DNA of 64,000 bases, taken from Glycomyces tenuis DSM 44171 (lineage in GTDB: Bacteria > Actinomycetota > Actinomycetes > Mycobacteriales > Micromonosporaceae). A model generated the notes under the pieces. It saw only the letters and a list, made by a program, of their open reading frames with translations. It did no database searches and was not told the DNA's origin. Shown in pieces: positions 1 through 64,000 of the stretch. Positions within the stretch are counted from its first letter, which is position 1; every line of letters begins with the position of its first letter. The DNA lies in contig NZ_ATYW01000004.1 in NCBI RefSeq assembly GCF_000427885.1, forward strand, positions 193 to 64,192. The letters are read 5' to 3'. A program made the position numbers and the translations under genes.

Positions 1-354
1 GAGCATTTGGGGGTGAGTGTGGCTGAGGTGGCGGAGGGTCTGGAGGCGCGGGCGGCGTATCGGGCGGTGTCGTTGGATGAGGCGCCGTTCGAGGGTGCGG
101 AGCGGGCGTCGTTGGCGGAGTCGGTGGGGGTCGAGGATGCGGGGTTGGCGTTGGTGGAGAATCATGAGTCCCTCGTTCCTCTGATTCAGGAGTTGCCCTC
201 TCGTGAGCGGCGGATTTTGGCGTTGCGGTATTTCGGGGATATGACGCAGACGCAGATCGCCCAGGAGGTGGGGATCTCGCAGATGCATGTGTCGCGGTTG
301 TTGAACCGGATGTTGGAGGAGTTGCGCGAGGGCCTCACCAACACCCAGGTATGA
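1..354 (+). CDS. SigB/SigF/SigG-family RNA polymerase sigma factor, C-terminal part (5' truncated)
   Basis: The reading frame is open from the first base and ends at the TGA at 352-354, so the start and regions 1-2 lie outside the window. The visible 117 residues cover the end of region 3 and all of region 4. The C-terminal helix-turn-helix (ELPSRERRILALRYF, then MTQTQIAQEVGISQMHVSRLL) is the region 4.2 signature of the SigB/F/G general-stress and sporulation sigma group, which binds the -35 element. This family is normally held by an anti-sigma factor; none is visible because the upstream DNA is missing. The genes that follow carry SigB-like promoters, so this factor probably drives them. 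The class assignment is firm; which paralogue it is (SigB, F, G, H) cannot be told. Confidence 0.93.
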   Translation, partial: EHLGVSVAEVAEGLEARAAYRAVSLDEAPFEGAERASLAESVGVEDAGLALVENHESLVPLIQELPSRERRILALRYFGDMTQTQIAQEVGISQMHVSRLLNRMLEELREGLTNTQV

Positions 355-425
355 CCTTTCCCCCATAGCGGCCGGCATCGGCCGCCCCAGTCGGCCGCGC
401 CGGTCCCGGCGGTGCGGCCCCAGCA

Positions 426-468
426 CACGGGCGCGGCGCCCGAGCTCTGCTCGGGCGCCGCGCCCGTG
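426..468. terminator. Bidirectional hairpin terminator between sigma factor and hemerythrin genes
   Basis: A perfect 20-bp inverted repeat (426-445 with 449-468) closes a 3-base loop TCT. It sits between two convergent genes, 71 bases after the sigma-factor stop and 6 bases beyond the hemerythrin stop. There is no U-tract, as is common for actinobacterial terminators. Confidence 0.85.
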
Positions 469-474
469 CTGTCG

Positions 475-1041
475 TCAGACCTCGCGCCCGCTCAAGGTGT
501 CGCGGATCTTGTCGATGAAACCGGCGCCGGGGCCGAGGACGAGGTTCGCCGGAGGCGTGTCGGGGGCGTGGGGGTGGGGCCGGGTGGGCGCGAACTCCTT
601 GGCCTTGAGCACCTTGAAGCCGAGATCCTGCAACTCCTCCTCGCTGCACGCGGCCCGCAGCTTCGGCAGCAGGTCCGTCTCCTCGTCCTCGATGTGGTGG
701 CGGATGTCCGCGATGAGCTCGCGCAGCAGCGGCTCGAAGTCCGCGTCCTCCGGGGCGAGCCCCTCGAGCCGCTTCATGACCTCCTCGGCCTCGGCGTGCT
801 CCTCGATCTCGTGGTCGGCGACGCTGTCGCCGTCGGCCAGGTGCTCCCGGGCCGCCGGGTACATGAACTGCTCCTCGGCCACCGAATGGCGCACGAGCTC
901 GGCGATGAGGTGGTCGGCCAGGTCCTTGCGGCCGTCGGACCGCCCGGTGTGCTGCTCCAGCTCGACGAACGCCGCCTCGAATTCGCGGTGGTCTCGGATG
1001 ATGACGTCGATCAGGTTCGTGTCCTGCTCGGTCTGCGGCAT
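475..1041 (-). CDS. Hemerythrin HHE-domain protein
   Basis: 188 residues, started at the ATG preceded by GGAGGA. The N-terminal two thirds carry the hemerythrin cation-binding pattern: DHREFEAAF with the first His/Glu, then ELVRHSVAEEQFMYPAAREH, DHEIEEHAEAEEV and DIRHHIEDEETDLLPKL. The His and Glu residues are spaced as in di-iron four-helix bundles. About 50 residues of Pro-rich, probably disordered tail follow. Members bind O2, NO or peroxide, or act in iron storage; the exact role here is unknown. It is convergent with the sigma factor gene and divergent from udgX. A textbook SigB-like promoter (GTTT-N15-GGGTAC) lies at 1079-1103, so a stress-induced oxygen or iron-protective role is likely. 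Confidence 0.92.
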   Translation of the reverse strand: MPQTEQDTNLIDVIIRDHREFEAAFVELEQHTGRSDGRKDLADHLIAELVRHSVAEEQFMYPAAREHLADGDSVADHEIEEHAEAEEVMKRLEGLAPEDADFEPLLRELIADIRHHIEDEETDLLPKLRAACSEEELQDLGFKVLKAKEFAPTRPHPHAPDTPPANLVLGPGAGFIDKIRDTLSGREV

Positions 1042-1078
1042 CGTTCCTCCAGATGCGATCGATTCGAATGGTCTCGAC

Positions 1079-1103
1079 GTACCCGTGCGCGATCGCCCGA
1101 AAC
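1079..1103 (-). promoter_or_regulatory. SigB-like promoter of the hemerythrin gene
   Basis: On the minus strand, GTTT (1103-1100) is followed after exactly 15 bases by GGGTAC (1084-1079), an ideal match to the actinobacterial SigB/F consensus GTTT-N14-16-GGG(T/A)A(C/T). The ATG lies about 38 bases downstream of the -10. Confidence 0.75.
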
Positions 1104-1108
1104 CGGAG

Positions 1109-1133
1109 GTGTCATCGCCGCGCCTTCGGGTAC
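1109..1133 (+). promoter_or_regulatory. SigB-like promoter of udgX
   Basis: GTGT (1109-1112), 15 bases, GGGTAC (1128-1133), reading toward udgX. The -35 has one mismatch to GTTT. It lies back-to-back with the hemerythrin promoter. Confidence 0.5.
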
Positions 1134-1174
1134 CCGCCGGTGAACTGCGGTAACAGCCGATGAAGGAGCACGAG

Positions 1175-1840
1175 ATGACGCCACGCGCACTCGGCGCCGA
1201 ACGGTTCGTCCCGCCGTCCGACGACCTCGGACGGCTGCGGGAGGCCTCGGAGACCTGCGAAGGATGCGACCTGTTCCGCGACGCGACCCAGACGGTGTTC
1301 GGCACCGGCCCCGAACGGGCCCGCCTCGTCCTGGTGGGCGAGCAGCCCGGCGACGACGAGGACAAGTCGGGCGAGCCGTTCACCGGACCCTCCGGCGGCC
1401 TGCTCGACCGGGCGCTCGACCAGGCCGGCATCGACCGCGACGACGCCTATGTCACCAACGCGGTCAAGCACTTCAAGTTCGCGCGGCTCCAGGAGGGCGG
1501 CCGGCGCATCCACAAGAAGCCCACGCGCGGCGAGGCGACGGCCTGCCGGCCGTGGCTCATCGCCGAGCTCAACGCCGTGCGCCCCCAGATGGTCGTGGCG
1601 CTGGGCGCGACGGCCGCGCAGTCGCTGATGGGCCCCGAGTTCCGCGTGGCCACGCAGCGCGGCGTCGTGCACGACCTGAAATTCGACGGACTCGACGAGC
1701 CCACCGCGCTCCTCGCCACCGTGCACCCCGCGGCGGTGCTGCGCCTGCGCGAATCCGAGCGCAAGGACGCCTTCGCCCAGATGATCGTGGACCTGCGCAA
1801 GGCCGCCGAGTTCCTCGAGAGCGAACGGGGCCGGCACTGA
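1175..1840 (+). CDS. udgX: UdgX-type uracil-DNA glycosylase
   Basis: 221 residues. The ATG at 1175 is chosen over one at 1160 because AAGGAG lies 6 bases before it. It shows the family 4-like UDG fold with motif A (VGEQPGD), CEGC near the N-terminus plus a further Cys (ACRPW) typical of the Fe-S members, and the C-terminal HP motif (TVHPAAVLR). The insertion loop GRRIHKKP marks UdgX. In the mycobacterial enzyme the His of this RRIH loop (about residue 113 here) forms a covalent bond with the uracil-excision site, giving suicidal, extremely tight capture of uracil in DNA. It would act in DNA repair or damage sensing in the nucleoid. It is transcribed from a SigB-like promoter at 1109-1133 and sits in the stress island. 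Confidence in the UdgX subclass is high because of the loop. Confidence 0.93.
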   Translation: MTPRALGAERFVPPSDDLGRLREASETCEGCDLFRDATQTVFGTGPERARLVLVGEQPGDDEDKSGEPFTGPSGGLLDRALDQAGIDRDDAYVTNAVKHFKFARLQEGGRRIHKKPTRGEATACRPWLIAELNAVRPQMVVALGATAAQSLMGPEFRVATQRGVVHDLKFDGLDEPTALLATVHPAAVLRLRESERKDAFAQMIVDLRKAAEFLESERGRH

Positions 1841-1862
1841 GCGCCGTTCCCCGACACGACGA

Positions 1863-1903
1863 GACGACGGGCGCCGCGTCCCCTCCGCGCGGTGCCCGTC
1901 GTC
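1863..1903. terminator. Bidirectional terminator between udgX and CBS gene
   Basis: A 16-bp stem with one G-U pair (1863-1878 with 1888-1903) closes a 9-base loop between the convergent udgX and CBS-protein genes. Confidence 0.75.
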
Positions 1904-1930
1904 GTGTCGGATCGTTCAGCGAGCCGTCCG

Positions 1931-2350
1931 CTACGGCTGCGAAATCGACTCCACCAGCTCGCCGGTGGCCGGCTCCGGCATCTGCCGGGCCACGTCCGCC
2001 AGCGCGATGATGCCCACCAGCCGGTCCTCGTCGATCACCGGGACGCGGTGCACCTGGGCCTGGCGCATCTTGGCGATCGTGACCTCGGCGTCCTCATTGG
2101 CGTCGGCCAGGATCAGATGCCCCTGCGGCAGCCGGTCGACCGTGTAGTGCTCGGGGTCCTTCCCGTTGGCCATCACACTGATCACGAGGTCACGGTCGGT
2201 GACCATGCCCTTGATCTTGTCGTCCTCGGCGCCGCATATCGGCAGGCAGCCGACGTTCAGCTCGGCCATCATCCGCGCCGCGTTCGCGGCGGTGTCGTCG
2301 CTGCGGACGCACGTGACGCCCGGATGCATGATGTCTCTCGCCGTCGCCAT
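1931..2350 (-). CDS. CBS-domain pair protein (paralogue 1)
   Basis: 139 residues consisting almost entirely of two CBS motifs (about 8-62 and 75-130), starting MATARDIMHP. Bateman modules of this type bind adenosine nucleotides or NAD and act as energy or redox sensors; free-standing pairs are often stress- or dormancy-induced in actinobacteria. The start is supported by GAGGAG directly upstream. It is paralogous to the gene at 5090-5518: they share the opening residues, the block KGMVTDRDL and most of the domain core. It is preceded by a SigB-like promoter at 2410-2435. The ligand and partner are unknown. Confidence 0.9.
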   Translation of the reverse strand: MATARDIMHPGVTCVRSDDTAANAARMMAELNVGCLPICGAEDDKIKGMVTDRDLVISVMANGKDPEHYTVDRLPQGHLILADANEDAEVTIAKMRQAQVHRVPVIDEDRLVGIIALADVARQMPEPATGELVESISQP

Positions 2351-2409
2351 CTCCTCAGCTCCTCTCTCGTCCCGCGCGCCCGGTGCGGGCGCCGCGGGTC
2401 GCCGGGTGG

Positions 2410-2435
2410 ATACCCCCCCGCCCGGCTTTCTAAGC
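2410..2435 (-). promoter_or_regulatory. SigB-like promoter of the CBS gene
   Basis: On the minus strand, GCTT (2435-2432), 16 bases, GGGTAT (2415-2410). The -10 is ideal and the -35 has one mismatch. Confidence 0.5.
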
Positions 2436-2441
2436 CCTGGC

Positions 2442-4286
2442 TCACGCCACGAGCTGCTGCGCGGCGTGGATGATCGCGTCCGCGTCGATGCCGGCTGCGG
2501 CGAGCTGCTCGGCCGGGCTGGCCGAGGCCGGCATGCCGCGCACGCCGAGCTTGGTGAACCTGGTCGACGGCATCTGACCGGCGATGACGTCCAGGACGGC
2601 GTCGCCCAGGCCGCCGACGGGCCAATGGTCCTCGACCGTGAGGATCCGCCCGGTGTCGGCGGCGGCCTGCCGCAGCGTCGAGGTGTCGATCGGCTTGATC
2701 GAGTAGGCGTCGATGACCCTGGCGGGAATGCCGAGCTCGGCGAGCCGCTCGGAGGCCGACAGCGCCTCGGAGACGGTGATGCCCGCGGCGACGATCGCGA
2801 CCCGGTCGTGCTTGGAGGACACCAGGGTCCGGCTGCCGCCGACCGGGAACAGCTCCCCGGGCCGGTAGATCACCGGCGTGTCCGCCCGCGTGGTGCGCAG
2901 GTAGCTGATGCCCGGCAGGTCGGCCATGGTGGAGGTCAGATGCGCGCACTGGTTCGCGTCGCACGGGTACAGCACCACGCTGCGCCACAGCGGACGCATC
3001 ATCGCGAGGTCCTCCAAGGCCATCTGGCTGGGCCCGTCCCGTCCGATGGAGACACCGGCGTGCGAGCCGACGACCCGCATGTCGGCGTTGCCGATCGCGG
3101 CCATCCGCAGGAAGTCGTGGGCGCGGGTCAGGAACGCGGCGAACGTCGAGGCGTACGGCACCCACCCGAGCGCCTGCATCCCGACGGCGTTCGCGATCAT
3201 CTGCTGCTCGGCGATGTAGCACTCGAAGAACCGCTCCGGGTGGGCCTCGGCGAAGTACTGCGCGCGCGTGGAGTCGGCGACCTCGCCGTCGAGGACCACC
3301 ACGTCCGGGCTGGCCTCGCCGACCGCCGCGAGCGCCTTGCCGAAGGCGTCGCGGGTGGCGACCTTGGAGCCGACCTCGAACTCCGGCAGGTGGACCGGTC
3401 GGCCGGGCCGCTCGGGCCGCGGTTCGCGAGTGCTGGGCTCGGCGACCCGCACGCGGATGTTCCTGGTCCCGCCGAGCTCTTCGAGCGCCTCCTCCGGGTC
3501 CTTCAGCGGCTTCCCGTGCTTGCCCTCGAGGTCCTCGACGGCCGCGACGCCCTTGCCCTTCTTGGTGCGGGCCAGGACCGCCGTCGGACGGTCGGGCGTC
3601 TCCTCGGCCTCGGTGTAGGCCCGGTCGATCTGGGAGGGGTCGTGGCCGTCGATCTCGACGGTGTTCCACCCGAACGCGCGCAGCTGCGCCGCGTAGGCCC
3701 CCGTGTCCCAGCCGTAGCGGGTCGGCCCGTTCTGGCCGAGCCGGTTGACGTCGATGATCGCCGTCAGGTTGCTGAGCCCCTCGAAGGACGCCGCGGCGAA
3801 CGCCTCCCACATCGACCCCTCGGCCATCTCGCTGTCGCCGCACAGCACCCACACCCGGTAGGACACGTCGGCGAGGCGCCGCCCGGCCAGGGCCATGCCG
3901 ACGCCGAACGGGAGCCCCTGGCCGAGCGAGCCGGTGGCGACGTCGACCCACGGCAGGCGCGGCGTCGGGTGCCCCTCCAGCGGGCTGCCCAGGCGCCGGT
4001 ACGTCATGAGCTCGTCCTCGTCGATGGCGCCCGCGGCGCGGTACATCGCGTACAGCAGCGGCGAGGCGTGTCCCTTGGAGAAGACGAGCCGGTCGTTGCC
4101 CGGCAGGTCCGGGTTGTCGAAGTCGTAACGGTAGTGCTTGGCCAGCAGCACCGCCATCAGGTCGGCGGCCGACATGGAAGAGGTCGGGTGCCCCGATCCC
4201 GCCCGGTTCGAGCAGCGCACCGCGTCGGCGCGCAGTTGCTGGGCGAGTTCGGCCAGGTCGATGGTGCGGCTTTCGGTGGTGGTCAC
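2442..4286 (-). CDS. Transketolase (short single-chain type)
   Basis: 614 residues. The GTG at 4286 is preferred because AAGGA lies 8 bases upstream; an ATG at 4304 would add six residues but has no ribosome site. Three domains are in order: a TPP-binding N-terminal domain with GHPTSS, the GSLGQGLPFGVGMALA loop and the GDSE...N thiamine-Mg motif (CGDSEMAEGSMWEAF then DVNRLGQ); a pyrimidine-binding domain with the conserved Glu in IAEQQMIANAVGMQ; and a C-terminal domain. It interconverts ketose and aldose phosphates in the pentose phosphate pathway. At about 615 residues it is shorter than the housekeeping enzyme (about 660-700) and resembles the second, stress-linked transketolases of actinobacteria. 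The promoter at 4338-4362 is a perfect SigB-type match, which suggests stress-induced NADPH or pentose supply. Donor and acceptor specificity cannot be read from sequence. Confidence 0.93.
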   Translation of the reverse strand: MTTTESRTIDLAELAQQLRADAVRCSNRAGSGHPTSSMSAADLMAVLLAKHYRYDFDNPDLPGNDRLVFSKGHASPLLYAMYRAAGAIDEDELMTYRRLGSPLEGHPTPRLPWVDVATGSLGQGLPFGVGMALAGRRLADVSYRVWVLCGDSEMAEGSMWEAFAAASFEGLSNLTAIIDVNRLGQNGPTRYGWDTGAYAAQLRAFGWNTVEIDGHDPSQIDRAYTEAEETPDRPTAVLARTKKGKGVAAVEDLEGKHGKPLKDPEEALEELGGTRNIRVRVAEPSTREPRPERPGRPVHLPEFEVGSKVATRDAFGKALAAVGEASPDVVVLDGEVADSTRAQYFAEAHPERFFECYIAEQQMIANAVGMQALGWVPYASTFAAFLTRAHDFLRMAAIGNADMRVVGSHAGVSIGRDGPSQMALEDLAMMRPLWRSVVLYPCDANQCAHLTSTMADLPGISYLRTTRADTPVIYRPGELFPVGGSRTLVSSKHDRVAIVAAGITVSEALSASERLAELGIPARVIDAYSIKPIDTSTLRQAAADTGRILTVEDHWPVGGLGDAVLDVIAGQMPSTRFTKLGVRGMPASASPAEQLAAAGIDADAIIHAAQQLVA

Positions 4287-4337
4287 GTCGGGGATCCTTC
4301 TCATACGGTCTGCGGCCTCGCGGCCCTTGCCGGGGGG

Positions 4338-4362
4338 CTACCCGACGCTTCAGGGGTGAAAC
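4338..4362 (-). promoter_or_regulatory. SigB-like promoter of the transketolase gene
   Basis: On the minus strand, GTTT (4362-4359), exactly 15 bases, GGGTAG (4343-4338). It ends about 50 bases before the GTG start. Confidence 0.7.
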
Positions 4363-4385
4363 CGCTTCATCCTGGTGCGACGCAT

Positions 4386-4411
4386 GTGTCGTCGGCCGTC
4401 TCGCGGGGTAC
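4386..4411 (+). promoter_or_regulatory. SigB-like promoter of the DUF4383 gene
   Basis: GTGT (4386-4389), 16 bases, GGGTAC (4406-4411), reading toward the membrane protein that starts at 4473. The -35 has one mismatch. Confidence 0.5.
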
Positions 4412-4472
4412 TCGGGAAGCGGCGGCGAGCGGCCGACCGGGCCGTCGACGCCGCCTCGAGGAGGCGAAGACG

Positions 4473-4973
4473 ATGGCGAAGGCGCAGCACCGCCCGCACG
4501 CCCGCGTGGAGAAGCGGGAGACCACGCCGATCCAGAACGCGGCGATCCTCGTGGCGCTGGTGTTCGTGCTGGTGGGAGTGCTCGGGTTCCTCCCGGGCGT
4601 CACCACCGGCTACAGCGACATGGAGGTCGCGGGCCACCAATCGGACGCGAAGCTGCTGGGCCTGTTCGAGGTCTCGGTCGTGCACAACATCGTCCACCTC
4701 GGCTTCGGCCTGATCGGCATGTTCATGTCGTGGTTCGCGATGGGCGCCAGGCTGTTCCTGCTGGGCGGCGGCCTGATCTACCTCGTGCTCGGCATCTACG
4801 GCTTCTTCGTCGGCGAGGGGGACGCGGCCAACTTCCTGCCCGTGAACACGGCGGACGATTGGCTCCACCTGGGGCTGGGCGTCGTCATGATCGGGCTCGG
4901 CCTGGCGCTGCGCGCCAAGGCCGCCGAGCGGACCTCCGGCGACGCGGACACGGCCCGCGGCCCGGCCGGCTGA
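4473..4973 (+). CDS. DUF4383-family four-helix membrane protein
   Basis: 166 residues. The start is the ATG after GGAGGCGAAGACG. Four hydrophobic segments are visible at about residues 24-43, 70-88, 90-110 and 130-147, separated by short loops and followed by a charged tail. The pattern matches DUF4383, small actinobacterial integral membrane proteins of unknown function. It is divergent from the transketolase gene and convergent with the second CBS gene, and has its own SigB-like promoter at 4386-4411. The family is clear; the role is not known. Confidence 0.85.
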   Translation: MAKAQHRPHARVEKRETTPIQNAAILVALVFVLVGVLGFLPGVTTGYSDMEVAGHQSDAKLLGLFEVSVVHNIVHLGFGLIGMFMSWFAMGARLFLLGGGLIYLVLGIYGFFVGEGDAANFLPVNTADDWLHLGLGVVMIGLGLALRAKAAERTSGDADTARGPAG

Positions 4974-4989
4974 CACCGGGCGGAGACGA

Positions 4990-5042
4990 ACCGCCGGCCC
5001 GGCTCGGCCTTCCCCCTGTCGGCCGATCGCCGGGCCGGCGGT
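4990..5042. terminator. Bidirectional terminator between DUF4383 and CBS genes
   Basis: A 14-bp perfect outer stem (4990-5003 with 5029-5042) encloses an inner 6-bp stem (5004-5009 with 5021-5026). It is placed between two convergent genes. Confidence 0.8.
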
Positions 5043-5089
5043 CCCATCCCCCGTTGGCTCGATGCCGGGAACGCCCCCGATTCCGCCCG

Positions 5090-5518
5090 CTAGTGCCCGC
5101 CGGGCTCGGAGACGGCGCTGACGATCCCGCCGACGACCGGTTCGGGAAGCGAGCGGGCGACGTCGGCCTGCGCGATGATGCCGATGACGCGGCCGTCGTC
5201 GACGACCGGCACGCGCCTGATCTGCCGCTCGGACATCTTCGCGAGCGTCATGTCGGCGTCCTCGTCGGCGTCGGCCACGACCAGGCTCTGCGTCTGCGGC
5301 AGGTCGCCGAGCTCGTAGCTCTCCGGGTCGTATCCGGCGGCCATGACCTGGATCGCCAGGTCCCGGTCGGTGACCATGCCCTTGATGCGGCCCTCGGCGT
5401 CGCAGATCGGCAGCGCCCCGATGCCGTGCTCTGCCATCGCCCTCGCGGCGTTCGCGGCCGTGTCGTGGCTCTGGATGCACCGGGCGTTCGGGTGCATGAT
5501 GTCGCGTGCGGTAGCCAT
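5090..5518 (-). CDS. CBS-domain pair protein (paralogue 2)
   Basis: 142 residues, two CBS motifs (about 8-60 and 74-128), opening MATARDIMHP exactly like the paralogue at 1931-2350 and sharing KGMVTDRDL and GII-ADVAR. It is predicted to be a soluble nucleotide-sensing Bateman module. A GGGTAG element at 5568-5573 suggests control by the same stress sigma factor, though its -35 is poor. The two copies flank the transketolase/DUF4383 pair, consistent with a local duplication. Confidence 0.9.
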   Translation of the reverse strand: MATARDIMHPNARCIQSHDTAANAARAMAEHGIGALPICDAEGRIKGMVTDRDLAIQVMAAGYDPESYELGDLPQTQSLVVADADEDADMTLAKMSERQIRRVPVVDDGRVIGIIAQADVARSLPEPVVGGIVSAVSEPGGH

Positions 5519-5567
5519 GTCCGGCTCCTCCCGTTCGGTGGTCGCGATCCTCGGTCTCGGCACGGGG

Positions 5568-5573
5568 CTACCC
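5568..5573 (-). promoter_or_regulatory. SigB-like -10 element upstream of CBS paralogue 2
   Basis: GGGTAG on the minus strand, 50 bases upstream of the ATG. The position expected for the -35 reads GCAT, a weak match, so this is the least convincing of the series. Confidence 0.35.
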
Positions 5574-5625
5574 GCCGAGACCGGATGTATGCGCGCCGCC
5601 GCGAGGCAAGCGGAACGAGCCTGGA

Positions 5626-6990
5626 TCAGATCGCGGTGGTGTTGAACGACAAGGAGAACGGGTCGAGCGTGGCCGGCTCCGGCCTGCCGGTGTAGAGCGG
5701 CTGGCCCGAGGCGAGCCGGTACTCCTCGCGTCGCAGCAGCCGCGCCAGGGCGCTGGTGACGGTGAACAGCACGAGGTTGCGCCCCGGGCAGCAGGCGGGT
5801 CCGCCGCTGAAGGGGGTGATCGAAGGATCGGCCTCGGCGGTGCCGTCGGTCCAGATGCCCGGCGTGAAGCGGTCGGCGAACGGCAGGCGTTCGCCGTCGC
5901 GGTTGAACAGCGGCGTGTACACGAGGAACGAGGTGCCCTCGGGCAGCGTCTCCGGGCCCCACCGCGTCTCGGTGACGCCGTCGCGCAGCAGCAGTGGCGT
6001 GGTCGGCCACAGCCGCAACGACTCCAGCACGCAGGCGCGCAGGTACGGCAGCTCCTCGGGGGAGTCGGGGTCGGAGGCGCCCAGCTCGCAGCGGGCGACG
6101 TGGCGGTGCCCCCGGTTGACGGCCAGCAGCGCGAGGGTGCGCATGAGCGCCATCCCGGCGGCGTCGAAGGCGAACAGCCAGTGCGCGACCTGGTCGGCCG
6201 GGTCGACCAGCGGATCGGGGGCCTCGCGGGCGACCGCGGCGGCCAGGGTGCCGTCCTCGGCGCGGTCGAGGTGCTCGCGCAATCGCTCGGCGAGCGCCTC
6301 GCGGGCACGGGCCCGCGTCGGCGTCAGGTACGCCCAGTTGGCGCTGCGGCGCAGGGCGTCGAGCAGGTCGATCACGGTGCGGTCGTCGGCGGCGCCGTCA
6401 CCGAAGACGACGCGGCGGACGATCCGCCACCAGGCGCGCTCGAAGCGGCGCCAGTCGAGCCCTCCCGCGTCCTCGGTCTCGGCCGCGAGCCGGTCGCACT
6501 CCTCGCCGATCCTGACGAGCATCGGCCCCGAGAGGTGGTGCAGCGGCCGGTGCGTCTCCAGGACCGCCTCGTTGAACCGGCGCCGCTCCCGTCGCGGCCG
6601 CCCGCGGGAGATCAGCGAGCCGTGCGGCTGGAACTTCCCGAGCGCGGCGTGCTTCTCGACCGTGTCGGGGGTGAACGGCTCCGGCGACTCGGCCAGGACC
6701 CGCCCGACGTCGTCCGGCGACAGGAGCAGCACGATCGTCCTGCCGGGGACGGCCAGGCGCAGCGGCCGGGAGCCGTGCCGCTCGCGCAGGCGCTGCAGCA
6801 GCCGGATCGCCGCGCGGTCGATCTGGCAGCGCTCGGCGAGGGCCATCATCAGCGGGCGGCGCTTGACCACGCCGACGGCGACGGTCGGGGCGACGATCCG
6901 CGCCGCCACGTCGAGCGTCTCGACGACGCTCGCCTGCGAGGGCCGCACCGTCCGTTCCGATGCGGCCGAGCGCGGCATGGTCTCGGTCAT
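5626..6990 (-). CDS. Cytochrome P450
   Basis: 454 residues, with GGAGGA 6 bases before the ATG. The K-helix ExxR motif is ESLRLWP and the heme-binding loop is PFSGGPACCPGRNLVL, whose second Cys is the thiolate ligand in FxxGxxxCxG. The I-helix stretch reads FAFDAAGMAL and lacks the usual acid-Thr pair of (A/G)Gx(D/E)T that helps O2 activation, so the chemistry may be atypical, for example peroxide-driven. It has no membrane anchor and is predicted to be cytosolic. No ferredoxin or reductase gene is adjacent. It is preceded by a perfect SigB-like promoter (7033-7057). The substrate is unknown. Confidence 0.93.
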   Translation of the reverse strand: MTETMPRSAASERTVRPSQASVVETLDVAARIVAPTVAVGVVKRRPLMMALAERCQIDRAAIRLLQRLRERHGSRPLRLAVPGRTIVLLLSPDDVGRVLAESPEPFTPDTVEKHAALGKFQPHGSLISRGRPRRERRRFNEAVLETHRPLHHLSGPMLVRIGEECDRLAAETEDAGGLDWRRFERAWWRIVRRVVFGDGAADDRTVIDLLDALRRSANWAYLTPTRARAREALAERLREHLDRAEDGTLAAAVAREAPDPLVDPADQVAHWLFAFDAAGMALMRTLALLAVNRGHRHVARCELGASDPDSPEELPYLRACVLESLRLWPTTPLLLRDGVTETRWGPETLPEGTSFLVYTPLFNRDGERLPFADRFTPGIWTDGTAEADPSITPFSGGPACCPGRNLVLFTVTSALARLLRREEYRLASGQPLYTGRPEPATLDPFSLSFNTTAI

Positions 6991-7032
6991 GGCGGTCCTC
7001 CCGGTGCCTTCCCCGTGCGATGCCCGGTCCGG

Positions 7033-7057
7033 GTACCCGCGGCCCCGGCGGCGAAAC
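7033..7057 (-). promoter_or_regulatory. SigB-like promoter of the P450 gene
   Basis: On the minus strand, GTTT (7057-7054), exactly 15 bases, GGGTAC (7038-7033): a perfect consensus match about 43 bases before the ATG. Confidence 0.75.
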
Positions 7058-7169
7058 GGCGCCCCGCCGCATCGGCATCCGCTTGCCCCACCGCGTTCTC
7101 CGCGGCGCTCGGCGAACGCCCCGCCCCTGGTCGGAGGGCCCGCCCCGGACCGATACCGGACGCGGTGAG

Positions 7170-7194
7170 GTTTTCCGCACCTGACGCGGGGAAC
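7170..7194 (+). promoter_or_regulatory. SigB-like promoter of the 7218-8616 operon
   Basis: GTTT (7170-7173), 15 bases, GGGAAC (7189-7194). This fits GTTT-N15-GGG(T/A)A(C/T). The first ATG of the operon is 24 bases downstream. Confidence 0.7.
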
Positions 7195-7217
7195 CCTCGG
7201 CGCGGAGGTGACAGGCC

Positions 7218-7553
7218 ATGCCGCAACAGCATTGGACTGACAAGGAAGAACGACAGTACAAGCACATCAAACGAGGTGCCCAGAAGCGCGGCACCGGCCA
7301 GGACCGGGCCGAGGAGATCGCCGCGCGCACCGTCAACAAGCAACGCGCCCGAGCGGGCGAGACCAGGAAGTCCAGCCGCACCTCGACTGAGGACATGTCG
7401 GCCTACAAACGCGGCGGCAAGCGCTCGGGCAACCGCACCGGCCCGCAGGGCCGCACGAAGGCGCAGTTGTACGAGGACGCGCGCCGCAAGCACATCAAGG
7501 GCCGCTCCAAGATGACCAAGGCCGAGCTCGAGAAGGCGCTGAAGCGCCGCTGA
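7218..7553 (+). CDS. Small basic Rho-N/SAP-like protein ('plasmid stabilization protein' family)
   Basis: 111 residues, very rich in Lys and Arg. The N-terminal part (WTDKEERQYKHIKRG, then RAEEIAARTVNKQRAR) and middle (RTSTEDMSAYKRGGKRSG) match a family often annotated as plasmid stabilization protein in Streptomyces. The C-terminus (RTKAQLYEDARRKHIKGRSK then MTKAELEKALKRR) resembles the Rho N-terminal/SAP-like helical motif that binds nucleic acid. It is the first gene of a three-gene operon with holin-X-like and DUF3618 proteins. GGAGGTGACAGGCC precedes the ATG. It is chromosomal and SigB-promoted, so a nucleoid- or RNA-binding stress role is more plausible than plasmid maintenance, but this is inference. 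Confidence 0.8.
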   Translation: MPQQHWTDKEERQYKHIKRGAQKRGTGQDRAEEIAARTVNKQRARAGETRKSSRTSTEDMSAYKRGGKRSGNRTGPQGRTKAQLYEDARRKHIKGRSKMTKAELEKALKRR

Positions 7554-7576
7554 GGGCCGGCGGAGAAGGAGTGATG

Positions 7577-8047
7577 ATGGAGGTTCGACGCGACCCCGAG
7601 GGGATGACCTTTCGAACCACCGGTGAAGACGACACCGCCGCCAGGCGGCGGGACTGGGAGGAGCGCGACCGTTCCGTCACCGACCTGGTGGGGGACCTGA
7701 CCACGCAGGTGGCCCATCTCGCCCGGGTCGAGGCCCAGCTGGCCGCCCGGGAGGTCACCGACAAGGCCAAGCGCGGCGCCATGGGCGGCGGCCTGTTCGC
7801 CGCCGCCGGGATCGTCGCGCTCTACGGGGGCGGCGCCCTCGTGGCCGCCGCGGTGTTCGCCCTGTGGCTGGTGTGGCCGGGCTGGCTGTCGGCGCTCGCC
7901 ATCGGGGTGGTGCTGCTCGTGATCGCGGGCGTCCTCGCCATGGTCGGCCGCTCGAAGCTGCGGAGCGCCATGCCGCCGGTTCCCGACGAGACGATGGAGA
8001 ACGCCCGCGAGGACGTGCGGGCCATGAGCGGAAGGATGGAGCAATGA
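7577..8047 (+). CDS. Actinobacterial holin-X-like membrane protein (phage holin superfamily III)
   Basis: 156 residues. Three in-frame starts (GTG 7571, ATG 7574, ATG 7577) follow AAGGAG; 7577 gives the best spacing. An amphipathic N-terminal region (VTDLVGDLTTQVAHLARVEA) precedes two adjacent transmembrane segments at about residues 72-97 and 102-124, then a short soluble tail. This is the layout of Holin-X/DUF1469 proteins, which in actinobacteria are common chromosomal membrane proteins, mostly not phage-borne. It is co-transcribed with the upstream basic protein and overlaps the next gene by 4 bases (ATGA). Confidence 0.82.
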   Translation: MEVRRDPEGMTFRTTGEDDTAARRRDWEERDRSVTDLVGDLTTQVAHLARVEAQLAAREVTDKAKRGAMGGGLFAAAGIVALYGGGALVAAAVFALWLVWPGWLSALAIGVVLLVIAGVLAMVGRSKLRSAMPPVPDETMENAREDVRAMSGRMEQ

Positions 8048-8616
8048 GCGGTTGGACGACCCCGCCGAGCGACGCCGTGCCACCCAGCCCGGGTGTGTCG
8101 CCGCCGCCGGCCGTCGGCATGCACCAGGTCGAGGACGAGGACGCCGAGGCGCCCAAGGAGATGCGGTCCGAGCGTTCGCCGACCCACCGTGAACGGGCCG
8201 AGCAGGACGCCGAGGCCGACCGGCACATGTCGACCGCGGACCTGCGCCGCGACGCCGAGCGCACCCGCGACCGGCTGAACCGCGACGTGGTCGACCTGCG
8301 CCACAAGTTCGGCCTCGGCCACGAGGACGGCGACGGGCACCGGACGGCCTCCGGGCCGTTCGCGCCGGTGCGTCGCCACCCCGTCACGGTCGTCGTCGCG
8401 GCCGCAGGGGCGACGACGGCGGCCCTGATCGGCCTGAAGCTGATGCGGGACCACCGCAGGACCGGCGGCCGCGGGGACCGCATGAGGACCGCCGCCAAGA
8501 ACGGCGGCAAGGCCGCTCAGCGCCGTGTCCTCGACGCGAGGGACACGATCGTCGTGGCGACCTCCCGACTGCCCGAGCGCGGCCGGAAGGGATGGCGCCG
8601 CATGGCGCACCGGTGA
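8044..8616 (+). CDS. DUF3618 protein with single transmembrane segment
   Basis: 190 residues. Its ATG overlaps the preceding stop (ATGA), indicating translational coupling. The N-terminal 60 residues are Pro/acid-rich and disordered. The DUF3618 motif follows (STADLRRDAERTRDRLNRDV, about residues 60-80), then one hydrophobic segment (about 113-132) and a basic C-terminus. DUF3618 proteins regularly accompany holin-X proteins in actinobacteria and are thought to be envelope-associated; no biochemical function is known. Confidence 0.85.
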   Translation: MSGWTTPPSDAVPPSPGVSPPPAVGMHQVEDEDAEAPKEMRSERSPTHRERAEQDAEADRHMSTADLRRDAERTRDRLNRDVVDLRHKFGLGHEDGDGHRTASGPFAPVRRHPVTVVVAAAGATTAALIGLKLMRDHRRTGGRGDRMRTAAKNGGKAAQRRVLDARDTIVVATSRLPERGRKGWRRMAHR

Positions 8617-8659
8617 GCACCGGCCGGCACGGCCGCGAAGGCCGCCCGGAGACGACGGG

Positions 8660-8687
8660 GCCCGGATATCGGCGTCGATATCCGGGC
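8660..8687. terminator. Hairpin terminator after the DUF3618 operon
   Basis: A perfect 11-bp stem (8660-8670 with 8677-8687) closes a 6-base loop. It is placed between convergent genes and can serve both. Confidence 0.8.
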
Positions 8688-8704
8688 TTCCCCATGTCCT
8701 CCGG

Positions 8705-9550
8705 TCAACCGGGCATGGTCTCGCCGCCGAGCGCGGCGATCACCTCGCCGGTGTAGTACGAGGAGAGCTGGTTGGCCGCCAGGAACACGTACGAGGGGGC
8801 GAGCTCGTCGGGCTCGGCCGCCCGGCCCAGCGGCACCCGCTCGCCGAAATTCTCCACATGGCTCTCGGGCAGCGTCGAGGGGATCAGCGGCGTCCACACC
8901 GGACCGGGGGCGACGCAGTTGACGCGGATGCCCCTGGGGGCCAGCACCTGCGCCATCGAGTAGGTCCAGGCGATGATCGCGCCCTTGGTCGCCGAGTAGT
9001 CGATGAGGCTCTTGTTGCCGCGCAGGCCGTTGACCGAGCTGGTGTTCACGATCGCGTCGCCCTCGCCCAGGTGGGCCAGCGCCGCATTGGTGACCCGGAA
9101 GTAGCTGTGCATGTTGACGTCGAAGGTGTGCGTCCACTGCTCGTCGGTGATCTCCTCGGGGCGCTCCACCGGCCGCTGCGTGGCGATGTTGTTGACCAGC
9201 AGGTCGAGCCCGCCCAGGGCCTGCACGGTCTGGTCCACGACGCTCGCGCAGTGCTCGGCCGAGGCCAGGTCGCCGGGCAACAGCGCGCATTGGCGCCGCT
9301 CGGCCTCGACCAGCTCGGCGGTGCGCTCCGCGTCCGCGGCCTCCTCGAGGTAGGCGATGGCGACGTCGGCGCCCTCCTTCGCGAACGCGACCGCCACGGC
9401 CCGGCCTATGCCCGAGTCGCCGCCGGTGATCAGGGCCCGGCGGTCCTTGAGCAGGCCGCGGCCCTCGTAGTCCTCCATGGAGTCGCGCGGCTCGGGCCGC
9501 ATCTCGGATGTGCGTCCGGGGGGCTCCTGCTGCTGTGCGGGCTTGCTCAT
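8705..9550 (-). CDS. SDR-family oxidoreductase (YghA/YdaD type)
   Basis: 281 residues. After a 40-residue leader typical of this subgroup comes the Rossmann NAD(P) motif TGGDSGIG, the NNIA motif, catalytic Ser in NTSSVNG and the YSATK Tyr-Lys pair. The C-terminal VNCVAPGPVWTPL and SSYYTGEV segments match the long-leader SDRs such as E. coli YghA and B. subtilis YdaD; the latter belongs to the SigB general-stress regulon. Substrate not known. A SigB-like promoter (9613-9637) lies upstream. Confidence 0.92.
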   Translation of the reverse strand: MSKPAQQQEPPGRTSEMRPEPRDSMEDYEGRGLLKDRRALITGGDSGIGRAVAVAFAKEGADVAIAYLEEAADAERTAELVEAERRQCALLPGDLASAEHCASVVDQTVQALGGLDLLVNNIATQRPVERPEEITDEQWTHTFDVNMHSYFRVTNAALAHLGEGDAIVNTSSVNGLRGNKSLIDYSATKGAIIAWTYSMAQVLAPRGIRVNCVAPGPVWTPLIPSTLPESHVENFGERVPLGRAAEPDELAPSYVFLAANQLSSYYTGEVIAALGGETMPG

Positions 9551-9612
9551 CGAAACGTCCCTTCCTCCGTCGCGAGGCCGGGCCTCCTGCCGGCCCGGCG
9601 TCGTGCGCACGG

Positions 9613-9637
9613 ATACCCCTGGCGCAGGGCCCTAATC
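9613..9637 (-). promoter_or_regulatory. SigB-like promoter of the SDR gene
   Basis: On the minus strand, GATT (9637-9634), 15 bases, GGGTAT (9618-9613). The -35 has one mismatch. Confidence 0.5.
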
Positions 9638-9655
9638 CCCGCGCCGATTCGAGGC

Positions 9656-9681
9656 GTGTAGTCCGCCGCGGGCCCGGGTAC
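9656..9681 (+). promoter_or_regulatory. SigB-like promoter of the DUF2267 gene
   Basis: GTGT (9656-9659), 16 bases, GGGTAC (9676-9681), 28 bases before the ATG at 9709 and divergent from the SDR promoter. Confidence 0.5.
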
Positions 9682-9708
9682 CCGCCCGAGTCGACGAATG
9701 GGGGAGTC

Positions 9709-10128
9709 ATGCAACACGATCAGTTCATCGGGCTCGTGCAGGACCGGGCCCACCTGTCCAGCCGCGGAGAGGCCGAGGGCGCCACCCGGGCCACGCTCGA
9801 GACCCTCGGTGAACGCATCCCCGACCATCTGGCCCTGCACGTGGCCGCGCAGCTGCCCACCGAGATCGGCGAGCACCTGCGCCGCACCACGCGCGCCGAC
9901 GGCCAGGGGACCGGCGAGCACTTCGGCTTCGACGAGTTCGCGCACCGCGTCGCCGAACGCGAGCACACCGACGAGCCCGACGCGATCTACCACAGCCGCG
10001 TCGTGTTCGAGCTCGTCGACCAGGCCACCACCGGGGCCGTCATGGACCACGTCCGCGACGCGCTCCCCGAGGACCTGCGGCCCCTGGTGGACTCGGGCAG
10101 CACCGGCCACATGAAACACGGCGAGTGA
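9709..10128 (+). CDS. DUF2267 protein
   Basis: 139 residues, starting after GGGGGAGTC. Two repeated halves of about 60 residues are visible, each with the pattern F...V....A....ATLETLGERI and PTEIGEHLR / A...MDHVRDALPEDLRPLV. This helical repeat (Rad-like, DUF2267) is common in actinobacteria near stress and CBS genes. Soluble; function unknown. It has its own SigB-like promoter. Confidence 0.85.
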   Translation: MQHDQFIGLVQDRAHLSSRGEAEGATRATLETLGERIPDHLALHVAAQLPTEIGEHLRRTTRADGQGTGEHFGFDEFAHRVAEREHTDEPDAIYHSRVVFELVDQATTGAVMDHVRDALPEDLRPLVDSGSTGHMKHGE

Positions 10129-10152
10129 CGCGCCGGGCGCGCAGCGGCACCG

Positions 10153-10177
10153 GTTAGGCGGACGCGCGTGCGGGTAC
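10153..10177 (+). promoter_or_regulatory. SigB-like promoter of the epimerase gene, probably leaderless
   Basis: GTTA (10153-10156), exactly 15 bases, GGGTAC (10172-10177). The ATG at 10187 is only 10 bases from the -10, and no Shine-Dalgarno sequence is present, so the transcript is probably leaderless. Confidence 0.65.
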
Positions 10178-10186
10178 ACGGCCCGC

Positions 10187-11242
10187 ATGGATGGACTGCA
10201 CGTCGTCGTCACCGGCGCCACAGGCAATATCGGCACCAGCCTCATCAGGCTGCTCAGCGGGGACGACCGCGTCGCGTCGATCCTCGGCGTCGCGGGGCGC
10301 CCGCCGCAGTGGCGCGTCCCCAAGACGGAGTTCGCCGCCGCCGACCTCGCCGAGGACGAGCTCGACCCGCTCCTCGAAGGCCGCGGCGCGGTGGTCCACC
10401 TCGCCTGGCTGATGCAGCCCACCCGCGACCCCCTCGCCACCTGGCGCGCCAACGTCGTCGGCTCGAAGCGGCTGTTCGAGGCCGTCGCCCGCAGCGAGGC
10501 GAAGACCCTCGTCCACGGCTCCTCGGTCGGCGCCTACTCGCCGCGCGTCGACCACCGCGCGGTCGACGAGGCGTGGCCGACCGACGGCTGGCCCGGCGCC
10601 GCCTACACCCGCGAGAAGGCCTACGTCGAACGCCTCCTCGACCTGTTCGAGGAGCGCAACCCGCACGTCAGGTCCGCGCGGATGCGCCCGGCGTTCGTCT
10701 TCAAGCGCAAGGCCGCCGCCGAGCAGCGGCGCCTGTTCGCCGGCCCGCTCCTGCCCGGCCGCCTCGTCCGCCCGCGCATGGTCCCGGCGATGCCCGTCGT
10801 CGACGGCGTCCGCTTCCAGGCCGTCCACGCCGACGACCTCGCCGAGGCGTTCCGCTCGGTCCTGTTCGGCACCGCCTCGGGCGCCTTCAACGTCGCCGGC
10901 GAGTCGATGACCGACATGCGCTCGATCGCGGCGATGCTCGGGGCCCGCGCCGTCCCGATGCCCTTCGCCGCCGCCCGGGCCGCGCTGGCCGCCGCCTGGC
11001 GGACCCGCATGGTCCCGGCCCCGCCCGAGCTGCTCGACGTCGTCACCCGCCTGCCGGTCATGGACACCGCGCGGGTCCGGCGCGAGCTCGGCTGGGTCTC
11101 CCACCACACCGCCGACGAGGCGTTCGCCGAGTTCATCGAGGGCCTGCGCACCGGCGCGGGCGGCCCGACGCCGCCGCTGCGGCCCGAGGTCGAGGGCGGC
11201 CGGCTCGGCGAGTTCGCCACCGGCGTCGGCGAGCGCCCCTGA
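10187..11242 (+). CDS. NAD-dependent epimerase/dehydratase (extended SDR)
   Basis: 351 residues. It has the Rossmann motif TGATGNIG at residues 9-16, HLAW, the catalytic Ser region VHGSSVGAYSP and YTREK as the Tyr-x3-Lys pair, followed by a variable substrate domain. It acts in the cytosol on a nucleotide sugar or a related carbonyl substrate; I cannot assign which. It has no ribosome-binding site, and the SigB-like -10 lies 10 bases from the ATG, which suggests a leaderless stress transcript. It stands between the DUF2267 gene and the arabinose operon, and ends the run of SigB-type promoters. Confidence 0.88.
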   Translation: MDGLHVVVTGATGNIGTSLIRLLSGDDRVASILGVAGRPPQWRVPKTEFAAADLAEDELDPLLEGRGAVVHLAWLMQPTRDPLATWRANVVGSKRLFEAVARSEAKTLVHGSSVGAYSPRVDHRAVDEAWPTDGWPGAAYTREKAYVERLLDLFEERNPHVRSARMRPAFVFKRKAAAEQRRLFAGPLLPGRLVRPRMVPAMPVVDGVRFQAVHADDLAEAFRSVLFGTASGAFNVAGESMTDMRSIAAMLGARAVPMPFAAARAALAAAWRTRMVPAPPELLDVVTRLPVMDTARVRRELGWVSHHTADEAFAEFIEGLRTGAGGPTPPLRPEVEGGRLGEFATGVGERP

Positions 11243-11311
11243 GTTAGCCGCGCCACACTCCGGGCCGGTGTGCGACCGTTGAGCGGACGGTCGCCGCACC
11301 GGCTGTGGTCC

Positions 11312-11329
11312 CATGCGTTCACATGCGTT
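11312..11329 (+). promoter_or_regulatory. 10-bp-phased direct repeats upstream of araB
   Basis: CATGCGTT occurs at 11312-11319 and again at 11322-11329, one helical turn apart. It lies about 100 bases upstream of the araB start in the 187-base gap. Further down, GTGAAC (11386-11391) and GTTCAC (11409-11414) form an inverted repeat around a TAATAT -10-like sequence (11400-11405). These are candidate binding sites for an arabinose-responsive regulator. Confidence 0.4.
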
Positions 11330-11429
11330 AAGTTGTGTGGGATTCACCAGTGCGCAACGATCGACATGCCGCCGCACCAGGCAGTGTGAACGGTCAACCT
11401 AATATGTGGTTCACCCTGAGGAGGCTTGA

Positions 11430-13094
11430 ATGACCGGCAGCGACACCGATGCCGTTGTTATCGGGATCGACTTCGGCACGCTTTCAGGGCGGGTCGTGGT
11501 GGCATCCGTCGCAGACGGACGCGAGCTCGCCAGCGCCGAGCACGTCTACCGCCACGGCGCCATCGAAGAGCGTCTTCCCGGCACCGATGAGCGACTCCCC
11601 CGCAGCTGGGCGCTGCAATCGCCCGACGACTGGCGCGACGTGCTGCGCCACGCCGTCCCCGAGGCCGTCTCCGCGGCCGGCGTGAGCGCCGACCGCGTCA
11701 TCGGCATCGCCACCGACTTCACCGCCTGCACCGTTCTCCCGACCACCGCCGAGGGCACGCCGCTGTGCGAGCTCGACGAGTTCGCCGCCCGCCCGCACTC
11801 CTGGCCGAAGCTGTGGAAGCACCACGCCGCCCAAGGCCAGGCCGACCGCATCAACGCCCTCGCCGCCGAGCGCGGCGAGGAGTGGCTCGCCCGCTACGGC
11901 GGCAAGATCTCCAGCGAATGGGAGTTCGCCAAGGGCCTCCAGGTCCTCGAGGAGGACCCCGAGGTCTACGAGCGCGCCGAGCGCTGGATCGAGGCCGCCG
12001 ACTGGATCGTGTGGCAGCTGTGCGGCGCCGAGACCCGCAACATCTGCACCGCCGGCTACAAGGGCATCTACCAGGACGGCAAGCGGCCGAGCCGCGAATA
12101 CCTGGCCGCGCTCAACCCCGGCTTCGCCGACTTCTGCGACAAGCTCGACTTCCCGCTCTCGGCCCTGGGCGACAAGGCCGGCGGCCTCAGCGCCGAAGCG
12201 GCGGCCTGGACCGGCCTGAACGAGGGCACCACCGTCGCGATCGGCAACGTCGACGCGCACGTCACCGCCGCCAGCGCCAAGGCCGTCGGCGTGGGGAAGC
12301 TCGTCGCCATCATGGGCACGAGCACCTGCCACGTCGTCAACGGCGAGCACCTCACCGAGGCGCCGGGCATGTGCGGCGTGGTCCGCGACGGCATCACCCC
12401 CGGCCTGTGGGGCTACGAGGCCGGCCAGTCCGGCGTCGGCGACATCTTCGCGTGGTTCACCCGGGCGGCCGTGCCCGGCGAATACGAGGCGGCCGCCTCC
12501 GAGCGCGGCGTCTCGATCCACGAGCACCTCACCGAGCTCGCCGCCGAGCAGGAGGTCGGCGAGCACGGCCTGGTGGCCCTCGACTGGCACTCGGGCAACC
12601 GCTCGGTCCTGGTCGACCACGACCTCTCCGGCGTGATCATCGGCCTGACCCTCGCCACCCGGCCCGAGGAGATCTACCGGGCGCTGGTCGAGTCGACCGC
12701 GTTCGGCACCCGCATGATCGTCGAGACCCTCGTCGAGTCCGGCGTCCCGATCGAGGAGTTCGTGGCCGCCGGCGGCCTGCTCAAGAACAAGTGGCTCATG
12801 CAGACCTACGCCGACGTGCTGCGCCGACCGATCACGGTCCTGACCTCCGAGCAGGGGCCCGCCCTCGGCTCGGCGATCCACGCGGCCGTCGCCGCCGGGG
12901 CCTACCCCGACATCCAGGCCGCCTCCGAGGCGATGGGCAAGGTCGAACGGGCCGCCTACACGCCTGACGAGGCCCGCGCCGACGCCTACGACGAGCTGTA
13001 CGCGATCTACGCCGAACTGCACGACCACTTCGGCCGCGGCGGCTCCGAGGCCCTGCACCGGCTGCACAAGATCGCGAACGAGGCGGGGCGATGA
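11430..13094 (+). CDS. araB: Ribulokinase
   Basis: 554 residues, with GAGGAGG 5 bases before the ATG. FGGY-kinase family: the N-terminal phosphate loop IGIDFGTLSGR, the second domain with VAIGNVDAHV and IMGTSTCH, and the C-terminal ATP site around AAGGLLKNKWLMQ. Length and motifs agree with AraB. It phosphorylates L-ribulose with ATP to L-ribulose 5-phosphate, the second step of L-arabinose breakdown. It is the first gene of araB-araD-araA; the next gene starts 38 bases downstream. Repeats in the upstream 187 bases suggest transcriptional control. Confidence 0.97.
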   Translation: MTGSDTDAVVIGIDFGTLSGRVVVASVADGRELASAEHVYRHGAIEERLPGTDERLPRSWALQSPDDWRDVLRHAVPEAVSAAGVSADRVIGIATDFTACTVLPTTAEGTPLCELDEFAARPHSWPKLWKHHAAQGQADRINALAAERGEEWLARYGGKISSEWEFAKGLQVLEEDPEVYERAERWIEAADWIVWQLCGAETRNICTAGYKGIYQDGKRPSREYLAALNPGFADFCDKLDFPLSALGDKAGGLSAEAAAWTGLNEGTTVAIGNVDAHVTAASAKAVGVGKLVAIMGTSTCHVVNGEHLTEAPGMCGVVRDGITPGLWGYEAGQSGVGDIFAWFTRAAVPGEYEAAASERGVSIHEHLTELAAEQEVGEHGLVALDWHSGNRSVLVDHDLSGVIIGLTLATRPEEIYRALVESTAFGTRMIVETLVESGVPIEEFVAAGGLLKNKWLMQTYADVLRRPITVLTSEQGPALGSAIHAAVAAGAYPDIQAASEAMGKVERAAYTPDEARADAYDELYAIYAELHDHFGRGGSEALHRLHKIANEAGR

Positions 13095-13131
13095 GCGGAG
13101 AGCACCACGAGAGCGCCGGGGAGGCGACGAG

Positions 13132-13824
13132 ATGAGCTTCAAGACGACCGCGGCCGTCGAGGCGATGAAGGCCGAGGTGTGCGCGCTGCACGCCGAGCTC
13201 CTCCGCTGGGGGCTGGTGACCTGGACCAGCGGCAACGTCTCCGGGAGAGTCCCGGACACCGACATCGTCGTCATCAAGCCCAGCGGCGTGTCCTATGACG
13301 AGCTGCGTCCCGAGCTGATGGTGGTGACCGACCTCGACGGCAAGGTCCTCGACGGCGAGCTCTCGCCCTCGAGCGACGCCGAGAGCCACTCCTACGTGTA
13401 CCGCCACATGCCCGAGGTCGGCGGCGTGGTCCACACCCACAGCCCCTACGCCACGGCTTGGGCGGCGCGCGCCGAGCCCATCCCGTGCGTGCTGACGGCG
13501 ATGGCCGACGAGTTCGGCGGGGAGATCCCGCTCGGCCCGTTCGCGCTCATCGGCTCCGACGACATCGGGCAGGGGATCGTCCAGACCCTCGAAGGACACC
13601 GCTCCCCGGCGGTCATCATGCAGAACCACGGCGTGTTCAGCATCGGCAAGGGCCCCAAGGCCGCCGTGAAGGCCGCGGTGATGTGCGAGGACGTCGCCCG
13701 CACCGTCCACATCTCGCGCCAGCTCGGCGAGCCCGTCCCGATCGCGCCCCACCACATCGACGCGCTCTACGACCGCTACCAGAACGTCTACGGCCAGCAG
13801 CCGGCCCCCGAGGAGAAGAAGTAA
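13132..13824 (+). CDS. araD: L-ribulose-5-phosphate 4-epimerase
   Basis: 230 residues, class II aldolase fold. Diagnostic features: TSGNVSGR phosphate loop, KPSGVSYDEL, the zinc ligands in VVHTHSPYATAWA (His-x-His) and the third His in MQNHGVFSIG. It converts L-ribulose 5-phosphate to D-xylulose 5-phosphate, which then enters the pentose phosphate pathway (a transketolase is encoded at 2.4-4.3 kb). Its TAA stop is immediately followed by the araA ATG, with GAGGAGAAG inside its 3' end serving as the araA ribosome site. Confidence 0.96.
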   Translation: MSFKTTAAVEAMKAEVCALHAELLRWGLVTWTSGNVSGRVPDTDIVVIKPSGVSYDELRPELMVVTDLDGKVLDGELSPSSDAESHSYVYRHMPEVGGVVHTHSPYATAWAARAEPIPCVLTAMADEFGGEIPLGPFALIGSDDIGQGIVQTLEGHRSPAVIMQNHGVFSIGKGPKAAVKAAVMCEDVARTVHISRQLGEPVPIAPHHIDALYDRYQNVYGQQPAPEEKK

Positions 13825-15321
13825 ATGCAAGCCAAGCAACTGTGGTTCGTCACCGGCAGCCAGCACCTCTACGGCGAGGAGGCGATCGCCCAGGTCGCCC
13901 GGAACTCGTCGGACATCGTCGCCGGGCTCGACGGGGCGGGGGCGATCCCCGTCGAGATCGTCGCCAAGCCCGTCCTCACCACCCCCGAGGAGATCCGGCG
14001 GGTCATGCTGGAGGCGAACTCCGACGAGTCGTGCATCGGCGTCATCGCCTGGATGCACACCTTCTCGCCGGCGAAGATGTGGATCGCCGGGCTCGGCGTC
14101 CTCCAGAAGCCGCTGCTGCACCTGCACACCCAGCACAACGTCGACCTGCCGTGGGCCGACATCGACATGGACTTCATGAACCTGAACCAGGCCGCCCACG
14201 GCGACCGCGAGTTCGGGTACATCCTCACCAGGCTCCGCCACCGCCGCAAGACCGTCGTCGGCCACTGGGCCGACGAGTCCGTGCAGGGCCGGGTCGGCAG
14301 CTGGGCCCGCGCGGCCCTGGGCTGGAACGAGGCCCAGCACCTCAAGCTGGTCCGCTTCGGCGACAACATGCGCCAGGTGGCCGTCACCGAGGGCGACAAG
14401 GTCGAGGCCCAGATCAAGCTCGGCGTCGAGGTCAACACCTACGGCGTCAACGAGCTCGCGGAGCGGGTCGGCCAGATCGAGGACAAGGCCGTCGACGGCC
14501 TGGTCGCCGAGTACGACGAACTGTACGACGTCGTCGCCGAACTGCGGCCCGGCGGCGGACGCCACGACTCGCTGCGCGAGGCCGCCCGCATCGAGCTGGG
14601 CCTGCGCTCCTTCCTCGAAGAGCTGGGCGCGAAGGCCTTCACCGACACCTTCGAGGACCTCGGCGCGCTGCGCCAGCTGCCGGGCATCGCCGTGCAGCGG
14701 CTCATGGGCGAGGGCTACGGCTTCGGCGGCGAGGGCGACTGGAAGACCGCGGTGCTGGTGCGCCTGATGAAGGTCATGGCCACCGGGCTCGAGGGCGGCA
14801 CGTCCTTCATGGAGGACTACACGTACAACCTCGGCGCCGAGTCGCCGCAGATCCTCGGCGCGCACATGCTCGAGGTCTGCCCCTCGATCGCCGCGGCCAA
14901 GCCCACGTGCGAGATCCACCCGCTGGGCATCGGCGACCGCGAGGACCCGGTGCGCCTGGTCTTCACCGCCCCGCCCGGCCCGGCGATCGCCGTCGGCCTC
15001 ATGGACCTCGGCACCCGGCTGCGCCTGGTGGCCAACGAGGTCGACGCGGTCGAGCCCGAGCAGGAGCTGCCGAGGCTGCCGGTGGCGCGCGCGGTGTGGG
15101 AGCCCAGGCCGGACCTGGCGACCTCCGCCGAGTCGTGGCTGACCGCCGGCGGGCCCCACCACACCAGCTTCACGCAGGCGTTCGGCCGCGAGGTCATGGA
15201 GGACTTCGCCGAGATCGCCGGGATCGAGCTGGTGACGATCGGCGAGGGCACCACCGTCCAGGACTTCAAGCAGCAGCTGCGCTGGAACCAGGTGTACCAC
15301 CACCTGGAGGGCTCGCTCTAG
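13825..15321 (+). CDS. araA: L-arabinose isomerase
   Basis: 498 residues, standard AraA length. It converts L-arabinose to L-ribulose using Mn2+. Visible family landmarks include the N-terminal [15 protein letters not shown], the Mn-ligand segments around [12 protein letters not shown] and [12 protein letters not shown], and the C-terminal GGPHHTSFT histidine pair. It starts on the base after the araD stop, so the three genes form one operon. A strong hairpin terminator follows at 15329-15372. Confidence 0.97.
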
Positions 15322-15328
15322 ATTCGAC

Positions 15329-15372
15329 GCCGCTCGCTCGGGCCCGCCGGCCGGCGGGCCCGAGCGAGCGGC
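15329..15372. terminator. Large palindromic terminator after araA
   Basis: A perfect 22-bp inverted repeat with no spacer (15329-15350 with 15351-15372) begins 8 bases after the araA stop and 19 bases before the stop of the convergent ROK gene, so it can end both transcripts. Confidence 0.85.
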
Positions 15373-15390
15373 CTGATCCCCCCAGCCCCG

Positions 15391-16545
15391 TCAGAGCCTG
15401 GCGCCGAGCCATTCGGGCGTCAGCACCTCGTCGAAGGCGACCTCGGCCGCCCCCCTGAGCGGGCCGATCCCGCCGACCGTCCCGGCCACGATCCGGGGCG
15501 CCTCGGCGCGCCTGAACGCCATCAGCGCCGCCTCGCATGACGCTTCGATCAGGCCGCGCCGCAGCCGGATCAGCTCCACCCCCAGGCCCGAGAGGCTGAT
15601 CGCCTCGGGGTCGAGGGCGTTCGCCAGCGCCCCGAGCCCGCGCCCCAGGGCCGCGGCGTTGTCGTCGACCGCCTCCGCCGCCGCCGCGTCGCCCTCGGCG
15701 GCCCGCCGCAGCACCTCGCGGCCGAACGCCCGTCCCGCGCCGTAGCCGGGCTCCTTCCCGAAGCGGCGCATGAGCGCGTTGGTGCCCACGTCGAGGCTCC
15801 AGCACCCGAGCGAGCCGCACATGCACCGCAACGGCGAGCCGGTCAGCGGCATGTGCCCGAACTCGCCGGCGATGTTGTGCGCGCCGGTCTGGGAGTCCCC
15901 GGCGAGCAGCAGGGTGCCGCCGATGTCGAAGTCGATGTGGAAGTGCATCGCCGTCCCGGTGCCGCGCAGCACCCCGCGCCGCGCCTCGGCCAGCCCGGCC
16001 AGCCGCGCGTCGTTGCCGACCACCGTCGGCGGCCACGCCTCGCCGAGGTGCTCGCCGAGGTCCACCTCGTCCCAGCCCAGGTGCGAGATGTGCAGCCACC
16101 GCTCGTCCCTGATCGGCCCGGCGATCGCGATCCCCACGGCCGCGAGCCGGTCCGAGGCGTGCCGAGCCACGGCCTCCTCGATGAGCTCGAACACGGCCGG
16201 CGTCCGGTCGTGCTCGCCGCTCTCGAGCTCGGTGAGCTCCCCGCCGAGGGCGATCCGCGCGAGCGTCCAGGAGTCCTCGCGGATGTCGGCGGCGAACGCG
16301 ACCGGCCCTTCGGGGTGGGGCAGGAGCAGCGTCGTCGGGCGGCCCCGGCCGGTGGCCGCCGCCGGGACCTCGTGCAGCAGGCGGGCCCGCTCGAGCTCGC
16401 CGACGAGCGCGCCGGCGGTATTGCGGCCGATCGCGAGCAGGCGGGCGGCGGCGGCCCGCGTCAGGGGCTCGGGCGCGTCGTGGACGGCGCGGAGCAGCCG
16501 CACCTGGTTGTGGACTCTGATGTCAGCGCTCGTCATGGTCGCCAT
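15391..16545 (-). CDS. ROK-family transcriptional regulator (candidate arabinose or sugar repressor)
   Basis: 384 residues from ATG 16545 (an in-frame ATG at 16536 is also possible). An N-terminal winged helix-turn-helix (NQVRLLRAVHDAPEPLTRAA then ARLLAIGRNTAGALVGELE) is fused to a sugar-kinase-like ROK domain that has the DIGGT phosphate loop and the zinc site CMCGSLGCW. This is the NagC/XylR regulator layout. It is convergent with araA and divergent from an MFS transporter, with an inverted repeat (16626-16642) in the shared promoter region. Regulation of the MFS gene and autoregulation are likely. A role as arabinose repressor is inferred from position only; the same repeat is not seen upstream of araB. 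Confidence 0.88.
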   Translation of the reverse strand: MATMTSADIRVHNQVRLLRAVHDAPEPLTRAAAARLLAIGRNTAGALVGELERARLLHEVPAAATGRGRPTTLLLPHPEGPVAFAADIREDSWTLARIALGGELTELESGEHDRTPAVFELIEEAVARHASDRLAAVGIAIAGPIRDERWLHISHLGWDEVDLGEHLGEAWPPTVVGNDARLAGLAEARRGVLRGTGTAMHFHIDFDIGGTLLLAGDSQTGAHNIAGEFGHMPLTGSPLRCMCGSLGCWSLDVGTNALMRRFGKEPGYGAGRAFGREVLRRAAEGDAAAAEAVDDNAAALGRGLGALANALDPEAISLSGLGVELIRLRRGLIEASCEAALMAFRRAEAPRIVAGTVGGIGPLRGAAEVAFDEVLTPEWLGARL

Positions 16546-16625
16546 GGCAGGCAGTATGTCCCATCTCTCGGAACGGATGGCGCCGCCGTCGGCGGCGCCG
16601 TTGCGGGCCGTCCGCATCCATGTTA

Positions 16626-16642
16626 TGTTCTTACCGAGAACA
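16626..16642. promoter_or_regulatory. Inverted-repeat operator between ROK regulator and MFS transporter
   Basis: TGTTCT-N5-AGAACA is a perfect 6-bp dyad with a 5-base spacer, centred 34 bases upstream of the MFS start in an AT-rich patch. A separate 9-bp GC hairpin (16579-16587 with 16591-16599) lies nearer the ROK start. This is the natural candidate for the ROK regulator's site. Confidence 0.6.
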
Positions 16643-16667
16643 AAACAACCGCACCACTAGGACCGCC

Positions 16668-17888
16668 ATGAACCCCGACACCACCGCCCTCAGGCGCGCC
16701 AGGATCGGCGTCTTCGGATGCTTCGCCACCTCCGGCTTCGTCATGGGCGCCTGGGCCGCCGCGCTCCCCGCCGTGGACGCCCGCCTCGACCTCGGCGAGG
16801 CCCGCCTCGGCACGGTCCTCCTGCTCATCCAGGTCGTCGGCCTGGGCACCATGTTCCTCTCCGGGAAGGTCGCCGACCGGATCACCACAAGGCAGCTGCT
16901 CCGCTGGATCGGGCCGTTCACGCAACTGGCGCTCCTCGCCCCCGCGGTCGCCCCCACCTACGAGACGCTCCTGATCGGCGCCGCCGTCTACGGCGTCGGC
17001 GTCAGCTTCGTCGAGGTCGGCACCAACGCCCACTCGGTCGAGCTCGAACGCTATTACGGGCGGCCCATCATCTCGTCCTTCCACGGCTTCTGGAGCCTCG
17101 GCGGCGCAGCCGCCGGAGCGCTCACCTCCTTCGGGCTCACCATGGGCCTGGGCAGCCAGACCATGCTGGTCGCCGCCGGCCTCGCCTGCGCCGTGGCGTT
17201 CGCCGGCTTCGCACGGCCGCTGCTGCCGCCCCCGGGTCAAGCACAGGGCGGCAGCAGCGGCGCCCCCTCCAAGGCCGCGCGCATCGGCGTCGGCCTGCTC
17301 GCCGCGATGTTCGCGCTCGGCATCGCCGGGCACCTCATCGAATCCGGCGCGATCGACTGGGCCAACCTCCACGCCGCCCGCGTCCTCGACGCCGACGAGG
17401 CCCTCGCGCCCCTGTCCTACACCGTGTTCGGCTGCGCCATGACCGTCCTGCGGCTGGCGGGCGACCCCATCCGCGCCAGGCTCGGCCCCGGCCCCACCAT
17501 GTTCTGGGCCGGCGCCGCCGCGACCGCCGGATACGCCCTCGTCCTCGCCTCGGCCGCCGCGGGCGGCCTGCCGCTGGCCTGGGCCGGCTGGATCCTCGCC
17601 GGATGCGGCATCGCCATCATCGTCCCGGTCCTGTTCAGCGCCATCGGCGAGGCCGGCGGCTCGCCCTCGCAGATCGCCGTGGTCTCCATGTCCGGCGGCG
17701 CCGGGCTCCTCATCGGCCCGGCCGCGATCGGCTACCTCGCCGAAGGCACGAACCTGACCGTCGGCCTCCTCGTCCCCGCCGCCCTGTCGGTCTTCACCCT
17801 CCTGGCGGGACCGATCACCATGCGCCGCCTCCTGCGCCCCGCCCCGGACGCGGAGCCGAAGCCCGAAGCGGCCACCGTGGCGCGATGA
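16668..17888 (+). CDS. MFS transporter
   Basis: 406 residues with about 12 hydrophobic segments in two halves, and the loop between TM2 and TM3 in the form GKVADRITTRQLLR, the MFS G-x-x-(A)-D-R-x-x-x-R/K signature. It resembles the FucP/YbjJ-like sugar and drug families. It is divergent from the ROK regulator with an operator-like dyad 26 bases before the ATG, so its expression is probably induced by that regulator's ligand. Being next to the arabinose operon it may import arabinose or a related sugar, which remains inference. Confidence 0.88.
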   Translation: MNPDTTALRRARIGVFGCFATSGFVMGAWAAALPAVDARLDLGEARLGTVLLLIQVVGLGTMFLSGKVADRITTRQLLRWIGPFTQLALLAPAVAPTYETLLIGAAVYGVGVSFVEVGTNAHSVELERYYGRPIISSFHGFWSLGGAAAGALTSFGLTMGLGSQTMLVAAGLACAVAFAGFARPLLPPPGQAQGGSSGAPSKAARIGVGLLAAMFALGIAGHLIESGAIDWANLHAARVLDADEALAPLSYTVFGCAMTVLRLAGDPIRARLGPGPTMFWAGAAATAGYALVLASAAAGGLPLAWAGWILAGCGIAIIVPVLFSAIGEAGGSPSQIAVVSMSGGAGLLIGPAAIGYLAEGTNLTVGLLVPAALSVFTLLAGPITMRRLLRPAPDAEPKPEAATVAR

Positions 17889-17941
17889 CCGCCGTGCGCC
17901 ACCTCACGCGGCACACGGCGCACGCCAGGCGCGCGGCGGCG

Positions 17942-17947
17942 TATAGT
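17942..17947 (+). promoter_or_regulatory. -10 element for the manganese-riboswitch transcript
   Basis: TATAGT lies 8 bases before the aptamer begins. No convincing -35 is visible. Confidence 0.4.
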
Positions 17948-17954
17948 CGACGAC

Positions 17955-18046
17955 GCTGAAGGGGAGTAGCTCCCAACGACGCGGTCGACACACTGGCATC
18001 CGCCCGGCCGCGCGGCCTCCGCGAGGAGGCGAGCGAGACCTTCGAC
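17955..18046 (+). ncRNA. yybP-ykoY manganese riboswitch aptamer
   Basis: The conserved internal-loop sequence GGGGAGTAGC is at 17961-17970, and the distal partner AGCGAGACCTTC is at 18032-18043. The P1 helix forms between GAAGG (17958-17962) and CCTTC (18039-18043). GC-rich helices fill the middle (for example GGCCTCC with GGAGGCG-type pairing at about 18013-18030). This arrangement is the yybP-ykoY motif, which binds Mn2+ and turns on Mn exporters. The gene immediately downstream is a TMEM165/GDT1-type protein, a classic client. About 70 bases of expression platform follow, containing the GGGAGGA ribosome site (18100-18106). Confidence 0.92.
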
Positions 18047-18116
18047 CAAGGCAATCCGCCGGGTCGAGGTCGAGGCTGCCCTCTCCCCGGCCGTGAACTG
18101 GGAGGACAAACCCCCT

Positions 18117-18707
18117 ATGGAAGCACTCTTCACCGCCGCCGCGCTCAGCTTCGGCGTCGTCTTCGTCGGCGAGATGGGCGACAAGAGCCAACTCATGGCC
18201 CTCACCTTCGCCACCCGCTACCGGCTCCGCAGCGTCATCCTCGGCATGTCCATCGCCATCACCGCCCTCATCGGCCTCTCCGTCGCCCTCGGCTCCGCCC
18301 TCGGCAACCTCCTGCCCACCGACTGGATCCGACTCGCCGCCGCCGTCCTGTTCATCGGCTTCGGCCTGTGGGCCCTGCGAGGCGAGAGCGCCGATGACGA
18401 CGAGGACGGCCACGTCGTCAAGGAGCGCCGCTCCGGCCTCCTCACCGTCATCGGCGCGATGTTCCTGGCCGAACTCGGCGACAAGACCATGATCATGTCC
18501 CTGACCCTCGGCAGCCAGTACAACGGGTGGGGCGTGTGGCTCGGCGGCACCGCCGGCATGCTCGCCGCCGACCTCCTCGCCGTCTTCGCCGGCGTCTGGG
18601 TCGCCAAACACGTCCCCGAGCGGTTCATCCGCTGGGGCTCGGCCGCGATCTTCATCGTCCTCGGCGTCATCCTCGGCATCGAGGCCGTCACCGCCCTCAC
18701 CGACTGA
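18117..18707 (+). CDS. TMEM165/GDT1 (UPF0016) family manganese exporter
   Basis: 196 residues, six transmembrane segments in two repeats. Each repeat carries the family's ion-binding motif E-x-G-D-K-(S/T): GEMGDKSQLM in the first half and AELGDKTMIM in the second. An acidic, His-containing loop (ADDDEDGHVV) joins the halves. Members exchange Mn2+ or Ca2+ for protons across the cytoplasmic membrane. The ATG at 18117 is chosen because GGGAGGA lies 10 bases upstream. A manganese riboswitch leader directly precedes it, so synthesis should rise when cytosolic Mn2+ is high. Confidence 0.94.
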   Translation: MEALFTAAALSFGVVFVGEMGDKSQLMALTFATRYRLRSVILGMSIAITALIGLSVALGSALGNLLPTDWIRLAAAVLFIGFGLWALRGESADDDEDGHVVKERRSGLLTVIGAMFLAELGDKTMIMSLTLGSQYNGWGVWLGGTAGMLAADLLAVFAGVWVAKHVPERFIRWGSAAIFIVLGVILGIEAVTALTD

Positions 18708-18766
18708 CCCCCGAGGTCCGGCGGACACGACCGGCCCGGCGGCGAAGGCGCCCCGCCCCAGCGGGT

Positions 18767-18772
18767 TAGGCT
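18767..18772 (+). promoter_or_regulatory. -10 element (TAGGCT) for rnhA, leaderless
   Basis: TAGGCT ends 7 bases before the rnhA ATG and there is no Shine-Dalgarno sequence, the arrangement of leaderless actinobacterial mRNAs. Confidence 0.45.
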
Positions 18773-18779
18773 TGCGATC

Positions 18780-19244
18780 ATGCCGAAAACGGACGATCAC
18801 GAGGACACCGCCGTCATCTACACCGACGGCGCCTGCTCGGGCAACCCCGGCCCCGGAGGCTGGGGCGCCTACTTCAAATGGGGCGAGCACGAGAAGGAGC
18901 TGTACGGCTCCGAGAAGGCCACCACGAACAACCGGATGGAGCTCACCGCCGCCATCCGGGCGCTCGAGGCCCTCAAGCGCCCCATGACGGTCGTCCTCTA
19001 CACCGACTCCTCGTACGTCCGCAACGGCATCACGTCGTGGATGGCAGGCTGGAAGCGCAACGGCTGGATCAACTCGCAGAAGCAGCCGGTCAAGAACGCC
19101 GACCTGTGGCGGCGCCTCGACGAGGCCGCCTCGCCCCACGACGTCGAATGGCGCTGGGTGCGCGGCCACTCGGGCGACCCCGGCAACGAACGGGCCGACC
19201 GGCTCGCCGTCAAAGGACGCGACGAGGCCGCCGGGCGAAGCTGA
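18780..19244 (+). CDS. rnhA: Ribonuclease HI
   Basis: 154 residues. The four catalytic acids of RNase H1 are present: Asp in [15 protein letters not shown], Glu in [10 protein letters not shown], Asp in [11 protein letters not shown] and Asp in GNERADRLA; the proton-shuttling His is in VRGHSGD. It cleaves the RNA strand of RNA-DNA hybrids (R-loops, primers). The basic handle (GWKRNGW) is retained as in E. coli RNase HI. It appears to be transcribed alone from a leaderless promoter. Confidence 0.96.
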
Positions 19245-19312
19245 ACCGGGCCCCGCCCACACTGCTTCATCCCCGCACTCACGCCGCCGACCGGAATGGG
19301 AAAATCACGACC

Positions 19313-20224
19313 ATGAGCGACAACGTACCGTCACGATTCTCCGGCAGTGCCGTTGATCTGAGCGCCCTCGCCGCCCAGCAGCAGCGGCAGCAGAACGCCC
19401 CGGCCCAGCCGCCGCCCGGCGGCGCTCCCGCCGCGGCCTCCGGCGGCGGCGCGCCCGGCGTCGTCGCGCTCGACGTCACCGACGCCACCGTCCAGAGCGA
19501 GGTCCTCGAGCGGTCGCTGAACACGCTCGTCATCGTCGTGTTCTGGGCCGAGCAGGCCCCCGAGAGCGTCCAGGCCCGCGATCTCCTCCAGCGCCTCGCC
19601 CACGCCGACGGCGGCGCGTGGACCCTCGCCAAGGCCGACGTGCAGTACAACCAGCAGCTCGCCGCCGCCCTCCAACTCCAGGCGCTCCCCGCCGTCGTCG
19701 CCATCGCCGGAGGCCGCCCCGTCGACCTCCTCCAGGGGCCGCAGACCGAGCAGGGCCTGCGCCAGTGGATCGCGGGGCTCGCCCAGGCCGCCGGCGTCGA
19801 CGTCCCCCAGCAGGTCGACCCCGAGCTGGCCCTCGCCGAGGACCACATGGCCAACGGCGAACTCGACGCCGCCGAGACCGCCTTCGACAAGTACCTCAAG
19901 AACAACCCCGGCTCCTTCGAGGCCGAGTCCGGCCTCGCCCAGGTGCGGATGCTGCGCCGCGCCGGCGCCCTCCCACAGGACGCCGTCCGCATCGCCGACG
20001 CCGACCCGGACAACCTCGACGCCGCGCTGGCCGCCGCCGACCTCCAGATCCTCTCCGGGCAGGCCGAGGAGGCCTATGAGCGCCTCATCGCGCAGGTTGC
20101 CAAGCTCGCCGGCGAGGACCGCGAACGCGTCCGCAAGCGCCTGGTCGAACTGTTCAGCATCGCCGGGCCGGACGACCCGGCCGTCACCAAGGCCCGCCGC
20201 AAGCTCTCGATGGTCCTGTTCTGA
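19313..20224 (+). CDS. Thioredoxin-like/TPR co-chaperone (CnoX/YbbN-like), cysteine-free
   Basis: 303 residues. After a Gln/Pro/Ala-rich linker (residues 20-48), a thioredoxin fold is seen (about 50-160: VIVVFWAEQAPESVQARDLL, then LQALPAVVAIAGGRPVDLLQG). At the active-site position the CxxC pair is replaced, so it is redox-inactive. The C-terminal part has TPR-like helices (ALAEDHMANGELDAAETAFD, ALAAADLQILSGQAEEAYER). This matches the YbbN/CnoX family, whose members hold unfolded proteins and pass them to chaperonins. Cytosolic. It lies between rnhA and the arginase-fold gene with no clear operon link. Confidence 0.87.
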   Translation: MSDNVPSRFSGSAVDLSALAAQQQRQQNAPAQPPPGGAPAAASGGGAPGVVALDVTDATVQSEVLERSLNTLVIVVFWAEQAPESVQARDLLQRLAHADGGAWTLAKADVQYNQQLAAALQLQALPAVVAIAGGRPVDLLQGPQTEQGLRQWIAGLAQAAGVDVPQQVDPELALAEDHMANGELDAAETAFDKYLKNNPGSFEAESGLAQVRMLRRAGALPQDAVRIADADPDNLDAALAAADLQILSGQAEEAYERLIAQVAKLAGEDRERVRKRLVELFSIAGPDDPAVTKARRKLSMVLF

Positions 20225-20295
20225 CGGGATATTCGCCCACAGAGACGACATTCAGCACACCGTTCCTGGTCACGCGGCTCCGGCTGTGATTAGCT

Positions 20296-20321
20296 AGGGC
20301 CTGCCCTGTGGATCAGGCCCT
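20296..20321. terminator. Possible weak terminator hairpin
   Basis: An 8-bp stem (20296-20303 with 20314-20321) with a 10-base loop lies 70 bases downstream of the thioredoxin/TPR gene. Confidence 0.35.
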
Positions 20322-20417
20322 GGCGTGGCCGACCGTGCCGGTCCGCGGCGGGTCGGCGCGCCGCGGCCCGCGAGGCGCAGGTCGGACGAGCCGTGGCCGG
20401 GGAGGTGAGCGTCGGCG

Positions 20418-21326
20418 ATGACCAGATCCAAACGCGTCGCCGTGCTCGACGCGCCGTCGAACCTCGGCCTGCGGCCCCCGACCCAGCACACCGTCCCCGG
20501 ATGCGCCAAAGCGCCGGGGGCGTTGCGCGACCACCGGATCATCCAGCGGCTCAACGCCATCGACGCCGGATGCCTGACCGCGCCCCGCTTCGACGCCTCC
20601 GGCTGGCGGCCCGGCGACGGCGTCGGCCAGGCCAAGGCCATCGCCGAGTACACTAGGCGGCTCGCCGACCGCGTCGAACGGCTCTGGCGCGAACGCCGGT
20701 TCCCGCTGCTGCTCGGCGGCGACTGCTCGGTCATGCTCGGCCCGGTCCTGGCCGCCAGGCGCCGCTCCGAGCGCGACGGCAAGGCCCGCGGCCTGGTCTT
20801 CGTCGACGCCCACTCCGACTTCAGACACCCCGGCAACTCCAAGTACGTCGGCGCGGCGGCGGCCGAGGAGCTCGCGCTGGCGACCGGCCGCGGCCAGCCG
20901 GACCTGACCGACATCGGCGGCCTGCGCCCCTACGTCGACACCGACCACCTGGTGATGCTCGGCCTGCGCACCGACGACCCGCATCGCGTCGAGCTCGAGG
21001 CCACCGGCGTCGCGATGCGCACTGTCCCCGAACTGCGCGCCGGCGGCGTCGGCCGCTCCGCCGAGTGGGCCCTCGACGCCGTGGGAGACGTGGCCACGTT
21101 CTGGCTCCACATCGACGCCGACGTCCTCGACCCCTCGGTGATGCCCGCGGTGGACGGCCCGGCGGCGGGCGGCATCTCGCTGGGGGAGCTGGGCCAGATC
21201 ATCGCGACCTGCGCCTCGGACGAGCGGTGCGCGGGGCTGGAGCTGACGGTCTTCGACCCCGACTACGATCCCGACGGCGAATACGCCAAGTCCCTGGCGG
21301 ACATGCTCGTCGAAGCCCTCCAGTGA
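20418..21326 (+). CDS. Arginase/agmatinase/ureohydrolase-fold enzyme
   Basis: 302 residues. The binuclear metal site motifs are GGDCS (residues 96-100), DAHSD and DADVLDPS. The first motif normally reads GGDHS; here the His metal ligand is replaced by Cys, while the other Asp and His ligands are kept. The family hydrolyses guanidino compounds (arginine, agmatine, guanidinobutyrate, formiminoglutamate). With the altered ligand, the substrate cannot be named. No arginine or polyamine genes are adjacent. Confidence 0.87.
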   Translation: MTRSKRVAVLDAPSNLGLRPPTQHTVPGCAKAPGALRDHRIIQRLNAIDAGCLTAPRFDASGWRPGDGVGQAKAIAEYTRRLADRVERLWRERRFPLLLGGDCSVMLGPVLAARRRSERDGKARGLVFVDAHSDFRHPGNSKYVGAAAAEELALATGRGQPDLTDIGGLRPYVDTDHLVMLGLRTDDPHRVELEATGVAMRTVPELRAGGVGRSAEWALDAVGDVATFWLHIDADVLDPSVMPAVDGPAAGGISLGELGQIIATCASDERCAGLELTVFDPDYDPDGEYAKSLADMLVEALQ

Positions 21327-21470
21327 CCGCCCGGGGCCGGGGGGAACCGCTTCCGCCCGGGCCCGCGCCTCGCATAGGCTCCGGTTCGTGAGCGGTTTCC
21401 CCGCACTGGAAGCGAAGCCGCCCCGCGAGAGGCGGCGCTCCGCGCGGCCGCCGCCGAGATCTCCCAGGCC

Positions 21471-22070
21471 CTAAACGGCCGCCCCGTCCTCCTCGGCCGC
21501 CGCGGGGGAGTGCAGGGCGTCGACCACCGATCCGCGGGCCTTGACGGCCTCCCGGTCCCGCTCCTCGCTGAGCGCCACCAGGGCCCAGTAGTTGTCGACG
21601 AAGCTGGGAATGAACTTCCTGGCGTTGTCCTCGAACATGTACTTGAAGTACCGCGACCTCGGCCAGACCTCCATCCAGGAGATCCACTTGTCCCAGATCT
21701 CGGCGTCCATCAGCTTGTACTTGTTCACCTTGTACGCCTGCTCGAACAGCTCCACCGCGTACCTGGTGTAGCGGTAGCAGCGCTGCTCCTCCGGCGTCAT
21801 CGCGTACCAGGCGCCCCAGTCGTTCTCGGCCTGCGCCCGGTCGAGCTCCCGGCGCCGCTCGGGGTCCATCGGCTCCCAGATCTCGTTCAGCACCGGATCG
21901 CGATCGGCCATCTTGAGCAGTTCCGTGTGCTGGTTGAGCAGGTTCTGGTACAGCTCGAACTGGCGCAGCCTGCTGTCGTGCCGGACGGACCGGCTCTGGA
22001 GCATCATCTGGTAGCTGAGGAATCCGAGCGTGGCGATCACGCCGATCGCCTCAATGGCGTTCCAGTCCAC
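21471..22070 (-). CDS. Membrane-anchored hypothetical protein
   Basis: 199 residues from GTG 22070, which has AAGGAG 6 bases upstream (an in-frame GTG at 22085 lacks one). One N-terminal hydrophobic helix (AIGVIATLGFLSYQMMLQSR) is followed by a soluble, charged, helical domain rich in Trp and Tyr (WYAMTPEEQRCYRYTRY, WDKWISWMEVWPRSRYFKYM). Its shape recalls DUF6082-like and other small actinobacterial anchored proteins, but I do not recognise it securely. It is convergent with the arginase-fold gene and downstream of a methyltransferase gene in the same orientation. Confidence 0.7.
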   Translation of the reverse strand: MDWNAIEAIGVIATLGFLSYQMMLQSRSVRHDSRLRQFELYQNLLNQHTELLKMADRDPVLNEIWEPMDPERRRELDRAQAENDWGAWYAMTPEEQRCYRYTRYAVELFEQAYKVNKYKLMDAEIWDKWISWMEVWPRSRYFKYMFEDNARKFIPSFVDNYWALVALSEERDREAVKARGSVVDALHSPAAAEEDGAAV

Positions 22071-22127
22071 GGGAGTCTCCTTCACACGGGCGCCGGGGCT
22101 CCAGTGTAGGAAGAGGACGCCAAGCCT

Positions 22128-22970
22128 TCAGTCGCGTGCGGCCCTGAGGGAGTACAGGAGCGGCACCCGAGGCTGCTCCGGCGGCGGCCGGAAGCAGCCG
22201 TCCTCGCCCTGCACAAAGCTCTTGAACTGCGGGAACATCGTCCTGTCGTACTCGTGCAGGAACTCGATGCGCAGCCCGGCGGCGACGAGCGCCGACACCA
22301 CCTCGCCCAGGCCGTGGACCCACTCCGTCGCGAGGTTGTTGACCGTCGACGAGGCCGGGCCGTGCCGGTCGGTGTAGCTCCCGGGCGTCTCGCGGACCAC
22401 CGGGCCGCGGGCGATGTAGTCGCGGACGAACCGCGAACCGGTCGCCTCGTCGAGCGTGTGGCTGACCGGATGGAACTCGTAGAGGTAGAGGAAACCGCCG
22501 GGCGCCAGCAGCGAGGCGACGACCCGGGCCCAGCGCCGGACGTCCGGCAGCCAGTTGATCGAGCCGACGCTGACGTACACGATGTCGTAGTCGGCCTCGG
22601 GCACGGACGAGGCCGCCTCGTAGACGTCCGAGCGGACGAACGCGGCCCGGTCCTCCCCGTAGCCGAGTTCGGCGGCCAGTTCGCGGGCGACCTTCAGCGC
22701 CGGCTCGGAGAAGTCGAGGCCGACGACCCTGGCCGCGCCGAGCCGCGCCCACGTCAGCGTCTCCTGCCCCATGTGGCACTGGAGGTGGAGCAGCCGCTTC
22801 CCGGCCACGTCGCCGACCTCGCCCGCTTCGAAGTCCATCAGGACGTTCGCGCCCTTGAGGAAGCCGTCGACGTCGTAGGGGTCGCTGGAGGCGTGGATGG
22901 GGACCCGCTCGTCCCACAGGGCCCGATTGGAGTCGAGCCAGTCGGCGGACCGTTCCCCGGAAGTGGACAT
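22128..22970 (-). CDS. Class I SAM-dependent methyltransferase
   Basis: 280 residues from ATG 22970. SAM-binding motif I is LLHLQCHMGQETL with motif II VVGLDFSEPALKVAREL, and the acidic post-motif region is DIVYVSVGSINWLPD. This is the Ubie/small-molecule methyltransferase type; the Cys-His-Met-Gly variant of motif I is common in a large actinobacterial subgroup of unknown substrate. Cytosolic. It is followed in the same direction, 57 bases away, by the anchored hypothetical protein. Confidence 0.88.
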   Translation of the reverse strand: MSTSGERSADWLDSNRALWDERVPIHASSDPYDVDGFLKGANVLMDFEAGEVGDVAGKRLLHLQCHMGQETLTWARLGAARVVGLDFSEPALKVARELAAELGYGEDRAAFVRSDVYEAASSVPEADYDIVYVSVGSINWLPDVRRWARVVASLLAPGGFLYLYEFHPVSHTLDEATGSRFVRDYIARGPVVRETPGSYTDRHGPASSTVNNLATEWVHGLGEVVSALVAAGLRIEFLHEYDRTMFPQFKSFVQGEDGCFRPPPEQPRVPLLYSLRAARD

Positions 22971-23129
22971 GCCCACAATCTAAACGCACTGCCCGCCGAC
23001 CGCAACACGAGTCCGCCGCGGCGGACGGCATGGTGTTCGACTCCGCCGAAGGCCGGCCCGACACGCCCGCCTCCGGCGTACGCGCAGGACGCCCTGAAGG
23101 CGGCCTGAACCCCGAGGAGCGCTGACCGC

Positions 23130-23606
23130 TCAGCGCGGCGGCCCCGCCGGCGGCTGCTGCTGGAGCGACCACAGCGTCTGCTGGAGGCGCTGCAGGTCCT
23201 CGCGGTGGGCCGACAAGGAGAGGTTGACCCGCTTCTGGGAGCCGTCGGCGCACAAGCGCATGATGTTCGTGCCGTCGAAGACGATCCGCTCGCCCTTCGC
23301 CGCCCCGTACGTGCGGATCCGGATGCCGAGCGGGTTGTACAGGTACAGGTTCCACTGCCTCATGTCGTAGGTCGCGACCGGCTTGGTGAAACTCATGATG
23401 CCGTTGGCGAGGAACAGCGGTCCGACGACGATCCAGATGATGCTGACAGAGGGCGTGTCGGCGGTCAGCGACAGCGCTCCGGCCACCAGGCCGAGCGCGC
23501 CGGCGATGAGCATCATGATGCTCAGGTACGGCTTGTGGCGGACCCTGACCTCCGCCGGAGGCTGCGGTGCCGGCGGCTGGTGGGGGTAGGGGTAGGTGGG
23601 GTTCAT
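23130..23606 (-). CDS. Hypothetical membrane protein with Pro-rich N-terminus
   Basis: 158 residues. It has a Tyr/Pro-rich head (PYPHQPPAPQPP), two transmembrane helices (about residues 28-48 and 55-74), then a soluble part of about 80 residues with the beta-strand pattern RQWNLYLYNPLGIRIRTYG and a polar helical tail. This resembles PH-like (bPH) membrane-anchored domains, but the match is by shape only. It sits between the methyltransferase and the spermidine-synthase-like gene, all on the same strand. Function unknown. Confidence 0.7.
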   Translation of the reverse strand: MNPTYPYPHQPPAPQPPAEVRVRHKPYLSIMMLIAGALGLVAGALSLTADTPSVSIIWIVVGPLFLANGIMSFTKPVATYDMRQWNLYLYNPLGIRIRTYGAAKGERIVFDGTNIMRLCADGSQKRVNLSLSAHREDLQRLQQTLWSLQQQPPAGPPR

Positions 23607-23701
23607 CGTCGCTCCCGGGGTCGTCTCGCGGTGACTGGAGGGGCGCCTGAGGCGCCGTCCCCGCTATGGACGATATCAACCGCGCGCCATCGGCGGCCGT
23701 G

Positions 23702-25282
23702 TCAGTAGTGCCGCCACTCGCTCTGGACCTGGTCGAGGATGACCGGGTGCATGAGCGTCGACGGCTCCATCGCCATCCGGTCCCGGTCGGGCTGGAAGAC
23801 CTGGGCCGCTTCGAGCAGTTCGGGCGTCAGCGATCTGAACGGCCCCGCGCTCTCGTCCAGCGACAGCTCCGGCGCCGTCCCCGACGCCTGCACCGCCAGG
23901 AAGCCCCAGTCGCCGAACGAGGGCACCGAGACCCAGTACGGCGTCGCGCCGTAGCCGGCCGCGGCGAGGGTCGAGTCGATCGTCCAGTACGTCTTGGGGG
24001 CGAAGTACGGGGAGCCGCCCTGCACCACCATGCGGCCGGTGTCGTTCAGGTGCGCGCCCGCCAGCGCGTAGAACTCCACCGAGTACAGCTTCGCCGTCTC
24101 CGTCGCGTCCGGGTCGGGCATGTCCACCACGATCACGTCGTAGGCCCCGGTCTGCTCCCGCAGCCACGTGAAGGCGTCCTGGTTCACCACCCGCACCCGC
24201 GGGTCGCTCAGGGCGTCGCCGTTGAGCTCCACGAGCTCGTCGAAGTCCCGGGCGAGGTCCGTGACCGTCTCGTCCAGGTCGACCAGGGTCACCGACTCGA
24301 CGTCGGGGTAGCGCAGGATCTCCCTGACCGCGAGCGCGTCGCCGCCGCCCAGGACCAGGACGTCCCCTCTCGGGCCGTCCATCACCGGGTGCACCAGGGC
24401 CTCGTGGTACCGGTACTCGTCCACCGACGAGAACTGGAGGTCGCCGTTGAGGTACATCCGGAAGTCGGTGTCCCCGAACGGCGAGATGTCCTCGGTGAGC
24501 ACCACCTGCTGGTACTGCGTGTCCTCGCTGTAGACGATCGGGGCGGCGTACAGCTCCTGGCGCGCGGCCACCTCGAACCTGTCGGTGTAGACGAACGCCG
24601 CCGTCAGCAGGAGCGCGATCGCGCCCGCCGCGACGGCCAGGAGCTGCCTGCTCGTCTTCGACAGGTCGCCTCGGAAGATCACGAAGACCAGCACGACGCC
24701 GGCCACCGCGTTCACCGCGCCCACCAGGAGCGCGCCGCGGATCTGGCCGAGGAACGGCAGGAGCAGGAAGGGGAAGGCCAGGCCGCCGATGAGGCCGCCG
24801 AGGTAGTCGGCCGCGTTCAGGTCCGCCACCGCGGTGCCAGCGGCCTGCTTGCGGATGCGCTGGAGCAGCTCCATCAGCAGCGGGATCTCCGCGCCCACGA
24901 GCAGGCCGATCAGGAACGCGACCGCGACCAGCGGGAGGCTGTACAGCGAGGTCCACGCGAACGCCGCGTACAGCAGCATGACGCTGAACCCGCCCAGCAG
25001 GGCGAGCGCGAGTTCGATGGCCGCGAAGGAGAGGGCCGGGCGCCGCTGGAGCGGTTTCGCCCCCAGGGCGCCCAGGCCCATCGCGAACACCATGACGCTC
25101 AAGACGATCGACGCCTGCGTCGCGGTGTTCCCCACTAGATAAGCGCCGAGGGTGATCAGCGCCAGTTCATAGACCAGTCCGCACGCCGCGACGACGAACA
25201 CCGTGGCGAGCAGTCCCGCTCGGGCCAATCGGACGCCCCGCGCGGGGATGTCGTTCGCGGCAGGGGTGGCCGCTTCGCTCAA
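23702..25282 (-). CDS. Membrane-embedded spermidine-synthase-like protein
   Basis: 526 residues from a TTG that overlaps the DUF350 stop (TTGA), so translation is coupled. The N-terminal 230 residues hold about seven transmembrane helices. The C-terminal domain is an aminopropyltransferase Rossmann fold with LVLGGGDALAVREIL, the acidic SVTLVDLDE strand and the catalytic-loop Asp in VVDMPDPDATETAKLYS, then QGGSPYFAPKTYWTI. Soluble spermidine synthases transfer aminopropyl from decarboxylated SAM; in this membrane group that activity is unproven. It is the last gene of a five-gene cluster that also occurs in other actinobacteria next to DUF350, as in the Rv2598-Rv2601 region of M. tuberculosis (from memory). 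The natural substrate is unknown. Confidence 0.88.
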   Translation of the reverse strand: MSEAATPAANDIPARGVRLARAGLLATVFVVAACGLVYELALITLGAYLVGNTATQASIVLSVMVFAMGLGALGAKPLQRRPALSFAAIELALALLGGFSVMLLYAAFAWTSLYSLPLVAVAFLIGLLVGAEIPLLMELLQRIRKQAAGTAVADLNAADYLGGLIGGLAFPFLLLPFLGQIRGALLVGAVNAVAGVVLVFVIFRGDLSKTSRQLLAVAAGAIALLLTAAFVYTDRFEVAARQELYAAPIVYSEDTQYQQVVLTEDISPFGDTDFRMYLNGDLQFSSVDEYRYHEALVHPVMDGPRGDVLVLGGGDALAVREILRYPDVESVTLVDLDETVTDLARDFDELVELNGDALSDPRVRVVNQDAFTWLREQTGAYDVIVVDMPDPDATETAKLYSVEFYALAGAHLNDTGRMVVQGGSPYFAPKTYWTIDSTLAAAGYGATPYWVSVPSFGDWGFLAVQASGTAPELSLDESAGPFRSLTPELLEAAQVFQPDRDRMAMEPSTLMHPVILDQVQSEWRHY

Positions 25283-25704
25283 GACAGCGCCATCGCGATG
25301 ACGCCGCCCAGGGCCAGGTGCATGGCCGAGTTGACCCACACCGCCGGCTGCATCTCCTCCGAGAAGACGGTGTCGCCGAGCTTCCCGGGCGTCAGGGCGT
25401 CGAGCACGATGAACGCGACCGCCATGGCGACCAGGCCGATCAGGCCGAACACCAGCGTCGAGACGACGCCTTCGACCAGGTCGCCCTCGGAGGCCCAGAT
25501 CGCGCCGACCACGATCAGGCCCACACCGAGGGTGTTGGACGCCACCAGGAGGGCCGCGTTGCGGTTGCGCTGGGTCCAGATGAGCTCGCCGAGCTTGCCG
25601 GGAGTGAGCCAGTCGACGATGTAGAAGCCGAGCACCATCAGCGCTATGCCGACGGCACTGTAGGCGAGGGATCCGGCGACGGCGTTGCCGAGGTCTTCGA
25701 ACAT
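25279..25704 (-). CDS. DUF350 (UPF0719/YjfL-like) membrane protein
   Basis: 141 residues, four transmembrane helices in two repeats (about 12-30, 48-67, 79-100, 118-138). The first and third end in a common motif, VDWLTPGKLGE and LDALTPGKLGD, showing internal duplication typical of DUF350. Its TGA overlaps the TTG of the spermidine-synthase-like gene. It follows DUF4247 by 32 bases in the same operon. Function unknown; the family is tied to predicted envelope-stress gene sets. Confidence 0.9.
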   Translation of the reverse strand: MFEDLGNAVAGSLAYSAVGIALMVLGFYIVDWLTPGKLGELIWTQRNRNAALLVASNTLGVGLIVVGAIWASEGDLVEGVVSTLVFGLIGLVAMAVAFIVLDALTPGKLGDTVFSEEMQPAVWVNSAMHLALGGVIAMALS

Positions 25705-25736
25705 GGAGGCTGCCTTTCAGGTTTTTTGGTTCGGGC

Positions 25737-26201
25737 TCATTTGCCGCTGCCGGGGCCGCCGCCCCGGAACGTCGAGGGTGGTGACGACGACCAGCCCCAC
25801 AGGAGGAAGGTGGACGAATAGTGGTTGTAGCCGTCGCGGTAGTCGAACAGCAGGATCTTCGAGCCGCCCTGGTACGGCTGGACGGACACGATCTTGTCCT
25901 TGTACTGGAGGAAGTAGGTGTCGCCCTCGCGGCGCTCGTCACGGGCGTCGGAGTCGTCGTCGATGTCGTCGGCGACGGTCGCGGGGGACAGGGACGAGGT
26001 GTAGGCCCTGCCGCGGCCCTCGTCGAGGTTCGAGGCGCGGGTGTAGTTGCTCTGGATGTATCCGGTCGGGTTGCTGAAGTCGAGCTGGGTGAAGATCAGC
26101 CCTCCGCAGCACAGGACGGCGACGATGCCGATCGCCAGCCAGTGCATCGGTTTCAGGCCGCTTGCGCGGCGCGGTTCCCGTTCGTCGCCGTTGTTGTACA
26201 T
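25737..26201 (-). CDS. DUF4247 protein
   Basis: 154 residues with one N-terminal transmembrane helix (about 20-38) preceded by basic residues. An extracytoplasmic domain with the DUF4247 pattern follows: YIQSNYTRASNLDE, ATVADDIDDDSDARDERREG, TYFLQYKDKIVSVQPYQGGS and ILLFDYRDGYNHY. It ends in a Gly/Ser-rich tail (WSSSPPSTFRGGGPGSGK). It is probably anchored in the membrane facing outward. It sits between the DUF2617 and DUF350 genes (spacers of 27 and 32 bases). Function unknown. Confidence 0.88.
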   Translation of the reverse strand: MYNNGDEREPRRASGLKPMHWLAIGIVAVLCCGGLIFTQLDFSNPTGYIQSNYTRASNLDEGRGRAYTSSLSPATVADDIDDDSDARDERREGDTYFLQYKDKIVSVQPYQGGSKILLFDYRDGYNHYSSTFLLWGWSSSPPSTFRGGGPGSGK

Positions 26202-26228
26202 TCATCGTCCTTCGGGTGGGGTATCGGT

Positions 26229-26729
26229 TCAGCCTAGACGTGCGATGCCGCCGGTCGTGGTCACGATCTGGCCGTGCTGCGGGTAGGTGTGCACGGTGCG
26301 CCACGTCAGCGGCTCGGTGCCGGTGACCTCCAGGGCCGTGATCGCGTCGGGGCGGTCCCCGAAGACGCCGATGAGGAGGTCGTCCTCGTCTTCGCGGGCG
26401 CGCAGCTCCCGCACTCGGGAACGCAGCTCCGGCACGGTGAGGTGTTCGACGGCGCACGTGTAGCGGTGCCGCCACGCGCCGACGCGCTGGCTGAAGTGCT
26501 CGGGCAGGTCGGGCGGGAGGCCGTCGCGGTAGGCGAGGGTCTCGGCGACGGACCCGTCGGGGGTGGCGACGACGGCCTGGTGGCTGGCGCCGAGCAGCCG
26601 CAGTGACAGCCGGAGGGGTCCGGCGTCGCGGTCGAGCCGGTCGAGCACGGGCATGGAGGGCGCGTCCGGGCGGAACGTCAGCGAACCGGCCGAGACGTCG
26701 ACGTAGGGCACTTCGAGTTCGGAGAGCAG
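26229..26729 (-). CDS. DUF2617 protein
   Basis: About 166 residues with the DUF2617 order VPYVDVSAGSLTF, LSLRLLGASHQAVV, ETLAYR, HRYTCAVEHL and LIGVFGDRPDAITALEV. No ATG is suitably placed. A CTG at 26729 with GGGAG 6 bases upstream gives a family-like N-terminus; a GTG at 26711 (MPYVDVSAG) is the alternative. The soluble protein is encoded 43 bases downstream of the DUF4178 gene in the same operon. Function unknown. Confidence 0.8.
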   Translation of the reverse strand: MLSELEVPYVDVSAGSLTFRPDAPSMPVLDRLDRDAGPLRLSLRLLGASHQAVVATPDGSVAETLAYRDGLPPDLPEHFSQRVGAWRHRYTCAVEHLTVPELRSRVRELRAREDEDDLLIGVFGDRPDAITALEVTGTEPLTWRTVHTYPQHGQIVTTTGGIARLG

Positions 26730-26772
26730 TGTCGGCTCCCATTCGGGTGGTGGTGGGCGGCGGGCGGGGTGG

Positions 26773-27393
26773 TCACGATTCGTCGTTCTGGTGGTAGATG
26801 GTGATCTGGTTCCGGTCCAGAGTAAGACCCTTCGCCAACTCCCACTTCGCCCCTTCACCGAAGGACTCGAACGACAGCTTCTGGCCGTCGGGACCGGTGT
26901 AGTCGTGGTAGCGCAGCGTCCCGGTCGGGGCGAGCCCGGTCGTGGCCTCGCTGGTGTAGCGGGCGGTGCCCTGCTCGTCGGAGCGGTACGAGACGCCCTC
27001 GAAGCTGAGCTCCCTGGGGCCCGGCCGCAGGTCGGAGTCGGTGACCTCCTCCCACAGGACCACTTCGACGTCGGGGTCGGCCTCGACCGACAGCCAGCGC
27101 TTGACGCCGGTGCCGGTGTCCAGGAAGTGCTCGGCCCACGAGTAGTCGCCCTCGCTCAGGCGCAGCGTGCCGCGCACTGCGAGCGTCTTGCCGTAGGCCT
27201 CGACGAGGTCGCCGGCCTTGACGCGCTCGGGGTCGCCGCGCAGGATGTCGGTGTCGGTGTCGGCGAACGGGTCCACCGGCCTGCTGGAAGAGGAGGTCTC
27301 GGTGCGCTCGCGTTCTTGCCGGCGGCGGCGCCACAGCCACCATCCCGCGCCGGCCGCGGCGGCGAGGACGATCAGCACGCAGAGCAGTTCCAT
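26773..27393 (-). CDS. DUF4178 membrane-anchored protein
   Basis: 206 residues. A single N-terminal helix (LIVLAAAAGAGWWLW) and Arg-rich stop-transfer sequence precede a disordered stretch and the DUF4178 domain (about 55-200): KAGDLVEAYGKTLAVRGTLR, YSWAEHFLDTGTGVKRWLSV, GTARYTSEATTG and GTLRYHDY. It is the first gene of the five-gene cluster running to 23702. The upstream region shared with the divergent glutamate dehydrogenase gene contains two tandem 27-bp repeats (27438-27491) that may regulate either unit. The biochemical role is not known. Confidence 0.88.
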   Translation of the reverse strand: MELLCVLIVLAAAAGAGWWLWRRRRQERERTETSSSSRPVDPFADTDTDILRGDPERVKAGDLVEAYGKTLAVRGTLRLSEGDYSWAEHFLDTGTGVKRWLSVEADPDVEVVLWEEVTDSDLRPGPRELSFEGVSYRSDEQGTARYTSEATTGLAPTGTLRYHDYTGPDGQKLSFESFGEGAKWELAKGLTLDRNQITIYHQNDES

Positions 27394-27437
27394 GGGGTCA
27401 CCTCAAGGTTTGGGGGACGGCTTCCATGATCACTCTA

Positions 27438-27491
27438 CAGAGGGACCGGGCACTTCGCTGACAACAGAGGCGCCGGGCACTTCGCCGTCAC
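27438..27491. repeat. Two tandem 27-bp repeats in a divergent promoter region
   Basis: Units 27438-27464 and 27465-27491 agree at 22 of 27 positions, sharing CAGAGG-N2-CCGGGCACTTCGC. They lie between the DUF4178 operon and the glutamate dehydrogenase gene, 45 bases from the first start and about 85 from the second. Confidence 0.65.
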
Positions 27492-27575
27492 CCCCGAGAC
27501 GCTCCCGGCCCGTAAGATCTAGCCTGGAGCCGTCCACGACGAGGTGGGCGAGTCGATTCGAGCTGGAGACGAAAC

Positions 27576-30500
27576 GTGTTGGCGTTCATCGGTGACGAAG
27601 AGTTCCGCGAGACCCTGCCGGATAGGGAGGAGCTCCTCGCCGAAGCGGCCGGCCTGGCCGGCTCCGACGAATCACTGGCGAGGCTGGTCGAGCTCTACTG
27701 GAGCCTCGTCGCCGACGACGACCTGGTCGGCCGCAGTGCCCAGCAGCTGTTCGACACGACCGCCCGCCACCGGGAGCTCGCCCAGCGCCGCGGCAGCGGT
27801 GAGGTCTGCCTGGAGATCGACTGCCCGGCCGACCCCGACGGGCCCGACGCGGCCGCGAGCACCCGCGTCGACATCGTCTGCGCGGACTCGCCGTTCCTCG
27901 TGGACTCCCTGACCGGCCTGTTCAACAAGCACGGCATCGACATCAACGTGTTCGTCCACCCGATCGTCCCGGCCCGGCGCGATGCGGACGGAGCGCTCGT
28001 CGGCGCCCCCGCCCCGCACGACGAGGACGGCGTCGAGACCGAGAGCTGGATGCACATCGAGCTGCAGCGGGTCGCCGACCCCGAATTCCTGCCGGTCCTC
28101 GAATCCGAGATCCTCGCCGTCCTCGACGACGTCGGCGCCTGCGTCGCCGACTGGCAGGCGATGCGCGGCCAGGCCCTCCAGATCGCCTCCGAACTGGAAG
28201 GCAAGTTCCTCCCGGTGCCCGACAAGGACATCGACGACACGATCGAACTGCTGCGCTGGCTCGCCGACGACAAGTTCACCTTCCTGGGCTTCCGGCGGTA
28301 CAAGCTCACCGGCGAAGGCGAGGAGCGCGCGCTCACCCCCGTCGAGGGCACCGGCCTCGGCCTGCTCTCGAAGGCGCCGGTCGCGCCGCGGCGCCTGGAC
28401 AGCTTCAACGCCGACGCCCGCTCCCAGATCGGCACGAAGCGGCTCCTGGTCATCACCAAGTCCAACGCCCGCTCCACGGTGCACCGCACCTCCTTCATGG
28501 ACTACATCGGCGTCAAGACCTTCGACGCCAACGGCGAACCCGACGGCGAGCTGCGCTTCCTCGGCCTGTTCACCTCGGCCGCCTACCTCTCCTCGGTCAC
28601 GCAGCTCCCGGTGGTGCGCCGCAAGGTCCACGACGTCCTGACGCGCTCGGGCGTGACCCTCTCCTCCCACTCCGGCAAGGACCTGGTCACGGCGCTGGAG
28701 ACCTACCCCAGGGACGAGCTGTTCCAGGCCCGCACCGAGGACCTGTACCGCACCGCGATGGGCGTGCTGCGCCTGGCCGGGCGCCGCCGCCTGCGGCTGT
28801 TCCTGCGCCGCGACGTCTACGGCCGCTTCTACTCCTGCCTGGTGTACCTGCCGCGCGACCGCTTCAACACCGACAACCGGATCAAGATCCAGGAGATCCT
28901 CCACCGGCGCCTGGGCGGCATCGGCGTCGACTACGACACGCGCGTCACCGAGTCGGTCCTGGCCCGGCTGCACTTCGTGATCCGCATCGACCCGTACGCC
29001 GAGACCGAACCGGTCGACGTCGACTCGATCCAGGCCGAACTGGCCGACGCCACCCGCTCCTGGGACGCCGACCTGGCGCTCCAGCTCGACCACCACGTCG
29101 GCGAGGGCCAGGCCCGCAGCCTGTACAAGTCGTACGCCCCCGCCTACCCGCCCGCCTACAAGGCCGAGCACTCGCCGCTCGACGCCGCGAAGGACATCGC
29201 GAGCCTGGAGATGCTCCACGAGAGCGGCGACATGGAGCTCCAACTGTTCCGCCGCGGCGGCGACGACGCCGACGTGCACTTCAAGGTCTACTCCTTCGGC
29301 GACCCGGTCGGCCTGTCCGACGCGCTGCCGGTGCTGCGCAACCTGGGCGTCACCGTCGCCGAGGAGCGCCCGTACCACATCCGCCGCGCCGAGGACAGGA
29401 TCCACCTGCACGACTTCAGGCTCGAGCTGCCGGGGCCGGCCACCGAGCCGGTGCCGCAGCTGCGCATCCGCTTCGAGAACGCCTTCCGCGCGGTCTGGAC
29501 CGGCGAGGCCGAATCGGACCGGTTCAACGAGCTGGTGATCGCCGCCGGGCTCACCTGGCGGCAGGTCGTCGTCCTCCGGGCCCTCGCGAAGTACCTGCGC
29601 CAGTGCGGCTTCGTGTTCTCGCAGAGCTTCATCGCCACCACCCTGTGCGAGAACCCGGCGATCTCGGCCGGGCTGGTGAAGCTGTTCGAGGCCAGGTTCG
29701 ACCCGCGCGTCGGCGACGACAGGGACACCGCCGTCGAACGCATCGACGAGTCGCTCGCCGAGGAGCTCGCCGCGGTCCCGAGCCTGGACGCCGACAGGAT
29801 CCTGCGGGCCTTCCTGACCCTCATCCGCTCGACGCTGCGCACCTCCTACTTCCAGCGGGGCGCCGCCGGGCGGCCGAAGAAGTACGTGTCGTTCAAGTTC
29901 GACGCCCGCGAGATCGACTTCCTGCCCCGGCCGCGGCCGATGTACGAGGTGTACGTGTACTCCCCGGACTTCGAGGGCGTCCACATGCGCTACGGGAAGG
30001 TCGCGCGCGGCGGCCTGCGCTGGTCGGACCGCCGCGAGGACTTCCGCACCGAGATCCTCGGCCTGGTCAAGGCCCAGGAGGTCAAGAACACCGTGATCAC
30101 GCCCGTCGGCGCGAAGGGCGGCTTCGTGCTCAAGCGCGGCCCCTTCGCCGACCGGGTCGCCCACCAGGCCGAGGGCGTGGCCCGCTACCGGGAGTTCATC
30201 TCGGCCCTGCTGGACATCACCGACAACCGCGACTCGGGCGGCGCCGTCGTCCCGCCGCCCGAGGTGGTCCGCCACGACGGCGACGACCCGTACCTGGTGG
30301 TCGCCGCCGACAAGGGCACCGCGACGTTCTCCGACATCGCCAACGAGGTCGCCGCCTCATACGGCTTCTGGCTCGGCGACGCCTTCGCCTCCGGCGGCTC
30401 GGTCGGCTACGACCACAAGAAGATGGGCATCACCGCCCGCGGCGCCTGGGAGTCCGTGAAGCGGCACTTCCGAGGACTTGTCCGAGGAAGCGATGAGCAC

Positions 30501-32444
30501 AGCAGAGCGATCGGCGTCGACACGCAGACCCAGGACTTCACCGTCGTCGGCATCGGCGACATGTCCGGCGACGTGTTCGGCAACGGGATGCTGCTGTCCG
30601 AGCACATCCGGCTCGTCGCCGCGTTCAACCACATGCACATCTTCATCGACCCGGACCCGGACGCGGCGGCCTCCTTCGCGGAGCGGCGCCGCCTGTTCGA
30701 CCTGCCCCGCTCGTCCTGGGCCGACTACGACCGCTCCCTGATCTCCGCCGGAGGCGGCGTGTGGGAACGCTCGGCGAAGTCCATCCCCGTCTCGGCCGAG
30801 GTCCGCGCCGCGCTCGGACTCGGCCCCGACGTGACCGCGATGACCCCGCCCGACCTCATCCGCGCCGTCCTCAAGGCCCCGGTCGACCTGCTGTGGAACG
30901 GCGGCATCGGCACCTACGTCAAGGCCTCGACCGAGACCGACGCCGCCGCGGGCGACAAGGCCAACGACGCGGTCCGCGTCAACGGCGCGGACCTGCGCTG
31001 CAAGGTCGTCGGCGAGGGCGGCAACCTCGGCTTCACGCAGCTGGGCCGCATCGAGTTCGCCCAGGGCGGAGGGAGGATCAACACCGACTTCATCGACAAC
31101 TCCGCCGGTGTGGACACCTCCGACCACGAGGTCAACATCAAGATCCTGCTGCGCTCGGCCGCGCTCACCGGCCGGATCGAGCCCGAGCGGCGCGACGAGC
31201 TGTTCATGGACATGGCCGACACCGTCGCCGACATGGTCCTGGGCGACAACTACGGCCAGAACTCGGCCCTGACCAACGCCTCGACCCTGGCCGTGCGGCT
31301 CTTCCCGGTGCACATCAGACTCATGAAGCACCTGGAGAAGCGCGCCGGGCTCGACCGCGAGATCGAGGGCCTGCCCAGCGACAAGCAGCTCAAGGAGCGC
31401 TCCGCCGCCGGGCAGGGCCTGACCGGACCCGAGCTGTCGGTCCTGCTCTCGTACGTCAAGATCTGGGCCAAGCGGGCCGTCCTGGACTCGGAGCTGCCCG
31501 ACGAGCCGTGGACGATGCCGGTCCTGCACGACTACTTCCCGCAGCCGCTGCGGGAGGCCTACGCCGACCTCATGGCCGAGCACCCGCTGCGCCGCGAGAT
31601 CGTCACCACCGCCGTCGTCGGCGAGGCGGTGAACCGCGGCGGCACCACCTTCCTGTTCCGCATCTCCGACGAGACCGGCGCCGACGTCGTCGACGTCGTC
31701 CGCGCCTACGTCGTCATCCGCGACGCCTTCGCCCTGCCCGAGCTGTGGCGGCGCATCGAGGCGCTCGACAACCGGCTGCCGCAGTCCGCCCAGGTCTCCG
31801 CGATGCTGGTGGTCAGGCGGCTGCTCGACCGCGGCGTGCGCTGGCTCCTCCAGCACCGCCGGGGCCCGCTCGACGTCGCGGGCGAGATCGACCGGCTCCG
31901 CCCGGGCCTGTCCGTCCTCCAGCCGAAGCTCCCCGAGCTGCTGACCGACTCCGAGGCCGTCGGCTTCGAGCGGTTCTGCACCGAGCTGGCCGAGCAGGGC
32001 GTGCCCGCCGATCTCGCCGCCGACGTCTCCGGCCCGATCTTCGGCTTCGGCCTCGTCGACGTCGTCGAGTGCTCGAGGCTGCTGGGCACCAACCTCGTCG
32101 AGACCGCGCAGGTCTACTACGGGATCGCCGCGCAGCTGCACGCCGACGAGATCCTCAACCAGATCTCGGCGCTGCCCAGGCGCAACCGCTGGCAGACCCT
32201 GGCGCGCTCGGCGCTGCGCTACGACCTGTACGGCGCGCTGGCCGCCCTGACCACCAGCGCCCTGCACGCCAAGCCGGGCGCGCTCCCCGCCGAAGCGGTC
32301 GAGCTGTGGGCCGAGCGGGGCGCCGCCGAGATCGGGCGGATCCGCTCGGCCGTCGACGAGGCCGGACGCTCCGACGAGAAGCTCGCGGTCCTGTCGGTGG
32401 CGCTGCGCCAGATCCGCGGCCTGGTCGAGACCGAGCTGGACTGA
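27576..32444 (+). CDS. NAD-specific glutamate dehydrogenase (large, about 180 kDa type)
   Basis: 1622 residues from GTG 27576 (GGAG 8 bases upstream), the size of the mycobacterial and Streptomyces 180-kDa NAD-GDH. A long N-terminal regulatory region with ACT-like segments (VDSLTGLFNKHGIDINVFVH) comes first. The catalytic core from about residue 780 contains MRYGKVARGGLRWSDRREDF, the active-site Lys region NTVITPVGAKGGFVLK, and the dinucleotide-binding stretch VVGIGDMSGDVFGNGMLLS. A C-terminal helical region follows. It oxidises L-glutamate to 2-oxoglutarate and ammonium with NAD+. At residues about 965-977 there is an in-frame stretch absent from the usual VKRHFRE-GVDTQTQDF sequence. A hairpin terminator follows. 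Confidence 0.96.
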   Translation: MLAFIGDEEFRETLPDREELLAEAAGLAGSDESLARLVELYWSLVADDDLVGRSAQQLFDTTARHRELAQRRGSGEVCLEIDCPADPDGPDAAASTRVDIVCADSPFLVDSLTGLFNKHGIDINVFVHPIVPARRDADGALVGAPAPHDEDGVETESWMHIELQRVADPEFLPVLESEILAVLDDVGACVADWQAMRGQALQIASELEGKFLPVPDKDIDDTIELLRWLADDKFTFLGFRRYKLTGEGEERALTPVEGTGLGLLSKAPVAPRRLDSFNADARSQIGTKRLLVITKSNARSTVHRTSFMDYIGVKTFDANGEPDGELRFLGLFTSAAYLSSVTQLPVVRRKVHDVLTRSGVTLSSHSGKDLVTALETYPRDELFQARTEDLYRTAMGVLRLAGRRRLRLFLRRDVYGRFYSCLVYLPRDRFNTDNRIKIQEILHRRLGGIGVDYDTRVTESVLARLHFVIRIDPYAETEPVDVDSIQAELADATRSWDADLALQLDHHVGEGQARSLYKSYAPAYPPAYKAEHSPLDAAKDIASLEMLHESGDMELQLFRRGGDDADVHFKVYSFGDPVGLSDALPVLRNLGVTVAEERPYHIRRAEDRIHLHDFRLELPGPATEPVPQLRIRFENAFRAVWTGEAESDRFNELVIAAGLTWRQVVVLRALAKYLRQCGFVFSQSFIATTLCENPAISAGLVKLFEARFDPRVGDDRDTAVERIDESLAEELAAVPSLDADRILRAFLTLIRSTLRTSYFQRGAAGRPKKYVSFKFDAREIDFLPRPRPMYEVYVYSPDFEGVHMRYGKVARGGLRWSDRREDFRTEILGLVKAQEVKNTVITPVGAKGGFVLKRGPFADRVAHQAEGVARYREFISALLDITDNRDSGGAVVPPPEVVRHDGDDPYLVVAADKGTATFSDIANEVAASYGFWLGDAFASGGSVGYDHKKMGITARGAWESVKRHFRGLVRGSDEHSRAIGVDTQTQDFTVVGIGDMSGDVFGNGMLLSEHIRLVAAFNHMHIFIDPDPDAAASFAERRRLFDLPRSSWADYDRSLISAGGGVWERSAKSIPVSAEVRAALGLGPDVTAMTPPDLIRAVLKAPVDLLWNGGIGTYVKASTETDAAAGDKANDAVRVNGADLRCKVVGEGGNLGFTQLGRIEFAQGGGRINTDFIDNSAGVDTSDHEVNIKILLRSAALTGRIEPERRDELFMDMADTVADMVLGDNYGQNSALTNASTLAVRLFPVHIRLMKHLEKRAGLDREIEGLPSDKQLKERSAAGQGLTGPELSVLLSYVKIWAKRAVLDSELPDEPWTMPVLHDYFPQPLREAYADLMAEHPLRREIVTTAVVGEAVNRGGTTFLFRISDETGADVVDVVRAYVVIRDAFALPELWRRIEALDNRLPQSAQVSAMLVVRRLLDRGVRWLLQHRRGPLDVAGEIDRLRPGLSVLQPKLPELLTDSEAVGFERFCTELAEQGVPADLAADVSGPIFGFGLVDVVECSRLLGTNLVETAQVYYGIAAQLHADEILNQISALPRRNRWQTLARSALRYDLYGALAALTTSALHAKPGALPAEAVELWAERGAAEIGRIRSAVDEAGRSDEKLAVLSVALRQIRGLVETELD

Positions 32445-32447
32445 TCG

Positions 32448-32475
32448 CCCGGCACCGCGCGCGAGCGGTGCCGGG
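32448..32475 (+). terminator. Terminator of the glutamate dehydrogenase gene
   Basis: An 11-bp perfect stem (32448-32458 with 32465-32475) with a 6-base loop begins 4 bases after the stop codon. Confidence 0.8.
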
Positions 32476-32524
32476 GCGCGGTGTGGCGCTTTGTGGATAA
32501 TGTTTGCTCGGAGGAGCTGATCGA

Positions 32525-33694
32525 ATGCCGAAGAGCCACACCCCCGGGGTGCCCAAACTGCTGCGGGTCCTCAACGACCAGGCGGCGCTCAAACTGCTGC
32601 TCGACGACGGGCCGCAGACCAGGGCGCAGCTGGCCGAGCGGACCTCGATGTCGAAGGTGACCGCCTCGCAGATGATGGAGCGCCTCCAGGGCCGCGGCCT
32701 GGTCGAGGTCGTCGGCTCCAAGTCCGGCGGGCGCGGTCCGAACGCCTCGCTGTACGCGGCGGTGCCCTCCTTCGCCTACGTCGTGGGCGTCGAGGTCGGC
32801 CCGGTGACCACCAAGGGCGCGTGCGCCGACTTCACCGGGACGATCGTGGGGCGCGCCGAGATCGACATCGAAGGCTCGACCGACCCGGTCTCGGTGGTGC
32901 GCCGCGTCGTCACCGACGCCGTCGCCGACGCGGGCGTCGAGATGGCCAAGATCCACCGCGTCGTGCTCGGCACCCCCGGCGTCATCGACCCGGTCAGCGG
33001 CGAGATCGGCTTCTCGTGGAACCTCCCGGCCTGGCACCGCGGCCTGCGGACGGCGCTGAACGAGGAACTGGCCCCCGAGGTCGTCATCGAGAACGACGTC
33101 AACCTCGCCACGCTCGCCGAGCAGCGCTCCGGCGGCGCGGGCGGCGCCTCGGACTTCGTGTACGCCTGGTTCGGCGGGGGCCTCGGCCTCGGCGTCATCC
33201 TCGGCGGGCGGCTGTACCGGGGCGCCAGCGGCGCGGCCGGCGAGATCGGCTTCCTGCCGGTGCCGGGCGGCGAGCTGCCGACCGGCGGCGTCGTCACGCG
33301 CCTGTCGAAGGGCTCCTACCAGCGCGTCATCGGCGGCGACGCCGTCATCGAGATCGGCGCGAAGCACGGCTTCAACGGCGCCGAACCCGAGGACGTCGTC
33401 ACCGCCGCCGTCGGCGCCGGCGAGGAGGGCGCGGCCTGCGTCGAGGAGATCGCCCGCGGCATCGCCCTGGGCATCGTCGCGGTCTGCGTCCTGTTCGACC
33501 CGACCGTGGTGGTCCTGGGCGGGCCCGTGGGCTACGCGGGCGGGCTCGAACTGGCCGGGCGCGTCGCGGCCCACACCTCCCAGCTCGCGCCCGTCAACCC
33601 GAGCGTCGTCGCCGGCGCGGTCGTCGAGGAGCCGATCATGCGAGGAGCGATCCTGCACGCGCTCGACGACGTCCGCGCCGGCCTGTTCGACTGA
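32525..33694 (+). CDS. ROK-family transcriptional regulator without the zinc motif
   Basis: 389 residues; GGAGGAG is 8 bases before the ATG. An N-terminal helix-turn-helix (RAQLAERTSMSKVTASQMME) is followed by a ROK sugar-kinase fold (VVGVEVGPVTTKGACADFTG, VVLGTPGVIDP, IENDVNLATLAEQ). The usual ROK CxCGxxGC zinc site is absent; the corresponding place reads GEIGFLPVPGGELPTGG. It is therefore a regulator rather than a sugar kinase. It is convergent with the ABC exporter genes. The sugar ligand is unknown. Confidence 0.88.
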   Translation: MPKSHTPGVPKLLRVLNDQAALKLLLDDGPQTRAQLAERTSMSKVTASQMMERLQGRGLVEVVGSKSGGRGPNASLYAAVPSFAYVVGVEVGPVTTKGACADFTGTIVGRAEIDIEGSTDPVSVVRRVVTDAVADAGVEMAKIHRVVLGTPGVIDPVSGEIGFSWNLPAWHRGLRTALNEELAPEVVIENDVNLATLAEQRSGGAGGASDFVYAWFGGGLGLGVILGGRLYRGASGAAGEIGFLPVPGGELPTGGVVTRLSKGSYQRVIGGDAVIEIGAKHGFNGAEPEDVVTAAVGAGEEGAACVEEIARGIALGIVAVCVLFDPTVVVLGGPVGYAGGLELAGRVAAHTSQLAPVNPSVVAGAVVEEPIMRGAILHALDDVRAGLFD

Positions 33695-33724
33695 ACCGTC
33701 CCGGCCGAATCCCGCTGACCGCCG

Positions 33725-34738
33725 CTAGGCCGCGTCCCGCTTGGCGAAGGACCACGTCGCCAGAGCCGCGAACACGAGCATGATCGCGCCCAGGACCAGT
33801 CCCGCGTGGGTCGCGGTCAGCACCAGCTGGTCCGGGAGCCCGGTGACCGGGTCCCAGTACTCGAGTTCCATCCGGCCCTCGATCCAGGCGCCGATCCACG
33901 TGTAGAGCGAGAGCAGGTCCGGGTACTTGATGCTGTTGACCCCGAACCTGACGAAGGACACCAGCAGCTCGCCGACGGTGAGGTAGCCGACGATGACGCC
34001 CCCGGCGATCGCGGTGTGGCGGCCCAGCATGGCCAGGGCCGAGCCGATCACGGTCATCCCCAGCGCCATCACGGCGGTGCGGCCGAGGCGCGCGAGCGTG
34101 TCCTCCCACCAGGCGGCGTTCAGGGTCCCGGTGTCGCCGCGGACGGCGGCGGTCAGGTACAGCAGCGCGAAGGCCAGCACCAGCATCGCGACCACGGCGA
34201 CGGCGCACAGCGCCAGGGCGGCGGCCAGCTTCGCGCCCCACACCTTCATGCGGTTCGGGTGCCAGACCAGGAGGTTCGCCATGCCGCCGCTCGACCATTC
34301 GGCGCCGATCGCCGAGGCCGCCAGCAGCATCGACAGCAGACCGGTGACGATCGCGACGCCGATGAGCAGGAAGACGCCCTCCTCGTCGAACTGGAACGTG
34401 TAGACGTAGATGTAGTCCTCGGCCTCGGCGCCGACGAGGAACATCTCGGCGCACGCCTGCTCGTGCGGCATCTCGCCATACCACGGGTCGTCCGCCACCC
34501 ACGAGTAGTCCGGGTCGTTCTCGAAGTACCGTTCGTCGGCCGCGCAGTCCTCGTACTGGGCGTTCGCGTCGTCGGCCATCTGCTGGGCCGCGGCGAGGTC
34601 GGCCTCGCTGGGGCCGGTGCTGGAGTTGAACCACATGATGGCGGTGATGAGCAGCAGGCCGCCGACGGCGAAGATCCCGAACAGCAGGCTCAGGCGGCGG
34701 CGCGCGATGCGGTGCAGTTCGGCTCGGAACAGGGTCAT
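33725..34738 (-). CDS. ABC transporter permease (ABC-2 type)
   Basis: 337 residues with six transmembrane segments: one near the N-terminus (about 18-36), then, after a large acidic extracytoplasmic loop (residues 40-125, many Asp/Glu/Tyr), five more. This is the ABC-2/GldF-like exporter-permease layout. Its ATG overlaps the stop of the ATPase gene (TGATG), so the two are co-translated. It is predicted to form a two-component exporter of a lipid, peptide or antibiotic-like molecule; the substrate is unknown. Confidence 0.86.
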   Translation of the reverse strand: MTLFRAELHRIARRRLSLLFGIFAVGGLLLITAIMWFNSSTGPSEADLAAAQQMADDANAQYEDCAADERYFENDPDYSWVADDPWYGEMPHEQACAEMFLVGAEAEDYIYVYTFQFDEEGVFLLIGVAIVTGLLSMLLAASAIGAEWSSGGMANLLVWHPNRMKVWGAKLAAALALCAVAVVAMLVLAFALLYLTAAVRGDTGTLNAAWWEDTLARLGRTAVMALGMTVIGSALAMLGRHTAIAGGVIVGYLTVGELLVSFVRFGVNSIKYPDLLSLYTWIGAWIEGRMELEYWDPVTGLPDQLVLTATHAGLVLGAIMLVFAALATWSFAKRDAA

Positions 34739-35757
34739 CACTGCTCGCCTCCCGTGGCGGTCTCGGCGGAGGCCCCGACCGGCGGGGCGGGGACGGCCTG
34801 TCCCACTTGGACGGGCTGTCCGGCCTGCGGCGCGGTCCCGGTCAGCTCCAGGAACACCGACTCGAGGTTCTTGGTCTCGGTGGTCAGCTCGGACAGGTAG
34901 AGCCCGGCGTCGGCGAGGGTCCTGGTGACCCACGCGGCCTCGGGCGCGCCGGTCACGACGAGGCGCTCGCGCTCGGCGGCGACCGACACGCCGTCCCCGG
35001 CGCTCGCGAGGACCTCCATGGCGCGGCCGATCTCCCCGGCGTCGGCGAACCTGACGCTCAACTGGGACCCCGAGTGCCCGGCGATGATGTCGGCGACCTT
35101 GCCGTCGACGATGCGCCGTCCTCTGGAGACGATCGTCATCGAGTCGCACAGCTGCTGCACCTCGGACAGGAGGTGGGAGCTGACCAGGACGGTGACGCCC
35201 TGCTCGTGGGCGAGCCACTGGAGCAGTTCGCGCATGTGGTGGATCCCGGCCGGGTCGAGGCCGTTGGCCGGCTCGTCGAGGACGAGCAGCTCGGGCCGCT
35301 TCAGCAGCGCCTGCGCGACGGCCAGGCGCTGGCGCATGCCCAGCGAGTAGCCCTTGACCGACTGCTTCGCCTGGTCGCGCAGTCCCACCTGCTCGAGGAC
35401 CTCGTCGACGCGGGCGGAGGCGATCCCGGCGCTCTCGGCCAGGACCTGGAGCGTCAGGCGCCCCGAGAAGTGCTTGAAGAACTGCGGCGACTCCACGACC
35501 GCGCCGATGCGGCCGATGACCTGCGGCAGCCGCCTGGGCACCTCCTCGCCGAAGACCCGCATGGCGCCGCCGTCGGTGCCGATGAGCCCGAGCAGCGCGC
35601 GCAGCGTGGTGGTCTTGCCGGAACCGTTGGGGCCCAAGAACCCGTGGACCTGCCCTGCGGCGACTTCCATGTCGAGGCCGTCCAAGGCGTTGTGCGGCTG
35701 GCGCAAGAGCTTCCTGTACGTCTTGCGCAGCCCCGAGATCTCGATGACTGGGGGCAT
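34738..35757 (-). CDS. ABC transporter ATP-binding protein (exporter type)
   Basis: 339 residues. Walker A GPNGSGKTTT, Q-loop VVESPQFF, signature YSLGMRQRLA (LSGGQ variant typical of bacitracin/lantibiotic-type exporters), Walker B LLVLDEPANGLDP and H-loop VSSHLL. A C-terminal domain of about 100 residues follows the NBD. It is coupled to the permease gene downstream. The upstream region contains a perfect dyad (35835-35847) overlapping its promoter. Confidence 0.92.
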   Translation of the reverse strand: MPPVIEISGLRKTYRKLLRQPHNALDGLDMEVAAGQVHGFLGPNGSGKTTTLRALLGLIGTDGGAMRVFGEEVPRRLPQVIGRIGAVVESPQFFKHFSGRLTLQVLAESAGIASARVDEVLEQVGLRDQAKQSVKGYSLGMRQRLAVAQALLKRPELLVLDEPANGLDPAGIHHMRELLQWLAHEQGVTVLVSSHLLSEVQQLCDSMTIVSRGRRIVDGKVADIIAGHSGSQLSVRFADAGEIGRAMEVLASAGDGVSVAAERERLVVTGAPEAAWVTRTLADAGLYLSELTTETKNLESVFLELTGTAPQAGQPVQVGQAVPAPPVGASAETATGGEQ

Positions 35758-35834
35758 GGACTCACTTTCTCGTAGCGGCGCCGCCGGTCGCGGCCCGCGG
35801 CGCACCTGAGGGGAACGGCACCGGACCCGATGAA

Positions 35835-35847
35835 TATACCGGGTATA
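35835..35847. promoter_or_regulatory. Palindromic operator in divergent ABC promoter region
   Basis: TATACC-G-GGTATA is a perfect 6-bp dyad with a single central base in otherwise GC-rich DNA. On the plus strand it overlaps a TATAGT -10 sequence (35844-35849); on the minus strand it overlaps TATATT. It can therefore block both divergent promoters. No regulator gene is adjacent. Confidence 0.55.
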
Positions 35848-35914
35848 GTGTCGTGTCACCGGCCGACCCGGCCGCAGCCGAGCCGTCCGTTCCCTCACAT
35901 GGTTTCATTGACCC

Positions 35915-36706
35915 GTGGCACAGTCAGAACGCGTCCTCGACCTGTCCGGCGTCACCGTACGCCGCGGCGACAACCAGCTCCTCGACGGCGTCGACTGGAG
36001 CGTCGACGCCGACCAGCGCTGGGTGATCCTCGGCCCCAACGGCGCGGGGAAGACGACGCTGCTCAACCTGGCCGCCGCCCGCAACCACCCCACCTCCGGC
36101 ACCGTCGAAGTGCTCGGCGAGCGCCTCGGCCGCGTCGACGTCTTCGAGCTGCGGCCCCTCATCGGCCTGACGACCACCGCCGTCGCCGAGTCCATCCCGA
36201 ACGAGGAGACCGCCCTCGACGTCGTCCGCACCGCCGCCTGGGGCCGGGTCGGCCGCTGGCGCGAGGACTACGAGGACCTCGACGACGAGCGCGCCATGTC
36301 GCTCCTGCGCTGGCTCGGCGTCGCCCCGCTCGCGGGCCGCCGCTTCGGCACCCTCTCCGAAGGCGAGCGCAAGCGCGTCCAGATCGCCCGCGCCCTCATG
36401 ACCGACCCCGAGCTGCTCCTGCTCGACGAGCCCGCCGCCGGGCTCGACCTCGGCGCCCGCGAAGCCCTCGTGGCGACCCTCTCGGGCCTGGCCCAGGACC
36501 CCGACGCCCCCGCGATGGTCCTCGTCACACACCACGTCGAGGAGATCCCGCCGGGATTCACCCACGCGCTCGTCCTCTCGGCCGGCAGCGTCATCGCCGC
36601 CGGGCCGCTCGCCGAGGCGCTCACCTCGGAGTCGCTGTCCAAGGCGTTCGGGCTGCCGCTCACGTTGACGGCGAACGGAAACCGCTACACCGCCGTGGCC
36701 GCCTGA
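35915..36706 (+). CDS. Orphan ABC ATPase
   Basis: 263 residues from GTG 35915. Walker A GPNGAGKTTL, signature LSEGERKRVQIARAL, Walker B LLLLDEPAAGLDLG and H-loop VTHHVEEIP. The LSEGE signature and THHVEEIPPGFTH ending match the ModF/YlmA-like family of stand-alone ATPases, often annotated as iron or molybdate ABC ATPases. No permease or binding protein is adjacent. It is divergent from the ABC exporter pair and shares with it the palindrome at 35835-35847. Confidence 0.88.
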   Translation: MAQSERVLDLSGVTVRRGDNQLLDGVDWSVDADQRWVILGPNGAGKTTLLNLAAARNHPTSGTVEVLGERLGRVDVFELRPLIGLTTTAVAESIPNEETALDVVRTAAWGRVGRWREDYEDLDDERAMSLLRWLGVAPLAGRRFGTLSEGERKRVQIARALMTDPELLLLDEPAAGLDLGAREALVATLSGLAQDPDAPAMVLVTHHVEEIPPGFTHALVLSAGSVIAAGPLAEALTSESLSKAFGLPLTLTANGNRYTAVAA

Positions 36707-36848
36707 CGGACGCCCGACCGGCACAGTGACGGCACGCTCCTCCTCCCGCCGCCCGGTCCGAACCGCGGCCCGCGGGCGCCCCCGCCGGGCGCCCCGGCGC
36801 GGCGCGCGCGATTCGCTGCTCCTTGACCCCTCGGATACCCTGAAGCCC

Positions 36849-38225
36849 GTGAGCATTCGGTGGTGGCGCGCGTCGGCCATGCTGGCGGTCGCGTCGATGA
36901 TCCTCGTCTACCTCGCCGGCCTCACGCAGCTCGGCGAGGCCGAGGCCGAACCCGTCCAGTCCGTCCCCGCGCTCACCGGCGACCTCGACGCGCAGCTCGC
37001 CGACCTGCGAGACGCCGCCCCCGTCCAAGCCGACGACCCCGAGGCGGCCCTGGCCGCCGCCCTCGACGACCCCGAGCTCGCCACCGCCCTGATCGAGGCC
37101 GAACCCGACCCCGACGACGGCGCGCTCGCCGCCGCGCTGGCGACCCTCGCCTCCGCCTCCGGCGACCTCGACCCCGTCGAAGTGGGGGCCTTCTTCGACG
37201 AGCTCGGCGCCGAGCGCACCGCCTGGCTGTCGGTGCTGTACCCCGAGACCATCGCCCACCTGCCCGGGGCGCCGTTCGAGGCGCGCGTGGACGCCAACAA
37301 GGTCGTCATCGAGGCGGCCGTCGAGGAGTCGACCACCTTCGACGGGCCCGGTCGGCCCTGGACCGAGGGCACCGAGCGGCCGATGCGCGCCGAACTCGGC
37401 CAGCTCCTCGACTCCGACCGCGAGTTCATCTCCCTCGACCCGTACAACAACTCCGGCGGCGGCTCGTGGATCGAGGTGCTCGGCGACCTGCGCACCGCCT
37501 CGCAGATCACGGTCATGGTGCCCGGCGGCTCGGCCGAGATGTCCAGCGACAACTTCAACCTCTACTACAACCGGGCGAAGAGCTTCGCCGACGCCGCCGA
37601 CGGCGAACTGGCGGTCGTGGTGTGGGCCGGCGCCTCGTGGCCCTCCGGCTGGATCGAGGAGTCGTGGGCCTCCTGGTCGCAGGTCGCCGCCGAGCGCCTC
37701 GCCTCGTTCACCCACGACCTGCGCGCCCAGACCGGCGACGTCCCGATCACGCTCGCCGGGCACTCCTACGGCGGGGCCGTCATCGGCCTGGCCGAGACCT
37801 ACGACCTCGTGGCCGACCGGGTCCTGCACATCGCCTCGGCCGGCATGGGCTACGACGTCTACCAGCCCGAGGCGCTGACGGAACCCTGCCGCCCCAGGTA
37901 CTCGATCACCGCGCCCGGCGACCCCATCTCCTACGTCCAGGGGATGCCGTACGTGCCGCTGCTGGGCCACGGAGCCGACCCCGACGACTTCCCCGGCACG
38001 CTGAACCTGGCGACCGGCAGCCTCCCCGACGGCCCGGACGCGGTCGACGACTACGGCGTGAGCCTGGCCGAGCAGGGCATCGCGGGCAAGGACGTGGAAG
38101 GCGTCCACTCGCATTCGGAGGTCTTCTACCCCGAGTCCGACGCCTGGAACAACATCCTGGCCGTCATGCTCGGCGACGAGCCCGAGCTCGCCGACTCCCA
38201 GCCCGACCCGATCGCCGGCTGCTAG
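36849..38225 (+). CDS. DUF1023-type alpha/beta hydrolase, membrane-anchored or secreted
   Basis: 458 residues from GTG 36849. An N-terminal hydrophobic segment (AMLAVASMILVYLAGL, residues 11-26) after two Trp/Arg-rich turns acts as signal anchor. A long acidic, Ala-rich helical region follows (30-130), then a DUF1023 hydrolase core: ITVMVPGGSAEMSSDNF, AVVVWAGASWPSGW and the nucleophile elbow LAGHSYGG, with His candidates near the C-terminus (EGVHSHSEVFYP). Predicted to act outside the cytoplasmic membrane on an unknown ester or amide. It is convergent with lipB with only one base between the stop codons. Confidence 0.85.
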   Translation: MSIRWWRASAMLAVASMILVYLAGLTQLGEAEAEPVQSVPALTGDLDAQLADLRDAAPVQADDPEAALAAALDDPELATALIEAEPDPDDGALAAALATLASASGDLDPVEVGAFFDELGAERTAWLSVLYPETIAHLPGAPFEARVDANKVVIEAAVEESTTFDGPGRPWTEGTERPMRAELGQLLDSDREFISLDPYNNSGGGSWIEVLGDLRTASQITVMVPGGSAEMSSDNFNLYYNRAKSFADAADGELAVVVWAGASWPSGWIEESWASWSQVAAERLASFTHDLRAQTGDVPITLAGHSYGGAVIGLAETYDLVADRVLHIASAGMGYDVYQPEALTEPCRPRYSITAPGDPISYVQGMPYVPLLGHGADPDDFPGTLNLATGSLPDGPDAVDDYGVSLAEQGIAGKDVEGVHSHSEVFYPESDAWNNILAVMLGDEPELADSQPDPIAGC

Positions 38226-38226
38226 C

Positions 38227-38949
38227 TCAGTCCCGTTCGAGCAGCAGCGGCAGGTGCCGCTCGACGACCGGGGCCACCTCGTCGACGGTGACCTCCCGGC
38301 CCAGCTCCGCCGACAGGCTCGTGACCTCCGCGTCCGTGATCGCGCACGGCGCGATCCGGTTCCAGGCGCCCATGTCCGGGTTGCAGTTCAGCGCGAAGCC
38401 GTGCATCGTCGTCGCCCAGCGCACCCGCACGCCGATCGCGCAGATCTTGCGCTCGGGCCCGGCGTCGTCGGCCGGGAGCCACACGCCGGTGCGGTCCCGC
38501 AGGCGCCCGCGCGCCGAGGTCACCCCGAACTCGTGGCAGACCGCGCTGATCATGTCCTCCACGCGCCGCACGTACGCGACGACGTCCACCTTCCGGCGGA
38601 GTTTCATGATCGGGTAGCCGACGAGCTGGCCCGGCCCGTGCCAGGTGATCTGGCCGCCCCGGTCGACGGTGACGACGGGCGTGCCGTCCTGCGGCAGCGC
38701 CCACGTCTCGGTGCGCTTCCCGGCGGTGTAGACGCTCGGGTGCTGGAGCAGCAGGACGGTGTCGTCGATCTCGTCGTCGATGCGCCGCTGCTGGAGCAGC
38801 TTCTGATAGTCCCAGGCCTCCTGGTAGTCGACCAGCCCTCGCCGCTCGACCGAGATGCCCTCGACGGTCCTCGTCGTGCCGACTCCGTCGGCAGTGCTCA
38901 TCGTGCCGATTCCATCGGCGGCGCCCGGGGTCTCCACTGGCACGGTCAT
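38227..38949 (-). CDS. lipB: Octanoyl-[acyl-carrier-protein] transferase (lipoate biosynthesis)
   Basis: 240 residues. LipB landmarks: [29 protein letters not shown], the catalytic Lys and Cys pair in [15 protein letters not shown] and APCAITDAE, and TTMHGFALN. It transfers octanoyl from ACP to lipoyl domains; the partner gene lipA is not in the window. The N-terminal 30 residues are not typical: they contain a 9-residue tandem repeat ([18 protein letters not shown]) encoded by a 27-bp DNA repeat. The true start may thus lie at an internal ATG (38901) or just after the repeat. Confidence 0.94.
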
Positions 38950-39245
38950 GATTCGACACTAGTCCGATCCGGAGCCGTGCAACAACGTTCGCCATGTGAT
39001 CCGCGGCGTGGCCCGCCTGGTGCGACCGGTCCGCGGCGGCGCCCCCGGTCCCGCATGGTCCTGCCGTGTTTCCGGCATATGACGAGGAGGCTCCATCTTT
39101 ATGGTGCCGTTATGCAAATGCCGACTTCTCGCGTCCCACCGCAGCCCCGTCGAGTGGCGGTGAGCTGCCACACTAATATTCCAACGGTAATCAAGCCGTA
39201 TCCGCCCGCCCCGCGCTCGGCGAGGGTTCACGCCAAGGGACACGA

Positions 39246-40001
39246 ATGGTAGAGACGCAGCCGAAGACCCCGATGGTCACCATCACCGGGGTGAACAAGC
39301 ATTTCGGAGACCTGCACGCGCTGCGGGACATCGATCTGACAGTGGACGAGAGCGAGGTCGTCGTCCTCATCGGACCATCCGGCTCGGGGAAGTCCACGCT
39401 GTGCCGCACCATCAACCGGCTCGAGACGATCGACTCCGGTGAGATCACCGTGAACGGCAGCCCCCTTCCCGCCGAAGGCCGGGCCCTCGCCCAGCTGCGC
39501 GCCGACGTCGGCATGGTCTTCCAGCACTTCAACCTCTTCGCGCACCTGACGGTCCTGGAGAACATCACGCTCGGCCCGATCAAGGTCCGCCGCAGGTCCA
39601 AGGCCGAGGCGGCCGAGCGGGCGCGGGCGCTGCTCGACCGGGTCGGCCTCTCCGACAAGGCCGACGCCTACCCCGCGCAGCTCTCCGGCGGCCAGCAGCA
39701 GCGCGTCGCCATCGCCCGGGGACTGGCGATGGACCCCAAGCTCATGATGTTCGACGAGCCGACCTCCGCGCTCGACCCCGAGATGATCAACGAGGTCCTC
39801 GACGTCATGCAGGACCTCGCCCACGAGGGCATGACGATGGTCGTCGTCACCCACGAGATGGGCTTCGCCCGCCGCGCCGCGAACAGGGTGGTGTTCATGG
39901 CCGACGGCGCGATCGTCGAGACCGCCACGCCCGCCGCCTTCTTCGACGACCCGCAGACGGAGCGCGCACAGGACTTCCTGTCGAAGGTCATGACCCACTG
40001 A
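39246..40001 (+). CDS. gluA: Glutamate-type amino acid ABC transporter, ATP-binding protein
   Basis: 251 residues; it opens the four-gene order of the corynebacterial gluABCD importer. Walker A GPSGSGKST, signature LSGGQQQRVAIARGL, Walker B LMMFDEPTSALDPE and H-loop VVTHEMGFARR, all of the polar amino-acid importer class. Located at the inner face of the membrane, it powers uptake through GluC and GluD. The 296-base region upstream contains a TAATAT -10-like element (39174-39179) in an AT-rich patch. Confidence 0.93.
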   Translation: MVETQPKTPMVTITGVNKHFGDLHALRDIDLTVDESEVVVLIGPSGSGKSTLCRTINRLETIDSGEITVNGSPLPAEGRALAQLRADVGMVFQHFNLFAHLTVLENITLGPIKVRRRSKAEAAERARALLDRVGLSDKADAYPAQLSGGQQQRVAIARGLAMDPKLMMFDEPTSALDPEMINEVLDVMQDLAHEGMTMVVVTHEMGFARRAANRVVFMADGAIVETATPAAFFDDPQTERAQDFLSKVMTH

Positions 40002-40068
40002 CAGGGACCGAACCAGGACGCCCACGGTCACCCGAGCGGGTGTCCGCAAGGAAAGGAAGCACGGAATC

Positions 40069-41010
40069 ATGCGTATGTTCCGAAGAAGCGCCATCGCGGG
40101 ACTCGCGGTGGTCGCCATGTCGCTGGCCGCCTGCTCAGGCGAGGCCAGCCAAGAGCAGGAGGAGCAGGAGGAGCTCCAGGAGTCGGTAGGCGAGTACTCC
40201 ATGGAGCAGGCCTCCGAGATCCCGGCCGGCCTGATCCAGGAGATCCAGGACAAGGGCGTGCTCGTGGTCGGCTCCAAGTTCGACCAGCCGCTCATCGGCC
40301 AGAAGGACACGGCCAGCGGCAAGATCGAGGGCTTCGACGCCGAGATGGCGCGCCTGTTGGCGATGCGCATCTTCGGCACCGTCGACGAGGAGGGCGAGGA
40401 CGCGAACCTCAAGTTCGTCGAGACGACCTCCGAGAACCGCGAGACCTACGTCAACGACGGCACCGTCGACGTCGTCATCGCCTCCTACTCGATGTACCCC
40501 GAGCGGCTCCCGAACTTCGACTTCGCCGGCCCGTATTTCGACACCGGCCAGAACGTCATGGTCGCCGCGGACAACACCGACATCAACTCGGTCGCCGACC
40601 TCGCCGGCAAGGACGTGTGCATCGCCGAGGGCTCGGGCTCGATCGAGAACATGCAGGCCGAGAACCCTGAGGCCAACGTCCACACGCTCAAGGACTACGC
40701 CGCCTGCGCGGAGGCCCTCGAGAACGGGCAGACCGACGCGGTCAGCACCGACGAGACCATCCTCTACGGCTTCACCGTGGACAAGCCGGACGCCTTCCGC
40801 GTCCTGGACAGCTCGAACATCTTCACCGAGGAGCCCTACGGCATCGCCATGCCGCTCGGCGAGACCGACGCGCGCATGTTCGTCAACGACATGATCGACG
40901 AGGCGCTCGCCAACGGCGACTGGGAGAAGGCCTTCGACCTGTCCTTCGGCGCCGCGGGCATGCCGCTGCCGGACCCGCTCCCGACCCCGAACCGCTACGA
41001 ACCGATGTAA
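40069..41010 (+). CDS. gluB: Glutamate-type ABC transporter substrate-binding lipoprotein
   Basis: 313 residues. A lipoprotein signal peptide (RRSAIAGLAVVAMSLAACSG, lipidated Cys at about residue 23) is followed by a Gln/Glu-rich linker and a type 2 periplasmic binding domain: VLVVGSKFDQPLIG, GKIEGFDAEMARLLAMRIFG, NRETYVNDGTVDVVIASYSM. Anchored outside the membrane, it presents glutamate or a related acidic amino acid to the permeases. AAGGAAAGGAAG precedes the ATG. A strong hairpin (41025-41053) separates it from gluC. Confidence 0.93.
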   Translation: MRMFRRSAIAGLAVVAMSLAACSGEASQEQEEQEELQESVGEYSMEQASEIPAGLIQEIQDKGVLVVGSKFDQPLIGQKDTASGKIEGFDAEMARLLAMRIFGTVDEEGEDANLKFVETTSENRETYVNDGTVDVVIASYSMYPERLPNFDFAGPYFDTGQNVMVAADNTDINSVADLAGKDVCIAEGSGSIENMQAENPEANVHTLKDYAACAEALENGQTDAVSTDETILYGFTVDKPDAFRVLDSSNIFTEEPYGIAMPLGETDARMFVNDMIDEALANGDWEKAFDLSFGAAGMPLPDPLPTPNRYEPM

Positions 41011-41024
41011 CCATCCGGTAGGAC

Positions 41025-41053
41025 GGCGGCGCCCGCGTTCGGCGGGCGCCGCC
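41025..41053 (+). terminator. Intercistronic hairpin between gluB and gluC
   Basis: A perfect 12-bp stem (41025-41036 with 41042-41053) with loop GTTCG begins 14 bases after gluB and ends 10 bases before the gluC ribosome site. It probably attenuates the permease genes or protects the gluB mRNA 3' end, so that the binding protein is made in excess. Confidence 0.7.
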
Positions 41054-41076
41054 GCCCGCCTCATGGAGGAGTCCGC

Positions 41077-41733
41077 TTGTTCGACAATTTCGATCTGATG
41101 GTCGAGGGCCTGTGGGGCGGGTTCGTCACCACGGTGTGGGTGACGTTCGCCAGTTACGCGATCGCCCTCCTCGTCGGCGCCACCCTGGCGATCATGCACG
41201 TCAGCCCCGTCGCCCCGGCCCGCTGGGCCGCGAACGCCTACACGCAGATGTTCCGCAACGTGCCGCTGCTGGCCGTCCTGTTCATCATGTTCTTCGGCCT
41301 GCCGAAAGTCGGCATCTCCCAGGAGAACTGGGTCTGGGCCCTGCTCGGCCTCGGCCTGTACACCGGGGCGTTCGTCGGCGAGACCCTGCGCAGCGGCATC
41401 AACTCGATTCCCCTCGGGCAGGCCGAGGCCGCCCGCTCGATCGGCCTGAGCTTCGGCCAGTCCCTCGGCAACGTGGTCCTCCCGCAGGCCTTCCGGGCCG
41501 TCATCGCCCCGCTCGGCTCGCTGCTGATCGCCCTGGTCAAGAACAGCGCCCTGGTGCTCGCGATCGGCGTCCGCGAGCTCACCGCCGAGGCGCAGGTGCT
41601 CATCAACGACAACCAGAACCGCTTCAATCTGTGGATGGTCATCATCGGCGTCACCGTCAGCTACCTGATCATCGCGTTCGCCATCAGCTACCTCGTCCGG
41701 CTCGTCGAACGACGCGCCGCGTTCACGCGGTGA
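41077..41733 (+). CDS. gluC: Glutamate-type ABC transporter permease
   Basis: 218 residues from a TTG start supported by ATGGAGGAG. Five transmembrane segments are visible. The EAA loop of amino-acid permeases reads GQAEAARSIGLSFGQSLGNV, which contacts the ATPase. Together with gluD it forms the membrane channel. The next gene starts 16 bases downstream. Confidence 0.92.
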   Translation: MFDNFDLMVEGLWGGFVTTVWVTFASYAIALLVGATLAIMHVSPVAPARWAANAYTQMFRNVPLLAVLFIMFFGLPKVGISQENWVWALLGLGLYTGAFVGETLRSGINSIPLGQAEAARSIGLSFGQSLGNVVLPQAFRAVIAPLGSLLIALVKNSALVLAIGVRELTAEAQVLINDNQNRFNLWMVIIGVTVSYLIIAFAISYLVRLVERRAAFTR

Positions 41734-41749
41734 GCAGAGGGAAGGGCAC

Positions 41750-42643
41750 ATGACACGGCAACAACAGAGCACCGTCCTGTTCGACGCGCTCGGCCCCGAG
41801 GGCCGCAAGCGCGCGAACATCACCTCGATCATCTCGGGCGTGGTCATCCTGGGGCTGCTGGGCATCGCGGCCTACAGGCTCGCGGCCGAAGGCTTCTTCG
41901 AGGCGTCCCGCTGGGCCAACCCGCTGGACACCCTCATCATCGAGACCACATGGATCCCGTCGATCCTGGACACCCTGCTCGCCTTCGTGCTCGGCTCGAT
42001 CGGCGCGCTGCTCATCGGCGTCATCGTCGGCTTCGGGCGCGTCTCGCGGTTCGCGGGCACCCGCGGCGTCGCGGCGACGTACGTCCAGTTCTTCCGCGCG
42101 ATGCCGCTGGTGCTGCTCATCTGGATCTCCTTCACCATCGACGGCCACTTCGGCTTCACCACCGACGTGCTCGGGTGGTCCAACGACATGCGCCGCCTGA
42201 CCTTCCTGGTGCTCGGCCTGGCGATCTACAACGGCGCGATCCTCGCCGAGATCCTGCGCAGCGGCTTCAACGCGCTGCCGCCCGGCCAGGCGATGGCCGG
42301 TTACGCCGTGGGCCTGCGCCACGGCCAGGTCATGCGCCTGATCGTGCTCCCGCAGGCCACGCGGAACATGCTCCCCGCGGTGCTGGCCCAGCTGGTCATC
42401 CTCCTGAAGGACACCTCGCTCGGCTACGTCATCACCTACCCGGAGCTGCTGCACTCGGGCTACCTCATCGGCCTCGACTACGGCAACTCCTTCCTCCAGG
42501 CGCTCGTCATCGCCGCGTTCATCTACTTCGTGCTCGCCTACGCCCTGTCCAAGCTCGTGAAGGTCGTGGAGCGGCGGATGAGCCGCAAGACCGCGTCCTC
42601 GGCGAAGGCCGTCCGCCAAGTCGAGAACGTCGCCACCGAGTAG
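41750..42643 (+). CDS. gluD: Glutamate-type ABC transporter permease
   Basis: 297 residues. After a cytosolic N-terminus (about 30 residues) there are five to six transmembrane helices. The EAA loop reads PPGQAMAGYAVGLRHGQVMR, followed by LPQATRNMLPAVLAQL. The binding-protein-dependent permease pattern RAMPLVLLIWI is present. GAAGGGCAC precedes the ATG. It is the last gene of the operon, and a 19-bp terminator hairpin begins 18 bases after its stop. Confidence 0.92.
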   Translation: MTRQQQSTVLFDALGPEGRKRANITSIISGVVILGLLGIAAYRLAAEGFFEASRWANPLDTLIIETTWIPSILDTLLAFVLGSIGALLIGVIVGFGRVSRFAGTRGVAATYVQFFRAMPLVLLIWISFTIDGHFGFTTDVLGWSNDMRRLTFLVLGLAIYNGAILAEILRSGFNALPPGQAMAGYAVGLRHGQVMRLIVLPQATRNMLPAVLAQLVILLKDTSLGYVITYPELLHSGYLIGLDYGNSFLQALVIAAFIYFVLAYALSKLVKVVERRMSRKTASSAKAVRQVENVATE

Positions 42644-42660
42644 CGGCACCGGAGTCGACA

Positions 42661-42704
42661 CGCGACGGCGGCCGCCCGGGGGACACCGGGCGGCCGCCGT
42701 CGCG
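42661..42704 (+). terminator. Terminator of the gluABCD operon
   Basis: A perfect 19-bp inverted repeat (42661-42679 with 42686-42704) closes a 6-base loop, 18 bases past the gluD stop. Confidence 0.88.
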
Positions 42705-42761
42705 TCAAGGGGGCGCCGGAGGCGGTCGTAGAGTGGTACGCACCACGAACGGAGGACCGCT

Positions 42762-43733
42762 ATGCCCGGATTGCCCGTCCGACTCCTCGCGCCGCTGTGC
42801 ACGCTCGCCCTCCTGGCCGCCGGGTGCGGCGCGGGCGTCGAGGACGACCCGGCGGAGGACTACGGCCCCCTGGAGGCGTTCATCATGGGGACCGGCCCGG
42901 TCGGCGGCACCTACTACCCGCTCGGCGGCGCGATGGCCCAGATGTGGAACGAGGAGGTCGGCGAGCCGAGCGTCACCACGCTCGCCACCGGCGGCTCGGC
43001 GGAGAACCTCCGGATGCTCGCCGACGGCGAGGCGAACCTCGCGATGGCCGTCAACGGCACCGCCGCCGCGGCCGCGGCGGGGGAGGACGAGTTCGAAGGC
43101 GAACCGGTCGAGCTCGCGCTGCTGGGGAACCTGTACCCCGAGGTCGTCCAGATCGCGGCCGCCCCCGGTTCGGGGATCGCGACGCTCGACGACCTCGCGG
43201 GCAGGCGCGTCGCGGTCGGCCCGCCGGGCTCGGCCACCCAGGCGACGGCCGAGGCGGTCCTGGAGGCCGCCGGGGTCGTCCCCGGCGAGACCGTCGAGGA
43301 CGACTTCGGCACCGCCGCCCTCGCGCTCACCTCCGGCGAGGTCGACGCGGCCATCGGCGTCCTGGCCGTGCCCGACGTCGCGCTCGGCGAGGCGGCCGCC
43401 TCGAGCGGCCTGACGATGGTGCCCGTCCCCGACGACGTGCGCGCCCGCCTCATCGCCGACGACCCGACGCTCGCCGAGGCCGTGATCCCCGCGGGCGCCT
43501 ACGACGGGGTCGACGGGCCCACCGCCACCGTGCGGAGCTGGGCCGCGCTCTACGCCCCCGCCGAACTCGACGAGGACCAGGTCTACGCACTGGTGAAGGC
43601 CCTCTACGAGCACACCGGCGACATCGAGAACGCCGCCGCCGCCTCGATCACCGCCACGACGGCCACCGAAGGGAGCGCGGGCGTCGGCCTCCATCCGGGT
43701 GCCGAGCGGTACTTCGCCGAGCACGGCGGCTGA
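42762..43733 (+). CDS. TAXI-family TRAP-type solute-binding lipoprotein (orphan)
   Basis: 323 residues. A lipoprotein signal (PLCTLALLAAGCG, lipidated Cys at about residue 22) and a TAXI fold: MGTGPVGGTYYPLGGAMAQM, LATGGSAENLRMLADGEANL, VGPPGSATQATAEAVLEAAG, and the C-terminal TVRSWAALYAPAELDEDQVY. TAXI proteins bind small carboxylates or amino acids for TRAP transporters, but no TRAP membrane subunit (DctM/DctQ-like fusion) is next to it. It sits just after the glutamate importer. GGAGGA precedes the ATG and a TAGAGT -10-like element lies at 42729-42734. Ligand unknown. Confidence 0.88.
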   Translation: MPGLPVRLLAPLCTLALLAAGCGAGVEDDPAEDYGPLEAFIMGTGPVGGTYYPLGGAMAQMWNEEVGEPSVTTLATGGSAENLRMLADGEANLAMAVNGTAAAAAAGEDEFEGEPVELALLGNLYPEVVQIAAAPGSGIATLDDLAGRRVAVGPPGSATQATAEAVLEAAGVVPGETVEDDFGTAALALTSGEVDAAIGVLAVPDVALGEAAASSGLTMVPVPDDVRARLIADDPTLAEAVIPAGAYDGVDGPTATVRSWAALYAPAELDEDQVYALVKALYEHTGDIENAAAASITATTATEGSAGVGLHPGAERYFAEHGG

Positions 43734-43833
43734 GCGGGGACGGCTCGCCGTTCCCGCAGGCCGGGCCGGCCTGCGCCCCGCTCCGCTCGTTCCTTCCGTA
43801 TGAGGCGCAATCACATTGGGCCACTGCTAAGCT

Positions 43834-43867
43834 CTACTTGAAATCAGTAATCATTATCATCAAGTAG
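43834..43867. promoter_or_regulatory. AT-rich dyad upstream of the CooC-like ATPase (candidate Fur/Zur-type or other operator)
   Basis: Perfect 8-bp arms CTACTTGA (43834-43841) and TCAAGTAG (43860-43867) flank an AT-rich core containing TAATCATTATC (43848-43858). That core matches one half of the classic Fur-family box (GATAATGATTA on the other strand). The site ends 14 bases before the ATG, in DNA otherwise above 70% GC. Confidence 0.45.
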
Positions 43868-43881
43868 GGGACATCTCGACT

Positions 43882-44850
43882 ATGAAACTCGCCTTCGTCG
43901 GCAAGGGCGGTTCGGGCAAGACCACCATGGCGTCGCTGTTCGCGCGCCGCGCCGCCTCGCTCGGCCACACCGTGATGGCCATCGACGCGGACATCAACCA
44001 GCACCTCGCCGCCGCCCTCGGCCTCGACCCCGAGGCGGCCGCGATGGGCCCGGTCCTCGGCGAGCGGCTCGGCGGCATCAAGGAGTACCTGCGGGGGACC
44101 AACCCGCTGATCCCGTCGAGCGAGCTGATGCTCAAGACCACCCCTCCCGGTCCGGGCTCGCGCCTTCTGACGGTGGGGGAGTCGAACCCGATCTACGACG
44201 AGATCTTCTGCGACGTCGAGGGCATCCGCTTCGCGGCCACCGGCGGCTTCGTCGACGACGACCTCGGCGTGGCCTGCTACCACTCCAAGGTCGGAGCGGT
44301 CGAGCTCATGCTCAACCACATGATCGACGTGGCCGGCGAGTTCGTCGTCGTCGACATGGTCGCCGGAGCCGAGGCCTTCGCCTCGGGCATGTTCACGCGC
44401 TTCGACCACACGTTCCTCGTCTGCGAGCCGACCCTGCGCAGCGTCGGCGTCTACCGGCAGTACGCCGGATACGCGGCCGACTACGACGTCGACATCGCCG
44501 TGATCGGCAACAAGATCGACGACGAGGAGGACGTCGACTTCCTGCGCGAGCACGTCGGCGAGGCCCTCATCGGATGGTGCTCGCGCTCGCGGTACGTCAA
44601 GGCCGCCGAGCGCGGCAGCGTCGGACCGATCTCGGAGCTGGAGGCGCCCAACCTGGCCGTGCTCGACGCCGCCCGCGAACGGGCCGCGGCGGCCGGCAAG
44701 GACTGGGCGAAGTTCACCCGCCAGGCCCACGAGTTCCACCGCCGCGCCGCCGAGGCCTGGGGCAACGACCGGACCGGCATCGATCTGGCCGCGCAGATCG
44801 TCCCCGACTTCGTCCTCGGCGAGCACCTCCTGGACACCCAGCCGGTCTAG
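43882..44850 (+). CDS. CooC-like P-loop ATPase (MinD/ParA superfamily)
   Basis: 322 residues. The deviant Walker A is FVGKGGSGKTTMAS at residues 5-18, followed by AIDADINQHLAAALGL, the switch region FVVVDMVAGAEAFASGMF and the nucleotide-base motif VIGNKIDDEEDV. This matches CooC, which loads nickel into CO dehydrogenase, but no CODH, Ni-Fe hydrogenase or urease gene is present here. Such CooC-like ATPases are widespread in actinobacteria with unknown clients, presumably metal-centre assembly. The AT-rich, Fur-box-like dyad just upstream supports a metal-linked role. It is followed by the SCO5389-family gene on the same strand. Confidence 0.85.
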   Translation: MKLAFVGKGGSGKTTMASLFARRAASLGHTVMAIDADINQHLAAALGLDPEAAAMGPVLGERLGGIKEYLRGTNPLIPSSELMLKTTPPGPGSRLLTVGESNPIYDEIFCDVEGIRFAATGGFVDDDLGVACYHSKVGAVELMLNHMIDVAGEFVVVDMVAGAEAFASGMFTRFDHTFLVCEPTLRSVGVYRQYAGYAADYDVDIAVIGNKIDDEEDVDFLREHVGEALIGWCSRSRYVKAAERGSVGPISELEAPNLAVLDAARERAAAAGKDWAKFTRQAHEFHRRAAEAWGNDRTGIDLAAQIVPDFVLGEHLLDTQPV

Positions 44851-45017
44851 GCCGGACCCGTCCGAGCGGCGGGCGGACACGGCACCCGCACCGCCGCTTC
44901 CGCACATGTCCTGTCTAGACGGAATGCGCATGAAACCTGAATACGTCGATTACCCGACAGCGGAGAGTCACGATTCCCCGCACAATGAACCGGATTTCGA
45001 ACCGAGAGGAGAACCGC

Positions 45018-45428
45018 ATGTCCCTTGACGTCTCAGAGGACCTGCTCGCCAAGGCCGAGGCCGGGGAGGTCAGCGACGCCGAATTCATCGACTGCGTGAA
45101 GCACTCGCTGCCCTACGCCTGGGAACTCGTCAACGAGGTGGTGTCGGACCTGAAAGGCGGCGTGGCGGCGTCGACCGGCTCTACCCGGTTCGCTGACAAC
45201 ACCACGCCGCCGCCGGACGAGCAGGCGCGCGGCCAGCTGCTGCGCGCGCTCGCCTCGGACTCGATGCGCGGAGCGCTGGAGCGCCACTTCGGCGTGAAGC
45301 TGGCGTTCCAGAACTGCCACCGCGTGGCCGCCTTCCCGCTCTCGGAGGTCGACTCCGACACGTACCGCAAGTTCATCTCCCCGCGCGGGCAACTGCTCAA
45401 CCAGTCGCCGGAACTGCGCGACTGCTGA
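45018..45428 (+). CDS. SCO5389-family conserved actinobacterial protein
   Basis: 136 residues from ATG 45018 with GAGGAG upstream; a possible ATG at 44985 would add 11 residues. It has a very conserved C-terminal half (TPPPDEQARGQLLRALAS, GALERHFGVKLAFQNCHRVA, QLLNQSPELRDC) and N-terminal SLPYAWELVNEVVSDL. The protein is soluble with two to three conserved Cys residues (DCVKHS, FQNCHR, LRDC) that could bind metal or form disulfides. No function is known. It lies 167 bases downstream of the CooC-like ATPase on the same strand. Confidence 0.85.
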   Translation: MSLDVSEDLLAKAEAGEVSDAEFIDCVKHSLPYAWELVNEVVSDLKGGVAASTGSTRFADNTTPPPDEQARGQLLRALASDSMRGALERHFGVKLAFQNCHRVAAFPLSEVDSDTYRKFISPRGQLLNQSPELRDC

Positions 45429-45517
45429 GGACGTCCTGAACGCCGGTGGGGCGGAGGGAGGCAATGTCCTCGGCCTCACCGGTCCGCCTTCCCGCTGGCC
45501 CGGCCGAGCCGCGTGCG

Positions 45518-46231
45518 TCAAGCGCGGTCCGGCCGCCTGGTGATCAGGAAGTCCCTGACGAGCTCCTCGCCTTGCCTCACCAACGGCCGCAGGATCTTCA
45601 GCCGCGAGAGCGCCACCACTCTGGCCACCATCGGCGCCGTCCGGCGCGCCAGCTCCCGCGACTTCTCCTGGCCCGGCGAGGAATCGTAGACCCAGTACAG
45701 GACCACCACCATCTGGTGCAGCCACAGCATCTCGGGCAGGATGTCGGCCATGTCCTTCGGGACGCGCGTCTTCGAGCCCTCCAGCACCTCGCGGTAGAGC
45801 GCGATGTCCCGCTCGCGGCTCTCGGCGGACTCCTCGGAGAACGGGCTCAGCGGGCTGCTCGGATCGGCCGCGTTGCGGAAGAACTGCCCGGCGAAGTCGT
45901 GGTACGGCCCGGCGATCTCCAGCCAGGCCAGCAGGGCCGCCTCGATGCGCTCGGCGAGGGTCTCCTTGCCCTCCAGCACCGTCGGCGTGATCTCGGCGTG
46001 CCGCATGGTGGCCTGCTCGTAGAAGCCCTGGATCAGGTGCTCTTTGGACTTGAAGTAGTAGTAGGCGTTCCCCACCGACACACCGGCTTCGGCGGCTATG
46101 GCGCGCATGGTCGTGCCGTCGTAACCGCGCTCGGCGAACATGTCGAGCGCGACGTCGATGATTCGCTGGCGGGTCCGCTCGCCCTTCGAGGAGGGACGAG
46201 CGGACCCGCCACTGGAAGCCGCTCTGCTCAC
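45518..46231 (-). CDS. TetR-family transcriptional regulator
   Basis: 237 residues. The N-terminal helix-turn-helix is canonical (RQRIIDVALDMFAERGYDGT, MRAIAAEAGVSVGNAYYYF), followed by a helical ligand domain rich in aromatic residues. It starts only 21 bases after the stop of the toxin gene and is on the same strand, so it may be transcribed with the toxin-antitoxin pair. The ligand is unknown; candidates for control include the ABC exporter at 47.8-51.4 kb, which has a palindrome before its first gene. Confidence 0.9.
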   Translation of the reverse strand: MSRAASSGGSARPSSKGERTRQRIIDVALDMFAERGYDGTTMRAIAAEAGVSVGNAYYYFKSKEHLIQGFYEQATMRHAEITPTVLEGKETLAERIEAALLAWLEIAGPYHDFAGQFFRNAADPSSPLSPFSEESAESRERDIALYREVLEGSKTRVPKDMADILPEMLWLHQMVVVLYWVYDSSPGQEKSRELARRTAPMVARVVALSRLKILRPLVRQGEELVRDFLITRRPDRA

Positions 46232-46252
46232 GGAGGCGATACTACTGCGCCT

Positions 46253-46534
46253 CTAGCGGGTCATGGCCCCGGCGACGAGCGAGTGGGCTTCGTCGACGGC
46301 TTCGTCTCCGACATGTCCGCGCGGCTCGCTCAGCGCCGAGACGAGGACCGAGTGAATCATTTGGAAGCCGATGAAGCCACCTTCTGCGGGAACGCCGGCT
46401 AGAACCTGGTCGGTAGCCATGAGCGGGGCGACGAGCACGCGCTTGGTCATCAGGTTGAAGGTCTCGGAAGAGAGCACGACAACGGTCCGGGGGGTCTTGG
46501 TATCGAGTCGGACGCGGATTTCGCCAGGGCGCAT
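46253..46534 (-). CDS. PemK/MazF-like (CcdB-fold) toxin
   Basis: 93 residues. The start [11 protein letters not shown] and the block RTVVVLSSETFN, followed by VLVAPLM and the C-terminal LVSALSEP-type segment, fit the MazF/PemK growth-inhibitor family, most of which are ribosome-independent or -dependent mRNA interferases. Its ATG overlaps the stop of the upstream gene by one base (TGATG), a typical toxin-antitoxin arrangement. Divergent residues in the loop mean activity is not certain. Confidence 0.8.
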   Translation of the reverse strand: MRPGEIRVRLDTKTPRTVVVLSSETFNLMTKRVLVAPLMATDQVLAGVPAEGGFIGFQMIHSVLVSALSEPRGHVGDEAVDEAHSLVAGAMTR

Positions 46535-46770
46535 CAGGCGTTGTCTCCGTAGATGCCCTGGGTGATTTCGGCGTCGATCTCGGCGATGGCCTCCTCGTCG
46601 TACTGATACGGGCCGCCGTCCGCTGGAGCGTACTTGGCGAGGCTCGCGGCGTACGCCGCCTTCTCGATCGCGGGCCGGGCGAAGTTCGCGAGCGTCGTCT
46701 TCTCGCGTGCGGCGGCATCTTTGAGCTGCTTGTAGGCGTGGTCTGAGATGTTCACCGTGATTGTTTTCAT
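46534..46770 (-). CDS. Ribbon-helix-helix antitoxin
   Basis: 78 residues. The N-terminal strand [20 protein letters not shown] is an RHH DNA-binding fold, and the acidic C-terminal tail ([20 protein letters not shown]) would wrap the toxin. It overlaps the toxin start by one base. It probably represses its own operon; the 82 bases shared with the divergent hisF gene hold the promoter. An upstream ATG (46782) is possible. The local base composition is lower in GC than the neighbouring genes, suggesting acquisition. Confidence 0.8.
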
Positions 46771-46839
46771 GAGTGCAACCATAACAGGAATCGTAAGGTC
46801 CGATCTCGAATCGAATGCGGACCGACACGCCGCACCATG

Positions 46840-46845
46840 TAGGCT
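46840..46845 (+). promoter_or_regulatory. -10 element (TAGGCT) for hisF, leaderless
   Basis: TAGGCT ends 7 bases before the GTG start of hisF; no Shine-Dalgarno sequence is present. Confidence 0.45.
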
Positions 46846-46852
46846 TTTTCGC

Positions 46853-47617
46853 GTGACTGTCGCTGTGCGCGTGATCCCCTGCCTCGACGTCGACGCCGGG
46901 CGCGTCGTCAAGGGCGTGAAGTTCGAGAACCTGCGCGACGCGGGCGACCCCGTCGAGCTCGCCGCCGCCTACGACGCGGCCGGCGCCGACGAGCTGACCT
47001 TCCTCGACGTCTCCGCCTCCTCCGACGGCCGCGCCACCATGTACGACGTCGTCGCCCGCACCGCCGAGCAGGTCTTCATCCCCCTCACCGTCGGCGGCGG
47101 CGTCCGCACCCCCGACGACGTCGACCGCCTCCTGCGGGCCGGGGCCGACAAGGTCGGCGTCAACACCGCCGCCATCGCCCGCCCCGAGGTCATCTCCGAG
47201 ATCGCCGACCGCTTCGGCAACCAGGTCCTCGTCCTCTCCGCCGACGTCGCCTCCGGCCGCGACACCGACTCGGGCTGGGAGGTCACCACCCACGGCGGCC
47301 AGAAGCGCCCCACCGGCCTCGACGCCGTCGAATGGTGCGCCCGCGCCGCCGAGCTCGGCGCCGGCGAGATCCTCCTCAACTCGATCGACGCCGACGGCTC
47401 CAAGGCCGGATTCGACCTGCCGCTCATCGCCGCCGTCCGCGCCGCGGTCGACATCCCCGTCATCGCCTCCGGCGGCGCCGGCAAGGCCGCCGACTTCCCG
47501 CCCGCCGTCGCCGCCGGGGCCGACGCCGTGCTCGCCGCCTCGATCTTCCACTTCGGCGACGTCGCGATCGGCGAAGTCAAGCGCGAACTCGCCGACGCCG
47601 GCCACTCAGTGCGCTGA
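46853..47617 (+). CDS. hisF: Imidazole glycerol phosphate synthase subunit HisF
   Basis: 254 residues from GTG 46853. TIM-barrel half-repeats are seen with catalytic Asp in [17 protein letters not shown] (residue about 11) and the second catalytic Asp in [10 protein letters not shown]. Phosphate-binding ends are [11 protein letters not shown] and [11 protein letters not shown]. With HisH it forms imidazole glycerol phosphate and AICAR in histidine synthesis. The partner hisH is not in the window; hisI is 8 kb away (55.0 kb). It appears leaderless. Confidence 0.96.
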
Positions 47618-47725
47618 TCGCGGCGGCGCCGCGTCCGGAAAACGGTCCACTGCCGTCCCGCGGGCCGCGAAAGCGGTTTGGCAACCGTCACACGAGCGAG
47701 GCATGATTGCAGGCGGTTCCTTGCC

Positions 47726-47737
47726 TGCCGTACGGCA
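47726..47737. promoter_or_regulatory. Palindromic operator candidate upstream of the ABC exporter
   Basis: TGCCGTACGGCA is a perfect 12-bp palindrome, within a larger interrupted repeat CTTGCC (47720-47725) / GGCAAG (47734-47739), 32 bases before the first ATG. Confidence 0.45.
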
Positions 47738-47769
47738 AGTGCGCCCCGACACCCACCACCGGAGAGCCC

Positions 47770-49596
47770 ATGACCCACGCCGCCGCGCCACCGCTGCCTG
47801 ATGCCGGGCCCGAGCCCGGCATTCTCCGTGCCGGGCTGCGCAACATCCGCGACATGATCAGGATCGAGCCGAAGCGATTCAGCATCGCCGTCGTCGGTGC
47901 CATGGTCAACACCGCCATGCAGATGTCGGTCGCCTTCATCATCGGCTGGGTCGTCTCGCAGGTCGCCGTCCCCGCCTTCGAGAACGGCGAGGTCGGCACC
48001 GGCTCGGTCGCGATCGGCGTCGGCGCCCTGCTCGGGATGTCGATCCTGCGCTTCTCCAGCATGTGCGCCCGCCGCATCGGCTCGGGCACGCAGATGTTCC
48101 AGGTCCAGGCCCACTGGCGCCGCCAGGTCACCCGCCGCTACCTGGCCCTCCCGGTCTCCTGGCACCAGAAGCACCCCACCGGGACGCTCCTGTCGAACGC
48201 CAACGCCGACGTCGAGGCCGCCACCCGGCCGCTCGCGCCCCTGCCGTTCGCCTGCGGCACCCTGTTCATGCTCGTCCTCTCGATGGTCGTGTTCTTCACC
48301 ATCGACTGGGCCATCGCCCTGGTCGCCCTCGGCATGTTCCCGGCCCTGTTCACCCTCAACGCGGTCTTCGCCTCCAAGATGGCGCCGCGCGCCAAGCGGG
48401 CCCAGGAACTGCGCGCGGCCGTCTCCGCCGACGGCCACGAGTCCTTCGACGGCGCCCTGGTCGTCAAGGCCATGGGCCGCGAGGCCGCCGAGACCGAGCG
48501 CTTCGCCGGCACCGCGGGCGAACTGCGCGACGCCATGATCGGCGTCGGCCGCCTCAGGGCCGCCTTCGAGCCGCTCATCCAGGGCCTGCCCGAGATCGGC
48601 ACGCTCCTGGCGCTCCTGGTCGGCCTCACCCGCTACGAGGCCGGCGCCATCGGCCTCGGCGAGCTCGTCACCGTCTCGTTCATGTTCTCCATCCTGGCCT
48701 TCCCGATCCGGGCCATCGGCTGGGTCCTCGGCGACCTCCCCACCTCCGTGGTCGGCCGCCGCCGCGTCGACGGCGTCCTGGCCGCCACCGGCGACATGGC
48801 CTACGGCGACCGCGAACTCGACGGCACCGGCCCCGCCCGCCTCGAGTTCGACTCGGTGGCCTACTCCTACGCCGACGGCACCGAGGCGCTGACCGATGTC
48901 TCCTTCACCGTCGAGCCGGGCACCACCGTCGCGCTCGTCGGCGCCACCGGCTCGGGCAAGTCCACCCTCGCCCACCTGGCCGCCCGGCTCACCGACCCCA
49001 CCAGAGGCGCGGTCCGCTTCGACGGCGTCGACCTGCGTGAACTCACCCACCGCAGCCTCGCGGCCACCTGCGCCCTCGTCCAGCAGATCCCGTTCGTCTT
49101 CGACGACACCGTCCGCGCCAACCTCGCGCTCGACCGCGAGGGCATCGACGACACCCGCATCTGGCAGGCCCTCGCCGCCGCCGGAGCCGACAAGTTCGTC
49201 GGCGACCTCGAAGCCGGACTCGACACCGAGCTCGGCGAGCGCGGCACCAGCCTCTCCGGCGGGCAGCGCCAGCGCCTCACCCTCGCCCGCGCCCTGGCCG
49301 GGCAGCCCCGCCTGCTCGTCCTCGACGACGCCACCAGCGCCGTCGACCCCAAGGTCGAATCGGAGATCCTGGCCGGGCTCAAGGACTCCGCCGACGCCGC
49401 CGGAGTCCTCGTCGTCGCCTACCGCCGCGCCACCATCGCGCTGGCCGACGAGGTCGTCTTCCTCGAAGGCGGGCGCATCACCGCGCGCGGCACCCATGCC
49501 GAACTGCTCGAGACCCACCGGCCGTACGCCGAACTCGTCACCGCCTACGAGCGGGCCGAGGCCGAACGCGAATTCGACGAGGAGACCGCCGCGTGA
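47770..49596 (+). CDS. Heterodimeric ABC exporter, subunit with degenerate ATP site
   Basis: 608 residues; GGAGAG precedes the ATG. Six transmembrane helices (residues about 35-330) are followed by an NBD. Walker A is GATGSGKST, the signature is canonical (LSGGQRQRLTLARAL), but Walker B ends LLVLDDATSAVD, with Asp replacing the catalytic Glu, and the switch His is replaced (VVAYRRATIAL). It therefore contributes the degenerate catalytic site but a good signature to the partner. It forms a TM287/288- or TAP-like heterodimer with the next gene, which overlaps by 4 bases (GTGA). The substrate is unknown (drug, peptide or lipid). Confidence 0.92.
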   Translation: MTHAAAPPLPDAGPEPGILRAGLRNIRDMIRIEPKRFSIAVVGAMVNTAMQMSVAFIIGWVVSQVAVPAFENGEVGTGSVAIGVGALLGMSILRFSSMCARRIGSGTQMFQVQAHWRRQVTRRYLALPVSWHQKHPTGTLLSNANADVEAATRPLAPLPFACGTLFMLVLSMVVFFTIDWAIALVALGMFPALFTLNAVFASKMAPRAKRAQELRAAVSADGHESFDGALVVKAMGREAAETERFAGTAGELRDAMIGVGRLRAAFEPLIQGLPEIGTLLALLVGLTRYEAGAIGLGELVTVSFMFSILAFPIRAIGWVLGDLPTSVVGRRRVDGVLAATGDMAYGDRELDGTGPARLEFDSVAYSYADGTEALTDVSFTVEPGTTVALVGATGSGKSTLAHLAARLTDPTRGAVRFDGVDLRELTHRSLAATCALVQQIPFVFDDTVRANLALDREGIDDTRIWQALAAAGADKFVGDLEAGLDTELGERGTSLSGGQRQRLTLARALAGQPRLLVLDDATSAVDPKVESEILAGLKDSADAAGVLVVAYRRATIALADEVVFLEGGRITARGTHAELLETHRPYAELVTAYERAEAEREFDEETAA

Positions 49597-51392
49597 GCAC
49601 CGACAACGCCACCGAACGCGAGCAGGAGCGGAACGAGCCCGGCCCCTTCGAGACCCTCGGCCGCGGCCTGCGGCTCTCGCCGGAGCTGCGGAGCGGCCTG
49701 GCGTTCACCCTCGTCCTCGCCGCGATCACCTCGATCGGCCGCCTGGTCGTGCCCGTCTCGGCCCAGAAGGTCCTCGACAACGGGCTGTTCGGGGCCGGCG
49801 GCCCGGACGTGCGGTACGTCCTCGGCGTCACCGCGATCGGCATCGGGGTCCTGGCGGTCACGACCGCCTCCAACTACCTGATGAACAAGCGGCTGTTCAT
49901 CGTCACCGAGACGGCGCTGGCGAACCTGCGCAGGCGCACCTTCCGCCACATCCACGACCTGTCGATGCTGCACCAGCAGTCGGAGCGCCGCGGCTCCCTG
50001 ACCGCCCGGGTGACCACCGACATCGACACGGTCAGCCAGTTCCTCCAGCAGGGCGGCATGCAGATCATCACCTCGCTGGCCCAGATCGTGGTGGCGACCG
50101 CGGTCATGATCGTCTACTCCTGGCAGCTGGCGCTCGCGGTGTGGGTCGTGTTCGTGCCGGTCAGCCTGCTGATCAAGTGGCTCCAGAAGCACCTGGCGAA
50201 CGCCTACTCGAACGTGCGCAAGTCGGTCGCGATGATGCTCTCGGCCGTCTCGGAGTCGGTCGTCGGCGCGGGCGTGGTGCGCTCCTACGGGGTCGGGGCG
50301 CGGACCTCGCAGCGGCTCGACACCGCCATCGAGGACCACCGCCACAATCAGGCCAAGGCGATCAGGCGCTCGGCGTTCTCCTTCGGCGCCGGCGAGATCG
50401 TCCACTTCGGTGTGTACGCGGTCGTGGTGGTCCTGGGCGCCTACCTCGTGGCGGGCGGCGATATGACGGTCGGGCAGCTGACGGCGTTCCTGTTCCTGGT
50501 GACGCTGTTCATCCAGCCGGTCGTGACCGCCACCGAGATGCTCAACGAGGCCCAGAACGCGGTCTCGGGCTGGCGCCGGGTGCTCGACGTGCTCGACACC
50601 GAGCCGGACGTGGCCGACCCGGTCGACGGCTCGGACCTGCCCGAGGGCCCGCTCGGCGTCCGCTTCGAAGAGGTCCGCTTCGCCTACCCCGGCGGCGAGG
50701 AGGTGCTGCACGGCATCGACGTCGAGATCCGCGCGCACACCAAGGTGGCCGTGGTCGGCGAGACCGGTTCGGGCAAGACGACCTTCGCGAAGCTCCTGAC
50801 ACGCCTGATGGACCCGACTGCGGGCCGGGTGCTGCTCGGCGGCACGCCGCTGCGCGAGATCAGGTTCGCCTCGCTGCGCTCCCGCGTGACGATGGTGCCG
50901 CAGGAGGGCTTCCTGTTCAACGGGACGCTCGCCCACAACATCCGCTTCGCCAGGCCCGAGATCGGCGAGGCCGAGATCTATGTGGCGTTCTCCGAGCTCG
51001 GCCTGGCCGACTGGGTCGACGCGCTCCCGAACGGCCTCGACACCGAGCTCGGCGAGGGCGGCGCGAACCTGAGCGTCGGCGAGCGCCAGCTCGTCTCGCT
51101 CGTGCGCGCCTACGTGGCCGATCCGGACCTGCTGGTCCTCGACGAGGCGACCAGCGCGGTCGACCCGGCCACGGAGCTGCGGCTGTCCTCGGCGCTCGAC
51201 GCGGTCACGCGCGGGCGGACCACGGTGATCATCGCGCACCGCCTGTCGACGGCCGAGACCTCCGACGAGGTGCTGGTCTTCGACGCCGGGAACCTGGTCC
51301 AGCACGGTCCTCACGCCGAACTGGCGGCCGAGGAGGGCTCGGTCTACGCCGGACTCCACGGCTCCTGGATCGAGCAGACCCGCTCAAGCTAG
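49593..51392 (+). CDS. Heterodimeric ABC exporter, catalytic subunit
   Basis: 599 residues from a GTG overlapping the previous stop. It has six transmembrane helices and then an NBD with Walker A GETGSGKTT, Walker B LLVLDEATSAVD with intact catalytic Glu, and H-loop His in IIAHRLSTAE. Its signature is degenerate (LSVGERQLVSLVRA). The pairing of a good Walker B here with a good LSGGQ in the partner yields one active and one degenerate ATP site, as in known heterodimeric exporters. Its stop codon shares the four bases CTAG with the convergent quinone oxidoreductase gene. Confidence 0.93.
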   Translation: MSTDNATEREQERNEPGPFETLGRGLRLSPELRSGLAFTLVLAAITSIGRLVVPVSAQKVLDNGLFGAGGPDVRYVLGVTAIGIGVLAVTTASNYLMNKRLFIVTETALANLRRRTFRHIHDLSMLHQQSERRGSLTARVTTDIDTVSQFLQQGGMQIITSLAQIVVATAVMIVYSWQLALAVWVVFVPVSLLIKWLQKHLANAYSNVRKSVAMMLSAVSESVVGAGVVRSYGVGARTSQRLDTAIEDHRHNQAKAIRRSAFSFGAGEIVHFGVYAVVVVLGAYLVAGGDMTVGQLTAFLFLVTLFIQPVVTATEMLNEAQNAVSGWRRVLDVLDTEPDVADPVDGSDLPEGPLGVRFEEVRFAYPGGEEVLHGIDVEIRAHTKVAVVGETGSGKTTFAKLLTRLMDPTAGRVLLGGTPLREIRFASLRSRVTMVPQEGFLFNGTLAHNIRFARPEIGEAEIYVAFSELGLADWVDALPNGLDTELGEGGANLSVGERQLVSLVRAYVADPDLLVLDEATSAVDPATELRLSSALDAVTRGRTTVIIAHRLSTAETSDEVLVFDAGNLVQHGPHAELAAEEGSVYAGLHGSWIEQTRSS

Positions 51393-52351
51393 GGGATCAG
51401 CAGCAGCTTCCCCGTGGACTTGCGGCTCTCCAGGGCCTGGTGGGCCTCGGGAGCCTCGTCCAGGCGGAAGCTCTCGCCCACGCGGATCAGCAGGTTGTCG
51501 TCCTCGATCATCTGGAAGACGTCGGCGGCCCGCTCCAGGTACTCCTCCCTGGTCGCCATGAAGTCGGCCAGCGTCGGCCTGGTCAGGATCAGCGAGCCCT
51601 TCGCGTTGAGCACCTGCGGGTCGAACTTCGACACCGCGCCGCTCGACTGGCCGAACAGCGCCATCGTGCCCCGGCGCCGCAGCGTCGACAGGCTCTCCTC
51701 GAAGGTGTCCTTCCCGACGCCGTCGAAGACCGCCGCCACGCCCTCGCCGCCGGTGATCTCGCGGGCCTTGGCCCCGAAGCCCTCGTAGAACAGGACGTGG
51801 TCGCAGCCGTTCGAGCGCGCCAGCTCGGCCTTCGCGTCCGTGGAGACCGTCCCGATGACCTTGCCGCCCTTGTACTTCACGATCTGCGTCAGCAGCAGCC
51901 CCACACCGCCCGCGGCGGCGTGGACGATCACCGTGTCGCCCTCCCGCACCGGATACACCGTGTTGCACAGGTACTGCGCCGTCAGCCCCTGGAGCATCGC
52001 GGCCGCGGCCGTCGCCGGCGAGACCCGCGAGGGCACCGGCACGAAGTCGGTCTCCCTGCCCACGACGATGTCCGCATAGGAGCCCGGCACCTGCGCCCAG
52101 GCGACCTCGTCGCCCGGCTTGAACTCGGTCACGCCCTCGCCCACGGCCACCACCGTCCCGCCGCCCTCCATGCCGGGCGTGAACGGCAGCGGCACCTGGT
52201 AGGCGCCCGAGCGGTGGTACGTGTCGATGAAGTTCACACCCGCGGCCGCCACCCGGACGGCGACCTGCCCGGGGCGCGGCCCCGGGTCCTCGCCCTCGAG
52301 CAGCCGCATCACGCCCGGGCCGCCGGTCTGCTCGACCACGATCGCCTTCAT
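51389..52351 (-). CDS. Zinc-free MDR quinone oxidoreductase (NADPH)
   Basis: 320 residues; AAGGAG lies 5 bases before the ATG. It resembles quinone reductase QorA: MKAIVVEQTGGPGVMRL, GVNFIDTYHRSGAY, TPGMEGGGTVVAVGEGV, then the NADPH Rossmann motif VHAAAGGVGLLLTQIVK. There is no zinc-binding Cys/His pattern. It reduces quinones by one electron or alpha,beta-unsaturated carbonyls in the cytosol. It lies downstream of the BCCT transporter gene (72 bases) on the same strand. Confidence 0.93.
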   Translation of the reverse strand: MKAIVVEQTGGPGVMRLLEGEDPGPRPGQVAVRVAAAGVNFIDTYHRSGAYQVPLPFTPGMEGGGTVVAVGEGVTEFKPGDEVAWAQVPGSYADIVVGRETDFVPVPSRVSPATAAAAMLQGLTAQYLCNTVYPVREGDTVIVHAAAGGVGLLLTQIVKYKGGKVIGTVSTDAKAELARSNGCDHVLFYEGFGAKAREITGGEGVAAVFDGVGKDTFEESLSTLRRRGTMALFGQSSGAVSKFDPQVLNAKGSLILTRPTLADFMATREEYLERAADVFQMIEDDNLLIRVGESFRLDEAPEAHQALESRKSTGKLLLIP

Positions 52352-52423
52352 CAGGACTCCTTCCGCCGCGGTGTCACCCCACAACCTAGCAGCGCCGCCC
52401 TGTCCGGCTCGGCGAGCGGTGGC

Positions 52424-54193
52424 CTATTCCTCCTGGTTCGGCCGACGCCTCGAAGCGGGGCCGAAGCGCAGCCTGGCCCGGGACCAGCGGTTGCCCGACT
52501 CGCTGCTCTGCGCGCTGACCTCCTCGCCGACGACCTTCCGGATGGCCTCACGGAAACCCTTGTGCCGCAGCTGCTGGCGCAGCCGGCTCGCCCCCGGGTC
52601 CTCGTTGAGCTCCTTCATCAGCGAGACGCACAGCAGCAGCATCACGAACACGAACGGCAGTGCCACGATGATCGTGGCGTTCTTGAGCCCCTCCAGACCA
52701 CCGCTCAGCAGCAGCACCGCCGCGACGCCGCCGATCGTCGCGCCCCAGAACACGACCAGCGGCTTCTTCGGCGCCAGCGACCCCGAGCTCGACAGCGAGC
52801 CGAGCACGAGCGAGGCGGAGTCGGCACTGGTGACGAAGTAGTTCGCCACCAGCAGCATCGACACCCCCGAGACCAGGGCGTAGAGCGGCAGCGACTCCAG
52901 CAGCGCGAACATCGCGTACTCCTCGCCCTCGGCCAGGGCTCCGCTGTAATCGGCGTCGGTGTTCGCCTGGTTCCAGATCGCCGTGCCGCCCATGACGGCG
53001 AACCACACCGTGGAGGCCGTCGACGGCACCAGCAGCACCCCGACGAGGAACTGGCGGACCGAGCGGCCGCGCGAGATGCGGGCGATGAACGTCCCCACGA
53101 ACGGCGCCCACGACAGCCACCAGGCCCAGTAGAAGATCGTCCACGTCGCCATCCAGTCCTCGTCGGCGAAGGCCCCGGTCACGCTCGAGAGCCGCACCAG
53201 ATCGGACAGGTACGTCCCCACCGAGGCCGGCCAGGCGTCGAGGAGGAACAGCGTCGGCCCGGCGAAGAACACGAACACCATGATCGCCGCCGCCAGCAGC
53301 ACGTTCGTCGTCGACAGCCATTTGACGCCCCGGTGGACGCCGGAGAACGCCGAGAGGACGAACGCCGCGGTCAGCGCCCCGATGACGATCAGCTCCAACT
53401 GCCGCGAACCGGGCACTCCCGCGACGATGTCGAGCCCGACCGCCACCTGCAGGGCCCCGAGCCCGAGGCTCGCCGCGGTCCCGAACACGGTCGCGAATAT
53501 GCCCAGCAGGTCGATCGCCCTGCCCACGGCCGGTCCCCATCGCTTCCCCTCCGTCAGCGGCACGAAGGCCTCACTGAGGTTGTTGCCGCGCCGCTTGCGG
53601 AAGGTCGAGTAGGCCAGCGCCAGCCCCGCCACCGCGTAGATCGCCCACGGATGCAGCACCCAGTGGAAGTAGCTGTACAGCAGCGCGCCCCTCTGCCGGT
53701 CGTCCTCGAAGAAGGGCGACTCGGAGTCGAGCTCCAGCGGCGGCGGCACCGTCAGGTAGTGGGTCAGCGGCTCGGCCACGCCGAAGAACATGAGCCCGAT
53801 GCCCATGCCGGCGGCGAACATCATCGCGATCCACGGCAGGGTCTTGAACTCCGGCTCCTCGTCGGCCTCGCCGAGCCGGATGTTGCCGAAGCGGCTGACG
53901 GCGATGTAGACCGCGAGGACCAAGAAGACGTTCCCGGCGATGACGAACAGCCACCCGAAATTGTCGATCACCCAGTTCAGCGCCGCCGTGGAGGCGACCT
54001 CGAAGCGCTCGGGGAACAGCGCGCCGACGGCGATGACGGCCAGGATGACCACGGCGCTGACGCCGAAGACGACCTTGTCGATCGGGCGCGTCGCCTGCTG
54101 CGACTCGATCTCGGCCTCGCTCGCGCCCGGCATGGCCGAGCCTTCCTCCGCCTCCTCGGTCGCGCCGCCCTGAGGCGGCTCGGGCTCGGTCAT
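52424..54193 (-). CDS. BCCT-family betaine/choline/carnitine transporter
   Basis: 589 residues; GGAG is 7 bases before the ATG. Twelve transmembrane segments. The signature in TM8 reads WTIFYWAWWLSWAPFVGTFIA without its end (Trp-rich cation-pi box). The glycine stretch of TM3 is AAGMGIGLMFFGVAEP, matching the Na+-coupled betaine type (GMGIG) rather than carnitine exchange. An acidic N-terminal tail (about 40 residues) and a basic C-terminal tail (SRARLRFGPASRRRP) recall the osmosensing C-terminus of BetP. Predicted function: uptake of glycine betaine-like osmolytes under salt stress. Confidence 0.92.
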   Translation of the reverse strand: MTEPEPPQGGATEEAEEGSAMPGASEAEIESQQATRPIDKVVFGVSAVVILAVIAVGALFPERFEVASTAALNWVIDNFGWLFVIAGNVFLVLAVYIAVSRFGNIRLGEADEEPEFKTLPWIAMMFAAGMGIGLMFFGVAEPLTHYLTVPPPLELDSESPFFEDDRQRGALLYSYFHWVLHPWAIYAVAGLALAYSTFRKRRGNNLSEAFVPLTEGKRWGPAVGRAIDLLGIFATVFGTAASLGLGALQVAVGLDIVAGVPGSRQLELIVIGALTAAFVLSAFSGVHRGVKWLSTTNVLLAAAIMVFVFFAGPTLFLLDAWPASVGTYLSDLVRLSSVTGAFADEDWMATWTIFYWAWWLSWAPFVGTFIARISRGRSVRQFLVGVLLVPSTASTVWFAVMGGTAIWNQANTDADYSGALAEGEEYAMFALLESLPLYALVSGVSMLLVANYFVTSADSASLVLGSLSSSGSLAPKKPLVVFWGATIGGVAAVLLLSGGLEGLKNATIIVALPFVFVMLLLCVSLMKELNEDPGASRLRQQLRHKGFREAIRKVVGEEVSAQSSESGNRWSRARLRFGPASRRRPNQEE

Positions 54194-54239
54194 CGTCGAC
54201 TCCAATCCCTGTGCGAAGGCCTACGCCGATGCGATCACC

Positions 54240-54941
54240 CTAAGGGATATTTCGGTCATATGGTGACGCGACATCGCGCCGGTACACCATGAGTGCGATC
54301 TCGCCGATCGCGCGGGCCTCCACGAGCCGCAGCGGGCGCCGCGGGGACTGCGGGAACGCCGCGGCGCCCACGAACCTGGCCCCGCCCCGCTCACCGAGCA
54401 GGAACGGCGCGACCGCCAGATGGGCCTCGTCGACCAGGTCCGCGGACAGGAACGCCGTGTGGACGATCCCGCCGCCCTCGACCAGCAGCCGCTTCACGCC
54501 CCGCCCCGCGAGATCGTCCAGCGCCCGCCGCAGGTCGACGGTGTCCTCGCCGACCGGCACGACCTCCGCGTGCCGGGCCCCCAGCGGGCACACCCGCGCG
54601 CCGACCCCGCTGGTGTAGACGATCGGGACCGGCTCCCGGCCGTCGAACAGCCGCGCCGAGCGGTCGAGCTCACCCGAGGGGGAGAACACGACGCGCAGCG
54701 GCGAGGACGGCCGGCCCGCGGCCGCCCGCGCGGCCCGCCGCTCCTCGGAGCGCACCAGCAGCCGAGGGTCGTCGGCCCGGACGGTCCCGGCCCCCACGGC
54801 GATCGCGTCCACCCCGGCCCGCACCTCGTCGACCCGGTCGAGGTCGGCCGCGTTCGAGAGCGTCAGGCGCTTCTCGGAGTCGTCGTCGAGGAAGCCGTCG
54901 ATGCTCATCGCGGCCGAAACGATCACATAAGGGCGTTGCAT
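54240..54941 (-). CDS. RibD C-terminal-like reductase (dihydrofolate-reductase fold)
   Basis: 233 residues from ATG 54941. It has the RibD-C pattern: VIVSAAMSIDGFLDD, ADLDRVDEVRAGVDAIAVGAGTVRADDPRLLV, LRVVFSPSGELDRSARL, KRLLVEGGGIVHTAFLSADLVDE and LAVAPFLLGE. In riboflavin synthesis such proteins reduce the diaminopyrimidine intermediate with NADPH. It lacks a deaminase domain and no other rib genes are near, so it may be a stand-alone reductase with another substrate. It is divergent from hisI and downstream of nothing on its own strand. Confidence 0.9.
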   Translation of the reverse strand: MQRPYVIVSAAMSIDGFLDDDSEKRLTLSNAADLDRVDEVRAGVDAIAVGAGTVRADDPRLLVRSEERRAARAAAGRPSSPLRVVFSPSGELDRSARLFDGREPVPIVYTSGVGARVCPLGARHAEVVPVGEDTVDLRRALDDLAGRGVKRLLVEGGGIVHTAFLSADLVDEAHLAVAPFLLGERGGARFVGAAAFPQSPRRPLRLVEARAIGEIALMVYRRDVASPYDRNIP

Positions 54942-55020
54942 GCCCGCAAGAATCCCATGATCCGCCCACACCGGGGCCCCGGTGGCGGTCCCGTCACCGG
55001 AGCGGTCAGAATCGGTAGAC

Positions 55021-55365
55021 GTGGAAGGCCGACAGACCAGCGAGGACGCCATCGCGGACCTCGCGTTCAACGCCGAAGGACTCGTACCCGCGATCGCGCA
55101 GCAGCACGACACGGGAGAAGTCCTCATGCTCGCGTGGATGGACGCCGAGGCGCTGCGGCGCACCATCGCCACCCGCAAGGCCACCTACTGGTCGCGCAGC
55201 CGCGGCGAGTACTGGGTGAAAGGCGAGACCTCGGGCCACCACCAAGCCGTCAAGTCGGTCTCGATCGACTGCGACGGCGACACCGTCCTGCTCCAGGTCG
55301 AGCAGACCGGAGCGGCCTGCCACACCGGCACCCGCACCTGCTTCACAGGAAGGCAGATCGCATGA
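55021..55365 (+). CDS. hisI: Phosphoribosyl-AMP cyclohydrolase
   Basis: 114 residues from GTG 55021 (a GTG at 54982 is possible but adds an unusual leader). HisI motifs: [36 protein letters not shown], the Mg/Zn-binding SIDCDGD and the zinc Cys pair in [10 protein letters not shown]. It opens the adenine ring of PR-AMP in histidine synthesis. It heads a tight operon into the tryptophan genes; its stop overlaps the next ATG (ATGA). His and Trp synthesis genes are commonly mixed like this in actinobacteria. Confidence 0.94.
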
Positions 55366-55898
55366 GACCAGGCAACGACCGCCCCCGCGTCCTGACCGCC
55401 GGCATCGTCTCCACCGGCATCGCCGCGATCTGCGCCGTCGTCGAATGGTCCTCCGAGACCGTCGAGAACACCGCCGGCCTCACCACCACCGCGTCCCGGG
55501 CCGGCACCGAGGTCGTCCCGTGGCTCCTGCCGTGCGTCCTCGCCGGGGGCGCCGCCTTCCTCGCCCTCCTCGTCGCCGGGCGCCGCACCCGCCGCGTCGT
55601 CAGCGTCGTCGCCGCGCTCGCCGGGCTCGCCGTCCTCCTCACCGGCGCCTTCAACTTCATGGACGGCGCCGCCCCGATCGGCGCGGCCGTCGCCGGCCTC
55701 GTGATGGCCGCGGCCGGCGCCTCGGCCGCCGTCAACTCCGGGCGCTGGCCCGAGCCCGCGGCCCGCTACGATTCGAAATCCCTCGACGGCGACGCCATAG
55801 CAGAGGATCCGGCCAAGCTGTGGAACGCCCTCGACTCCGGCCAGGACCCCTCGTCGCCTAATATCACCGCATCGGCGCAGGAGAAGGGACGATCTTAG
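55362..55898 (+). CDS. TIGR02234-type Trp-biosynthesis-associated membrane protein
   Basis: 178 residues with four transmembrane helices (about 9-27, 48-68, 79-97, 104-125) and a soluble C-terminal tail. Small membrane proteins at this exact place, between his genes and trpC, are the TIGR02234 family of actinobacteria; their function is not established. It overlaps hisI by 4 bases and its TAG is immediately followed by the trpC GTG, so it is translationally coupled on both sides. Confidence 0.85.
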
Positions 55899-56705
55899 GT
55901 GAACGTGCTGGAACAGATCATCACCGAAGTCCGCGCCGACCTCGAGCGGCGGCAGCGCGAGACTCCCATCGAGGCCGTTCGCGAGGCCGCCGAGCGCGCC
56001 CCGGCGCCCCTCGACGGCTACGCCGCCCTCAACGGCGGCGGCGTGAGCGTCATCGCCGAGGTCAAGCGCGCCTCGCCCTCCAAGGGAGCGCTCGCCGACA
56101 TCCCCGACCCGGCGGTCCTCGCCGCCGAGTACGCCGCCGGCGGCGCCTCGGTCATCAGCGTCCTCACCGAGCCCAACTACTTCAAGGGCAGCCTCGACGA
56201 CCTCGACGCCGTGCGCGCCAAGGTCGAGGTGCCCGTCCTGCGCAAGGACTTCGTCGTCTCCCCCTACCAGGTGCTCGAGGCGCGCGCCCACGGCGCCGAC
56301 CTCGTCCTGCTCATCGTCGCCGCCCTCGACCAGGACACCCTCGTCTCGCTCCACGAGCGCGTCACCGGCCTGGGCATGACCGCCCTGGTCGAGGTCCACA
56401 CCGAGGCCGAGGCCGACCGGGCGCTCGCCGCCGGGGCGAAGGTCATAGGCGTCAACGCCCGCGACCTGACTACGCTTCAAGTGGACCGCTCGGTGTTCGA
56501 GCGGATCGCGCCCGGCCTGCCGCGCGACGTCGCCAAGGTCGCCGAGTCCGGGGTCCGGGACACCCGCGACCTGATCCGCTACGCCTCGGCCGGCGCCGAC
56601 GCCGTCCTCGTCGGCGAGGGCGTCGTCAAGCAGAAGAGCCCGCGCGAGGCCGTCGCCGAACTGGTGACCGCCGGGTCCCACCCGGCCACGCCGCGACCGA
56701 TCTAG
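55899..56705 (+). CDS. trpC: Indole-3-glycerol phosphate synthase
   Basis: 268 residues; it starts with GTG on the base after the previous stop and GAGAAGGGA supplies a ribosome site. TIM-barrel IGPS motifs: [15 protein letters not shown], the catalytic Lys in [13 protein letters not shown], Glu in [28 protein letters not shown] and [11 protein letters not shown]. It makes indole-3-glycerol phosphate from CdRP. Next gene trpB starts 13 bases on. Confidence 0.97.
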
Positions 56706-56718
56706 GAGGAGGAGCACC

Positions 56719-57911
<1,193 letters not shown>

Positions 57912-57915
<4 letters not shown>

Positions 57916-58700
57916 GAGCGGCTGACGCATTCGCGAAGACCAAGGCCGAGGGCCGCGCCGCGCTCGTCGGCTACCTGCCGGCGGGCTTCCCCACCCTGGC
58001 CGACTCCATCAAGGCCATCGACATCATGATCGACCACGGCGCCGACATCATCGAGCTCGGCCTGCCCTACTCCGACCCGGTCATGGACGGCCCCGCCATC
58101 CAGCGCGCCGCCGACCGGGCCCTGGCCGCCGGATTCCGCACCAGGCAGGTCTTCGAGGTCGCCGAGGCCGTCGCCGGTCGCGTCCCGATCTTCGTCATGA
58201 CCTACTGGAACCTCGTGGAGCGCTACGGCGTCGACGCCTTCGCCCGCGACTTCGCCGCCTCCGGCGGCGCCGGACTCATCACACCCGACCTCATCCCCGA
58301 CGAGGCCGAGGAGTGGCTGGCCGCCTCCGACGCGCACGAGCTCGACCGGGTCTTCCTGGTCGCCCCGTCCTCCACCGATGAGCGCATCGCCGCCACCGTC
58401 GCCGCCTGCCGCGGCTTCGTGTACGCCCAGTCGGTCATGGGCGTCACCGGCGCCCGCGCCGCGACCTCCGCGGCCGCCCCGAAGCTCGTCGAACGCACCC
58501 GCGCCCACACCGAGCTGCCGATCGGCGTCGGCTTGGGCGTGCGCGACGGCGACCAGGCCGCCGAGGTCGCCTCCTACGGCGACGCCGTCATCGTCGGCTC
58601 GGCCATCGTCGGCTGCTACCTAGAGACCGACGACGTCCCGTCGGGGCACCAGCGCCTCGCCGAGCTCACCGCCGACCTCGCCGAGGGCGTGCGCCGCTGA
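57912..58700 (+). CDS. trpA: Tryptophan synthase alpha chain
   Basis: 262 residues from GTG 57912, overlapping trpB by 4 bases. Catalytic Glu and Asp are present in [18 protein letters not shown], with the flexible loop [13 protein letters not shown] and phosphate-binding [20 protein letters not shown] and VIVGSAIV. It cleaves indole-3-glycerol phosphate to indole. It ends the his-trp operon; lgt follows after 62 bases with its own promoter. Confidence 0.97.
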
Positions 58701-58748
58701 CGCCGCTCCGCCACCCGATCCTGTGTCGAGCCGCGCTCGGCCAACCGA

Positions 58749-58754
58749 TAGGTT
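58749..58754 (+). promoter_or_regulatory. -10 element (TAGGTT) for lgt, leaderless
   Basis: TAGGTT ends 8 bases before the GTG of lgt; no Shine-Dalgarno sequence is present. Confidence 0.45.
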
Positions 58755-58762
58755 TAACCGTC

Positions 58763-59800
58763 GTGGACCTCGCATTCATACCCAGCCCGAGCGAATCCGT
58801 CTGGTACCTCGGACCCATCCCCCTCCGCGCCTACGCGCTGTCGATCATCGCGGGCATCGTCGCCGCCTGCTGGATCACCGAGGCGCGGATGCGCTCCCGC
58901 GGCGCCCCCAAGTGGGCCGTGCTCGACATCGCCGTGTGGGCGGTGCCGTTCGGCATCATCGGCGGCCGCCTCTACCACGTGTTCACCAGCCCCGACGCCT
59001 ACTTCGGAGCCGACGGCGACCCGTGGAAGATCATCGCCATCTGGGAGGGCGGCCTCGGGGTCCCCGGCGCGATCATGCTCGGCGGTGTCGGAGCGTGGCT
59101 CGCCTGCCGCCAGATGAAGCTGCCGCTCTCGATGCTCGCCGACGCCGCCGCCCCCGGCATACCGGTCGCGCAGGCGATCGGGCGGCTCGGCAACTGGTTC
59201 AACCAGGAGCTGTACGGCAGGCCGACCGAGGTGTTCTGGGCCGTCGAGATCGACATGGAGAACCGCCTCACCGGCTACGGCCAGTACGCCACGTTCCACC
59301 CGACGTTCCTGTACGAGCTGCTGTGGAACCTCGGCGTCGCGCTCGTGGCGTGGGGCGCCGACCGCAAGTGGAAGCTCGGGGCCGGGCGCGCCTTCGCCAT
59401 CTACGTCGCCCTCTACGGCGTCGGGCGGTTCTGGATCGAAGGGCTGCGCATCGATCCGGCGGAGGCCTTCGCCGGGATGCGCCTGAACCAGTGGATGAGC
59501 GTCGTCATCATCGTCGGCGCGGTCATCTACCTGCTGCGGGCGCGCGGCACGCGGCAGGTCTTCGTGCTCGACGGCGAGCGGCCCGTCACCGTCGACTGGA
59601 ACTCCGAGGAGGCCGAGGCCGCCGGGTACGTGAACGGGATGCTCCCCAAGGGCACCGAGCTCTCCGCGTCCGAGCCCGACAAGAACGACGGCACCGACGG
59701 CGACGATGCGGAGAACGACGCCGCCGAAGACGACGACGGCGGCGGCGAAGCGACCTCAGAGGAATCCACCGAGGCGGGATCCCCCCGCGACGACCGCTGA
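58763..59800 (+). CDS. lgt: Prolipoprotein diacylglyceryl transferase
   Basis: 345 residues from GTG 58763. Seven transmembrane helices with the Lgt signature GRLGNWFNQELYGRPTE and conserved HVFTSP, GGLGVPGAIM and FLYELLWN. It attaches diacylglycerol to the lipobox Cys of preprolipoproteins; this window encodes at least two clients (gluB and the TAXI protein). The last 60 residues are an acidic, Asp/Glu/Gly-rich cytosolic tail not needed by the family core, a common feature of actinobacterial Lgt. Confidence 0.95.
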   Translation: MDLAFIPSPSESVWYLGPIPLRAYALSIIAGIVAACWITEARMRSRGAPKWAVLDIAVWAVPFGIIGGRLYHVFTSPDAYFGADGDPWKIIAIWEGGLGVPGAIMLGGVGAWLACRQMKLPLSMLADAAAPGIPVAQAIGRLGNWFNQELYGRPTEVFWAVEIDMENRLTGYGQYATFHPTFLYELLWNLGVALVAWGADRKWKLGAGRAFAIYVALYGVGRFWIEGLRIDPAEAFAGMRLNQWMSVVIIVGAVIYLLRARGTRQVFVLDGERPVTVDWNSEEAEAAGYVNGMLPKGTELSASEPDKNDGTDGDDAENDAAEDDDGGGEATSEESTEAGSPRDDR

Positions 59801-59830
59801 CCTCCACCGCTTCCCCCGGGCAGGTGCAAT

Positions 59831-60985
59831 GTGCATAACCGTAGAGCCGTAGTCGTCGGCGCGGGCGTCGCCGGACTGGCGAGCGCCATCGTCCTCTCCA
59901 AGCTCGGGTGGCGGGTGGCGCTGCTGGAGCGGCGCGAGCGGCTGCGCGGCGACAACCTCGGCATGATCCTGTGGGCCTCCGGCGTCAGGGCGCTGCGCGC
60001 CCTCGGCATCGACGCGGCCCTCGACGCCGGAGGCACGCCCGTCGACCGCTTCGAGATCCGCTCCGAGGAGCGCCTCGCCGGGTCCTTCTCCGCGGCCGCC
60101 CTCGGCGCCGGCGACGACTCCCCGTCGGTCATGGTCCACAACGCGGTGCTCTACGAGGCGCTCGTCAGCCACCTCGGCCGGGACGTCGAGGTCTACCCGG
60201 CCACGCAGGTCTCCCGGATCGACCTGGTCGATCTGGCCGCCGGCGACGCCACCCGCCGCTGGGACGCCGACCTCGTCGTCGCCGCCGACGGCATCGAGTC
60301 GCCCACCAGGGAGCTCATCGCCAAGGGCGCGCCGACCGTCGAGGCCGGCGTGGTGGCCTTCCGTGCCACGATCCCGGCCCACCGCGCGCCCGAGCGCGAC
60401 TCCGACGCCGTCGAGATCTACGGCCCCGACCGGCGCCGCTTCGGCTACGGCGACCTCGGCCAGGCGGGGGCCTGCTGGTGGGCCACCGTCCCCGGCGGGA
60501 TGCGGCCCGAGTCCCCCCAGATCCAGCACGAGCTCATCAACCGCTGGTTCGCCGACTGGCCCGCCCCCGTCGGCAAGTTCATCGCCGCGACCAGGCCCTC
60601 CGAGCTGACCCAGCAGGCCGTCAGGTACGTGTGGCCGCTGCCGACCAGACTCCACTACGCCGAGGGCAACCACGGGGTCGTGCTCATCGGCGACGCGGCC
60701 CACGGCGTCTCCCCGATCCTCGCGCAGGGCGGCAGCCTCGCCCTGGAGGACGCGGTCACGCTCGGGTGGGCGCTGCGGCGCAGCCCCGAGTCGATCCCCG
60801 ACGCGCTCCACGCCTACGAGCGGGCCAGGACCGCCCGCATCCGCCGCGTCGCGCGCGTGTCCAGGCGGGCCCACATGATCGTCTCCGGCGGGTCCGGCGT
60901 CGCCCGCGGCCTCCTGCGGGCCGTCCCCGACTCGTGGCTGTCGAACCGCGTCGCGTCCCTCTCCGACTGGCATCCGCCGCGCTGA
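59831..60985 (+). CDS. FAD-dependent monooxygenase (PHBH type)
   Basis: 384 residues from GTG. The FAD-binding Rossmann motif is VVVGAGVAGLASAIVLSKLG. The DG fingerprint is LVVAADGIESPTRELI, and the GD motif is GVVLIGDAAHGVSPILAQGG. This fits class A flavoprotein hydroxylases such as those acting on phenolic or salicylate-like compounds; the actual substrate is unknown. It lies 30 bases downstream of lgt and 86 bases before the GNAT gene. Confidence 0.92.
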   Translation: MHNRRAVVVGAGVAGLASAIVLSKLGWRVALLERRERLRGDNLGMILWASGVRALRALGIDAALDAGGTPVDRFEIRSEERLAGSFSAAALGAGDDSPSVMVHNAVLYEALVSHLGRDVEVYPATQVSRIDLVDLAAGDATRRWDADLVVAADGIESPTRELIAKGAPTVEAGVVAFRATIPAHRAPERDSDAVEIYGPDRRRFGYGDLGQAGACWWATVPGGMRPESPQIQHELINRWFADWPAPVGKFIAATRPSELTQQAVRYVWPLPTRLHYAEGNHGVVLIGDAAHGVSPILAQGGSLALEDAVTLGWALRRSPESIPDALHAYERARTARIRRVARVSRRAHMIVSGGSGVARGLLRAVPDSWLSNRVASLSDWHPPR

Positions 60986-61058
60986 CCGGTCCCGCCCGGC
61001 ACCCGGCGAAGGCCCCCGTCACCCGCCACCACCCGAACCGGGGTGAACGCCTTCCCAA

Positions 61059-61064
61059 TATTCT
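61059..61064 (+). promoter_or_regulatory. -10 element (TATTCT) for the GNAT gene, leaderless
   Basis: TATTCT ends 7 bases before the ATG at 61072 in an AT-richer patch; no Shine-Dalgarno sequence is present. Confidence 0.4.
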
Positions 61065-61071
61065 CGTGCAC

Positions 61072-61566
61072 ATGCGGATTCGTGACGCCGAAGCGGGCGA
61101 CTGGCCCGCGATCTGGGCCTTCGCGCAGCCCATCATCGCCGCCGGGGAGACCTACCCCTGGGAACGCGACACGCCCGAGGAGCAGGCCAGGTCGTTCTGG
61201 ATGGACAAGGAACCGCCCGGCGCCACGCTCGTCGCCGAGCTTGACGGGGAGGTCGCCGGCACCGTCGAGATCCACCCCAACCAGCCCGGCCAGGGCTCGC
61301 ACATCGCCAACGCCGGCTTCATGGTCGACCCGGCGTTCCGCGGCCGCGGCGTCGGCCGGGCCCTCGGCGAGGCCGCGATCGCCCGCGCCGCCCGGGACGG
61401 CTTCCACGCGATGCAGTTCAACGCCGTCGTCGAGACCAACACCCAGGCCGTGAAGCTGTGGCACTCGCTGGGCTTCGAGACCCTCGCCGTCGTCCCCGAA
61501 GGCTTCCGCCACCCCGTCCACGGACTGGTCGGGATGCACATCATGTATAGAGTGCTGGGATCATGA
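61072..61566 (+). CDS. GNAT-family N-acetyltransferase
   Basis: 164 residues from ATG 61072. Acetyl-CoA motif A: AGFMVDPAFRGRGVGRALGE. The fold opens MRIRDAEAGDWPAIWAFAQP. The C-terminal motif B reads AVKLWHSLGFETLAVVPEGF. It resembles phosphinothricin/L-amino-acid type acetyltransferases (NTQAVKLWHSLGF). Substrate unknown. Its stop overlaps the next ATG (ATGA). Confidence 0.92.
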   Translation: MRIRDAEAGDWPAIWAFAQPIIAAGETYPWERDTPEEQARSFWMDKEPPGATLVAELDGEVAGTVEIHPNQPGQGSHIANAGFMVDPAFRGRGVGRALGEAAIARAARDGFHAMQFNAVVETNTQAVKLWHSLGFETLAVVPEGFRHPVHGLVGMHIMYRVLGS

Positions 61567-62441
61567 GCGAACTGCGCAAATCCGTGCGCGCCCTCGGCAT
61601 CGACGACCCCGAGGCCGCCATCAGCGTCCACGCCCTCCTCGGCTCCGACGCCTCGCTGCTCGCCCACGCCGGCGAGCTGCCCCGCACCAGGAACGACGTC
61701 CCCGACTGGGTCAAGTCGACGTTCCTCAACGCCGACAACCCACTGTTCGGCCTGGCCGAGCACGCCGTGTCCACCAGACTGGGGGAGGAGCCCGACGAAG
61801 GCGTCGACAAGGTCCTGAGCCTCCTCAACGTCAGGCCCCGCGCCATCGACGACCTCACCGCCATGAGCAGCCTCGCCGAGATCGAGCTCGAGCCGATGCT
61901 CACCCGCCTCGCCGAGGCCGGGATCATCCGGGCCGACCCCGACCCCCTCCGGCCGGACCACCCGTTCTGGACCGTCGACGACCGCTTCGTCCGCTTCCAC
62001 TACGCGATGCTGGCCGAGAACCTGGACCGGTGGCGGCGCGGCCGCATCACCGACAAGCTCTGGAGCATGACCCACGCCCGCTTCGACCGGTACGTCTGCC
62101 GCCCCGAGTTCACCCGCCTCGCCCGCGAATGGGCGCTCGGCGACCCGGCCGCCGCCCAGGTCACCCGCATCGTCGTCCCCGACCCGCGCCACCGGCAGCT
62201 GCGCACCCTCGAGGTCGCCGCCTGGGACGGTTCCGGCGAACTCCTCGCCCTCGGCACGGTCCGCTGGGCGTTCCGCATGCGCCACCGGCAGCTCCAGCGG
62301 CTCAAGTACGTCAGGCGCCTGCTCGGCGACCCCCCGGTGCGCCTGTACTGCATCGCCCCGCGCGTCGACGCCGAGATCGCCGCCGACACCGAACCCGGAC
62401 TGTTCAGAATCGGCCCCGCGCATCTGCTCAGAGGTGACTGA
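61563..62441 (+). CDS. Winged-helix/DUF234-like protein lacking the ATPase domain
   Basis: 292 residues. It overlaps the GNAT gene by 4 bases. The middle (VDKVLSLLNVRPRAIDDLTA, MSSLAEIELEPMLTRLAEAGI) is a winged helix. The following FWTVDDRFVRFHYAMLAENL and SMTHARFDRYVCRPEFTRLA are the C-terminal DUF234 pattern seen after the AAA+ domain in archaeal/bacterial DEXX-box ATPases. The P-loop domain is missing here: residues 1-75 have no Walker motif. It may be a stand-alone relic or an adaptor. The match is from pattern memory, so moderate confidence. Confidence 0.65.
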   Translation: MSELRKSVRALGIDDPEAAISVHALLGSDASLLAHAGELPRTRNDVPDWVKSTFLNADNPLFGLAEHAVSTRLGEEPDEGVDKVLSLLNVRPRAIDDLTAMSSLAEIELEPMLTRLAEAGIIRADPDPLRPDHPFWTVDDRFVRFHYAMLAENLDRWRRGRITDKLWSMTHARFDRYVCRPEFTRLAREWALGDPAAAQVTRIVVPDPRHRQLRTLEVAAWDGSGELLALGTVRWAFRMRHRQLQRLKYVRRLLGDPPVRLYCIAPRVDAEIAADTEPGLFRIGPAHLLRGD

Positions 62442-62481
62442 GGTCCCGTTTCCCGACTGGTGGGCCCCGAAGCCGCTTAGG

Positions 62482-62487
62482 TAGGCT
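62482..62487 (+). promoter_or_regulatory. -10 element (TAGGCT) upstream of the GDP-sugar epimerase gene
   Basis: TAGGCT lies 41 bases before the ATG at 62529, leaving room for a leader with the GAGGAG ribosome site (62518-62523). Confidence 0.4.
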
Positions 62488-62528
62488 GAAGGCTCTCTAG
62501 TTCTCGTACGAATGCATGAGGAGTGACG

Positions 62529-63512
62529 ATGGCGGCAGGCGTGGACGCGGTAGTGGCGGGGGCCGGCGGATTCATCGGCGGACATCTGGTGGCTGACCTC
62601 CTCGCCGAGGGCAAGACCGTGCGCGCCGTCGACGTCAAACCCGTCGACCAGTGGTACCAGGTCCACGCGGAGGCCGAGAGCCTCCAGCGGGACCTCGCCG
62701 ACCTCGCCGCCTGCCGCGAAGCCGTCGGCGACGGCGCCGCCGAGGTCTACAACCTCGCCTGCAACATGGGCGGCATGGGCTTCATCGAGAACAACAAGGC
62801 CCTGTGCATGCTCTCGGTCCTGCCCTCCACCCACATGCTCATGGCCGCCAAGGACGCCGAGGTCGGCCGCTTCTTCTACTCCTCCTCGGCCTGCGTCTAC
62901 GCCGGCTACAAGCAGACCGACGCCGACGTCACCGCCCTCAAGGAGGAGGACGCCTACCCCGCCGACGCCGAGGACGGCTACGGCTGGGAGAAGCTGTTCT
63001 CCGAGCGCATGGCCCGCCACTTCCGCGAGGACTTCGGCCTCCAGACCCGCATCGCCCGCTACCACAACATCTACGGGCCCGAAGGCACCTGGGACGGCGG
63101 CCGCGAGAAGGCCCCCGCCGCCACCTGCCGCAAGATCGCCGTCGCCGCCCTCACCGGCGAGACCGAGGTCGAGATCTGGGGCGACGGCGAGCAGACCCGC
63201 TCGTTCACCTACATCGACGATTGCGTCCGCGGCTCCAAGATGCTCACCCGCGGCGACGTCACCGAGCCGCTCAACCTCGGCTCCTCCGAGCTGACCACCA
63301 TCAACGACCTGTACTACCTGGTCGCCGACATCGCCGGCATCGACATCAAGCTCAAGCACGTCGACGGCGCCCTGGGTGTGCGGGGCCGCAACTCCGACAA
63401 CACGCTCATCCAGAAGCACTACGGCTGGGAGCCCTCGATCAGCCTCCGCGACGGCATGGCCAAGACCTACGAGTGGGTCTACGACCAGGTCAAAGCCAAG
63501 TACAAGCTCTGA
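62529..63512 (+). CDS. GDP-mannose 3,5-epimerase-like extended SDR
   Basis: 327 residues; GAGGAG is 5 bases before the ATG. NAD motif GAGGFIGGH. The rest follows plant GDP-mannose 3,5-epimerase closely: NLACNMGGMGFIENN, FFYSSSACVY with catalytic Cys, YGWEK with catalytic Tyr-Lys, RYHNIYGPEGTW, GGREKAPAA with the third catalytic Lys, and GVRGRNSDNTLI. Such enzymes convert GDP-D-mannose to GDP-L-galactose or GDP-L-gulose. In bacteria this would feed surface polysaccharide or a secondary metabolite sugar. It starts the locus continued by a WecG/TagA-type glycosyltransferase, consistent with a cell-wall or exopolysaccharide role. Confidence 0.88.
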   Translation: MAAGVDAVVAGAGGFIGGHLVADLLAEGKTVRAVDVKPVDQWYQVHAEAESLQRDLADLAACREAVGDGAAEVYNLACNMGGMGFIENNKALCMLSVLPSTHMLMAAKDAEVGRFFYSSSACVYAGYKQTDADVTALKEEDAYPADAEDGYGWEKLFSERMARHFREDFGLQTRIARYHNIYGPEGTWDGGREKAPAATCRKIAVAALTGETEVEIWGDGEQTRSFTYIDDCVRGSKMLTRGDVTEPLNLGSSELTTINDLYYLVADIAGIDIKLKHVDGALGVRGRNSDNTLIQKHYGWEPSISLRDGMAKTYEWVYDQVKAKYKL

Positions 63513-63529
63513 GGCGCAGGCGAGCCGCG

Positions 63530-64000
63530 ATGCCCGACCCCAAGCTCCGCAGAGTCGACGTCCTCGGCGTCGGCGTCTCCACGATCAACCAGGCCATGGC
63601 ACTGGCCGAGATCACCCGCTGGATCGACGCCGGAGAACGCCACTACGTGTGCGTCACCGGCGTCCACGGCGTCATGGAGTCCCAGCGCGACCCCGAGCTC
63701 AAGGCCGTCCACAACGCCTCGGGGCTCACCACCCCCGACGGCATGCCGATGGTCTGGGCCGGGCGCAAGGCCGGCGCCGACTGGATGGACCGCGTCTACG
63801 GGCCCGACCTGATGCTGGGCGTCCTCGAGCGCGCCGCCGAACGAGGCTGGTCGTCCTTCCTGTACGGCGGCAAGGAAGGCGTCCCCGAGCTGCTCGCCAA
63901 GAAGCTCGCCGAGCGGATCCCCGGCGTCAAGATCGCCGGGTCCTACTCGCCGCCGTTCCGCCCCCTGACCGAGGCCGAGGACGCCGAGATCGTCGACCGC
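63530..64000 (+). CDS. WecG/TagA/CpsF-family glycosyltransferase (3' truncated by window end)
   Basis: 157 residues are visible from ATG 63530, 17 bases after the epimerase stop, and the frame is open to the last base. The family pattern is clear: VDVLGVGVSTINQAMALAEI, GVHGVMESQRDPELKAV, LTTPDGMPMVWAGR, VYGPDLMLGVLERAAERG and FLYGGKEGVPELLAKKL. GT26 enzymes add ManNAc-type or related sugars to lipid-linked carriers in teichoic acid, enterobacterial antigen or capsule synthesis. With the epimerase it forms a tight pair, the start of a surface-glycan cluster beyond the window. Confidence 0.9.
   Translation, partial: MPDPKLRRVDVLGVGVSTINQAMALAEITRWIDAGERHYVCVTGVHGVMESQRDPELKAVHNASGLTTPDGMPMVWAGRKAGADWMDRVYGPDLMLGVLERAAERGWSSFLYGGKEGVPELLAKKLAERIPGVKIAGSYSPPFRPLTEAEDAEIVDR

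Follow-up and report, generated by a model that had tools for sequence, protein, structure and literature searches.

CooC1, an ATPase with the deviant Walker A motif GKGGxGKT, serves in nickel insertion and binds zinc, with nickel as a competitor, through Cys112 and Cys114 at the dimer interface (PMC6006190). The NTPases discussed in connection with Zur in the papers cited here belong to a different class, the COG0523 GTPases (PMC2770081, PMC6103462, PMC9164220). These proteins (ZigA/ZagA, MRF) are G3E GTPases which display a CxCC motif and lack the deviant Walker A (PMC9164220). The actinobacterial Zur regulon, with znuABC, rpmB2/rpmG2/rpsN2/rpsR2 and COG0523 genes, is characterized by boxes of the 7-1-7 type with the consensus tGaNNatSatNNtCa (PMC5472717), and the Zur sites of C. 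glutamicum for which binding was reported by band shift include TATTGAAAATGATTCCCAAAA (PMC2823685). In the rows of a review dealing with S. coelicolor and C. glutamicum no CooC-like ATPase is listed, and the C. glutamicum ATPase zra appears there under activated efflux (PMC6103462).

The window analysed here, a stretch of 64,000 nucleotides from Glycomyces tenuis DSM 44171 (genome size of 5.7 Mb), carries a CooC-related ATPase gene followed by a gene of the SCO5389 family. An earlier note on this DNA had described both genes together with a Fur-type dyad, and all three were confirmed at that place. The comparison with other promoters and genomes indicates that the ATPase gene is very probably under the control of Zur. 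A ChIP study of Zur in S. coelicolor reportedly lists 172 sites. With that site list standing outside the scope of the search, no earlier report of the ATPase as a Zur target was found in the accessible portions of the open literature searched, which included PMC5472717, PMC2770081, PMC2823685, PMC6103462 and PMC4726154.

The ATPase and SCO5389 genes of the window

The coding features and the block between them are the following:

43882-44850, + strand: CooC/MinD-class (deviant Walker A) ATPase of 322 aa, from the open reading frame and profile/structure searches
44942-44963, + strand: TACGTCGATTACCCGACAGCGG, a conserved block between the two genes, possibly a promoter/operator specific to SCO5389
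45018-45428, + strand: SCO5389-family protein of 136 aa with conserved C26, C100-H101 and C-terminal C136, from profile matches and alignment

Both genes are open, lie on one strand and are separated by a gap of 167 bp. The SCO5389 reading frame opens at 44985; the ribosome site and the start seen in the family favour the ATG at 45018. In named records, the closest orthologues of the window ATPase come from Glycomyces and are 83-89% identical. The block in the gap was located near CTGCGTCGATTACCCGACAGCGG in Glycomyces, where GACAGCGG is invariant in 14 aligned sequences. It holds a GTCG...CGAC dyad. Because SCO5389 has this conserved upstream block of its own, it may have a separate promoter in Glycomyces, where cotranscription with the ATPase would be uncertain.

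Upstream of the ATPase, a TAXI-family TRAP solute-binding protein is encoded at 42762-43733 (TIGR02122, 256 bits), beside an amino-acid-type ABC transporter. No TRAP permease was noticed among those ORFs of the 38-51 kb region that were looked at. An operon comprising this gene and the ATPase was considered and rejected, as no link was found and the upstream neighbours vary by genus.

The Walker A motif of the window ATPase reads GKGGSGKT, and an alignment of 56 ATPases showed G7, K8, G9, G10, G12, K13 and T14 to be invariant, with Ser in at least 90% at residue 11. By sequence, CooC of C. hydrogenoformans was the top solved relative (E 1.2e-8; 1.2e-16 in a profile search), and CooC1 also came first in the fold comparison (Z 20.0, rmsd 4.1, 244 residues aligned), the window protein being 68 residues longer than 3kje. 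NifH, BchL and MinD fit the fold about as well, and therefore the fold by itself names no function. The match to PF01656 (CbiA; 32.6 bits, cut-off 25.4) assigns a MinD/ParA/CobQ-type domain at the superfamily level only. Scores stayed below the curated MinD/ParA cut-offs, given in brackets, for TIGR01969 with 31 (201.75), NF041546 with 24.6 (180) and TIGR01968 with 22.4 (212.9) bits. Family profile searches of the window ATPase gave no match to COG0523/CobW; it has the deviant Walker A instead.

Profile alignment placed the CYC of CooC1 (Cys112, Cys114) onto a CYH motif of the ATPase family. In the window protein this motif is C132-Y133-H134, at the position of the metal-binding Cys-x-Cys of CooC1, and C132 and H134 were present in all 131 distinct ATPase sequences (CYH in 129, CFH in 2). 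The ATPase thus shares with CooC the Walker A motif, the overall fold and a metal motif at the matching alignment position. It differs from CooC in its Cys-x-His, in the Zur-type box, in the SCO5389 partner and in the lack of a CODH. The absence of a nickel enzyme, which had been noticed for the neighbourhood, was extended by zero matches to NCBIfam TIGR01702 (Ni-CODH) across the whole Glycomyces genome. Because the motif is not Cys-x-Cys and no CODH was found in the window's genome, the ATPase is not classed as CooC, though it may well work like CooC.

The box upstream of the ATPase gene

The promoter region of the ATPase gene contains three features:

43824-43833, + strand: conserved CTGCTAAGCT directly before the box, possible -10 region by inference from the Glycomyces alignment
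43834-43867, no strand assigned: outer dyad CTACTTGA-N18-TCAAGTAG, with arms at 43834-43841 and 43860-43867
43845-43859, no strand assigned: Zur-type 7-1-7 box CAGTAATCATTATCA, right half fitting the consensus and left half degenerate, from matrix and alignment

As written earlier, the dyad ends 14 bases before the ATPase start (ATG at 43882), and TAATCATTATC lies at 43848-43858. Alignment with 14 other Glycomyces promoters retained a core similar to TTGAAATCAACAACCATTTTCAA, whereas the outer 8-bp arms were not conserved. Read on the minus strand, the box is TGATAATGATTACTG, with one good and one poor half. By comparison with the znuA and rpmB2/COG0523 promoters found elsewhere in this genome and with the C. 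glutamicum sites, the Fur-type assignment could be narrowed, a candidate Zur (zinc) box being the best interpretation of the dyad. In the own genome, the znuA box is TGACAATGATTGTCA and the intergenic box between rpmB2-rpsN2 and COG0523 is TGAAAACGATTGTCA. A search of the whole 5.7 Mb with AAYSATTDTCA, a pattern picked after inspecting all three sites, returned four matches at only three places, namely the promoters of znuA (on both strands of the palindrome), rpmB2/COG0523 and the ATPase; the backwards control returned none. This likeness supports, as far as sequence goes, the metal-responsive character that had been proposed for the locus.

Dyads of the 7-1-7 type were also present upstream of ATPase orthologues, e.g. 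TGAAAACCGATATCA, TGGAAACGGTTTCCA and TGAAAATGACTATCA. For a matrix, 12 Zur-type sites belonging to other genes were used, without Pseudonocardiaceae; four of them came from the C. glutamicum paper and eight were self-picked by their Zur-box likeness at znuA/rpmB2 promoters. When 120 bp upstream were scanned at a threshold of at least 12 bits, matches were obtained for 64 of 81 ATPases, as compared with 13 of 1123 other called genes from these loci and 5 of 810 dinucleotide-shuffled sequences. By groups assigned from record titles, the box was detected in Glycomyces (15/15), in Micromonosporaceae and others (27/34) and in Pseudonocardiales and others (22/32). The window box itself reached 14.9 bits. 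A matrix of the four C. glutamicum sites only matched 79/81 ATPases, 14/1123 other genes and 10/810 shuffles, its top match in the window falling in the neighbouring register. These tests were done without four sites of an earlier matrix, three from an ATPase-derived pattern and one a further Pseudonocardiaceae znuA site. The control counts are, if anything, overestimates, because some high-scoring controls with the earlier matrix were Zur-type genes near the ATPase. A first motif count had been set aside, since its consensus was adjusted by eye to match the ATPase boxes and its random controls could contain the box. Conserved and far above the controls, the box is therefore more than chance.

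A pattern describing the ATPase boxes gave 20 matches in six genomes against 4 for its backwards control. Three of the 20 were the ATPase boxes of genomes G061, G062 and G066; the pattern does not cover the boxes of the three remaining genomes, and no match at all came from Micromonospora costi, one of the six. In A. thermalba, three of four matches were found at a ZnuA-family gene, at AztA and at the divergent L28-S14-S18 / COG0523 promoter, with both AztA (zinc ABC ATPase) and the COG0523 GTPase (MRF) exceeding their family cut-offs. The 14 matches left over are located at other genes, most of which are unrelated. No clear box was seen in the inspected upstream stretch of the ZnuA-family genes of L151, L154, L155, L157 and L159. 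The five lone ATPases inspected in presumed Streptomyces had no box either, a match at a start codon aside.

Zur-type genes were also found physically close to the ATPase. Among the best 80 of at least 513 named ATPase loci, nine carry such genes within 10 kb, six of these nine being Micromonospora and not independent. A Fur-family regulator gene is the convergent neighbour of the ATPase in L077, L084, L092 and L097, that of L077 failing to exceed any curated cut-off for a single subtype, and L141 has Fur-family matches farther away. COG0523, rpmB2 and rpsN2 matches occur near the ATPase in L077, L084 and L103; COG0523 GTPases and the ATPase are thus alike in being NTPases with a Zur-type box in these genomes and in their physical proximity. 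Others of the nine loci contain znuA or znuB matches. The matches of L112 and part of those of L141 are weak, and these may merely represent ABC components in general. In L103 (Pseudonocardiaceae MAG, 8883-10981), the genes of L28 and S18 paralogues are followed by the ATPase on the same strand. As a side observation, a gene which appears acetyltransferase-like by eye lies divergent from the boxed ATPase in L256 (4168-4845) and L259 (3338-4081) and may share the Zur-type box; the one of L256 had no NCBIfam match.

The SCO5389 family and its pairing with the ATPase

With 209.2 bits for NF040488 (cut-off 75) and 213 bits for PF20704 ('NucS shadow ORF'), the second protein is a clear member of the SCO5389 family, whose mean column identity is 76% over 43 sequences. 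All 105 distinct sequences have C100-H101 and the C-terminal C136, and 99 have C26. At the latter position, Val occurs in one sequence (Catenuloplanes) and Thr in five, all five being second copies in presumed Streptomyces (L256, L259, L262, L264, L267). Four of the five Thr26 copies follow a Zur-type box with a second ATPase. The copy of genome G324 had no box of at least 13/15 close by and no adjacent ATPase, and the loss of C26 as a pure mark of Zur control was rejected on this account. The loss resembles that in zinc-free ribosomal-protein paralogues, with C100, H101 and C136 staying in place, which may be taken as a hint only.

The AlphaFold model of SCO5389 had a mean pLDDT of 86, the last four residues including C136 being of low confidence. 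None of 337 Foldseek matches reached E <= 0.001, and the best VIA-align match had a Z of 3.3, i.e. no clear relative was obtained, which does not prove a new fold. The weak fold matches, all with Z <= 3.3, include KH domains. A search of the family profile against PDB sequences gave no match up to E 1. In the one paper found to name it, SCO5389 is given as a hypothetical protein 2.00-fold higher in an ahpC mutant of Streptomyces tsukubaensis (PMC7602649).

In 32 SCO5389 loci, which are mostly the best-scoring ones and weighted to one genus (g57), nucS lies beside SCO5389 in 25 and a luciferase-like (LLM) oxidoreductase is nearby in 26. In two loci of presumed Streptomyces with both genes labelled (L261, 3141-5675; L266, 2748-5452), SCO5389 and nucS are arranged back to back, with an overlap between their longest ORFs. 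In the best 80 of at least 513 ATPase loci, the LLM oxidoreductase recurs as a third neighbour, within 3.5 kb in 21, and nucS was found near none. SCO5389 as a mere shadow of nucS was rejected for the window, since nucS sits on a different contig of the same genome and the protein is conserved.

Of 296 genomes sampled across the class, 58 had the ATPase (E <= 1e-30) and 75 had SCO5389 (E <= 1e-10). SCO5389 was present in 57 of the 58 genomes with the ATPase versus 18 of the 238 without (Fisher p 9e-44, uncorrected for kinship). The exceptions are G261, which has the ATPase without SCO5389, and the 18 genomes with SCO5389 and no ATPase. Among 61 genomes comprising the own one and its relatives, 34 have an ATPase orthologue above 300 bits, a broader tally of 47 including weak ATPase paralogues. 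Within the genus of the window, SCO5389 was found in 22 of 22 genomes and a whole ATPase in 21. In G020 of this genus (L046), and also in G023 (L045), a 3' remnant of the ATPase lies inside the contig beside an intact-looking SCO5389.

Again in the best 80 of at least 513 ATPase loci, SCO5389 occurs within the available flanks in 54, always on the ATPase strand: directly downstream in 43 (gap of at most 60 bp in 22, of 61-400 bp in 21) and upstream in 11. The flanks of the other 26 contain no SCO5389; 23 of these are Pseudonocardiales, and five had less than 2 kb of downstream sequence. In the inspected loci of presumed Streptomyces (genus g57, family f33), a lone ATPase and a lone SCO5389 lie apart. 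Four such genomes (G084, G255, G272, G289) carry a second ATPase that precedes a second SCO5389. G263 yielded a single ATPase, behind which lies a partial second SCO5389 too short for the count. Where SCO5389 is located upstream in Micromonospora, the box lies between the upstream genes and the ATPase, and therefore it need not govern SCO5389. The idea of a pair, as put forward in the earlier note, thus holds for adjacency and for co-occurrence elsewhere, but not without exceptions.

A putative role in zinc handling and its alternatives

From the box and the Cys-x-His motif, we consider it about an even chance that the ATPase performs a Zur-repressed, ATP-driven handling of zinc, with SCO5389 as its partner or client and with a chaperone mechanism that we infer. 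When zinc is sufficient, Zn-Zur would bind the box, which directly follows the presumed -10 region, and block transcription. Upon zinc shortage the ATPase would be made, as suggested by the sequence of the box, its conservation and its company. The ATPase may then form a dimer about a single metal ion, to which each subunit contributes Cys132 and His134, and ATP binding or hydrolysis would open and close this site, so that zinc is loaded or released. With C26, C100, H101 and C136, SCO5389 would be the likeliest client or hand-over partner. Zinc as the metal, the site at the dimer interface and the transfer to SCO5389 are all predicted steps. The 'metallocentre assembly' proposed earlier is plausible, given the Zur link and a Cys-x-His where CooC has its metal site.

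A protein may be regulated by Zur and yet move no metal. The ATPase could be a MinD/ParA/Get3-like protein acting with SCO5389 in another process, e.g. nucleic-acid upkeep, which is needed or re-wired in zinc shortage. The tie of its fold with MinD and NifH, the frequent nucS and LLM oxidoreductase neighbours of SCO5389 in loci weighted to one genus, the name of PF20704 and the weak KH-like matches are in line with this reading. It is nevertheless rather unlikely, as the Cys-x-His falls exactly at the metal-holding position of CooC1 and as no nucS was seen close to any of the best 80 of at least 513 ATPase loci, the gene lying on another contig in the window's genome. Nor would the metal have to be zinc. 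Fur-family boxes resemble one another, and the box could be that of Nur, Mur or Fur and the ATPase an insertase for nickel or cobalt. In L077, the Fur-family gene adjacent to the ATPase passes no subtype cut-off. CooC1, whose role is in nickel insertion, binds either nickel or zinc at one and the same site (PMC6006190). Against this, the box is common to the znuA, rpmB2 and COG0523 promoters, which are those of standard zinc genes, it matches the C. glutamicum Zur sites, and the genome has no match to Ni-CODH (TIGR01702), which makes an insertase of this kind improbable.

An ordinary gene pair, in which dyad and cysteines have no metal meaning, would agree with the half-degenerate window box and the unconserved outer arms. 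The conservation of the box across genera, the controls and the linkage to Zur-type genes already disfavour it, and we regard it as very improbable. Returning to zinc handling, a more specific form of this proposal is put forward tentatively, at somewhat less than even chances: a CooC-class ATPase whose Cys-x-Cys has been converted to Cys-x-His and which has come under Zur would constitute a novel type of zinc metallochaperone and the ATP-driven equivalent of the COG0523 GTPases, SCO5389 being its dedicated small client. The second SCO5389 copy of Streptomyces-like genomes, mostly Zur-linked, would then have lost C26 (to T) as zinc-sparing paralogues do.

Because its gene stands behind a box like that of zinc-starvation genes, the ATPase, often paired with SCO5389, is probably a new part of the allocation of scarce zinc in many soil actinobacteria. 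If true, a second zinc hand-out system based on a different NTPase class would be present in 58 of the 296 sampled genomes, including many presumed Streptomyces, and the SCO5389 family would gain its first functional setting. The candidate client SCO5389 and the residue pair C132/H134 would make the zinc-chaperone idea directly testable.
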